Assembly (NCBI RefSeq): GCF_016462955.1
Contig: NZ_JAEMSD010000004.1
Location: 19,745 to 54,961, forward strand
Origin: Bradyrhizobium sp.
GTDB lineage: Bacteria > Pseudomonadota > Alphaproteobacteria > Rhizobiales > Xanthobacteraceae
Reading direction: 5' to 3'
DNA: 35,217 nt
Below the pieces are notes generated by a model. It was not told the origin of the DNA and ran no database searches. It worked only from the letters and a program-made list of their open reading frames with translations. Positions 1-35,217 of the stretch are shown here, in pieces (within the stretch, counting starts at the first letter, position 1; every line of letters begins with the position of its first letter). The position numbers were made by a program, and so were the translations under genes.

Positions 1-729
1 GCGCACGGTGGCGCTGGCGGATTGACCGAGCTCGGATTGCTCGCCGACGGTACGAGCGACTATGTTACCCTTCGCATCGACGACGAAACCGACCCAGCCC
101 GCCGGGGCCCCGGCGCTTTGCAGTATCTGGCTCACCGCGTCCGGGACGAGGGCCACCGTGAGAACGAACTTCAACTGCCCGTCGCGTTCAACAGGGGCCC
201 TTACCGCAACAACTCGTTTGCCCGTGATCGGGCTCGGGGGTCCGATTCCGCCGATCGCCGGCTTGCGCGTCTTCAGGATCTGCTCGAAGTTCTCCCGATC
301 GGCTATCACCCGCATTCCGTCCGCGAGGGGACGGGTCACGTCCAGCACCTGATTGCCCCCGGCGTCGACCAGCTGAATCGTTTCCCAAAGCGTCCTCGCC
401 TCATTGACGCGCGTCGCCTCTCGGTAGAATGCATCGAGATCTGGTTTATCCAGCGTAGCGGAGGCCGCGATCGTCTCGGCTATTTCGAGCTGCAAGCTGA
501 TTTCCGAGGCAAGCCGACCGACCACGTTGTCGAGAGTCTCGACGGCTGCGGCCTGTGAATGACTGCGTTGCTGCTGGGCGTTCAGAAACACGACCCAGCC
601 GGCGAACAGAGCCAGCGGCATCGCTGCTGCAATGAAGACGAGCGCCAGCGGGCGGCGTGCTGCGCTCCGTGCAGTCGAGCTTCGCGCTTCCCTGTGAGCA
701 GGAGCCGAATGTGACAACGAAACGCTCAC
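1..729 (-). CDS. Sensor protein N-terminal part (Cache-type periplasmic domain), truncated by window edge
   Basis: This minus-strand frame is open from the window edge to about position 800 and is absent from the ORF track because its stop lies outside the window. From a GTG at 729, preceded by AAGGAAG nine bases upstream, it reads VSVSLSHSAPAHREARSS, then a basic stretch and a membrane segment (RRPLALVFIAAAMPLALFAG). A long extracytoplasmic region follows (QLEIAETIAASATLDKPDLDAF, later GIGPPSPITGKRVVAVRAPVERDG, then GWVGFVVDAKGNIVART). That order, one N-terminal membrane helix and then a helix plus PAS-like Cache fold, is typical of Rhizobiales sensor histidine kinases and diguanylate cyclases. 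The output domain lies beyond base 1, so the enzymatic class is unknown. An earlier GTG at 789 is a possible alternative start. The gene is divergent from the Crp/Fnr-type regulator. Confidence 0.8.
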   Translation of the reverse strand, partial: MSVSLSHSAPAHREARSSTARSAARRPLALVFIAAAMPLALFAGWVVFLNAQQQRSHSQAAAVETLDNVVGRLASEISLQLEIAETIAASATLDKPDLDAFYREATRVNEARTLWETIQLVDAGGNQVLDVTRPLADGMRVIADRENFEQILKTRKPAIGGIGPPSPITGKRVVAVRAPVERDGQLKFVLTVALVPDAVSQILQSAGAPAGWVGFVVDAKGNIVARTVGEQSELGQSASATVR

Positions 730-862
730 GTCCCGCAGCTTCCTTCGTGTTCTGGTCGTCAGGGTTTTCCTGACAGCGCGGACGGTCACCCTGACTCCCG
801 GGTTCGCCCGATCTGCCCCATGCTACAGACAATCGTAGTTGCGGTCCAGAATTGGGCTTGAC

Positions 863-1660
863 ATGGAACATCCATTAATGCGGCCGTTTATTGAGAGTGA
901 TGCGTTTGATGTGAAACGGCCGACTCATCAGGACCAGTGCGTCGACCTCAGCTGCAACGAACTAATCTCGCGGCTATCGGAGCGCTCGCGCCAGTCCCTG
1001 CTCGATAAGTGCGAGAGGGTACCGTTGGGAAAGCGTCAGGTACTCTATGACCGCGGCATTCCTCTTCGTTTTGCCTACTTCATCGAGAGCGGCGGATGTT
1101 CGGTCACGACGCGGGCGGGCGACTGCTTGCCGGTTGAGATCCACACACTCGGAAGGAAAGATTTCGTTGGAGTGCCGTTGATCCTCGGCATGCGCGTGTC
1201 GCCACATCGGTGCAGCGTGCAGGTCCAAGGTCAGGCGCTGCGCATTCATTGCGACGAGTTGATCGCGTTGATCAAGCGAGACGCCGAGCTCGAAAGGCTG
1301 CTCCTGGGATACGTGCAGGCGATCCTGATCCACAGCTCTCAGCTCTCCGCCTGCAACTCCCGGCACACCTTGCACCAGCGCCTTGCCCGATGGCTAGTTG
1401 TCGCCAGCGACAGGCTCGGATCGCGAGAAGTTCCCTTCACGCACAGCTACATCGCGAACGCGCTCGCGGTCCGGCGCGCAGGGGTCACTGTCGCATTGGG
1501 AGAGATGGCGCGAGAGGGAGTGATCAGCTGCCGAAGGGCTGGGATCGTCGTTTCGGATGCAGCGCGGTTGAGATTAATGTCCTGTGATTGCCACAGCGTC
1601 ATCCTGTCGGCGCATGAGCGCTCTTGTACGGTACCGCCCGTTCGCATGGCTTATTCGTAA
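863..1660 (+). CDS. Crp/Fnr family transcriptional regulator
   Basis: The 265-residue protein has a cyclic-nucleotide-binding-like beta roll in the N-terminal half (RLSERSRQSLLDKCERVPLGKRQVLYDRGIPLRFAYFIES), a long dimerisation helix (DAELERLLLGYVQAILIHSSQLSACNSRHTLHQRLARWLVVASDR) and a C-terminal helix-turn-helix (FTHSYIANALAVRRAGVTVALGEMAREGVISCRRAGIVV). The order and length fit the Crp/Fnr family. There is no cluster of cysteines at the N-terminus like that of Fnr, so an iron-sulfur oxygen sensor is unlikely and the ligand is unknown. The ORF track begins at a TTG (839). I prefer the ATG at 863; an ATG at 878 is also possible, and none has a strong ribosome-binding site. It lies head-to-head with the sensor gene to its left. 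Confidence 0.88.
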   Translation: MEHPLMRPFIESDAFDVKRPTHQDQCVDLSCNELISRLSERSRQSLLDKCERVPLGKRQVLYDRGIPLRFAYFIESGGCSVTTRAGDCLPVEIHTLGRKDFVGVPLILGMRVSPHRCSVQVQGQALRIHCDELIALIKRDAELERLLLGYVQAILIHSSQLSACNSRHTLHQRLARWLVVASDRLGSREVPFTHSYIANALAVRRAGVTVALGEMAREGVISCRRAGIVVSDAARLRLMSCDCHSVILSAHERSCTVPPVRMAYS

Positions 1661-1747
1661 CCCGCTGCTGCGTCCGGCTGCAATCGCGAGCGGCGAACCG
1701 ATCCGAGGGATCCTGGCGAGGATGGCGTCAAGTGGATGGAGGTCAAG

Positions 1748-1942
1748 GTGAAAACGGATGCTGAGGTCTTGGTGGCCGCCGTAGAAGAAGCTCAACGCCT
1801 GCTTGCCGCATACGAGAGTCCCCACTGCAGAGACACTCGGGATGACGTCATAGCCATGGTTGAGTTCATCCTGTGCGATCCGTCCGTCACGCGGGCGATG
1901 CTTCGTCAAAAGATGCGCACGCGCCTCATGTTGGTCAGTTAG
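1748..1942 (+). CDS. Small hypothetical protein
   Basis: This is a 64-residue soluble, mostly helical protein (VKTDAEVLVAAVEEAQRLLAAYESPH, then IAMVEFILCDPSVTRAMLRQKMRTRL). I do not recognise a named family. The start is chosen at the GTG at 1748 because GGAGG lies five bases upstream; the ORF track's ATG at 1736 overlaps that Shine-Dalgarno sequence and has none of its own. The even spread of acidic and hydrophobic residues and the good ribosome-binding site argue that it is a real gene. It sits alone downstream of the Crp/Fnr-type regulator, and nothing in the context tells its job. Confidence 0.5.
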   Translation: MKTDAEVLVAAVEEAQRLLAAYESPHCRDTRDDVIAMVEFILCDPSVTRAMLRQKMRTRLMLVS

Positions 1943-2043
1943 ATGAAACCTGCGGGTCCGCTTCCGAGCTTTTCAAACTTCCAGGCGCGCGGGGAGTTGG
2001 TGACGATCTACCACCTGAGGAGCCCACGGACGGCTTCCAGTGA

Positions 2044-2193
2044 CGCCCCGGGAAGGCAGCGAATGCCAATCCGGAAAGCACGACGGGAAGCGCAACGACA
2101 ACGTCCAGCCGAAACGACACTTGGTACCCAGATCACCTGGTGCTGAACGCAAACAAGGATCAGCTGAAGACAATGCCAAAATTCAAGTACTGA
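2044..2193 (+). pseudogene. C-terminal remnant of a PRC-barrel domain protein
   Basis: Between a stop at 2041 and a TGA at 2191, the plus strand reads ANANPESTTGSATTTSSR followed by NDTWYPDHLVLNANKDQLKTMPKFKY. The WYPDH...NA.KDQLK.MP.FKY ending is the conserved C-terminus of rhizobial exported PRC-barrel proteins, which are normally about 150-200 residues long. Here only about 49 residues remain, with no start codon, no signal peptide and no barrel upstream in any frame I read, so this is the tail of a lost gene. The family assignment is from memory of the motif, not from a search. A strong hairpin that would have been the gene's terminator follows 40 bases later. Confidence 0.5.
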
Positions 2194-2233
2194 GCCGGCC
2201 TCGAGCAGAACGCTCGAGCCACTCCAGCCTCAC

Positions 2234-2263
2234 GAGGCGGCGTCATGCGGATGACGCCGCCTC
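2234..2263 (+). terminator. Perfect 12-bp hairpin, probable terminator of the lost PRC-barrel gene
   Basis: GAGGCGGCGTCA and its exact reverse complement TGACGCCGCCTC are separated by a six-base loop (TGCGGA). No strong T-tract follows, so termination efficiency is uncertain. It lies between the PRC-barrel remnant and the wHTH/DUF5985 unit. Confidence 0.55.
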
Positions 2264-2362
2264 AACTTGCATGTGTCATTCATTTGCGTGCCTCCGGCGC
2301 GCGATCCTTGACTAGGTATTTTCTAAACAGCCGGGCTTGCACCGTGCTGGCTGAGATTGAAG

Positions 2363-2734
2363 ATGTCTGACGAAGAGCTGCCCCATACCGTAGAGGAGCT
2401 GGTCCGTCGCTACATCCATTCGGTGGCGCAACTCGAGGCACTTATTTTCCTCTATGAGCGGCCCGGTGAGCGCTGGGACGTCGAATCTCTCTCGGAGCGT
2501 CTTTACGCGGGCAAGGCAGAGATGGCCGATGCCCTGGCGTTGCTCCGGCGAGATGGCTTCCTGGAGGGTGGCCCGGCACTGTACGAATTCGCTCCACGAC
2601 CCGAATTGCGGGCTGCTGTCGATGCTCTGCGCAAGGCATATTCACGGCACCTCATCCCGATCACTTATATCATCCACACCAAGCCGCGCCGGATACAGGC
2701 ATTCTCGGATGCCTTCAGGATCCGAAAGGACTGA
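2363..2734 (+). CDS. Winged-helix-like hypothetical protein, first gene of a DUF5985 unit
   Basis: The 123-residue protein reads like a small winged-helix fold: VEELVRRYIHSVAQLEALIFLYERPGERWDVESLSERLY, then KAEMADALALLRRDGFLEGG, a recognition-helix and wing-like pattern. It ends in a basic tail (KPRRIQAFSDAFRIRKD). The start is taken at the ATG at 2363; the track's TTG at 2357 lies six bases earlier. Its stop is two bases before the next gene, a DUF5985 membrane protein, and the two DUF5985 genes follow directly, so the three are very likely co-transcribed. The function is unknown. It may be a DNA-binding regulator or a cytosolic partner of the membrane proteins. Confidence 0.78.
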   Translation: MSDEELPHTVEELVRRYIHSVAQLEALIFLYERPGERWDVESLSERLYAGKAEMADALALLRRDGFLEGGPALYEFAPRPELRAAVDALRKAYSRHLIPITYIIHTKPRRIQAFSDAFRIRKD

Positions 2735-2736
2735 AC

Positions 2737-2994
2737 ATGGCTGCGGTCATCTACAGCCTTTGCGCAATAACGAGCGGCTTCTGCGCTTGGCTGCTGGTTC
2801 GTGCTTACTCAGCGAGCGGGTCAAAGCTGCTGTTGTGGAGCGCGGTCTGCTTCGCAGCGCTTGCGCTGGAGAACGGCGCCTTATGGATCGACAAGGTCGT
2901 CTTTCCGGAAGACGATCTTTCCGCAATACGCGCGTCGATCGGCTTGTTCGCCATGGCGGTCCTGCTGCTCGGAATGATTTGGGAGGCCGAGTAA
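2737..2994 (+). CDS. DUF5985 family small membrane protein (first copy)
   Basis: The 85-residue protein is nearly all membrane: helix 1 (VIYSLCAITSGFCAWLLVRAYS), helix 2 (LLLWSAVCFAALALENGALWID) and helix 3 (IRASIGLFAMAVLLLGMIWE). The SGFCAWLL...YS.SGSKLLLWS..CF..LALEN pattern is what I know as DUF5985. It is tightly packed between the winged-helix gene (two bases) and a second DUF5985 gene (no gap). The biochemical role is unknown. Two paralogues side by side suggest a hetero-oligomeric membrane unit. Confidence 0.82.
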   Translation: MAAVIYSLCAITSGFCAWLLVRAYSASGSKLLLWSAVCFAALALENGALWIDKVVFPEDDLSAIRASIGLFAMAVLLLGMIWEAE

Positions 2995-3270
2995 ATGGAC
3001 CATCTCGCTCCTGTTCTCGAAGGTGCGACGGCGTTCGCATCACTCATGGCAAGCATCTATTTCCTGAAATTCTGGCGCAAAACGAGCGACGTTCTTTTCC
3101 TGTTCTTTGCCGCAGCATTCGCAATCGATACCGTTGCGCGCTTCCTGATGGCGGTCGCGCAGACGACGAGTGCAAGCGAGCCCGTCTACTTCATTCCGCG
3201 GCTGGTCACATTCAGCCTGATCGCCCCTTCAATTGCCGGGAAAAACGCGCTGCCCAGCATGCGGAAGTGA
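2995..3270 (+). CDS. DUF5985 family small membrane protein (second copy)
   Basis: The 91-residue protein has three predicted membrane helices (LEGATAFASLMASIYFLKFW, VLFLFFAAAFAIDTVARFLMAVA and VYFIPRLVTFSLIAPSIAG). The F.RKTSD.LFLFFA.AFA.D...RF pattern matches the second, slightly divergent partner usually found next to a DUF5985 gene. The C-terminal tail after the last helix (GKNALPSMRK) looks longer and more polar than the short endings I recall for the family, which could be a small end frameshift. It abuts the previous gene directly, so they are co-translated. Confidence 0.8.
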   Translation: MDHLAPVLEGATAFASLMASIYFLKFWRKTSDVLFLFFAAAFAIDTVARFLMAVAQTTSASEPVYFIPRLVTFSLIAPSIAGKNALPSMRK

Positions 3271-3416
3271 AGCCGCGTTCTGCAGATGCGATCCACGCGT
3301 TCTTCCTTTGGTGCAATAGCGTACAGCTTTTCGATCGCGCTTGTGCAGCCCATTCTCGGAACGCAGCACACGTCTCCTCGTTGGCACATCGTGCAAACAG
3401 AAGAGGAATCTTTCCC

Positions 3417-3776
3417 ATGTTATCCATGAAGCCCATGTTCGCCATGACGGCATTGATGTCGGTCGCATGCACGCCTGCGCTTGCCGCTCCGATGTCGCCC
3501 GCGTCCATCAAGCAGGACACTCAAATTCAGCAGGTGCAGTATCGAAATTGGCATGGCCACAGGGGTCATCGACACGGTGGATGGCGCGGGCATCACTATG
3601 GCTCCGGTGCCGCGGCGCTGGGTGGTCTCGCTGCCGGCGCGATGATCGGAGGCGCGATCGCCAATAGCCGGGCACAGGCGGATGCCAATGCATATTGCTC
3701 GCAGCGATATCGGTCGTATGACCCTGCTTCGGGAACGTATCTCGGCTACGACGGAATGCGGCATCGGTGCCCCTGA
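3417..3776 (+). CDS. BA14K family exported protein
   Basis: The 119-residue precursor has a signal peptide (MKPMFAMTALMSVACTPALA), a His/Gly-rich stretch (NWHGHRGHRHGGWRGHHYGSG), a Gly/Ala hydrophobic segment (AAALGGLAAGAMIGGAIAN) and the characteristic C-terminus AYCSQRYRSYDPASGTYLGYDGMRHRCP with paired cysteines. This is the Rhizobiales BA14K family, first described in Brucella as an immunoreactive lectin-like envelope protein. AGAGGAA lies eight bases before the ATG at 3417, which decides the start. The 440-residue ORF in the track that ends here (2454-3776) is a chance extension through the upstream genes. Confidence 0.88.
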   Translation: MLSMKPMFAMTALMSVACTPALAAPMSPASIKQDTQIQQVQYRNWHGHRGHRHGGWRGHHYGSGAAALGGLAAGAMIGGAIANSRAQADANAYCSQRYRSYDPASGTYLGYDGMRHRCP

Positions 3777-3783
3777 TGCTGGC

Positions 3784-3814
3784 CGGCCCCCGATGGCGTG
3801 ATCCCCGGGGGCCG
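3784..3814 (+). terminator. Hairpin downstream of the BA14K gene
   Basis: CGGCCCCCG and CGGGGGCCG form a perfect 9-bp GC stem with a 13-base loop, starting eight bases after the stop codon. No T-run follows, so this is terminator-like rather than a canonical intrinsic terminator. Confidence 0.5.
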
Positions 3815-4007
3815 CTTGCCGCCGTACCCGGCTCTGCCAAGTCGCTGCTTCATGATACCCGGTAGGGAGCAGGCTTGCCCGGCAGGATCGATGGCAGCTC
3901 GGCCGCGCAAGGAAATCCGGTACAGTTTCGTACCAAAGATGGCCGATCCTGCCCGCTGCCGCTTGCCCACCGGCGTCCTGAAAAGGATAGTGTTCGCGGG
4001 GGCTCTC

Positions 4008-4205
4008 ATGATCAGAAAACCGAAACGAACGGCGCTCATTGTGGTTCCGCAGGCATACTGCTTGTCTTGTGAAGAGAAGACGCCGCATCGGCATGAACGA
4101 TTGGCAATCCGGGGAGCGCAGGTGGCACGCACGATCTGCTTGGCCTGCAATAGCGAGCGCGGCAGCGTTGCGCCGGAGAGGCAGCAACCCATCAGTCCCA
4201 GCTGA
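4008..4205 (+). CDS. Possible small zinc-ribbon protein (two CxxC motifs)
   Basis: The 65-residue frame reads MIRKPKRTALIVVPQAYCLSC, then EEKTPHRHERLAIRGAQVARTICLACNSER and a short polar tail. Two CxxC knuckles (CLSC and CLAC) about 30 residues apart, with histidines between them, would suit a treble-clef or zinc-ribbon fold. A GGGGG run lies upstream of the ATG at 4008. The track's longer 135-residue ORF from 3798 starts inside the terminator hairpin, so only this C-terminal part is credible. I do not recognise a family. The stretch around it (3815-4334) holds no other gene I can support. Confidence 0.4.
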   Translation: MIRKPKRTALIVVPQAYCLSCEEKTPHRHERLAIRGAQVARTICLACNSERGSVAPERQQPISPS

Positions 4206-4334
4206 TGGCAGTCACTCACCGGACGCACAATCTGCTCGCGCAACACTAGTGGCACGATTCCGTTCAGGGCTTGAGCCGCGCTGCTCGGCGCGCCGACGGG
4301 ACTCCCCTACCGACCAAGTGGTGGCGGCGGCGTG

Positions 4335-6554
4335 ATGCCGATATCGTACAAGCAGTTCCTCCGTTACGGCATGTTCGGCCTCGCGGTAGCGGCACTCGTG
4401 GCGTTTGGCATCTCTCCGTTCACGGGAGGGATTGTGCAGCAATGGTCGCGAAGCGATGTCGAGGCCAGGTCGAAGTTGGTTTTCAACGCCATCCAGCCGC
4501 TACTCAGCGTTGACGTGGAAGAACGTGCCTGGACCCGGCTCTCCGACCTCTTCAAGAGGGTGGCGCTCGACCAGAAGATTCTCGCGGTCGGATTTTGTGA
4601 TACGGGCGGATCGTTGGTCGCGCCGACACCCGAAATGCCGGCGGACTTCTCGTGCGAAAAGTTCGCCAGATCCGAGAACGACAGCTTCGCGACCATTACG
4701 AGCGGGGGACGGCGAGTTCTTGTCGCGGCCTTTCCTGTCGCGAGCAGTCGTGGGCGTTCCTATCTCGTCATACTGACCGACCTCAGCTTTGCAGCGGCCA
4801 GATCGAGCCAGGTATTGGCGTATCTCCTCGCGGCACTCGCCGGAGTGGTGCTTGTCTTGACCGTCGGCACCATCATCTTCGCCGTGATCATGATGAGGGG
4901 GTGGATGAACGCCTTGCGGCGGGCGGTCGACGAGGTTCGTCGCGGTGCTCAGAGGGTCGGACCCAAGCTGAGTGGTTCGTCGATCGATCGCGAGATCCAC
5001 AAGCTGCTGCGCGATGCCGAGCACATTCCGTTTACAAGTCAGATCGAGTGGACGCCGCAGTCCTTGCAGCAAGTGTTGCATGGGGCACTACCGGGGGCCG
5101 AAGTGATCGTCGTGGCCAATCGTGAGCCATACATCCACAACGCTTCGGGAGGAAAGGTCGTGGTGCAGAGGCCGGCAAGCGGCCTGGTCTCCGCGCTGGA
5201 GCCGATCATCCGCGCCTGCGGCGGCACGTGGATTGCGCATGGCAGCGGCAGCGCCGACCGTGAGACGGTCGATCAACACGACAGAATTCGCGTGCCCGAG
5301 GCAGCTCCGGCGTACACGCTTCGGCGGATATGGATCTCCGAAGAAGAACAGGACGGGTACTATTACGGTTTCGCCAACGAAGGTCTCTGGCCGCTGTGCC
5401 ACATCGTTTTCGTGCGTCCTACGTTCAGGCTGCGTGATTGGCAGCTGTATCGGCAGATCAATCAGCGCTTTGCGGACGCAGTCGTCGCCGAAGCACGCAC
5501 CGAAGATCCCGTCGTGCTGGTCCAAGACTATCATTTTGCCCTCGTTCCGAAGATGATCCGTGAGCGCCTGCCGAAGGCAACGATCATCACGTTCTGGCAT
5601 ATCCCATGGCCGAATGCGGAAACCTTCAGCATCTGCCCGTGGAAGGAGGAGATAATCGAAGGAATACTCGGCAGCACGATTGTTGGCTTTCACACCCAGT
5701 TTCACTGCAACAACTTCATCGAAGGTGTCGACCGCTTTCTGGAGAGCAGGATCGACCGCGAGGTGCAGGCGGTCAGTGTCGGGGGACACGAGGCCAGGAT
5801 ACGCGCCTATCCGATTTCGATCGAATGGCCGCCGAGGGAGCTGGAGAAGCTGCCGGCTGCGGTTCAATGCCGGTCCGACGTCATCGCGCAATTCGGTTTG
5901 GCGGAGGGCACGCGGCTGATCGTGGGCGTCGAGCGCTTCGACTATACCAAAGGCATTCTCGACCGCATGCGCGCCATCGACGCGCTCTTGTCGCGGAATC
6001 CAGCCTGGACGGACCGGCTCGCATTCATCCAGGTCGCGGCTCCGACCCGCAGCAAGCTGAGCTCCTATTCGAGATTGCAGGCGGAAGCAGAGGCGTTGGC
6101 CGCGGAAATAAACGAACGGCATCAGGGTCGTCAGCGCGTGATCCATCTGATCGTTCAGCACTACGAGCCCTCGGACGTGTTCCGGCTGTTCAGGGCAGCC
6201 GATGTCTGCGTCGTCAGCAGCCTGCACGACGGAATGAACCTGGTCGCAAAGGAGTTCGTGAGCTCGCGGGAAGACGGCGCCGGCGTGCTCGTCCTGTCGA
6301 GCTTTACCGGAGCGTCACGAGAGCTCTCCGAGGCCCTCATCGTCAATCCATACGACATCGAAGAGATGGCATCGGCGATCGAACTGGCGCTCTTGATGCC
6401 GCTGGAGGAGCGGGCCGAGCGCATGAACCTGATGCGACAGCAAGTGAAAGAGCACAACGTCTATCGCTGGGCGGGAGCGATGCTGCTCGATGCTTCGAGA
6501 AGCCGTACCCGCGAGCGGGTTCTCGGCATGGCCGCCAGAACTCGCATTGACTGA
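4335..6554 (+). CDS. otsA: Membrane-anchored trehalose-6-phosphate synthase with N-terminal sensor-like domain
   Basis: Residues about 255-725 form a GT20 synthase making trehalose-6-phosphate from UDP-glucose and glucose-6-phosphate. Seen motifs are VVANREP, GTWIAHGSGS, YYYGFANEGLWPLCH, VLVQDYHFALVP with the sugar-binding Asp, GVERFDYTKGI with the Arg/Lys phosphate-binding pair, IQVAAPTRS and SSLHDGMNLVAKEFV, so all key substrate residues appear present. Unlike soluble OtsA (about 470 residues), this protein has about 250 extra N-terminal residues. They comprise a membrane helix at about 10-32, a periplasmic region of about 125 residues, a second helix at about 158-187 and a juxtamembrane linker (ALRRAVDEVRRG). 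That resembles a sensor-kinase input module. No trehalose phosphatase gene is adjacent. The ATG at 4335 is preferred; a GTG at 4332 is immediately adjacent and neither has a clear ribosome-binding site. Confidence 0.92.
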   Translation: MPISYKQFLRYGMFGLAVAALVAFGISPFTGGIVQQWSRSDVEARSKLVFNAIQPLLSVDVEERAWTRLSDLFKRVALDQKILAVGFCDTGGSLVAPTPEMPADFSCEKFARSENDSFATITSGGRRVLVAAFPVASSRGRSYLVILTDLSFAAARSSQVLAYLLAALAGVVLVLTVGTIIFAVIMMRGWMNALRRAVDEVRRGAQRVGPKLSGSSIDREIHKLLRDAEHIPFTSQIEWTPQSLQQVLHGALPGAEVIVVANREPYIHNASGGKVVVQRPASGLVSALEPIIRACGGTWIAHGSGSADRETVDQHDRIRVPEAAPAYTLRRIWISEEEQDGYYYGFANEGLWPLCHIVFVRPTFRLRDWQLYRQINQRFADAVVAEARTEDPVVLVQDYHFALVPKMIRERLPKATIITFWHIPWPNAETFSICPWKEEIIEGILGSTIVGFHTQFHCNNFIEGVDRFLESRIDREVQAVSVGGHEARIRAYPISIEWPPRELEKLPAAVQCRSDVIAQFGLAEGTRLIVGVERFDYTKGILDRMRAIDALLSRNPAWTDRLAFIQVAAPTRSKLSSYSRLQAEAEALAAEINERHQGRQRVIHLIVQHYEPSDVFRLFRAADVCVVSSLHDGMNLVAKEFVSSREDGAGVLVLSSFTGASRELSEALIVNPYDIEEMASAIELALLMPLEERAERMNLMRQQVKEHNVYRWAGAMLLDASRSRTRERVLGMAARTRID

Positions 6555-6694
6555 AGCCGACCCGATCGCATCTGTCGGGATAAGATGATCGAAAAAGTAA
6601 GTACGTTAGCGTACTGGCCGACCTTTCCAGGGCGAACGGATGATCGCACGCTCCAACTCGGGCGCCTGCGCGCTCAAAGAGAGGGAAGGCGAGC

Positions 6695-6886
6695 GTGAAC
6701 ATCTTGATTGGAGCCGTGATGCTTGCGGCCGCAGCCACCCTGGTCCTCATTGGACGTCCAAATCGTGCTGGCGAACACCCGAGGTTCTTGCGCTTTGAGG
6801 CAGCGCTGGTTCTGTATCCTCCGATCGTTCTGTCGGTCATTGCCCTTGGCGCCGCAGCGTTCATTTCAGGGCTGCTATCCAGCTAG
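6695..6886 (+). CDS. Small membrane protein, hypothetical
   Basis: The 63-residue protein has two membrane helices (MNILIGAVMLAAAATLVLIG and LVLYPPIVLSVIALGAAAFISGLLSS) separated by a short polar, basic loop (RPNRAGEHPRFLRFE). The GTG start has a good AGGGAAGG ribosome-binding site, which supports a real gene. The family is unknown to me. It follows the trehalose synthase on the same strand after 140 bases that include a GTAC-bounded short palindrome but no clear terminator. Confidence 0.65.
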   Translation: MNILIGAVMLAAAATLVLIGRPNRAGEHPRFLRFEAALVLYPPIVLSVIALGAAAFISGLLSS

Positions 6887-7244
6887 TTCATTCTCGAATT
6901 CAAGATGCGCGTATCCGGGATTGCGGCAGCCGACCGCCAGAGGCAGACGCGCACTCTTCCACGTCTTGCCTCATCCGTCATTCAGGGCGGCTGGCGGAGC
7001 CGGTGCCGGCAGGCCCGACTGCCGCATCAGCAGCTTTCGCCATACACCCGGGCCCTGCCGTCCGGCCGATGAGCGTTGCGCAGGAACGAGGGGAGCCAAG
7101 GAACGTCCCGACGACGCCCACGTTGCCGTCGCGTGAATGTGCGCCGTCGCGTGACTGTCCGGCCTGTTCGGGCAGCAGCGCACCGCGCTTCTTGATGGCA
7201 GTGCTGCGCTTAGCGAGCGCTCTCCGGGCTTAAAGGTGGCAAGT
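6887..7244. other. Intergenic region, no gene supported
   Basis: About 360 bases between the small membrane protein and the glucose dehydrogenase. Short frames on both strands (for example 6723-7136 and 6971-7270) have no ribosome-binding site, no recognisable motif and shadow-like Arg/Pro/Ala composition. The AAAGGTGG at its end is the ribosome-binding site of the dehydrogenase. Confidence 0.5.
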
Positions 7245-9749
7245 ATGGTGCTTCGAAACGTCATTCTCATGACGCTTGCGGTTGTGCTCCTCGCGATGGG
7301 CGTCGCCTTGATGGCCGGGGGTCTCTGGCTGATCGCCCTTGGCGGATCCTGGTACTACGCCCTGTCTGGCCTCGCGTTTCTGGCAAGCTCGATCCTCCTG
7401 TTTCGCCGCGACGAACGGGCGTTGTGGGTCTTCTGCTTCGTTACCGCGGGCACCCTGGTTTGGTCGCTGTGGGAGGTCGGCCTGGACTGGTGGCCGCTGG
7501 CCGCGCGCGGCAGCATCATCTTCGTCATCGGCGCAATCCTGTTGACCCCCTGGATTGCTGGTAGCTTGGCCCGGAGGGGCTCCGCATCGTCTCGACTTCG
7601 TCAGGGATCCGCATGGCGTGGCGGCGGATTGGCACTGTCGATCGTGCTATGCGCGGCGCTCCTGGTGGCTGCCGCGTCTTGGACGACTGATCCGCATCGC
7701 TTGGTGGCAAAGACGACTTCCGTCTCCAAAGCAACGCCGGACCCGGCGGCTGTAGCAGCGCAGGATGTGCCGCCAGGTGAGTGGCACGCCTACGGGCGCG
7801 CCGGACGTGGCCAGCGCTATTCGCCACTCGATCAGATCACGCCGCAGAACGCCGGGAAACTCCAAGTGGCCTGGACCTATCATACCGGCGACATGCGAGG
7901 GCGACCCGGCGATCCCGAAGAGACGACGTTTGAAGTAACGCCTCTGAAGATCGGCGATCGGCTTTATCTCTGCACGCCGCATCAGTCGGTCATTGCCTTG
8001 GACGCGACTACCGGAACGGAGATCTGGCGCTATGACCCGAAGATTCTCGACAAGCTCGCCCTTCAGCATCTCACCTGCCGCGGGCTGTCCTACTATCCCG
8101 GCGCTTTCGATGCGAACCAGACTCCCGCCAGGAATGCTGTCGATACCGCAGCTGCTCCGGAGGCGGCTACCAACAAGCCGGTCCCCGACATGCCGATTGC
8201 CGCGGCGGACGGCGTGCCGACCGCGAACTGCACGGCGAAGCTGTTCATGCCCACGGCGGATGGCCGATTGATCGCGCTCGATCCGAACAGTGGAGCGGTG
8301 TGCCGCGACTTTGGCAGGGGCACCGGCCAGATCAATCTATGGGCCAACATGCCGAATGTGCGGCCCGGCGCCTACTACTCCACCTCGCCGGTGGTTGTCG
8401 CAGGCGGCCTGGTGATCGTAGGCGGCACGGTGCTCGACAACGTCTCCACCAAGGAGCAATCCGGTGTGATTCGTGGCTTTGACATTCTGACGGGCGATCT
8501 GGTTTGGGCCTGGGATTCCGGCAACCCCGACCGGACGACGCCGCTTCCGCCAGGTCAGACCTACACGGCCAATTCGCCCAACAGCTGGTCGATCATGAGC
8601 GTCGATGAAGCGCTCGGGCTCGTCTACGTGCCGCTCGGCAATCAGCCGCCCGATCAATGGGGCGGCAACCGAAGCGAAAGCGTCGAGCGATTCTCCTCTT
8701 CGGTCGTCGCTCTGGAAGTCGCCACGGGCAAGGTGCGCTGGGCGTTCCAAACGGTGCACCACGACCTCTGGGATTACGACGTCCCCTCGCAGCCTACGCT
8801 GATCGACCTGACGATCAAGGGACAGACCGTTCCGGCCTTGGTCCAGCCGACAAAGCAGGGCGAAATCTTTGTGCTGGATCGGCGGAACGGAAGCCCGGTG
8901 CTCCCGGTCACGGAAACGCGCGCGCCGCAAGGTGCGGCCAAGGGAGATCACACGGCGCCAACGCAGCCGGTGTCCGCGTTGTCATTCAATCCGGCACCGC
9001 TCAACGGTGCCAGCATGTGGGGGGCGACGCTGTTCGATCAGCTCGCCTGCCGTATCCAGTTTCGCCGCCTGCGATACGACGGACGCTTCACGCCTCCGTC
9101 CACCGATGGATCGCTGATTCATCCCGGCAACTTCGGGGTATTCAATTGGGGCGGCATTGCCGTCGACCCGCAGCGACAGATCGCGTTCGTAACGCCCGCC
9201 TCGCTTGCGTTCGTGTCTCAACTCGTGCCGCGCGTCGACGATCGGACGATGTATGTCCAGGGCAGCAACAGACCTGACAATAGCCTTCCGGCGCTGAATG
9301 AGAACTTCGGCGCTCCGTTCGCAGTGAAGCTGTCGGCCTTCACTTCGCCGCTCGGATTGCCCTGCCAGGCTCCGCCGTGGGGATATGTGGGCGCTGCGGA
9401 CCTCACCACCGGGAACGTGCTCTGGCAGCACAAGAACGGCACGGTCAGGGATCTCATGCCGCTTCCAATCCCGTTCAAAATGGGCGTGCCAAACCTCGGG
9501 GGGCCTATCCTCACGGCTGGAGGCATCGCCTTCCTTTCGGGCACGCTCGACTATTATCTGCGTGCCTACGACGTGAGCACGGGCGAGCAGATCTGGGAGG
9601 GCCGGCTGCCGGCTGGAGGGCAAGCTACGCCGATGACCTACCTCGGCGCCGATGGACGTCAGTTCGTCCTGGTCGTCGCGGGCGGGCACGGTTCGCTCGG
9701 GACTAAGCGGGGCGATGCGGTGATCGCATACGCTTTGCCCAAGAACTGA
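7245..9749 (+). CDS. gcd: Membrane-bound PQQ-dependent glucose dehydrogenase
   Basis: The 834-residue protein oxidises glucose to gluconolactone on the periplasmic face and passes electrons to ubiquinone. The N-terminal part (about 140 residues) has several membrane helices (VILMTLAVVLLAMGVALMAG, SGLAFLASSILLF, WVFCFVTAGTLVWSLWEVG, IIFVIGAILLTPWIAG and LALSIVLCAALLVAAA). The eight-bladed quinoprotein propeller follows: WHAYGRAGRGQRYSPLDQIT, VAWTYHTGD, LYLCTPHQSVIALDATTG, HHDLWDYDVPSQP, then the diagnostic end GGHGSLGTKRGDAVIAYALP. The length fits the mGDH family (E. coli Gcd is about 800). The start is the ATG at 7245, five bases after AAAGGTGG. No pqq biosynthesis gene is in the window. Confidence 0.95.
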   Translation: MVLRNVILMTLAVVLLAMGVALMAGGLWLIALGGSWYYALSGLAFLASSILLFRRDERALWVFCFVTAGTLVWSLWEVGLDWWPLAARGSIIFVIGAILLTPWIAGSLARRGSASSRLRQGSAWRGGGLALSIVLCAALLVAAASWTTDPHRLVAKTTSVSKATPDPAAVAAQDVPPGEWHAYGRAGRGQRYSPLDQITPQNAGKLQVAWTYHTGDMRGRPGDPEETTFEVTPLKIGDRLYLCTPHQSVIALDATTGTEIWRYDPKILDKLALQHLTCRGLSYYPGAFDANQTPARNAVDTAAAPEAATNKPVPDMPIAAADGVPTANCTAKLFMPTADGRLIALDPNSGAVCRDFGRGTGQINLWANMPNVRPGAYYSTSPVVVAGGLVIVGGTVLDNVSTKEQSGVIRGFDILTGDLVWAWDSGNPDRTTPLPPGQTYTANSPNSWSIMSVDEALGLVYVPLGNQPPDQWGGNRSESVERFSSSVVALEVATGKVRWAFQTVHHDLWDYDVPSQPTLIDLTIKGQTVPALVQPTKQGEIFVLDRRNGSPVLPVTETRAPQGAAKGDHTAPTQPVSALSFNPAPLNGASMWGATLFDQLACRIQFRRLRYDGRFTPPSTDGSLIHPGNFGVFNWGGIAVDPQRQIAFVTPASLAFVSQLVPRVDDRTMYVQGSNRPDNSLPALNENFGAPFAVKLSAFTSPLGLPCQAPPWGYVGAADLTTGNVLWQHKNGTVRDLMPLPIPFKMGVPNLGGPILTAGGIAFLSGTLDYYLRAYDVSTGEQIWEGRLPAGGQATPMTYLGADGRQFVLVVAGGHGSLGTKRGDAVIAYALPKN

Positions 9750-9794
9750 CCCCTCCCCTTCACCGCAAGATCGGCCGACAGCCTCCTCGCCCAT

Positions 9795-9869
9795 TTATCT
9801 GAGTGCGTTGTAGTACATTGCGACACCCTCGATGTCTTCATCAGTCAAGCCACGCGCCGCAGCCGACAT
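9795..9869 (-). pseudogene. C-terminal remnant of a c-type cytochrome
   Basis: On the minus strand, a 24-codon frame reads MSAAARGLTDEDIEGVAMYYNALR and then stops. The GLTDEDI..VA.YY pattern is the usual C-terminal helix of cytochrome c4/c553-like domains. A stop lies directly upstream in frame. About 22 codons further up, in another frame, VAATCQSAGEG could be a degenerate heme-binding CxxCH site, which suggests deletion plus frameshift. It is downstream of, and on the same strand as, the molybdenum hydroxylase and cupin operon. Members of that family often use a cytochrome c partner. The assignment rests on a short motif. Confidence 0.4.
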
Positions 9870-10255
9870 GCCTCATATCGATCCCGGTGATACTGCTCGG
9901 CATCTACTTGTCCTTCTCCTGCGCTCTGGCATGTCGCGGCAACGTGAGCCGGTGCGCGCCTTGGAAAGGTCCCTGCGTTCTCACGCTGATCGCAATCGGC
10001 ACGCGTCCTCTTCCCCGGCTTTCGTGAGGAGCCGCCACGCCACCGGTAAACCGCGCCACGACTGAAGACATGTTGGACCACGCGCACGTAGACACTCCTG
10101 TGGTACAGGCGCGTGATACAATCGCGAGACAACTCCCGAGCCAGCTGCAAAATTCCAACTCGACAGGGATATCGTCTCCAAGCACGCTGGCGATTTGTCG
10201 TATTCATATTCTCGACGACCGTTGGCGCGCCCCAGCGAGAGAGCCATCGCTGCCG
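9870..10255. other. Decayed intergenic stretch
   Basis: About 390 bases between the cytochrome remnant and the cupin gene. Three overlapping minus-strand frames of 74-120 codons are open, but none has a ribosome-binding site or a recognisable domain, and frame-shifted fragments of the cytochrome seem to be scattered in it. I see no intact gene. Confidence 0.4.
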
Positions 10256-10702
10256 CTATTGGTGATCTCGACGCCCGTTTCCAGTTAGGCCGGCGAGGCG
10301 CGGATCATCATGATTGTCGCGATATTCGAGGCCGAGCGGGCCGATCGCGGACACCTGCGTGACGTATTCGCCGGACTTTGCCCAATGGAAATGCCAGGTC
10401 TCACCGGGCAGCACGAGGACGGTGCCCGGCGGATAGGCCTTCACCTTGCCGCCGTCGAAGGTCTCGCCGAGCCCTATGTAGAAGACGCCGGACATCACCG
10501 TGTAGATCCGATCCTCCGGATGCTTGTGCGGCATCAACTTCGTGCCGCCGGGCACTTTCACTCGGACCACGTAGGGACCAGGTTCAGCCGGATGGCCGAC
10601 CATGACAGCCAGCCGCGCGCCCGGCGGAAAGGCTGGAAACGGCTTCCACGCGATATCCTCGGGCAGGACAGCCCGAAATCTGTCTTCATCAGGCTGATGC
10701 AT
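10256..10702 (-). CDS. Cupin domain protein
   Basis: The 148-residue protein is a single-domain cupin. Motif 1 is visible as PHKHPEDRIYTVMSGVFYIG, with two histidines and an acidic residue able to bind metal, and motif 2 as PPGTVLVLPGETWHFHWAKSGE with the further histidine. The N-terminal part (FRAVLPEDIAWKPFPAFPPGARLAVMVG) resembles the region seen before the fold in small quercetinase-like or ChrR-like cupins. AAAGGAG lies six bases upstream of the ATG. It is the last gene of the minus-strand operon that begins at the epoxide hydrolase, 33 bases after the molybdenum hydroxylase. The substrate is unknown. Confidence 0.88.
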   Translation of the reverse strand: MHQPDEDRFRAVLPEDIAWKPFPAFPPGARLAVMVGHPAEPGPYVVRVKVPGGTKLMPHKHPEDRIYTVMSGVFYIGLGETFDGGKVKAYPPGTVLVLPGETWHFHWAKSGEYVTQVSAIGPLGLEYRDNHDDPRLAGLTGNGRRDHQ

Positions 10703-10735
10703 TTGGTCTCCTTTGCCGAGATGTGCTTGAGGCAG

Positions 10736-12904
10736 TCAGGTCTTGAGCGCGTCGGGGTCGATCGGCATGTTGCGCAATCGCCTGCCAGTGGCTGCAAAAA
10801 TCGCGTTCGCCACGGCCGGTACGATGCCCGAGGTTCCGGCCTCACCCATTCCACCGGGAGGCTCCGTCGACTTTACGAGGTAGACCTCGATGGCCGGCGC
10901 CTGGTCGATGCGCAGCATCTGATAGGTATCGAAATTAGTCTGTTCGACGCGACCGCTCTTTAACGTAATCTCACCGTAAAGGGCCGCGGTGACGCCGAAC
11001 ATGACGCCGCTCTGGATCTGCGCCTGCACTGTGTCGGGATTGACCACGATGCCGCAGTCCATGGCGCACACGACGCGGTGCACTCGCACCGATCCGTCCT
11101 TGGCAACCTCGACCTCGGCAACCTGCGCGAGATGGCTTCCGAACACATTTTGCAGGGCGACGCCCCGGCCTCGTCCCGGGGGCAATGGTGTGCCCCATCC
11201 CGCCTTTTCCGCGGCAAGATCGAGCACAGCCTTCGCACGCGGGTTGTGGTCTAGTAACGCACGGCGATAGGCGACCGCATCCTGCCTCGCCGCCGCTGCC
11301 AATTCATCGATGAAGCTTTCGGTGACGAATACGTTGTGCGAGGGACCGACGCTGCGCCAGAAAGCCGTCTTAATGCCCGGCGGTTCGACGCGAACATATT
11401 CGACATGGACGTTCGGAAGCGAATAGACGAGGTCGATCGCGCCTTCCGTCGTGTCGGGATCGAGCCCATTCCTGAATGCGGGCGGAAGCCACCGCGCGAT
11501 CACGGAGGAGCCGGCGAAGCGGTTGGTCCATGCCACGGGTCTACCGCTCTCGTCGAGACCGGCCTCGATGCGGTCGACCCAATAGGGACGGTACATGTCG
11601 TGTTGGATGTCCTCTTCGCGCGTCCACACGACCTTCACGGGACCATCGACTTGCTTGGCGATCTCGACGGCACGTACCGCGCCATCGGCCTCGAGGCGGC
11701 GCCCAAAGCCTCCGCCGATCAGATGATTGTGAACGGTGACCTTGTCGGGCGGCAGGCCGGCTGCCTTCGCTGCCATCGCCTGGACTCTTGCGATCGCCTG
11801 CGTGCCGACCCAGATCTCGCACTCGTGGCCGCGGAAGTGGACCGTGCAGTTCATCGGCTCCATCGTTGCGTGTGCCAGAAATGGCAGGTGATAGCTCGCC
11901 TGGACCCGGGTCGAGGCGCCGGCCAACGCCTTCGCAGCGTCGCCGATGTTTTGCGCAACGGGACCGGACTTCAGAGTGGCGTCCTCAAGCTCGCGGGCGA
12001 TGTCCTGCGTGGTGAGACCGGCATGGGGCCCGTCCTCCCACTCGATCTTGAGCGCCGCCAGACCCTTCTTGGCCGCGCCCATGTGATCCGCAACGACGGC
12101 AACCGCATCATCGAGCCGGACGATCTGGCGCACGCCTTTGATGGCCATCGCCGCACTGTCATCCACCTTCTTCAGTCTGCCGCCGAACACCGGCGATTGA
12201 GCCAATGTCGCGATCTTCAGCCCGGGTAGCCGCACGTCAATTCCGTAGAGGGCGGAACCGTTCACCTTGCCCGAGACGTCCAGCCGACGCACCGGCGTGC
12301 CGATCAACTTGAACTCATCCGCATTCTTGAGAACCACTTTGGCGGGCGGAGCGATCGTCGCAGCGTCGGCGGCGAGCTCACCATATTTGAGGCGGCGCCC
12401 GCTCGGCGCATGGAGAACCTCGCCTGCCTCGGCGCGGCAGTGTCCTGCATCGACGCCCCAGCGCCGCGCGGCTGCTTCGATCAGCATGATCCGCGCGGTT
12501 GCGCCGGCTTCCCGCAACGGCTTCCAGGCGCCACGGATCGCGTTCGAATTGCCGGTCGCCTGCACACCCAGCAGCGGGTTGGCATAGAGCTTTTCGTTGG
12601 GCGGCGCATGTTCGAGCCGGACCTGGTCGAGGCCGACCTCCAACTCTTCGGCAATCAGCATCGGAATGGAGGTGTAGGTGCCTTGCCCCATTTCGACATA
12701 CGGCATGGTCAGGACCACCTCACCGTCAGGGCCGATCCGGATAAAGGCGTTCGGCTCAAACGTCGCGGCGGAGGAGCTTTTGCTCTCGCCGAAGGGCAAG
12801 CTCAAGCTCAACACCAGGCCACCGCCGGCCAGGGCCGTCTTCACCAAAAAGTTGCGACGGGACAGCGTGGCAGAGGCGTGAGACGCCGTGGGATTCGATG
12901 TCAT
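10736..12904 (-). CDS. Molybdopterin-binding subunit of a xanthine dehydrogenase family enzyme (isoquinoline 1-oxidoreductase beta-like)
   Basis: The 722-residue precursor starts with a twin-arginine signal (LSRRNFLVKTALAGGGLVLSLSLP), so it acts in the periplasm. Family motifs are seen in order: FIRIGPDGEVVLTMPYVEMGQGTYTSIPMLIAEEL, GSALYGIDVRLPG, GGGFGRRLEADGA, VEPPGIKTAFWRSVG and GGMGEAGTSGIVPAVANA with the catalytic glutamate. This is the IorB/aldehyde-dehydrogenase type, which hydroxylates N-heterocycles or oxidises aldehydes at a molybdenum centre. The start is the ATG at 12904 with AAGGAG upstream; the track's TTG at 12910 overlaps the previous stop. The gap to the [2Fe-2S] subunit gene is two bases, so the pair is translationally coupled. 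The substrate cannot be read from sequence. Confidence 0.93.
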   Translation of the reverse strand: MTSNPTASHASATLSRRNFLVKTALAGGGLVLSLSLPFGESKSSSAATFEPNAFIRIGPDGEVVLTMPYVEMGQGTYTSIPMLIAEELEVGLDQVRLEHAPPNEKLYANPLLGVQATGNSNAIRGAWKPLREAGATARIMLIEAAARRWGVDAGHCRAEAGEVLHAPSGRRLKYGELAADAATIAPPAKVVLKNADEFKLIGTPVRRLDVSGKVNGSALYGIDVRLPGLKIATLAQSPVFGGRLKKVDDSAAMAIKGVRQIVRLDDAVAVVADHMGAAKKGLAALKIEWEDGPHAGLTTQDIARELEDATLKSGPVAQNIGDAAKALAGASTRVQASYHLPFLAHATMEPMNCTVHFRGHECEIWVGTQAIARVQAMAAKAAGLPPDKVTVHNHLIGGGFGRRLEADGAVRAVEIAKQVDGPVKVVWTREEDIQHDMYRPYWVDRIEAGLDESGRPVAWTNRFAGSSVIARWLPPAFRNGLDPDTTEGAIDLVYSLPNVHVEYVRVEPPGIKTAFWRSVGPSHNVFVTESFIDELAAAARQDAVAYRRALLDHNPRAKAVLDLAAEKAGWGTPLPPGRGRGVALQNVFGSHLAQVAEVEVAKDGSVRVHRVVCAMDCGIVVNPDTVQAQIQSGVMFGVTAALYGEITLKSGRVEQTNFDTYQMLRIDQAPAIEVYLVKSTEPPGGMGEAGTSGIVPAVANAIFAATGRRLRNMPIDPDALKT

Positions 12905-12906
12905 GA

Positions 12907-13377
12907 TCAACGCTCCTTCACTTGCGATCCGGCGGCAAGCTTGATCGCCTCGCGAATGCGGACATACGTCCCACAGCGGCAGATGTTGCCGCTCATGGCA
13001 TCATCGATATCCGCGTCGGTCGGGTGAGGCTTGTCCGCGAGCAGCGCCGAGGCCGACATGATCTGGCCGGACTGGCAATAGCCACATTGCGGCACTTCGT
13101 GCTCGAGCCAGGCTTTCTGCATCTTCGCGCCTGCCGGCGTCCCGCCGATCGCTTCAATCGTGGTGACCTTGCCCTCGCCGATGCTATCGACAGTGGTGAT
13201 ACAGGAGCGGACCGCCGCGCCGTCGAGATGGACCGTGCACGCTCCGCACAATGCCATGCCGCAGCCGAATTTCGTGCCGGTCATGCCGAGCACGTCGCGC
13301 AACACCCAGAGCAACGGGGTGTCGCCATCGACGTCGACGCTGCGAGGGATTCCGTTTACATCGATCGTGAAGCTCAT
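12907..13377 (-). CDS. [2Fe-2S] subunit of the molybdenum hydroxylase (isoquinoline 1-oxidoreductase alpha-like)
   Basis: The 156-residue electron-transfer subunit carries two [2Fe-2S] clusters. The plant-ferredoxin-type site is [22 protein letters not shown] (Cys39, 44, 47 and 59). The second, helical site is [11 protein letters not shown] and [16 protein letters not shown]. No signal peptide is present; in this family the subunit is exported folded together with the Tat-tagged large subunit. The track's start at 13575 is wrong: the ATG at 13377 follows AAGGAGGATCAC, an excellent ribosome-binding site, and begins at the conserved MSFTIDVNG. Confidence 0.94.
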
Positions 13378-13439
13378 GTGATCCTCCTTGTATTCTGGCA
13401 AAACGGGCACGACATGCGGTCGCGCGCGGGACCGTTGAT

Positions 13440-14288
13440 TCATCCGCCCAGCTGGCCGACGTGGAAACCGAGTCGAGTCTCGACGTCGCCGGGGCGGTGA
13501 AAGCCGCGCCCCATGAGCGCCTTGATGCGGCTCTGAGCTGCGGGGCGTGCGAGCGAGGCCAGGAACGCGTCCCACTCGGGCTTGATCTCGACATCGGGCG
13601 GCAGGCTCGCAATATCGACGAGGCGCTTTGTCTCGGCGATGGCGTCCTTGTCGAACGTCGCGATACGCATCGCGAGCGCCTCAACGAAGCCGTCGAGCTC
13701 GGCATCCGGCAAGGATCGGTTCACATAGCCATATCGTTCGGCCAGATCACCGTGGACGTCGTCGGCGCTCAGTAGAACCTCGAGCGCGCGGCCACGGCCC
13801 ATCAGGCGTGGCAATCGCGCCATCGGTCCTCCGCCCGGCACGAGGCCCGCGCCGACCTCCCATTGCGACAGGATCGCCTTCTCGCGGCTGGCAAAGCGCA
13901 TGTCGCAGGCGAGCGCGAGCTCGCTGCCGACACCTGTTGCGCGGCCGCGGATCGAAGCGATGGAGACGACAGGCGCGCGGCTGAGCCGCACCAGGGTGTC
14001 GGGCAGCGACGGCAGACCCGTCGGTCCGGGCGGAACGGCAAGCGATTCCTCCAGCGGTGCGAGGAAATCGTAATGCGTGATGAAGAATCCTTTGACGGCG
14101 CTGTCGAACACCACCACCTTCACTTGCGGATCGGTCTCAATCGCGGTGACAATGTCGCTGAGCAGCGGAAGATGCCTGGGGCCGAAGATATTGACGGGCG
14201 GCATGTCGAAGGTGACACGCCAGTAGGTCGGCAGCCGGCGTTCAAGGCGGATCTCGTCGGTCGCAAATCCACGTTCGGGACGGTTCAT
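13440..14288 (-). CDS. Enoyl-CoA hydratase/isomerase (crotonase) family protein, copy 1
   Basis: The 282-residue crotonase-fold protein shows the [17 protein letters not shown] entry, the oxyanion-hole region ([24 protein letters not shown]) and the second active-site segment ([35 protein letters not shown]). Both positions normally held by catalytic glutamates appear to be Glu (GSELA and QWEVG). It ends in the family's helical C-terminus. AGGAG lies eight bases before the ATG. It is the second gene of the epoxide hydrolase operon and is clearly paralogous to the gene at 23792-24628. Whether its substrate is a CoA ester is not shown by sequence, as no CoA ligase is in the window. Confidence 0.9.
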
Positions 14289-14313
14289 GGTCTCACTCCT
14301 GATCTATGCCGTT

Positions 14314-15627
14314 TCAGATTGACTGGCGCAGTGGGCGGAATGCGGTGCGAATCTCCGCCGTGAACAATGCGGGCTGCTCCCAGGCTGCGAAGTGACCGCC
14401 CTTGTCGAGACGGTTGTAGTGCATCAGCCTCGGATAGGCTTTCTCGGCCCAGCTGCGCGGCGCTGCATAGATCTCGTCGGGAAAGACGCTGACGGCGACG
14501 GGAATCTGCACGTGCTTTGGCGCGAAGAACACCAGCTTGTTCTCCCAATAGAGCCGCGCCGACGAGACCGCGGTGTTGGTGAGCCAGTAGAGCGTGATGT
14601 TGTCGATCACATCGTTCCGCGACAGGCCTTCCGTCTTGCCGTCGAAGACGCGCGCGATCATCGCGGCGCTACGCGCATCATGGTCGAGTATCCAGGACGC
14701 GAGGCCCGCGGGCGAGTCGACCAAGCCGTAAAGCGTCTGCGGCCGGTTGGACATCTCGATCGCATAGCCGAGGCCGTGCTTGTAGAAATCGTCGAGCTGA
14801 TCGTAGGCGATGCGCTCCTCCGCCGAGAGGTTCGCCGGTCGCGTTCCGCCCGGCTGAAGTGCCTTGGCGATATCGTCGGGGACGGTGGCGGGCATGTTGG
14901 TGTGGATGCCGAGCAGCTCCGGCGGCGCGATCAGCGCCATCTGTTCGGTGACCGCATTGCCCCAATCACCGCCTTGCGCCACGTAGCGGGTGTAACCGAG
15001 ACGCTTCATCAGCACGATCCAGGCGCGCGCGATACGCTGCGGATCCCAGCCGAGCGTGGTCGGCTTGCCGGAGAAGCCGTGACCGGGCAGCGAGGGAATG
15101 ACCAGATCGAATGCGTCCCTGGCGTGCCCGCCGTGCGCAGTCGGATCGGTGAGCGGATCGATGATCTTGATCTGCTCGATAATCGAGCCGGGCCATCCAT
15201 GCGTGACGATCATCGGCAGCGCGTTTTCGTGCCGCGAGCGGACGTGAATGAAATGGATGTCGACGCCGTCGATCTCGGTGACGAATTGCGGCAGGGCGTT
15301 CAACCGCGCTTCGATCTTGCGCCAGTCGTAATCGCTCTGCCAATAGCGCACGAGTTGCTGCACTGTTCTCAGCTGCACACCTTGCGACTGGTCCGTGACG
15401 ATCTCGCGATCCGGCCAGCGCGTTGCTGCCAGGCGACGGCGCAGGTCGAGCAGGTCCTCCTTGGGCACGTTGACGCGGAACGGATGGATCTCCTCGCTCG
15501 CGGCAGCCTTCGCCGGATGCAGCGGCAGCAGGCTCGATACACCGGCGGCAACGGCTCCCATCGCGGCCTGGCCCAACAGTTGACGGCGATCGGGGTTGAA
15601 GATGTCGGCGCGTGCCTGCGTGGTCAT
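14314..15627 (-). CDS. Exported epoxide hydrolase (EHN-domain alpha/beta hydrolase)
   Basis: The 437-residue precursor has an N-terminal Tat-like export signal (DRRQLLGQAAMGAVAAGVSSLLP, then AKAAA), then the epoxide hydrolase N-terminal domain (IHPFRVNVPKEDLLDLRRRLAATRWPD). The alpha/beta hydrolase core follows: VTHGWPGSIIE as oxyanion motif, QGGDWGN with the nucleophilic Asp, and LDKGGHFAAWEQP with the catalytic His. This is the microsomal-type epoxide hydrolase family, which opens epoxides to diols. AAGGGAG precedes the ATG. It is the first gene of a five-gene minus-strand operon, and about 100 bases upstream is a three-unit TAAC repeat array (15726-15755). Confidence 0.93.
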   Translation of the reverse strand: MTTQARADIFNPDRRQLLGQAAMGAVAAGVSSLLPLHPAKAAASEEIHPFRVNVPKEDLLDLRRRLAATRWPDREIVTDQSQGVQLRTVQQLVRYWQSDYDWRKIEARLNALPQFVTEIDGVDIHFIHVRSRHENALPMIVTHGWPGSIIEQIKIIDPLTDPTAHGGHARDAFDLVIPSLPGHGFSGKPTTLGWDPQRIARAWIVLMKRLGYTRYVAQGGDWGNAVTEQMALIAPPELLGIHTNMPATVPDDIAKALQPGGTRPANLSAEERIAYDQLDDFYKHGLGYAIEMSNRPQTLYGLVDSPAGLASWILDHDARSAAMIARVFDGKTEGLSRNDVIDNITLYWLTNTAVSSARLYWENKLVFFAPKHVQIPVAVSVFPDEIYAAPRSWAEKAYPRLMHYNRLDKGGHFAAWEQPALFTAEIRTAFRPLRQSI

Positions 15628-15725
15628 TGCGGATCTCCCTTGCTATGGTCGGTGGCGATGGCCGATCTCGATATCGGGCCATCGTTGCGTCGTGCATGGA
15701 GATTGACCCAGCCCCTGTTGCTTGG

Positions 15726-15755
15726 CGAGTTATCGGTTGTTAGACCTCGTTAGCC
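15726..15755 (-). promoter_or_regulatory. TAAC-repeat operator A, upstream of the epoxide hydrolase operon
   Basis: Read toward the operon, the strand carries CTAACGAGGT, CTAACAACCG and ATAACTCGCC: three TAAC units at exactly 10-bp steps (GTTA at 15729, 15739 and 15749 on the plus strand). The same array occurs at four other promoters of this block. A weak -10-like TCAATC lies about 20 bases downstream. A further GCGAGG block on the far side is shared with operator E. Confidence 0.65.
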
Positions 15756-15870
15756 TTTGCGAGGGTGCGCGATCAGGACGAGCGGCGACATTGCTTCAGG
15801 CGATGCAACGCGAAACGGCGCACGACAGTGAGCCGCCGTGCGCCGTGGGCAGGAGATGCTCTCGCCTTTT

Positions 15871-16560
15871 CTATGATGGCAGTGACTGGCCGGCCTGCTC
15901 GTGCGCGATGTACTCGGCGTACCAGTCGGGCCAGTTCTCGTCGCGCAAGCCAGTGCGTTTCTCGTGCTCGCCATGCGCCGCCGCTGCACGACGCAATGCC
16001 GCAGCCAGGTCGGCCGTCGAGGCAAATGTCGCTCCGTTGCTCTCGATGCGACCGGGCAGTCGCGTGGTTACCTCCTGCAAGAACCAGCCATTTCCGTCAG
16101 GATCGCTGAAGGAGGCGAACGAGCTGTAGCTGCCGCGCTGCGGATCGACGCCGCCGATCCGGACGCTGCCGAAGAGATAGGGGTCATCGGCGCCAATATG
16201 GACATCGCCGCCGCCATGAAAAGCCTCGCTGACAGCAATCCCGCGCTCGATCAGCTCATTCCTTGCGGTCTCGAGTTCGGAGACGATCAGATACAGACCG
16301 CGTGTCGAGCCCGGCGGTGCTGACGTGACATTGCGGCCGAAGATCACCGAGCAGGCAGAGCCCGGCGGTGTGAACTGGACCACGCGCCATCCATCGCCGG
16401 AGGCGAAATCGGCATCCAGTCGCCAGCCGAGACGCTCGTAGAACGCCTTGGAGCGGTCAACGTCGGACACCGGAATTACGACGACTTCGAGCTTCAGATC
16501 AGCGCTATGCGATGCCGGGGTCCTTTTCTCTGCCTCGCGATCAATTTCAAGTTTTGCCAT
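15871..16560 (-). CDS. VOC family (glyoxalase/bleomycin resistance-like) protein
   Basis: The 229-residue protein carries the VOC fold: LEVVVIPVSDVDRSKAFYERLGWRLDAD, GWRVVQFTPPGSACSVIFG, then a second half with LYLIVSELETARNELIERGI and FASFSDPDGNGWFLQEVTTR. The last glutamate is at the usual metal position, but the first position is Val rather than His, so a classic glyoxalase metal site is incomplete. An extra C-terminal region (LRDENWPDWYAEYIAHEQAG) extends it beyond the usual 130-residue domain. It lies 97 bases behind the histidine kinase on the same strand, with a weak GC hairpin between them (16580-16601). Confidence 0.88.
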   Translation of the reverse strand: MAKLEIDREAEKRTPASHSADLKLEVVVIPVSDVDRSKAFYERLGWRLDADFASGDGWRVVQFTPPGSACSVIFGRNVTSAPPGSTRGLYLIVSELETARNELIERGIAVSEAFHGGGDVHIGADDPYLFGSVRIGGVDPQRGSYSSFASFSDPDGNGWFLQEVTTRLPGRIESNGATFASTADLAAALRRAAAAHGEHEKRTGLRDENWPDWYAEYIAHEQAGQSLPS

Positions 16561-16579
16561 GTCGAACTCCCGATGTAAG

Positions 16580-16601
16580 GCGGGCCGAAAGCCGAACCCG
16601 C
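16580..16601 (-). terminator. Weak GC hairpin between kinase and VOC genes
   Basis: GCGGG and CCCGC flank an interior GGC/GCC pairing, giving a short interrupted stem just upstream of the VOC ribosome-binding site. No T-tract is present. It may attenuate read-through or mean nothing. Confidence 0.25.
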
Positions 16602-16657
16602 TGTTGCACTATCAGTTTGCTCTTAGTGTTGTGGCGCAGCGTGAGAGCCGTCTATCT

Positions 16658-17323
16658 TCAGGCGGTAGCCGGCATTTCGATGGAGATCCGAGTGCCGCCC
16701 TCCCCCGCTTCGCCGTTCAGGCGAGCGTGAATGCTGCGCGCAAGCCCTTCCAGGATACGGCTGCCGGTGCCCCGGAGCTGACCTGTCGCACCAATGCCGT
16801 TGTCGGCCACCGTGCAGATCCATGCGCCATCTCGGGGGACGATCTCGATCCGGATGAACGCCTCATTCTTGTTCGGGAAGGCGTGTTTCGCCGCATTCGT
16901 GACCAGTTCGGTAATCATCAGCGCAAGCCGATGACATTGTGACGCCGGCAGAACGCCGCCTTCGACCAAAGCCTCGCAGCGGACTCCGGCGGGCTCCAAG
17001 ACCGCTGCCGAAAGTGCTTCGCAAAGGTTCTCAAAGAAGGTCGCGACGGACACGGACGGCTCGTCGCGGTTAGAAAGCAGTTGGTAGAGCCTGCCAAAGG
17101 CGCAGATTCGCCGCTCGAACCGATCCACCGCTCCCGAAACGTCCCGGCTGCCGGCGCGGGTGAAGTCGCGGCGGACCGAGGCGCCCAGCAGTGTCAGCGT
17201 GTTCTTCATGCGGTGATGGGATTCCTGCAGCACGAGCTCCCAATCTCGCGATTGATCCTCAAGGCCGGAAGCAAACTGAGATCGAACGGTACTGCCGTTC
17301 GGAATGGAGCCGATGGCGGACAT
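16658..17323 (-). CDS. Orphan HisKA_2/HWE-like sensor histidine kinase (no sensor domain)
   Basis: The 221-residue protein is a bare kinase core. The phospho-acceptor box is LVLQESHHRMKNTLTLL (His at about 36), followed by a helical dimerisation region. The ATPase domain has the N-box LALMITELVTNAAKHAF and the G-box CTVADNGIGATG, ending GTRISIEMP. This HisKA_2 type is common in Rhizobiales. It has no membrane helix, PAS or receiver domain, so its input must come from another protein, and no response regulator is in the window. The start is the ATG at 17323, six bases after GGGGAGG, rather than the track's 17362. A TAAC array lies about 60 bases upstream. Confidence 0.9.
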   Translation of the reverse strand: MSAIGSIPNGSTVRSQFASGLEDQSRDWELVLQESHHRMKNTLTLLGASVRRDFTRAGSRDVSGAVDRFERRICAFGRLYQLLSNRDEPSVSVATFFENLCEALSAAVLEPAGVRCEALVEGGVLPASQCHRLALMITELVTNAAKHAFPNKNEAFIRIEIVPRDGAWICTVADNGIGATGQLRGTGSRILEGLARSIHARLNGEAGEGGTRISIEMPATA

Positions 17324-17385
17324 GATAGCCTCCCCGTTGGTTGGAACTGGCGTGAGCCTCATACTGGCTGCGCAGCGTGGGTTTG

Positions 17386-17414
17386 GCTCGTTAGACGTTG
17401 CGAGATTCTGTTAT
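17386..17414 (-). promoter_or_regulatory. TAAC-repeat operator B, upstream of the histidine kinase
   Basis: Toward the kinase, the strand reads ATAACAGAAT, CTCGCAACGT and CTAACGAGC. Outer TAAC units lie exactly 20 bp apart (plus-strand GTTA at 17390 and 17410), with a degenerate middle unit. The CTAACGAGC end matches operators C, D and E. A -10-like GTATGA lies about 25 bases downstream. Confidence 0.5.
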
Positions 17415-17544
17415 GATCGGCGCGGACGCAATCCAAATCGGACTCTCCTGCGGCGACCTCGACCGTGCTGACGAATTGTCGCGGCGGCGCGATAAGCTGC
17501 TCACGTTATAGCAAAAAGGCTGGGTTCCGGGTCTCGCTCTCAAC

Positions 17545-17571
17545 GCCTAACAATACTTAACGAGCTAACAG
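17545..17571 (+). promoter_or_regulatory. TAAC-repeat operator C, upstream of the hydrolase pair
   Basis: The plus strand carries CTAACAATAC, TTAACGAG and CTAACAGG. TAAC units are at 17548, 17558 and 17566, with the first two at a 10-bp step and the third at 8 bp. The core is close to operators D and E. It lies 45 bases before the ATG of the first hydrolase, placing it at the promoter. Confidence 0.55.
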
Positions 17572-17615
17572 GCCGCTTCGGGTGCAGATTGCGCTCGCGA
17601 CATCGGAGCGATGAC

Positions 17616-18572
17616 ATGAGCATTCCAGCGACCCTCGCCCTCTCAGCGGCCCTGGCTTGCGCGACCGTGCAGGCTTCGGCCCACGATCTGCGGTCGAGCC
17701 GCCGTACGATAAGCTATCACACGGTCGATATAGGCGGCCTCAAGGTCTTCTATCGCGAAGCCGGCCCGCCAGACGCGCCGACCGTGCTCCTGCTGCACGG
17801 CTTCCCTTCCTCCTCGCGGATGTGGGAACCGTTGTTGCCCCTGCTTGCGGACCGATACCATCTGATCGCGCCCGATTATCCCGGCTTCGGCAACAGCAGC
17901 GCGCCATCGCCTTCCGATTTCACCTACACCTTCGACAACATCTCCGGCGTGATCGGCGAACTCACGACCAGGCTCGGTCTCACCAGCTACGTTCTCCTGA
18001 TGCAGGACTATGGTGGTCCGGTGGGCTTCCGCATGGCACTGGACCATCCGGAACGTGTGCGCGCTATGATCATCCAGAACGCTGTTGCACACGAGCAGGG
18101 TTTGAGCCCGCTCTGGGAAGCACGTCGCAAATACTGGGCCAATCCCGCGCATGAACTCGAGGCGCTCAAGGCGAACTTCACGTCTCTCGAGGCGACGCGT
18201 CAGCGCCACCTCGGCTCGAGCCCACATCCCGAGCGCTACGATCCGGACGCTTGGCTCGATGAATACGCCTTTCTCACGCGTCCCGGACAGCCTGAGATCC
18301 AGACGAGGTTGTTCCTGGACTACCGAACCAATGTCGCGTCCTACCCGCAATGGCAGGATTGGCTGCGCAGGACGCAACCTCCGATCCTGGTGACGTGGGG
18401 CAAGTACGATCCCTCCTTCACGGTTGCCGGCGCGAGCGCCTATCGCGACGATGTCCCGACTGCGGAAGTCCACATCCTGGAAGCCGGCCACTTCGCACTG
18501 GATGAAGCGACCGACGAGATTGCCACCTTGGTCCGCGACTTTCTTGCACGGCTCGAAGGGCAAAAGGGCTGA
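17616..18572 (+). CDS. Exported alpha/beta hydrolase (haloalkane dehalogenase/epoxide hydrolase-like)
   Basis: The 318-residue precursor has a Sec signal peptide (MSIPATLALSAALACATVQASAHD). The alpha/beta hydrolase core shows VLLLHGFPSSSRMWEPLLPLL (oxyanion motif), LLMQDYGGPVGFRMA with Asp at the nucleophile position, ILVTWGKYDPSF (acid segment) and EAGHFALDE with the catalytic His. An Asp nucleophile points to a dehalogenase or epoxide hydrolase rather than an esterase. The start is the ATG at 17616, eight bases after GGAG; the track's 17589 begins before the signal peptide. Operator C lies just upstream, and a second hydrolase follows on the same strand. Confidence 0.92.
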   Translation: MSIPATLALSAALACATVQASAHDLRSSRRTISYHTVDIGGLKVFYREAGPPDAPTVLLLHGFPSSSRMWEPLLPLLADRYHLIAPDYPGFGNSSAPSPSDFTYTFDNISGVIGELTTRLGLTSYVLLMQDYGGPVGFRMALDHPERVRAMIIQNAVAHEQGLSPLWEARRKYWANPAHELEALKANFTSLEATRQRHLGSSPHPERYDPDAWLDEYAFLTRPGQPEIQTRLFLDYRTNVASYPQWQDWLRRTQPPILVTWGKYDPSFTVAGASAYRDDVPTAEVHILEAGHFALDEATDEIATLVRDFLARLEGQKG

Positions 18573-18578
18573 CCACCA

Positions 18579-18597
18579 GCGGCGTAATCCACGCCGC
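18579..18597 (+). terminator. Intercistronic hairpin between the two hydrolases
   Basis: GCGGCGT and ACGCCGC form a perfect 7-bp stem with a five-base loop, seven bases after the first hydrolase's stop. No T-run follows. It may protect or partly terminate the upstream message. Confidence 0.35.
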
Positions 18598-18632
18598 GTC
18601 TGCACACAACGGAACCACGATAGGAGTCATTC

Positions 18633-19664
18633 ATGTCAGACGATGTTGACCACGAACGCCGCCGATTCTTCGCAGGCGCCGCCACGATTCTCGCTGCAGC
18701 GCAGCTTTCGCCGGGCCGAGGCCTGGCCAAGCCTGCTGCCGCCGCCAAGACAGGAGGCAACACTTCGTTCCCGTCGCTCAAGCAGGTCGATGCCGGCCTT
18801 CTCAATGTCGGCTATGCCGAAGCAGGACCGGTCGACGGTCCAGCCGTGATCCTGCTGCACGGCTGGCCGTACGACATCTACAGCTTCGTCGATGTCGCGC
18901 CAATTCTCGCCGCCTCGGGCTACCGCGTGATCGTGCCCTATTTGCGTGGCTACGGCACCACGCGGTTCCTGTCCGATGGGACGATGCGGAACGGGCAGCC
19001 ATCGGCGATCGCTGCCGACATCATCGCTGTGATGGATGCGCTCAGAATCGACAAGGCCACGATCGCCGGCTTTGACTGGGGCGCGCGGACTGCCAACATC
19101 ATCGCGGCGCTGTGGCCGGAGCGCTGCAAGGCGATGGTCTCGGTGAGCGGTTATCTCATCGGCAGCCAGCAAGCCGGCAAGATGCCATTGCCGCCCAAGG
19201 CAGAGCTTCAATGGTGGTATCAGTTCTACTTCGCGACCGAGCGTGGTCGCGAGGGCTACGAGAAATATCGTCGGGATTTTTCGAAATTGATCTGGCAGCT
19301 CGCGTCGCCGCAATGGCACTTCGACGAAGCCACTTTCGAGCGCAGTGCCGCGGCATTCGATAATCCGGACCACGTTGCGATCGTGATCCATAACTACCGC
19401 TGGCGTCTTGGCCTTGCCGAAGGCGAAGCGAAGTATGATGGCTATGAGACGCTGCTTTCACGGGCTCCCGTCATTGGTGTTCCGACCATTACCCTTGAAG
19501 GCGACGCCAACGGCGCGCCACACCCTGACCCGTCCGCCTACGCGAAGATGTTCTCCGGCAAGTATTCGCACCGCACGATCAAGGGGGGCGTGGGCCATAA
19601 CCTGCCGCAAGAAGCGCCCAAGGCATTTGCCGCTGCCATCATGGACGTTACCGCCGACGTCTGA
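18633..19664 (+). CDS. Exported alpha/beta hydrolase (epoxide hydrolase-like)
   Basis: The 343-residue precursor has a Tat-like leader (HERRRFFAGAATILAAAQLSPG, with RRRFF). The core contains VILLHGWPYDIYSFVDVAP (oxyanion motif), ATIAGFDWGARTANIIAALWPERC with Asp as nucleophile, an internal cap rich in aromatic residues, VPTITLEGDANGAPHPD (acid segment) and KGGVGHNLPQEAPKAF with His. The DWG nucleophile elbow suits epoxide hydrolase or dehalogenase chemistry. TAGGAG lies upstream of the ATG. It is likely co-transcribed with the first hydrolase, 60 bases away, although a hairpin intervenes. A strong hairpin follows the gene. Confidence 0.92.
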   Translation: MSDDVDHERRRFFAGAATILAAAQLSPGRGLAKPAAAAKTGGNTSFPSLKQVDAGLLNVGYAEAGPVDGPAVILLHGWPYDIYSFVDVAPILAASGYRVIVPYLRGYGTTRFLSDGTMRNGQPSAIAADIIAVMDALRIDKATIAGFDWGARTANIIAALWPERCKAMVSVSGYLIGSQQAGKMPLPPKAELQWWYQFYFATERGREGYEKYRRDFSKLIWQLASPQWHFDEATFERSAAAFDNPDHVAIVIHNYRWRLGLAEGEAKYDGYETLLSRAPVIGVPTITLEGDANGAPHPDPSAYAKMFSGKYSHRTIKGGVGHNLPQEAPKAFAAAIMDVTADV

Positions 19665-19675
19665 CCGAAGCGCGA

Positions 19676-19707
19676 CCGTCTAGCCGATCCGAGGTTCGGC
19701 TGGACGG
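19676..19707 (+). terminator. Terminator-like hairpin after the hydrolase pair
   Basis: CCGTCTAGCCGA pairs with TCGGCTGGACGG over 12 positions (one T-G wobble) around an eight-base loop, 12 bases after the stop codon. T content downstream is modest. Confidence 0.55.
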
Positions 19708-19770
19708 CACCTCTGCTGCTTGGATGAGAGATCCGTGTTTTTACGGCGTTTTCTTCGGTTATGCAGCGCC

Positions 19771-19791
19771 ACTTAACAACGCTTAACGAGC
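19771..19791 (+). promoter_or_regulatory. TAAC-repeat operator D, upstream of the hypothetical gene at 19849
   Basis: The plus strand reads CTTAACAACG CTTAACGAGC, two TAAC units exactly 10 bp apart (19774 and 19784). This differs from the second and third units of operator E only in the base before each TAAC. CATACC, a fair -10 sequence, starts 17 bases after the array. Confidence 0.6.
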
Positions 19792-19848
19792 GATCATCCG
19801 CATTTGGGCATACCTGTAAGGGCAGTTCTCACGAAGGAAAATCGACGG

Positions 19849-20571
19849 ATGATTGCGCTGCTGGCGAATGCGATTGAGGCTCATGGGGGCCTGAACCGAT
19901 GGAATGCCCGCGAGCGCCTCACCGCCACTTTCGCGATGGGCGGCGACGTTTGGGCCCTGAAAGGCGTTGAACAGGATCATCTGCAGCGAACCGTGCGGAT
20001 TGACCTTCGTCGTGGCCAGGCTCTCATTGAGCCGTTTGGAAGAAGCGGCCAACACAGCGAGTTCAGCCCCGAGCGGGTCGCCATCGTTTCCGCCGACGAA
20101 CGTGTCGTCGCCGAGCGAAAAGACCCGCGCACCTCATTCGCGCGGCACGACATGCGGACGCATTGGGATCCGCTGCACCGAATCTACTTTGAAAGCTGCG
20201 CCCTCTGGACCTGCCTCACCACGCCGTTCCTGCTTTCCGAGAAACCTTCGGAAGTCCACGAGATCGAGCCATGCCTTGAGGGAAGTGAGGTGTGGCGGGG
20301 GCTGCGGGCGACCTTCTCGCCGGCGATCGCAAGCCACAGCATCGAGCAGGACTTCTACTTCGGTCCCGACCTGCTCATTCGCCGCCATGATTATCGAGTC
20401 GAAATAGCAGGGAATTTTCCCGTCGCTGAGTACGTGTCCAACCCCGTCGACGTCGACGGCATCAAGATCCCCACGAGACGGCGCACCTATCTGCGTGACG
20501 AGACGACCCTGGCGCCGATGCTCGATACGCTGATGATATCCATCGATCTCTGGGATTTGCGGTTCGACTGA
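19849..20571 (+). CDS. Hypothetical protein of the TAAC-box regulon
   Basis: The 240-residue protein has no signal peptide and no membrane helix (IALLANAIEAHGGLNRWNARERLTATFAMGG). The body is beta-rich with a repeated strand pattern (QDFYFGPDLLIRRHDYRVEIAGNFPVAEYVSNPVDVDGIKIPTRRRTYL). This recalls lipoprotein-carrier-like half barrels, but I cannot name a family and assign no function. The start is the ATG at 19849, which follows GAAGGAAAA; the track's 19804 lies inside the promoter. It sits alone behind operator D and is convergent with the large regulator, whose stop is only 11 bases away, so its expression is probably tied to the same control. Confidence 0.82.
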   Translation: MIALLANAIEAHGGLNRWNARERLTATFAMGGDVWALKGVEQDHLQRTVRIDLRRGQALIEPFGRSGQHSEFSPERVAIVSADERVVAERKDPRTSFARHDMRTHWDPLHRIYFESCALWTCLTTPFLLSEKPSEVHEIEPCLEGSEVWRGLRATFSPAIASHSIEQDFYFGPDLLIRRHDYRVEIAGNFPVAEYVSNPVDVDGIKIPTRRRTYLRDETTLAPMLDTLMISIDLWDLRFD

Positions 20572-20586
20572 CCCTGAACCGGTCAG
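20568..20586. terminator. Small symmetric hairpin overlapping two convergent stop codons
   Basis: CTGACC and GGTCAG pair around a seven-base loop. The left arm contains the TGA of the plus-strand hypothetical gene and the right arm the TGA of the minus-strand regulator. It could act in both directions but is short and lacks T-runs. Confidence 0.3.
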
Positions 20587-23486
20587 GCGAGCGACGAATC
20601 GAGCATGAGCCGAGCGGCCTTTAGATCAGCCGTCTCAAACCCTTCCGAGAACTTCGCATAAGTCGCGGCAAGCTCCTCCAGGTGACTTCGCGTTCTCTGC
20701 TCACGCCTCAGACGCGCCATCGACATATCAGTCCGCAATCGCCAGGAGAGCGCGCCCTGCTGGTCAGCCAACGCAGCCGACGACCGGAGACTTGATTCTG
20801 CGGCATGAAGATCCTCATTGCGCAGCTCCAGTTCCGCCCGCACGCGCAAGAGCTCCGGCATGTCGAAGGCGCCGCCAGCAAGCTCGATGCGCGCGATCGC
20901 TTCGTTCAGTATTCCAAGTCCATCGGACGGTTGCCCGAGTTCGGCCAATCCCCAAGACAGGTCCGCAACGAATGCGGACGCGTAGAGCTCGTAGCGATCA
21001 GCATGCAGGCGCGGAAGTGCGATTCTCAGCAACTCGACACCGCCGCGCAAATCCCCGCCGGCGATCATCGTCTGCGCCCGGAAACCGGCCGCGACCGCCT
21101 GGTAGGGCGCGAGCCCATGCAGGCCGGCATGCGTCTCGAGCCGACCGGCCATCGCCTCGACCGCGGTCCAGTCTCCGATCCACCCGTACAGCGAGGCGGA
21201 CCAGCAGAGCGCAATACAGTGCATGACGACATCCCGAGGCGCGCCGGTACCCGTCAGTGGACGAGCACATTCCACGGCTCGATCTGGAAAGCCGCGCAGC
21301 CATAACACGCGAGCAAGCGGTATCTGCGGTGTTCTGGAATAGGCGAAATGGCCGGGTTGCGCCTCGCGTAGGGCCGCGTCGTTGCGTACGCCTTCGTCGA
21401 GATGAAGCTGCGCCTCGGCCTGGTTGCCGACGAGATGATGGGATACCCCGATGAGGGCCTTTGCGCCGGCGATACCCGCCGCATCACCGATCAGACGAGC
21501 GACGCGCTCGGCCTCAAGTGCCACCGGCAGCAGATGCCGATAGTCGCCGGTCCGGCGATAGAACATGTTCAGCCGCGCCAACAGCCTGAATGTGTTGGCT
21601 TCGTCTCCGATCGCGGCCGCGATCTCGAGTCCGCGTCGAAGTGCGGCCTCGGCTCGCTCGCTGTTGCGTTCCGTGAACATGAAGGCATGACCGAGCGTGG
21701 CCTGAAGCTCCAGCTCCCACTTGCCGCCGCGGTGGCGGTCGTCCAGAACGGAAAGCGCGCGCTCAGACCATAAGCGCGCCTCATTGAGCAGGTTGAGCTC
21801 GACGAACAGACGTGCACAACTGCCTGCGAGCGGAACACGAAGCTCGTCACCGTCATCGTGAGCGTAGCTCCATTGAAGCGCGGCGCGGGCGTCCGCCAAC
21901 AGGCCGCCGCGGCCGAGCGCAGGCAACATCCGATCTGCAGAGCCAGAATCGACCATGCCCGCTTCGAGGGAGCGGTGAATATGTTCGGCGTGACGCCGCG
22001 CTGCGTCCTGGGCTTGGCCGCTCTCACCGAGCTTGTGAAGCGCATAGGCGCGGGTGGCGTCGAGCAGGCGGAAGCTTCGCGTCAAGCGGCCCGGTTGCGT
22101 CGACAACAGCGACTTGGCTACCAGTTGCTCCAGTGCGTCGACCGCACCTTCGACAGGCTCCCCCTCTTCCACCACCACGGCAATCGCATCCTGCAGCGTG
22201 AAGGGCCCGGCAAAGACGGCGAGACGCTGAAGGACCAGCCTCTCGGCCTCGCCAATCAGACCGAAACTCCAGTCAAGCGTGGCGCCGAGCGTCTGTTGCC
22301 GCGGCGGCGCCGTGCGTCGTCCACGCCACTCGAGCTTGAGCCGGCCATCGAGCAAATTTGCTATCTCCAGCAAGCCGTAAACGCCAACGCGTGCGGCAGC
22401 GAGTTCGATCGCCAGCGCAATGCCGTCAAGCTTGCTGCAAATATCTGCAAGAACCTGCGCATCCTGGTCGGTGATCTCCAAGCGGTGGCCGGCGGCAGCT
22501 GCACGTTCGGCGAAAAGACGCGCGGCCGGATAGCTCAGCACCTCACCGGCGTTGAGCCCAGAGCCCTGCGGAGGGCTTGGTAGCGGAACGAGTTCGTAAA
22601 TGTGTTCTCCCTGCACCAATAGCGACTCGCGACTGGTCGCAAGAATGGTGATGCCGGACGCCTCGCGGTGAATCGTCTCTGCCAGACGGGCAACGTCGTC
22701 GATCACATGTTCGCAGCTATCGAGCACGAGAAGCAGCCGACGATTGCGAAGAAAACTGACGATGCTTTCGGTTGGGTTGGCGTGATGAACGACGAGGCCC
22801 AGAGCAGCGGCCACCGTGGAGGCAACGAGCGTCGTATCCTTCAAGGGGCCAAGATCGAGAAAGTGGATCTTGCCGCCGAACTCCTCCCACATCTTATGCG
22901 CGATCGCGACGGCAACGGTTGTCTTGCCAATGCCGCCCGGTCCCCTCAGAGTGACGAAGCGCTCGCTCAGCAGACGTGCCGAGAGCTCGGCCAGGACGTC
23001 CTCTCGTCCGACCATTCGGTCGAGGCGATATGGGAGTGCGGAAGACGGGTCCATCGCACCGGCGTGGTTCTGCGGGATCTCCGCCGGCGCCGAATTGCGT
23101 TCGCCCCGTCTCACGGGCGCGACGAAGCAATACCCTCGGCTCGGAATATTGGTGATATAGCGGGCTCCGTCCTTCCCATCGCCCAGGGCTTTCCGGAGTT
23201 CGGCAACGTGCACGCGCAGGCTGATCTCTTCTACTGCGAGGCCAGCCCACACATATGCGAGGATGTCATTCTTCGGCACGACTTCGCCGGCGCGATCCAC
23301 AAGCAGGCGCAGGATGTCAGTTGCTCGGCTGCCAAGCTTGACTGGCAACCCGTCCTTTTCGAGGATTCGTGATCGAAGAGAAAACGGGCCGAACGTGACC
23401 GGATCGAAATCCCGGCCTGCCCCGGTGTTGCTGTGAGGGGAGCCGGTCGCTGCTTCCGGTTGTGTGCTGCTCTTGGAAGAGTTCAT
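20583..23486 (-). CDS. wHTH (OmpR/PhoB-type) - NB-ARC-like ATPase - helical repeat transcriptional regulator
   Basis: The protein is about 967 residues. Residues about 31-125 form an OmpR/PhoB-type winged helix (FGPFSLRSRILEKDGLPVKLGSRATDILRLL, PKNDILAYVW, VAELRKALGD and YITNIPSRGYCFVAPV). A STAND/NB-ARC-like ATPase follows, with Walker A GPGGIGKTT (182-190), Walker B LLLVLD (251-256) and the sensor-like ILATSRE. The C-terminal half is helical, TPR-like repeats (ALRRGLEIAAAIGDEANTFRLLARL and ALEAERVARLIGDAAGIAGAKALIGVSHHLVGNQ). Such proteins (AfsR/CadC-like architectures) switch on ATP and ligand binding; there is no receiver domain, so phosphorylation by the orphan kinase is not obvious. The start at 23486 is chosen because the wHTH follows at normal distance; the ribosome-binding site is weak. 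It is convergent with the hypothetical gene and is the best candidate to bind the TAAC arrays. No TAAC array lies upstream of this gene itself. Confidence 0.9.
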   Translation of the reverse strand: MNSSKSSTQPEAATGSPHSNTGAGRDFDPVTFGPFSLRSRILEKDGLPVKLGSRATDILRLLVDRAGEVVPKNDILAYVWAGLAVEEISLRVHVAELRKALGDGKDGARYITNIPSRGYCFVAPVRRGERNSAPAEIPQNHAGAMDPSSALPYRLDRMVGREDVLAELSARLLSERFVTLRGPGGIGKTTVAVAIAHKMWEEFGGKIHFLDLGPLKDTTLVASTVAAALGLVVHHANPTESIVSFLRNRRLLLVLDSCEHVIDDVARLAETIHREASGITILATSRESLLVQGEHIYELVPLPSPPQGSGLNAGEVLSYPAARLFAERAAAAGHRLEITDQDAQVLADICSKLDGIALAIELAAARVGVYGLLEIANLLDGRLKLEWRGRRTAPPRQQTLGATLDWSFGLIGEAERLVLQRLAVFAGPFTLQDAIAVVVEEGEPVEGAVDALEQLVAKSLLSTQPGRLTRSFRLLDATRAYALHKLGESGQAQDAARRHAEHIHRSLEAGMVDSGSADRMLPALGRGGLLADARAALQWSYAHDDGDELRVPLAGSCARLFVELNLLNEARLWSERALSVLDDRHRGGKWELELQATLGHAFMFTERNSERAEAALRRGLEIAAAIGDEANTFRLLARLNMFYRRTGDYRHLLPVALEAERVARLIGDAAGIAGAKALIGVSHHLVGNQAEAQLHLDEGVRNDAALREAQPGHFAYSRTPQIPLARVLWLRGFPDRAVECARPLTGTGAPRDVVMHCIALCWSASLYGWIGDWTAVEAMAGRLETHAGLHGLAPYQAVAAGFRAQTMIAGGDLRGGVELLRIALPRLHADRYELYASAFVADLSWGLAELGQPSDGLGILNEAIARIELAGGAFDMPELLRVRAELELRNEDLHAAESSLRSSAALADQQGALSWRLRTDMSMARLRREQRTRSHLEELAATYAKFSEGFETADLKAARLMLDSSLA

Positions 23487-23791
23487 TCCGGGTGCGCGCC
23501 TTGTCGCCAAGGATACGGCGAGCGCGCGGCACTGCGTAACCTCGACTGCGATTTCGGTGAGCCAGAGTATAGGCAGGGCCGGACCGAAACACAACGGATC
23601 CGCGCGAGTCGGCTTCCGGCTTTGAGCTGCCTATCTTGAGCTCAATCAGCGCCTATGGCGACGCTCAAGGCCGACACGTGTCGGCGTTCGACCGAACGGC
23701 GCCCACCAGCCCATGCGATAGCCCATCGAAATCAAGGAGGGCATTGCCGCGCATGGGAAGGCCAGCTGTCTTCGGTCGATCGATCGGAAGA
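23487..23791. other. Regulator upstream region, no gene supported
   Basis: About 300 bases between the regulator start and the end of the crotonase gene. The overlapping short plus-strand frames look like shadows, and the minus-strand extension of the regulator to 23594 has no clear start signal. The regulator promoter must lie here, but I cannot point to it. Confidence 0.4.
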
Positions 23792-24628
23792 TCAACCACG
23801 TTCCGAGGACCTCGCATCAACCACAGCCTGGCCGAGCCGCATCTCGGTTTCGGATCGGCGCTGTAGCCCTCGTTCGAGGAGAGATGCCGCGCGTTTCCGG
23901 GTGCCAGGGTGAGCCACCGATGTAAAAAAAGCCGATAACGAAGGGGGGAAGACCGCATCTGCCGGCAAAGTGACCTCATCCATCAAGGCCTTGGCACCTA
24001 CGATCGCGTGTTTCTCGAACGAGGCAAGACGACGCGCAAAGGATTCAACAAAGGTAGAAAGCTCCCCGTCCGGCAAGGCTCTGTTGACATAACCATAGCG
24101 TTCGGCGAGCTCCGCCGAGAAGTCGTCCGCGCCCAAGATCACCTCCAACCCACGCCCACGGCCCATCAGACCAGCCAACCTCGCCATGGGATTGCCGCCC
24201 GGCACCGCACCGAGGCCCACCTCAAATTGCCCGAGAATTGCGCGCTCGCGGCTGGCGAAGCGCATGTCGCAGGCCAGCACGAACTCGCTCCCGGCCCCGC
24301 GGGCGCGCCCGCGAATCTCCGCGATGGAGGCAACCGGCGCACGTGACAGCCGAACGAGCAGGTCGATCCAGGGATGCATGCCCGTGGGACCCGGCGGCAT
24401 GGCGGCGACTTTGCGCTTGTCCGCGAGCACATCCCAATGCGCGAGGAAGAAATCCGGGTCCGCACTTCGGAACACCACGACCTTGATCTCTGCATCGCTT
24501 TCGAGCTCCGCAAGCAGGTCCTGCAGTTCGCCGATCGTGTCGGGATCAATCAGATTGATGGGCGGGTTATTGAACGTCGCCGTCCAAAGACCGGAAGACA
24601 GCTTGTCGATGGTGATCTGTCGAGCCAT
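23792..24628 (-). CDS. Enoyl-CoA hydratase/isomerase (crotonase) family protein, copy 2
   Basis: The 278-residue crotonase-fold protein shows TFNNPPINLIDPDTIGELQDLL, the oxyanion region [25 protein letters not shown] and the second active segment ILGQFEVGLGAVPGGNPMARLAGLMGRGRGLEVILGADD. Glu is kept at both usual catalytic positions. It shares long identical blocks with the copy at 13440-14288 (for example [17 protein letters not shown] and [10 protein letters not shown]), so the two arose by duplication. GGAAGGGAAAA precedes the ATG. It is the last gene of a three-gene operon with the cysteine hydrolase 60 bases upstream. Confidence 0.9.
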   Translation of the reverse strand: MARQITIDKLSSGLWTATFNNPPINLIDPDTIGELQDLLAELESDAEIKVVVFRSADPDFFLAHWDVLADKRKVAAMPPGPTGMHPWIDLLVRLSRAPVASIAEIRGRARGAGSEFVLACDMRFASRERAILGQFEVGLGAVPGGNPMARLAGLMGRGRGLEVILGADDFSAELAERYGYVNRALPDGELSTFVESFARRLASFEKHAIVGAKALMDEVTLPADAVFPPSLSAFFTSVAHPGTRKRAASLLERGLQRRSETEMRLGQAVVDARSSERG

Positions 24629-24688
24629 TGAGTTTTCCCTTCCAGTCAGGAACGACGATTCAGAACGGGGGACATGCCGACGAGAAGG

Positions 24689-25336
24689 TCACGCGGCTGA
24701 CGCTGCGGAATTCATTGCCGACAACGCCTCGACGATTTCCTGCGTGGTCACGATCGCGCTGGCGTAGTTCGGCATGTTGATCTCCAGCGCGGCCCGCATC
24801 ATGTCGTCGGAATAATCGGCAACTGCGTCCTTGACGACCGTCACGTCGTATCCGAGCTCGGCAGCAAAGCGCACGGTCGCCTCTATACATGTGTGAGCGA
24901 CCAGCCCTATGACGATCAGCCGCTGGATGCCATGCCGCTTGAGCTGCAGATCGAGGTCGGTATTCGCGAAGCCGCTGGAACACCAATGTTCGTCTGCCAC
25001 GATCTCTCCGGGCGCCGGCACGAATTCTGCGCGAAACTCTCCACCCCAGGTGCCGAATTCGAAGCTCTTGTTATTCCAGGCTCTCCTTTGAATCGGCGCG
25101 ATGTATTTCCAGGAAGCATAATCACCGGGCCGGTAACGGTGATGCATGGCATAACAAACACGAATGCCGGCGTCCCGAGCGGTCTGTAGCACTTGGATCA
25201 TGTGCGGAACGCAGTCGTTGCTTTCGGCCACGGCCTTGATCCGGGGCCAGATCTTGCCTCCCTCCGAGATGAAGTCGTTGTAGGGATCGACCACCAGCAG
25301 GGCAGTGATTTCCTTCTCATAGGACAGTTGTGTCAT
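24689..25336 (-). CDS. Isochorismatase-like cysteine hydrolase
   Basis: The 215-residue protein has the isochorismatase fold: ITALLVVDPYNDFISEGGKIWP with the catalytic Asp, a long insert with several aromatics (YAMHHRYRPGDYASWKYIAPIQRRAWNNKSFEFGTWGGEF), LDLQLKRHGIQRLIVIGLVAHTCIEATVRFAAELGYDVTVVKDAVADYS with the nucleophilic Cys, and the Ala-rich end. Where many relatives have a catalytic Lys before the SxF motif, this protein reads VADEHWCSSGFANT, so the Lys seems replaced. AAAGGAGAG precedes the ATG at 25336. The 437-residue track ORF fuses this gene to a shadow frame of the upstream gene. It is the middle gene of the operon behind operator E; the substrate is unknown. Confidence 0.9.
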   Translation of the reverse strand: MTQLSYEKEITALLVVDPYNDFISEGGKIWPRIKAVAESNDCVPHMIQVLQTARDAGIRVCYAMHHRYRPGDYASWKYIAPIQRRAWNNKSFEFGTWGGEFRAEFVPAPGEIVADEHWCSSGFANTDLDLQLKRHGIQRLIVIGLVAHTCIEATVRFAAELGYDVTVVKDAVADYSDDMMRAALEINMPNYASAIVTTQEIVEALSAMNSAASAA

Positions 25337-25353
25337 CGAACTCTCCTTTCGGG

Positions 25354-25881
25354 CTACCGGTTGTTCTGCAGCGCTGCGCGCTCGATGCTGGCGGCAAACA
25401 GCGGCGTTTCGCTCTGGTTGTGAGCGATCGAGAAGGGCTGGCGCTGCGCCCGGAACAGCTCGAACGGAATGCCCTGCTTGCCGATGAATGTCATGAACTC
25501 GTCCGTGGCATGCGTTTTGACCCTGTTGGTGAACTCGCATTTTCCCGGTTCGATTTCCTTGACGCTCAGCTCCCAGGTCACGTGAATAGTGGTCCGCCCG
25601 TTCGGCGTGAAGACGTCGGATGTGGAGTCGAGGATCAGGTGATCTTTGCGGCCGAGCGTTTCCACGTAATGCTGAACCATGAGGCTGCCGCCGATGATCT
25701 CGACATTGATCGACATGCGCTTGCCATCGGGCGTGGTCGTGAAGCCCGCGGCGATATGCGCAGGCGAACAGCCCTGATATTCGCGCTCGGACAGATTGAA
25801 GCACCAATTGGGGATATCGATCCGATCGATCGGCGCATTGATGATTGCGGTGAAGCTGGAATCGACGATCTGGTTGTTCAT
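25354..25881 (-). CDS. Hypothetical protein, SRPBCC-like
   Basis: The 175-residue soluble protein starts MNNQIVDSSFTAIINAPIDRIDIPNWCFNLSEREYQGCSPAHIAAGFTT. It continues as alternating strands (MSINVEIIGGSLMVQHYVETLG, DHLILDSTSDVFTPNGRTTIHVTWELSVKEIEPGKCEFTNRVKTHA) and ends in a helix (ATDEFMTFIGKQGIPFELFRAQRQP). The strand order and closing helix resemble the START/SRPBCC lipid- or ligand-binding fold, but the match is by eye only. The start is taken at the ATG at 25881 after GGGAGATCAAGAG; the track's 26004 extension has no family-like sequence. It is the first gene of the three-gene operon behind operator E. Confidence 0.82.
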   Translation of the reverse strand: MNNQIVDSSFTAIINAPIDRIDIPNWCFNLSEREYQGCSPAHIAAGFTTTPDGKRMSINVEIIGGSLMVQHYVETLGRKDHLILDSTSDVFTPNGRTTIHVTWELSVKEIEPGKCEFTNRVKTHATDEFMTFIGKQGIPFELFRAQRQPFSIAHNQSETPLFAASIERAALQNNR

Positions 25882-26025
25882 CTCTTGATCTCCCAATGTG
25901 TTGCATGTCATCGGCACGTTCGAGCCGAAGCCTTTCGCGGATCCGCACGGGGCAGATCCTCGCCGTACATTCGGCATTGGATTGCCGCTGTCCTGCGAAC
26001 ACATTGCTACGGGCGGCCGCCGTTT

Positions 26026-26055
26026 GCTCGTTATGCGTTGTTATGGTTCGTTAGC
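26026..26055 (-). promoter_or_regulatory. TAAC-repeat operator E, upstream of the SRPBCC/cysteine hydrolase/crotonase operon
   Basis: Toward the operon, the strand reads CTAACGAACC, ATAACAACGC and ATAACGAGC: three TAAC units at exactly 10-bp steps (plus-strand GTTA at 26030, 26040 and 26050). This is the best-preserved copy together with operator A, including the flanking GCGAGG block. A TAGCAAT -10-like element lies about 20 bases downstream. Confidence 0.65.
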
Positions 26056-26169
26056 TTCCGCGAGGCGGCTCGATGTGCGAGGATTGCCACGACGAACCCG
26101 ATGCACGGGCTCGTCTCGGGAGCTGCCATGAAGCTCGGCATTTCCTTATTCCGGGCCGAGTTCCAGTGG

Positions 26170-27399
26170 CTACCGTTCGCGGGTCGCAAGCGAGACGCCA
26201 AGATCGATCACCAGTGCGAGCATCAGAGCGGCGCCGCCGAGTCCAAAAAGGACCGAATAGTCACTTCCGGCCTGTGCGAAGATCCCCGAAAATCCGTAAG
26301 CAGCAGCCGCCTGGAACAGGGCAAAGCTGGTCGTGGCGTGGCCCCACATCGCTCGCTGTTGCTCAAGCGAGTGCGGCACCAGTTCATGCACCCGTCCAAG
26401 GACCAGGGGCACGATCCCGGGCGTGAAGGCGCCGACCACCACGCTCGAGACGATCAGTGACGCCGGCGCCGTGCTGACAGTGGGCAGCAGCACGGCCGCG
26501 GTCTCGACCAGGAACGCCGCGCGCAAAGCCGGACCGAATCCAGACCGGTCGCCCAGGTGGCCGGTGACGAGTGGCCCGACGACTGCGCCCAGGCCGTAGA
26601 GCACCCAGTAGCGGGCCCCCGCGGCGATGCCCTGGCCAAGGCCACGCGCTACGAAATCGACGATGAAGACCATGTGCGGCACCAGGGCTACCGCATTGAG
26701 GCCGTACTGGAGCAGGAGCGCGCGGGCAGCCAGCGAGCCACGATGGTGCTTCGCTCGATGCGACGGCGTAGCAGCAGGCTCGGCTTCGGCCGGCCAGTTC
26801 CACCAGCTCGCGAGCGTGAGGAGCGCCGAGAGCATGCCAAGTCCGTACCAGCTCTGCTGCAATCCCTGTTGCAGCAGCAACGGCACGAGAGTGCCGGACG
26901 CGGCGACTCCCAGGCCGACGCCGGCGAAAATCACGCCGCCGACGGCTCCGCGCCGTGCCGCCGAGACGTGTGGCAGAATGACCGAAGCCGCCAGCACCAT
27001 GATGATGCCGCCGGCAAGGCCGGACAGGAAGCGCCAAGCGAAAAACCACATGAACGACAGCGGTGTTGCGCTCGCAATGAAGGAGAGCGTGGCAAGCAGC
27101 ATCATCGCCCGCAGCGTGCGGACCGCACCGACCCGGGTCGCGAGAGCTCGTGCCGCGAGCGCGCCAGCGAGATAACCGGCCAGGTTCGCCGCGCCGAGAT
27201 AGACGACATCCGACGCGCTGAACCATTTCGCCGCAATCAACGCCGGGATCAGCGGCGTGTAGGAAAAACGGGCGAGCCCGAGGCCGACCAGCGATGCAGA
27301 CAGGCCCGCCACGGCGTATCGCCAGGTTGATCGCAAGTCCAATTCCGGTCGCGGGGGCAGCCGGGACTTGCTGTGCTGCTTCGTATCTGCGTCGGTCAT
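26170..27399 (-). CDS. MFS transporter, YbfB/YjiJ family-like
   Basis: The 409-residue protein has about twelve membrane helices. The first, GLSASLVGLGLARFSYTPLIPALIAAKWFS, carries the GLGLARF.YTP.IP motif that marks the YbfB/YjiJ branch of the major facilitator superfamily. The conserved cytoplasmic loop is seen as GHLGDRSGFGPALR between helices in the middle. A short polar N-terminus (DADTKQHSKSRLPP) precedes the first helix. AGGAGG lies before the ATG. It is the last gene of the SDR, tautomerase and MFS operon divergent from the LysR gene. The substrate is unknown; export of a small organic compound is likely from context. Confidence 0.9.
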   Translation of the reverse strand: MTDADTKQHSKSRLPPRPELDLRSTWRYAVAGLSASLVGLGLARFSYTPLIPALIAAKWFSASDVVYLGAANLAGYLAGALAARALATRVGAVRTLRAMMLLATLSFIASATPLSFMWFFAWRFLSGLAGGIIMVLAASVILPHVSAARRGAVGGVIFAGVGLGVAASGTLVPLLLQQGLQQSWYGLGMLSALLTLASWWNWPAEAEPAATPSHRAKHHRGSLAARALLLQYGLNAVALVPHMVFIVDFVARGLGQGIAAGARYWVLYGLGAVVGPLVTGHLGDRSGFGPALRAAFLVETAAVLLPTVSTAPASLIVSSVVVGAFTPGIVPLVLGRVHELVPHSLEQQRAMWGHATTSFALFQAAAAYGFSGIFAQAGSDYSVLFGLGGAALMLALVIDLGVSLATRER

Positions 27400-27430
27400 G
27401 TCATCCTCCTGCGCGCGAAACGCGAGCGGA

Positions 27431-27667
27431 TCAGTCCGTTTGAGAGGTGCGGCGGCGGCGGAATTCCGGCACGGGCAGGCCGCCCCAGCCCCAATTGTCG
27501 GTGTCGACCTCCTCGATCACCACGAAGGTGGAGTCGAGCGGCTTGCCGAGCACGTCGCGCAGGAGCTCGCTCGATCCCTTGATCAACGCAGCTTTTTCCT
27601 CCGCCGTGAGCGACGCCGCTCCCGGCGTCGTTCCCTCGCGGGTCACTTGAATGGTGACGATTGGCAT
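27431..27667 (-). CDS. 4-oxalocrotonate tautomerase family protein
   Basis: The 78-residue protein begins PIVTIQVTREG after removal of Met, giving the N-terminal proline that is the catalytic base of the tautomerase superfamily. It continues ASLTAEEKAALIKGSSELLRDVLGKPLDSTFVVIEEVDTDNWGWGGLP, the normal 4-OT pattern (helix, then the FVVIEEV strand and the Trp-containing hairpin). The C-terminal tail is basic. It lies between the SDR gene (15 bases upstream) and the MFS gene, so all three are co-transcribed. Confidence 0.92.
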   Translation of the reverse strand: MPIVTIQVTREGTTPGAASLTAEEKAALIKGSSELLRDVLGKPLDSTFVVIEEVDTDNWGWGGLPVPEFRRRRTSQTD

Positions 27668-27682
27668 GGTCCCGCTCCGCGT

Positions 27683-28393
27683 TCAGTGGCCGGCGCTCTG
27701 GCCGCCGTCGACATGCAGGATCTCGCCGGTGACAAAGGAAGCACCCTCTAGATAGAGGACCGCATCGACGATGTCGGACATCTCGCCCATGTGGCCGACC
27801 GGGTGCAGCGCGTCGAGCTGAGCATGCGTCGCGACCGGATGCATCGGCGACTTGATGATCCCAGGCGACACCGCGTTCACTCGGATGCCGCGCTTGGCAT
27901 ACTCGATCGCAAGCGACCGGGTCGCGGCATTCAGCCCGCCTTTGCTCAGCGAAGCCAATACCGACGGCACGTTCGAATTGGCCTGATCGACCAGGGTCGT
28001 GGTGATCTGGACAATATGACCCGACCCCTGCTTTTCCATCTCAGCAATCGCGAGTTGCGTGATGTTGAAGAAGCCCGCGGTGTTCGTTCCCATCACCGCC
28101 GCATAGTCCTCGGCCGTGTATTGCGTGAACGGCTTTGCGACGAAGATGCCGGCGTTGTTGACCAGCGTGTCGACCCGACCGAAGCGGGCGATCGCCTGCG
28201 AGACCGCGCGCTCGGCGGTGGCCCGGTCGGCGATGTCGCCGGCAACGGCGAGGATTTCATCATCGTTCGATGGCTTGACGGAGCGCGCCGTCGCGACGAC
28301 GCGGTAGTTGCGATTGCGAAAACCCTGGACCAGGGCGGCGCCAATCCCCTGCGACGCACCGGTGATGATGGCGACCTTCTGCTCGATACCCAT
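27683..28393 (-). CDS. SDR family oxidoreductase with non-canonical active site
   Basis: The 236-residue protein has the classical SDR Rossmann fold: TGASQGIG nucleotide-binding loop (11-18), the DTLVNNAG strand (about 75-82), NTAGFFN and the RVNAVSPGIIKSPM segment, ending FVTGEILHVDGGQSAGH. At the YxxxK site it reads ASLSK, so the catalytic tyrosine is alanine (A147) while K151 stays. The usual serine is also not in place (QITTTLVD). The start is the ATG at 28393, with AGGAG seven bases upstream, not the track's 28774. It is the first gene of the operon divergent from LysR. An inverted repeat (GCCAGC/GCTGGC) sits 32 bases upstream of the start. Confidence 0.9.
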   Translation of the reverse strand: MGIEQKVAIITGASQGIGAALVQGFRNRNYRVVATARSVKPSNDDEILAVAGDIADRATAERAVSQAIARFGRVDTLVNNAGIFVAKPFTQYTAEDYAAVMGTNTAGFFNITQLAIAEMEKQGSGHIVQITTTLVDQANSNVPSVLASLSKGGLNAATRSLAIEYAKRGIRVNAVSPGIIKSPMHPVATHAQLDALHPVGHMGEMSDIVDAVLYLEGASFVTGEILHVDGGQSAGH

Positions 28394-28424
28394 GAGAGGC
28401 TCCTGTTGCTGGTTTGGAAGCTCC

Positions 28425-28440
28425 GCCAGCACTGGCTGGC
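28425..28440. promoter_or_regulatory. Inverted repeat in the SDR/LysR divergent region
   Basis: GCCAGC and GCTGGC are separated by four bases, 32 bases before the SDR start. A second, shorter pair (AGGCT/AGCCT, spacer eight) lies at 28555-28572 before the LysR gene. Either could be a LysR-type operator half-site pair, but neither has the T-N11-A shape clearly. Confidence 0.3.
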
Positions 28441-28604
28441 TTGGCTCTTCACGTACGGTGCGCCGGCTTCCTTGCGAATATCCGCAGCCCGGCAGACACT
28501 CTTTCGCCAGGCGAACGAATGCGGCGCCGACGTCTTGCGGCGGTTGTCGAGGTGAGGCTGAACGCCTAGCCTGCAGCCGGAACCTGATAATGCGGCGGGA
28601 CGGC

Positions 28605-29528
28605 ATGGATCGACTGGATGCGATGAAGGTGTTCGTCCTTGCGGTGGACGAGGGAAGCTTGGCTGCGGCGGGGCGCAAACTCGGCCGCTCTCCGGCCGCG
28701 GTGAGCCGCGCAATTGCTTTCCTGGAGGAGCGTGTCGGCGCCGAGCTGCTGCACCGGACCACGCGATCCATCAAGCTGAGCGAGGAGGGCGAGCGCTATG
28801 TCGAGGTTTGCCGCCGCGTCCTCGCCGAGCTCGAGGAGGCCGAGGACATCGCAATTGGAGCGCGCGCGGCGCCGCGCGGCCTTCTCACGATCACGGCTCC
28901 CGTCGTGTCGGGCGAGATGGTCCTGCGCCCCATCCTCGATGCGTTCCTTGACGCCTATCCCACCGTGTCGGCGAAGCTCCTGCTGTTCGATCGCGCGGTC
29001 AATCTGATCGAGGAGGGCGTCGACGTCGCGCTTCGCATCGGTCCTTTGGCGGATTCGGCGATGACCGCCATGCGGGTCGGCGAGATCAGCCGTGTCGTCG
29101 TGGCGGCTCCGCGCTATCTGAAGCAGCATCCGCGCATTGCCGAGCCCGGCGACCTCGCCAAGCACCAGATCGTCGCCATGGCGCATCTGCCCAATTCCTG
29201 GACGTTCGCGCCGCAGGCCGGCTCGTCAGCGCCGCGCACCGTCCAATTCACTCCGCGCCTGATCGTCAACAGTACCTATGCGGCAGTCGCCTCCGCGGTC
29301 GCCGGACGTGGCGTGGCACGGATGTACTCGTACCAGGTGGCAGAGCCCCTCGCACGCGGCGACCTCGAGATCGTACTTGCTGATGAAGAAGATCCGCAGA
29401 TGCCTGCGCATCTGATTTGCCCGCAAGGCCGGCTCTCGGTGCCAAAGGTGCGAGCCTTCACCGACTTTGCAGTGCCGCGCCTGAAAAAGCAGTTTGCAGA
29501 GCTGAAGAAGCGGATCAGACCGCGCTGA
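28605..29528 (+). CDS. LysR family transcriptional regulator
   Basis: The 307-residue protein has the N-terminal HTH (MDRLDAMKVFVLAVDEGSLAAAGRKLGRSPAAVSRAIAFLEERVGAELLHRTTRSIKLSEEGERY), the linker helix and a periplasmic-binding-protein-like effector domain (GLLTITAPVVSGEMVLRPILDAFLDAYPTVSAKLLLFDRAVNLIEEGVDVALRIGPL). The start is the ATG at 28605; an in-frame ATG at 28590 is possible and the track's 28308 is an upstream extension. It is divergent from the SDR, tautomerase and MFS operon, so by the usual LysR arrangement it probably controls that operon. The effector is unknown. Confidence 0.93.
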   Translation: MDRLDAMKVFVLAVDEGSLAAAGRKLGRSPAAVSRAIAFLEERVGAELLHRTTRSIKLSEEGERYVEVCRRVLAELEEAEDIAIGARAAPRGLLTITAPVVSGEMVLRPILDAFLDAYPTVSAKLLLFDRAVNLIEEGVDVALRIGPLADSAMTAMRVGEISRVVVAAPRYLKQHPRIAEPGDLAKHQIVAMAHLPNSWTFAPQAGSSAPRTVQFTPRLIVNSTYAAVASAVAGRGVARMYSYQVAEPLARGDLEIVLADEEDPQMPAHLICPQGRLSVPKVRAFTDFAVPRLKKQFAELKKRIRPR

Positions 29529-29549
29529 TTCAGTGCAGCAGCTGCGTAG

Positions 29550-29999
29550 CCGCGTGCGCTAGCGTCCGACAGCGCGCGACAGGCAATTGTACGCGCAGAG
29601 CGACCGAACGTCGAACTGATTAAAGATGTCGAATGGCTATGCGCTCCCTTTCCTCTCAACGAGGAGAATAAGGCGCAGCGCGATCTAGCGGTCGATCAGC
29701 GCAAGAGCGCATTGGCGGAATGGCTGGATGCGCAGACCGCACGCGGTAGCAATAGCGATCAGACGGCATGGCGCCTGAAGCCCTGCCCTACGCTGATGTT
29801 TGTAAATGGCCGGCGAACTCGACCAAAAGCACGACCAGGATCTACGCGATACCTGCGTCATACTTCTCGATCAAGCTGGCTGCGACTTGCTGACGATTTA
29901 CGACAACACTGGGCATTCATACTGAAGCGCGCAGACCATCGTGAAGCACTACCGCCCCGGGAATGCGGCTCGCGCCGATTCTGGCATCGGCAGGCTTGA
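29550..29999 (+). pseudogene. N-truncated ORF of unknown function
   Basis: After an in-frame stop at 29547, this frame stays open for about 150 codons but has no ATG and no ribosome-binding site. The first half looks like real protein (QAIVRAERPNVELIKDVEWLCAPFPLNEENKAQRDLAVDQRKSALAEWLDAQT): charged, helical and with natural codon choice. After about 29780 the composition turns Arg-rich and shadow-like, where the recombinase remnant starts in another frame. I do not know the family. It seems to be the interior of a gene cut at both ends. Confidence 0.35.
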
Positions 30000-30033
30000 A
30001 TTGCAGGTGCGCAAGGAAGGCATGAAGGGCTGA
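29806..30033 (+). pseudogene. Tyrosine recombinase (phage-type integrase) C-terminal remnant
   Basis: This frame reads DLRDTCVILLDQAGCDLLTIYDNTGHSY, then an in-frame TGA at 29923, then SAQTIVKHYRPGNAARADSGIGRLELQ. It corresponds to the C-terminal catalytic half of a tyrosine recombinase: the second catalytic arginine region (DLRDT), the TGHS motif and the nucleophilic Tyr (KHYRPG). The in-frame stop between TGHS and the Tyr, and the absence of the N-terminal half, show that it is dead. It lies about 310 bases from the tRNA-Lys fragment, as expected for an integrase near its attachment site. Confidence 0.55.
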
Positions 30034-30310
30034 ACAGAGACCGGTAGGTCTCATGGCTGGCGCTTCAACGGAGCATGGGCTCCGGCCCAAGGTAGCGCAG
30101 CGCGCGGCCAATCTCGCATTCTGTGTTTCGACTCATTCCTTCAACGAGCCGAGCGCTTCGTCACTGGGCAACCTGTGAAGGCGCAGGGCTTGCCATCTAG
30201 CTAGGATCGCCCGCGCCCGGCAACAACGCTCCCAATCATCCGACTCGTCGCATGGCGTGCGAGCACTAAGAGCGTCGCACGAGACCCCGTTTGTTCGAAT
30301 CGCGCAAACT
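30034..30310. other. No gene supported between the recombinase remnant and the tRNA fragment
   Basis: The 73-codon minus-strand frame at 30133-30354 runs into the tRNA fragment and has no ribosome-binding site, although its middle (SDDWERCCRARAILARWQALRL) is less shadow-like than its start. A short inverted repeat (GAGACC/GGTCTC) occurs just after the recombinase frame. Confidence 0.3.
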
Positions 30311-30329
30311 AAAAAGGCCCTTGCGGGCC
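30311..30329 (-). terminator. Intrinsic terminator of the tRNA-Lys locus
   Basis: On the minus strand GGCCC, a GCAA loop and GGGCC are followed directly by TTTTT: a classic tetraloop stem plus T-tract. It lies 17 bases after the 3' end of the tRNA fragment, as a tRNA terminator should. Confidence 0.8.
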
Positions 30330-30345
30330 AATCCCTTGAGGGTTG

Positions 30346-30391
30346 TGGGCGCACCAGGGCTCGAACCTGGGACCTGCTGATTAAGAGTCAG
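30346..30391 (-). pseudogene. 3' part of tRNA-Lys(CTT), probable att-site remnant
   Basis: The minus strand reads CTGACTCTTAATCAG (anticodon stem-loop with CTT), then AGGTC, the T arm CCAGGTTCGAGCCCTGG and the acceptor strand GCGCCCA. This is a tRNA-Lys from the anticodon stem to the discriminator base; it is followed by CAA, not CCA. Upstream of the anticodon stem the sequence changes abruptly to CCCGGGG and onwards with no D arm or 5' acceptor strand, so the gene is not functional. Such 3' halves are what integrative elements leave at the far end after inserting into a tRNA gene. Confidence 0.75.
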
Positions 30392-30621
30392 CCCCGGGTT
30401 CAGAACAATCAATGACTTACTTGTCGCACCACTGGCTTCTCAGACAGAAGGGGGCATTTGTGCTGCACTCGGTCATTGTCGCGCAATGGTGATGCCTATG
30501 CGCGTGCTTTGCCGATCGAGCAGCCTACATACTCTGCACAGAAGACGATTTTGGAAACGCCACCGGCCGAGCAGCGACCTCGCCAAGCGAATCTCCGCAA
30601 AGAAAGCAATGGAGAATCGCT

Positions 30622-30864
30622 ATGAATGCACTCAAGATCTTGATCGCTACGGCGCTGATCTCGACGGCAACGTTGTCGGCAGCCTCTGCCGCATGGTCCT
30701 TCGCCGATCAGGAGCCAGCAACTTTTGCCTCGATGTATCCCAACCGGGATGTCCTGAATGGTGGCGCGTTGACGCCGGCAGGACGAATGGGCCTCGAGCG
30801 CGCCGGTGGCGCTGCGCCCGTGTTTGGTATGGGTGAGGTTCGCACCCCTCACCGGCACGGGTAA
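30622..30864 (+). CDS. Small secreted hypothetical protein
   Basis: The 80-residue precursor has a Sec signal peptide (MNALKILIATALISTATLSAASAAWS). The mature part is about 55 residues (DQEPATFASMYPNRDVLNGGALTPAGRMGLERAGGAAPVFGMGEVRTPHRHG). The YPNRDVLNGG.LTPAGR pattern reminds me of small exported proteins of Bradyrhizobium with no assigned function. TGGAGAA lies upstream of the ATG. It stands alone, convergent with the efflux operon across a large hairpin. The 225 bases between it and the tRNA fragment hold no other gene. Confidence 0.75.
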   Translation: MNALKILIATALISTATLSAASAAWSFADQEPATFASMYPNRDVLNGGALTPAGRMGLERAGGAAPVFGMGEVRTPHRHG

Positions 30865-30919
30865 CGGGCCGAAGGAGCAAGCAAGATGCAGCCTGTCAGA
30901 TACGGCTGATCGTCTTCAC

Positions 30920-30968
30920 CCCGAACGGAGTGCGGCCGCGTGAGGCGGCGCACTCCGCGGTGTTCGGG
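30920..30968. terminator. Long stem-loop between convergent genes, candidate bidirectional terminator
   Basis: CGGAGTGCG pairs with CGCACTCCG, continued inward by CCGC/GCGG around a five-base loop and outward by CCCGAA/TTCGGG. That gives 19 pairs, with a one-base bulge on the left and a five-base bulge on the right. It lies between the small secreted protein gene and the end of the efflux operon. No T-run is present on either side. Confidence 0.55.
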
Positions 30969-31088
30969 CCGCATGCATCGCTCAAGGCAACAACGAAAAA
31001 TGGACTGCAGTTCCGGCTCTCGCATGAACATGGCCGACGCGCCATCTCGAGATGGCCGCGGGGCTCAATGAGGCAACAAGCTGCCGTC

Positions 31089-31799
31089 TCAGCACCCCGA
31101 CGGCAGGACCGGCGAAACTCCGGGCGTCGGCGCCGCGCCTGACGCGTTGGCCGGCAGCACGGTTGCAGGTACCCCCACGTTCATCGTCATTCCTTCCGCA
31201 CAGGCCGAGCTGTTGGGACTCGGCACGACGGCGTTCGGATCGATGCCGGTGCCGACGTCGTCGCCTATGGCGACCGGGATACTTCCAGGAGCCGGTCCGG
31301 CCGGCACTTGCGGAATCGAGAGCGGCAAGCTCGTGGCTGTGGTCACCGACCCGCCCGGCGTTGAGCTGCAAGCTGTCGCCGATCCCGTCCCTAATGGTGC
31401 GGCCGCGGCAAGCGTCCCGATCGAGCTTCCGATCTGTCCTCCGGTCTGCCCTTGGGCCGGAATGAGCGGAGCCATGCTGCCCGGTGTCGACAGGCCGGGA
31501 GTCGTTACGGTCGGTGTCGCCGGCACCGGCGTCGAAGTCGTCGCTGGCGGGGCACAGACAACGACCGTGCCTGGCGTCGTCGGATCCATCGCGAGCGGAA
31601 CGGGCGCCAGCGTGGTGTCAGGCGCCCCCGGCAGGGTCGTTGCAGAAAACGGACCTGGGCTATCGAGCGGTGAGGTGACGACCGCGCCCGGTACGGTCGG
31701 CAGGCTCATCGCCGTGCTGCCGGTGGTCGTGACCTGGGCCTGGCAAGACAAGACCCCCAGCAGCAGGGCTGCAAATGCCGCGCACGCCGTGCGGATCAT
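31089..31799 (-). CDS. Secreted Pro/Thr/Ser-rich low-complexity protein coupled to an RND operon
   Basis: The 236-residue precursor has a signal peptide (MIRTACAAFAALLLGVLSCQAQ). The mature protein is rich in Thr, Pro, Ser, Gly and Ala (PTVPGAVVTSPLDSPGPFSATTLPGAPDTTLAP) with five scattered cysteines (VVVCAPP, ATACSST, SSACAEG and others). No fold is recognisable. LSC in the signal region might be a weak lipobox. Its ATG overlaps the TGA of the membrane-fusion protein gene by ATGA, so it is translationally coupled to the efflux operon. The opposite-strand frame (31147-31818) is open by composition only; the signal peptide and coupling favour this strand. Confidence 0.75.
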   Translation of the reverse strand: MIRTACAAFAALLLGVLSCQAQVTTTGSTAMSLPTVPGAVVTSPLDSPGPFSATTLPGAPDTTLAPVPLAMDPTTPGTVVVCAPPATTSTPVPATPTVTTPGLSTPGSMAPLIPAQGQTGGQIGSSIGTLAAAAPLGTGSATACSSTPGGSVTTATSLPLSIPQVPAGPAPGSIPVAIGDDVGTGIDPNAVVPSPNSSACAEGMTMNVGVPATVLPANASGAAPTPGVSPVLPSGC

Positions 31800-33082
31800 G
31801 TTTGCGTCCCCTGGCTAGGCTCATCGCTGCGGATCGAGACCCGACTGCCTTCGATCAGATCGACCGCCGGATTGAGCACGACTTGATCGCCGGGCCGAAC
31901 ACCGTCGCGCACTTCGATCGACGTGCCGAAATCCCTTGCGATCGAGACCTTTTGCATATGAACGGTGCCGTTGCGCACGACCGCGACGTGAAGGCCATTC
32001 TGATCGAAGATCAGCGCATCGGCTGGAACCGACGTCGACGGAGTCTTGCGCGGGATCGATAGCTCGACCGTGCAATAGATGCCGGGATTCAGGGCGCCGT
32101 CCGGATTGGGGACGTCGATCTCGGTCAGCAGCGTCCGGCTGACCGGTTGCAACGCCGTTGCGATACGGGTGACTTTCCCCGGAAATGTCCGGCCCGGAAT
32201 TTCCGGGACGCGAACCTCGGCATCGATGCCCGGCGTGACGCCGAAGGCCTCGTCCTGCGGGACGAAGACCTGGGTTCTGATGACGTCTGAATGCATCAGC
32301 GTGAACATGAAGGTCGAGCCGGCCTGAACGAGGCTGCCATTGTCGACGTTCCGCTGCGTGATCACGCCGTCGAACGGGGCGACCACGCGTTGATAGGCTT
32401 TTTCCTGCTGAAGAACGCGGATCTGCGCCTGCTGCGCCGCGATGTTCGACTGGGCGACGCCCACCGCTGCCTGTTGCGCGCGCAGGGTGAGCCGATCGTT
32501 GTCGCCCTGCTGGGCCGTCAACCAGCCCTGCTTGACGAGGTTGCTATCCCGCGAATTGGTGGTTTCGGCAAGCTCCCGGCTCGCCTCGGCCTGCTGCAAG
32601 GCGGCCTGGTTCTGTGCCAGCGTCGCCTGCGCCTGCGCGATCTGCTGGTCGAGCTCGGGCGCGGTTATCTCAGCGAGAAGATCGCCCTTCTTCACGCGAT
32701 CGCCGATATCCACGTAGCGCTTCTCGATGTAGCCGCTGGCCCGCGCGAAGATGTTCGCCGCCTCGAATGCCGTTGTCGTCGCCGGCAGGGTGACCTTGAT
32801 GAGGTCGCCGCCGGCGCGAACGGTCGCCACCCGAACCTCGGGAACGGCGGTCCTGGATTGCTCGACCGACGCTGCCAGATCGTGCGCAGCCTGATAGTGC
32901 CGCCAGCCGCCGACGCCGAGACCGCCTGCCAGGAGCACGAGCACGGCGCCGCCGAACCAGGCGCCGCCGGAGCGGCGGCGCGGCCGCACCTCCTTGCCCG
33001 GCATATCCACGATGCGGCAGGTGTCCGCGTCAGGCCGCTCGTTCATGCCGTCGCTGTTGATCCGCGCGCGAACATCGCTCAT
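31796..33082 (-). CDS. RND efflux periplasmic adaptor (membrane-fusion protein)
   Basis: The 428-residue protein has a cytoplasmic N-terminus, a membrane anchor (GGAWFGGAVLVLLAGGLGVGGW), the lipoyl halves (IFARASGYIEKRYVDIGDRVKKGDLLAEI and RVVAPFDGVITQRNVDNGSLVQAGS), a long alpha-helical hairpin rich in Gln and Ala (APELDQQIAQAQATLAQNQAALQQAEASRELAE), beta-barrel and membrane-proximal domains. It links the inner-membrane RND pump to an outer-membrane channel. AGGAG precedes the ATG, which overlaps the stop of the pump gene (ATGA). No outer-membrane factor gene is seen in the window. Confidence 0.94.
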   Translation of the reverse strand: MSDVRARINSDGMNERPDADTCRIVDMPGKEVRPRRRSGGAWFGGAVLVLLAGGLGVGGWRHYQAAHDLAASVEQSRTAVPEVRVATVRAGGDLIKVTLPATTTAFEAANIFARASGYIEKRYVDIGDRVKKGDLLAEITAPELDQQIAQAQATLAQNQAALQQAEASRELAETTNSRDSNLVKQGWLTAQQGDNDRLTLRAQQAAVGVAQSNIAAQQAQIRVLQQEKAYQRVVAPFDGVITQRNVDNGSLVQAGSTFMFTLMHSDVIRTQVFVPQDEAFGVTPGIDAEVRVPEIPGRTFPGKVTRIATALQPVSRTLLTEIDVPNPDGALNPGIYCTVELSIPRKTPSTSVPADALIFDQNGLHVAVVRNGTVHMQKVSIARDFGTSIEVRDGVRPGDQVVLNPAVDLIEGSRVSIRSDEPSQGTQT

Positions 33083-35217
33083 TCCGGTTGCTCCTCGAAT
33101 ACGCCGTGGTGTGGCTTGCCGTCATTGCCCTTGCGCAGCCAGGCGAAGAGATAGGGCACGATCAGCAATGTGGTCGGCGTCGCGAACAGCAGCCCGCCAA
33201 TGACGGCGCGCGCGAGAGCTGCGTTCTGCTCCTCGCCCGGGCCTCCGATCGCCATCGGGATCATGCCGACGATCATGGCTGCGGCCGTCATGAGCACAGG
33301 ACGCATTCGGGTGCGGCCCGCACTCAATGCGGCCTCGAACGCGGTGTGCCCGTTCAATTGCGCGTCGCGCGCAAAGGTCACGAGCAGGATCGAGTTTGCC
33401 GACGCGACCCCGACCGCCATGATCGCGCCCATCAGCGAAGGCACGTTCAGGGTCGTTCCCGTGATGAACAGCATCGTCACGATGCCGCAAAGGGTCGCTG
33501 GCAGCGCCAAGACGACGACGAACGGGTCGCCGAAGTTCTGGTAGTTCACGACCATCAGGAGATAGACAAGGATGGCGGCAAACAGCAGCCCGATCCCGAG
33601 GTCGCGGAACGATTGATGCATGCTCTGAATCTGTCCGAGGACCTGGATCGAGTTTCCCGGCTGCAACTGCTTCTGAAACGTCGACGTGACCTTGTCGATA
33701 TCGGCCGAGACGCTGCCGAGATCGCGCCCTTGCACGCTCGCATAGACGTCGAACACCGGCTGGACGTTGGCCTGGTTCAAATTGGTCGGCACAGATCCCC
33801 GTTTGAAGGTCGCGACGTTGCTGAGCAGGCCCGGGACCGTCTGCCCGCTTGCAGCCATCGAAGCCGACACCGGGGTGTTCTCCAGCGCGTTGAGTGAGTT
33901 GGCCCGGTACTCCGGCGTCTGAACGGCCAGGTAATAGGGGATCCCCGACGTCGGGTCGGTCCAGAAATTCGGCGAGACCTGGGCAGACGAACTGAGGCTG
34001 ACATTGATGTTGGTCGCCACCGTGCTGGCATTGAGTCCCAGCTGCGCGGCCCTCGTGCGGTCGATGTCGGCGTAGAATGCGGGAGCGTCGACCTCCTGCT
34101 GGAGATGGGCATCGACGATCCCGGGAATTGCCGCCAGGCTCTTCTGCAGCTCCTTCGCCACCGACAGATTGTTGGTGCCGTAACCGACGGTACGAACATC
34201 GATCTGCGCCGGCAGGCCAAAATTCAGGATCTGGGTGACGATATCCGCGGACTGGAAATAGAAGACGTCCTCCGGGAATGCCGCCGGCAGAACCTGGCGC
34301 AGCTTCTTGACGTAGTCCGCGGTCGGCCTGTGGCCGTCCTTGAGCGATATGAGGATCGTGCCGTCGTTCACACCGATCGTCGAACCGTCGGTGAACGCCA
34401 GATTGTACGGACGCGCAGGCAGCCCGATATTGTCGACGATCAGCCCGCGATCGCGATCCGGAATGACTTCGCGGATCTTGTCCTCGACCGCCTGGAAGAT
34501 CGCCTCGGTGCGCTCGATGCGGGTCCCGGCAGGCGCACGAACATGCAGCTGGATCTGGCCACCGTCGATCAGGGGGTAGAAGTCCCTGCCCACATAGACA
34601 AACATCACCGCTCCGAGCGCCAACACCAGGGCGGCGACGGCCGGCACGATGCTCCGACGCCGGAGCACCGTCGTCAAAAGCGCAGAATAACCGTCGCGCA
34701 CGCGCTCGAAGCCGCGCTCGAACGCCGCCGAAGCGCGCGAGAACACGCCGGACGGGCTTTCGCCCGCACCATGACGGCGCTCGCTCTTCAGCAGCAGACC
34801 GATTGTGATCGGCGTGAGCGTCCGCGACAGAGCGTAGGAGGCCAGCATGGCAAACACCACCGCGAGGCCGAGCGGCGTGAAGAGGTATTTGGCCGGTCCT
34901 TCGAGAAATACGACCGAGGTGAACACACAACTGATGGCGAGCGTCGAGACCAGTGTCGGAACGGCGATCTCGGCCGCACCGTGCAGGGTCGCCTCCGACA
35001 GCGGCATGCCCTCTTCGGTCCAGAGCCGATGGGTGTTCTCGATCGTCACCGTCGAATCGTCGACCAGGATGCCCACCGCGAGCGCCAGCCCGCCCAGCGT
35101 CATCGTGTTGAGGGTCTCGCCCAGGAAATGCAGAACGATGAGCGAGGACAACATCGCAAGCGGGATCGAGATCAGGACCACGAGCGTCGACCGCCACGAC
35201 CCCAGAAACATCAGGAT
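33079..35217 (-). CDS. RND efflux permease (HAE-1-like), N-terminus beyond window
   Basis: About 712 residues of the C-terminal part of an inner-membrane proton-driven RND transporter. The membrane segment with the proton-relay aspartates is GGLALAVGILVDDSTVTIENTHRLW, followed by LVSTLAISCVFTSVVFLEGPAKYLFTPLGLAVVFAMLASYALSRTLTP. The second periplasmic domain, then a repeated membrane block (VVVLALPATLCGIVTMLFITGTTLNVPSLMGAIMAVGVASANSILLVTFARD), ends near LFAWLRKGND. The frame is open to base 35217, and the ATG at 35211 in the track is internal. It is the first gene visible of an operon with the adaptor and the secreted protein. The substrate is not deducible. Confidence 0.95.
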   Translation of the reverse strand: MLMFLGSWRSTLVVLISIPLAMLSSLIVLHFLGETLNTMTLGGLALAVGILVDDSTVTIENTHRLWTEEGMPLSEATLHGAAEIAVPTLVSTLAISCVFTSVVFLEGPAKYLFTPLGLAVVFAMLASYALSRTLTPITIGLLLKSERRHGAGESPSGVFSRASAAFERGFERVRDGYSALLTTVLRRRSIVPAVAALVLALGAVMFVYVGRDFYPLIDGGQIQLHVRAPAGTRIERTEAIFQAVEDKIREVIPDRDRGLIVDNIGLPARPYNLAFTDGSTIGVNDGTILISLKDGHRPTADYVKKLRQVLPAAFPEDVFYFQSADIVTQILNFGLPAQIDVRTVGYGTNNLSVAKELQKSLAAIPGIVDAHLQQEVDAPAFYADIDRTRAAQLGLNASTVATNINVSLSSSAQVSPNFWTDPTSGIPYYLAVQTPEYRANSLNALENTPVSASMAASGQTVPGLLSNVATFKRGSVPTNLNQANVQPVFDVYASVQGRDLGSVSADIDKVTSTFQKQLQPGNSIQVLGQIQSMHQSFRDLGIGLLFAAILVYLLMVVNYQNFGDPFVVVLALPATLCGIVTMLFITGTTLNVPSLMGAIMAVGVASANSILLVTFARDAQLNGHTAFEAALSAGRTRMRPVLMTAAAMIVGMIPMAIGGPGEEQNAALARAVIGGLLFATPTTLLIVPYLFAWLRKGNDGKPHHGVFEEQPE

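Follow-up and report, generated by a model that had tools for sequence, protein, structure and literature searches.

Five arrays of short TAAC repeats, here called A to E, stand in front of five genes within a 35,217-nt stretch of the genome of a Bradyrhizobium sp. (hereafter the window; see Table 1), which raises the question of which protein reads them. Based on the sequence alone, an earlier note had proposed as their likely reader a large regulator encoded inside the block (R1), and this proposal is supported by the genome-wide exclusivity of the arrays, by patterns of presence and absence across 199 congeners and by the recurrence of the same pairing in other genera including Pseudomonas. 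The support from comparative genomics comes with the limit that relatives encode a second candidate reader, the paralogue R2, which is able to keep arrays without R1. With this limit in mind, we put the probability that R1 is a STAND-class activator directly reading the five TAAC arrays of the cluster at roughly 80%, a reading in which both direct binding and activation are predicted from sequence. R1 had also been described as the sole regulator of the block, and it is indeed the only recognised DNA-binding regulator from A to E, though a HisKA_2/HWE histidine kinase is encoded there as well.

Table 1. Coordinates, strand and basis of assignment for features of the window.
Feature	Position	Strand	Basis
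Epoxide hydrolase (EHN + abhydrolase), predicted target	14314..15627	-	Pfam
Operator/promoter A: three 10-bp TAAC units, 5' of epoxide hydrolase	15700-15753	-	sequence model
-10 slot of A: CAATCT	15700-15705	-	
HisKA_2/HWE histidine kinase without recognised sensor domain, predicted target	16658..17362	-	Pfam
Operator/promoter B: TAAC, TCGC, TAAC in 10-bp steps, 5' of histidine kinase	17360-17412	-	sequence model
-10 slot of B: CAGTAT	17361-17366	-	
Deletion scar relative to G133: 84 bp in place of 4.9 kb, containing array C	17515..17598		
Operator/promoter C: TCTC unit and two TAAC units, 5' of alpha/beta hydrolase	17537-17591	+	sequence model
-10 slot of C: CAGATT	17585-17590	+	
Alpha/beta hydrolase, predicted target	17589..18572	+	Pfam
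Operator D: two TAAC units and a degenerate upstream unit	19765-19807	+	sequence model
D gene, family not recognised, weak LolA-like fold, predicted target	19804..20571	+	Pfam, fold search
-10 slot of D: TACCTG, weak	19811-19816	+	
R1: wHTH-NB-ARC-TPR (STAND) transcriptional regulator, 967 aa	20583..23486	-	ORF, Pfam, AF2, Foldseek
R1 TPR-like helical repeat region, residues 492-966	20589..22013	-	AF2 secondary structure, Foldseek 6mfv
R1 NB-ARC ATPase core, residues 165-288	22623..22994	-	Pfam, homologue alignment
R1 OmpR/ToxR-type winged-helix DNA-binding domain, residues 30-121	23124..23399	-	PF00486, PDB sequence matches, AF2
Isochorismatase-family hydrolase (ORF residues 233-420; ORF start upstream-extended), predicted target	24689..26002	-	Pfam, gene order in L148
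Operator/promoter E: three TAAC units, 5' of isochorismatase operon	26000-26054	-	sequence model
-10 slot of E: CAATGT	26001-26006	-	
LysR-type regulator, just beyond the array block and next to an SDR gene	28308-29528	+	

The five arrays reported earlier are real features of this DNA. All are co-oriented with the gene behind each of them and have their units at exact 10-bp steps; six TAAC pairs at this distance were seen in the window compared to 0.01 expected, with no more than one pair in any of 300 second-order Markov simulations. A model of 56 positions trained on 42 arrays of other genomes, with the window excluded, detected A to E and no other site in the window at E<=1, and at the same threshold the whole 7.44-Mb host assembly (87.7% complete, 894 contigs) contains exactly these five sites. 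By the same search of window and assembly, the promoter of R1 itself carries no array, as had been stated before. The weighted consensus of 215 unique sites is gCTc.CaacgcCTAACAAc.CaTAACGaGCcA. Each array consists of three and often four direct repeats of ca. 10 bp (consensus cTmrCrAcgc-cTAACAAcnc-aTAACGaGCcA), the fourth, upstream unit being present in many operators. Tandem direct repeats of 10 to 11 bp located upstream of or over the -35 region, as expected for recognition by OmpR/PhoB-type proteins, are exactly what these arrays present. A spacing of TAAC-N7 gave zero matches, leaving a period of 10 bp, and a chance or coding artefact is excluded by the simulations, the position of the arrays 5' of genes and the reversed-pattern control, which matched at 7 sites compared to more than 150 for an exact 14-base array pattern found in 75 of the 199 Bradyrhizobium genomes.

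The R1 open reading frame starts with an ATG at 23486, with an upstream TTG as alternative (20583-23594), and Pfam recognises a Trans_reg_C domain (PF00486; residues 48-121, E 1e-13) followed by NB-ARC (PF00931; residues 165-288, E 3.5e-7, over the curated cut-off). An AlphaFold2 model with 49 homologues as input (mean pLDDT 88, pTM 0.79) arranges the protein as a winged helix, a P-loop ATPase with WH module and an unbroken series of helical hairpins from ca. 492 to 966, and among PDB folds Foldseek ranks a TPR-sensor STAND protein (6mfv) and Apaf-1 in its ADP-bound form highest; the TPR assignment comes from this fold, with no Pfam TPR match behind it. Both Walker A (GPGGIGKT, residues 182-189) and LLVLDSCEH are intact, with G184, G185, G187, K188 and D256 invariant across the 49 homologues, so that R1 shows the features of STAND proteins that can be checked by sequence and fold, i.e., a P-loop NB-ARC with Walker A/B and a superhelical sensor. 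Around 40 residues separate the winged helix from NB-ARC, including a linker of low model confidence (129-148). No receiver domain was matched by Pfam, and residues 1-47 are domain-free and largely disordered in the model, so that R1 lacks the receiver with phospho-acceptor Asp that marks OmpR/PhoB response regulators. These results bear out the earlier picture of a winged helix joined to an NB-ARC-like ATPase and TPR-like repeats, built as a STAND-type switch and not as a phosphorylated response regulator; by analogy with STAND proteins, R1 may be gated by ADP and ATP through its TPR sensor. The assignment of the DNA-binding domain to the OmpR/PhoB type holds at the level of the OmpR-type family, but its sequence lies nearer to ToxR (7nmb, E 3e-12) and CadC (5ju7, E 4e-8) than to PhoB, which is matched among PDB sequences as well, as is OmpR. 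ToxR and CadC, its closest solved relatives, are membrane proteins with periplasmic sensors, whereas the winged helix of R1 is followed by a STAND ATPase and TPR region.

Within Bradyrhizobium, the arrays follow the regulators closely. The array model (E<=1e-3) matches in 81 of 81 congeners with R1 (called at >=66% identity) or R2 compared to 13 of 118 without, and a strict pattern in 67/81 compared to 8/118; these counts weigh more than any p-values because the genomes are related and regulator loci supplied the training data of the model. All nine congeners with R1 only match the model, and genomes with R1 at merely 66-73% identity (G021, G067, G081, G101, G103 and G189) have two to eight good array sites each. 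Among the 13 congeners with array matches in the absence of R1 and R2, another member of the family adjoins the array in G034, G052 and G174, while G047 and G087 have no family member near their remote array at a MOSC-oxidoreductase gene. In several Bradyrhizobium genomes, we observed this remote conserved array 5' of a MOSC-YiiM-FAD/NAD-2Fe2S oxidoreductase fusion of ca. 600 amino acids (L129, L131, L134-L139).

The most serious competitor for the arrays is R2, a paralogue with 41-44% identity to R1 that is encoded 1-6 kb from it in most relatives. Comparison with G133, a relative of ca. 95% identity, shows a clean loss from the window of 4.9 kb including R2 and the genes following it, and R2 was not found elsewhere in the host assembly; two paralogue fragments at contig edges (C477, C269) were dismissed as a hidden R2, being nearest to another clade at 54-57%. 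The recognition helices predicted for R1 (SLRVHVAELRKAL) and found in R2 (SLRFHITTLRKAL) are of the same type with a near-identical motif, and the strict array pattern occurs in 28 of 41 genomes with R2 only. Since R1-only and R2-only genomes both carry arrays, either paralogue alone seems able to maintain the operators, and association by itself is no proof that R1 and not the lost R2 built them, because R2 holds arrays without R1. It could be, then, that the arrays were built for and are read by R2 together with its divergent kinase, with R1 controlling only the D gene or something else and most arrays of the window being relics. The kinase indeed tracks R2 as its divergent neighbour in ca. 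55 loci, is orphaned in the host genome and carries a frameshift in G073 (L055), a genome whose cluster has likewise lost R2; the array B site lies 5' of the kinase in 14/14 relatives examined. Furthermore, frameshifts or stops disrupt R1 in G061, G148, G126 and G127 (L104-L107), where R2 and arrays are kept, and three of these four genomes retain R2-type arrays without the D gene and D array. Against this stand the arrays in every R1-only genome, including the lineages with diverged R1, the restriction of both the D gene ortholog and the D-type array to loci with R1 or an R1-like homologue, and single-regulator loci with the same operator in Rhizobiaceae and Pseudomonas. On balance, we consider R2 as the proper reader unlikely.

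The same operator extends well beyond the genus. In Rhizobium, Ensifer, Phyllobacterium, Skermanella and Pseudomonas, we found TAAC repeats with a 10-bp period beside diverged homologues (32-45% identity), in front of genes for epoxide hydrolase, OsmC-like/Ohr proteins or flavodoxin. Of 50 homologue loci from outside Bradyrhizobium, 18 have TAACN6TAAC in the 900 bp preceding the regulator, compared to 0 of 50 for every one of three control windows. Among all 256 4-mers, TAAC recurs most often at a period of 10 in these loci (tied with its own reverse complement), and spacings of 7, 8, 9, 12 and 13 bp never occur, with 11 bp seen in 2/50. A minimal version is found on pRL9 of Rhizobium johnstonii 3841, where TAACAAAATCTAACAATGCATAACGGGC, the sole match to TAACAANNNNTAACG on this replicon, lies between one regulator homologue (38%) and a divergent epoxide hydrolase-VOC-Ohr operon; Ensifer canadensis and Phyllobacterium share this arrangement, with the match confined to the regulator locus. 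In 14 of 15 genomes of Pseudomonas and related organisms, TTAACAACNNTTAACTC occurs once or twice genome-wide and mostly at the regulator locus, with zero matches for the reversed control. In Pseudomonas, where the arrays take the form ATTAACAACGnTTAACTCG, the gene behind them encodes a flavodoxin/FMN-reductase, an AraC-type regulator of short length or an alpha/beta hydrolase. The placement of Pseudomonas arrays before both an AraC-type regulator and a flavodoxin gene (L179-L216) suggests a two-step regulatory circuit. Not every member of the family has the operator, since close homologues of Variovorax and Paraburkholderia as well as the pRL11 locus have no exact array nearby.

Behind the arrays, 74% of 104 nonredundant Bradyrhizobium promoters have a hexamer of the form NANNNT at a single offset, 27 bp from where the last TAAC begins, compared to a mean of 3.9% over offsets; in other genera, this offset or the next one is occupied in ca. 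70% together. With the hexamer taken as -12 to -7, the array units cover -59 to -50, -49 to -40 and -39 to -30, and this fixed spacing puts the -35 region under the last repeat; a -35 consensus was not seen there at the array promoters. The positions of these -10 slots imply that the open reading frame starts at 17362, 17589, 19804 and 26002 lie too far upstream. The true starts are probably ATG 17616 for the alpha/beta hydrolase and ATG 19849 for the D gene, while that of the kinase is probably internal because ATG 17362 overlaps the -10 of array B. The geometry of the array promoters is of the class II activator type and suggests that R1 would act as such an activator where promoters lack a -35 consensus. 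Alternatively, R1 might be a repressor released upon induction, with arrays occluding the -35 region, and their overlap with this position would suit a repressor as well; yet no conserved -35 element is left, which fits dependence on an activator, and a known protein of the wHTH-NB-ARC-TPR type, AfsR, is an activator (PMC10936776). Repression is, to us, slightly less probable even than a role for R2 as the reader. That the reader is encoded elsewhere (e.g., the nearby LysR-type protein or an unlinked response regulator) and the R1 gene is a co-conserved passenger is highly improbable, despite some arrays in other genomes lying far from any R1 or R2 gene, because the pairing persists across wholly different targets (epoxide hydrolase in Alphaproteobacteria, flavodoxin or AraC-type genes in Pseudomonas), which makes the regulator the common denominator, and because tandem repeats at 10 bp are well suited to a winged helix of the OmpR type, whereas LysR sites are dyads.

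By analogy with STAND proteins, a ligand or partner at the TPR domain of R1 would cause exchange of ADP for ATP and oligomerisation, resulting in cooperative DNA binding, with a single protomer on each 10-bp unit and, because the units repeat at ca. 10 bp, several protomers on one face of the helix. Binding at A to E would then turn on the epoxide hydrolase, the alpha/beta hydrolase, the isochorismatase operon, the uncharacterised D-gene protein and the kinase. The closest known system is AfsR of Streptomyces coelicolor, a STAND activator composed of SARP, NOD and TPR parts that binds two 11-bp repeats over the -35 region centred at -29.5 (PMC10936776). R1 shares with it the order of an N-terminal OmpR-type DNA-binding domain, a STAND NOD and a TPR part as well as direct repeats over a poor -35, but Pfam matched no bacterial transcriptional activation domain behind the winged helix of R1, unlike in AfsR, and instead of two 11-bp repeats, its arrays have three to four units of 10 bp, the final two being centred near -40. 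By these features R1 falls outside the SARP/AfsR group, and its type differs further in its proteobacterial hosts and detoxification-type targets. The SARP-LAL protein PimR is likewise a large ATP-binding regulator with three tandem units in its target promoter, heptamers (CGGCAAG) at 11-bp steps (PMC5930380). Unlike R1, PimR has a SARP domain, an operator off the -35 and a single target gene, which belongs to an antibiotic cluster. MalT/GutR-type activators combine a STAND ATPase and a TPR-type sensor acting on repeated boxes, though the HTH of MalT is C-terminal and LuxR-type, in contrast to the N-terminal winged helix of R1. PMC10936776 names them as STAND proteins.

Array targets recur across loci as epoxide hydrolases, VOC/glyoxalase, OsmC-like/Ohr and DJ-1/PfpI proteins, flavodoxin reductases, MOSC-ferredoxin-reductase fusions and hydrolases. 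Because these are of detoxification type, the inducer would be an electrophilic or otherwise toxic organic compound, and we infer that stress from electrophiles, epoxides or quinones is a better match for them than N-heterocycles. The D-gene protein, 240 amino acids when read from its probable start (19849-20571, +), has no obvious signal peptide and no matches in Pfam, NCBIfam or PHROG, and its model is of low confidence (pLDDT 67) with weak LolA-like matches; a role as partner or carrier of the inducer is possible. Members of its family adjoin R1 convergently and also lie directly 3' of R2, behind arrays. More tentatively, and with the odds somewhat against it, R1 may represent a family of STAND activators in Alpha- and Gammaproteobacteria that resemble AfsR but lack the SARP activation domain, share one operator code (TAAC units, 10-bp steps, fixed -10) and serve as NLR-like cytoplasmic sensors of reactive or electrophilic compounds, with three to four protomers assembling into an ordered oligomer on the array as template.

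In the open-access subset of the literature, searches for this protein type, operator and cluster returned only Streptomyces SARP work, which is weak evidence of novelty, and no paper there assigns an operator to wHTH-NB-ARC-TPR proteins or describes their proteobacterial branch. Such proteins are annotated merely as "winged helix-turn-helix domain-containing protein", though here the sequence reveals an operator, a promoter architecture and a target class that persist across bacterial orders. The operator code is a route to regulon prediction for uncharacterised homologues, a short array reporter makes the question of the inducer directly testable, and R1 would be a bacterial STAND transcription switch to set against NLRs and Apaf-1. 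The R1/R2 pair on near-identical operators, with R2 lost here, forms a natural experiment on paralogue specificity.

Proteins of wHTH-NB-ARC-TPR architecture are numerous in rhizobia, with several in many congeners. The motif [SN]LR[VF]H is common to array-bearing and array-less homologues, and residues of the recognition helix give no clear separation between them. A related regulator clade (L109, L111, L115), partly in tandem copies, adjoins a variant array, TCTAACATTTTCTAACG, and has Q for H in the recognition helix, possibly reflecting a shift in specificity.
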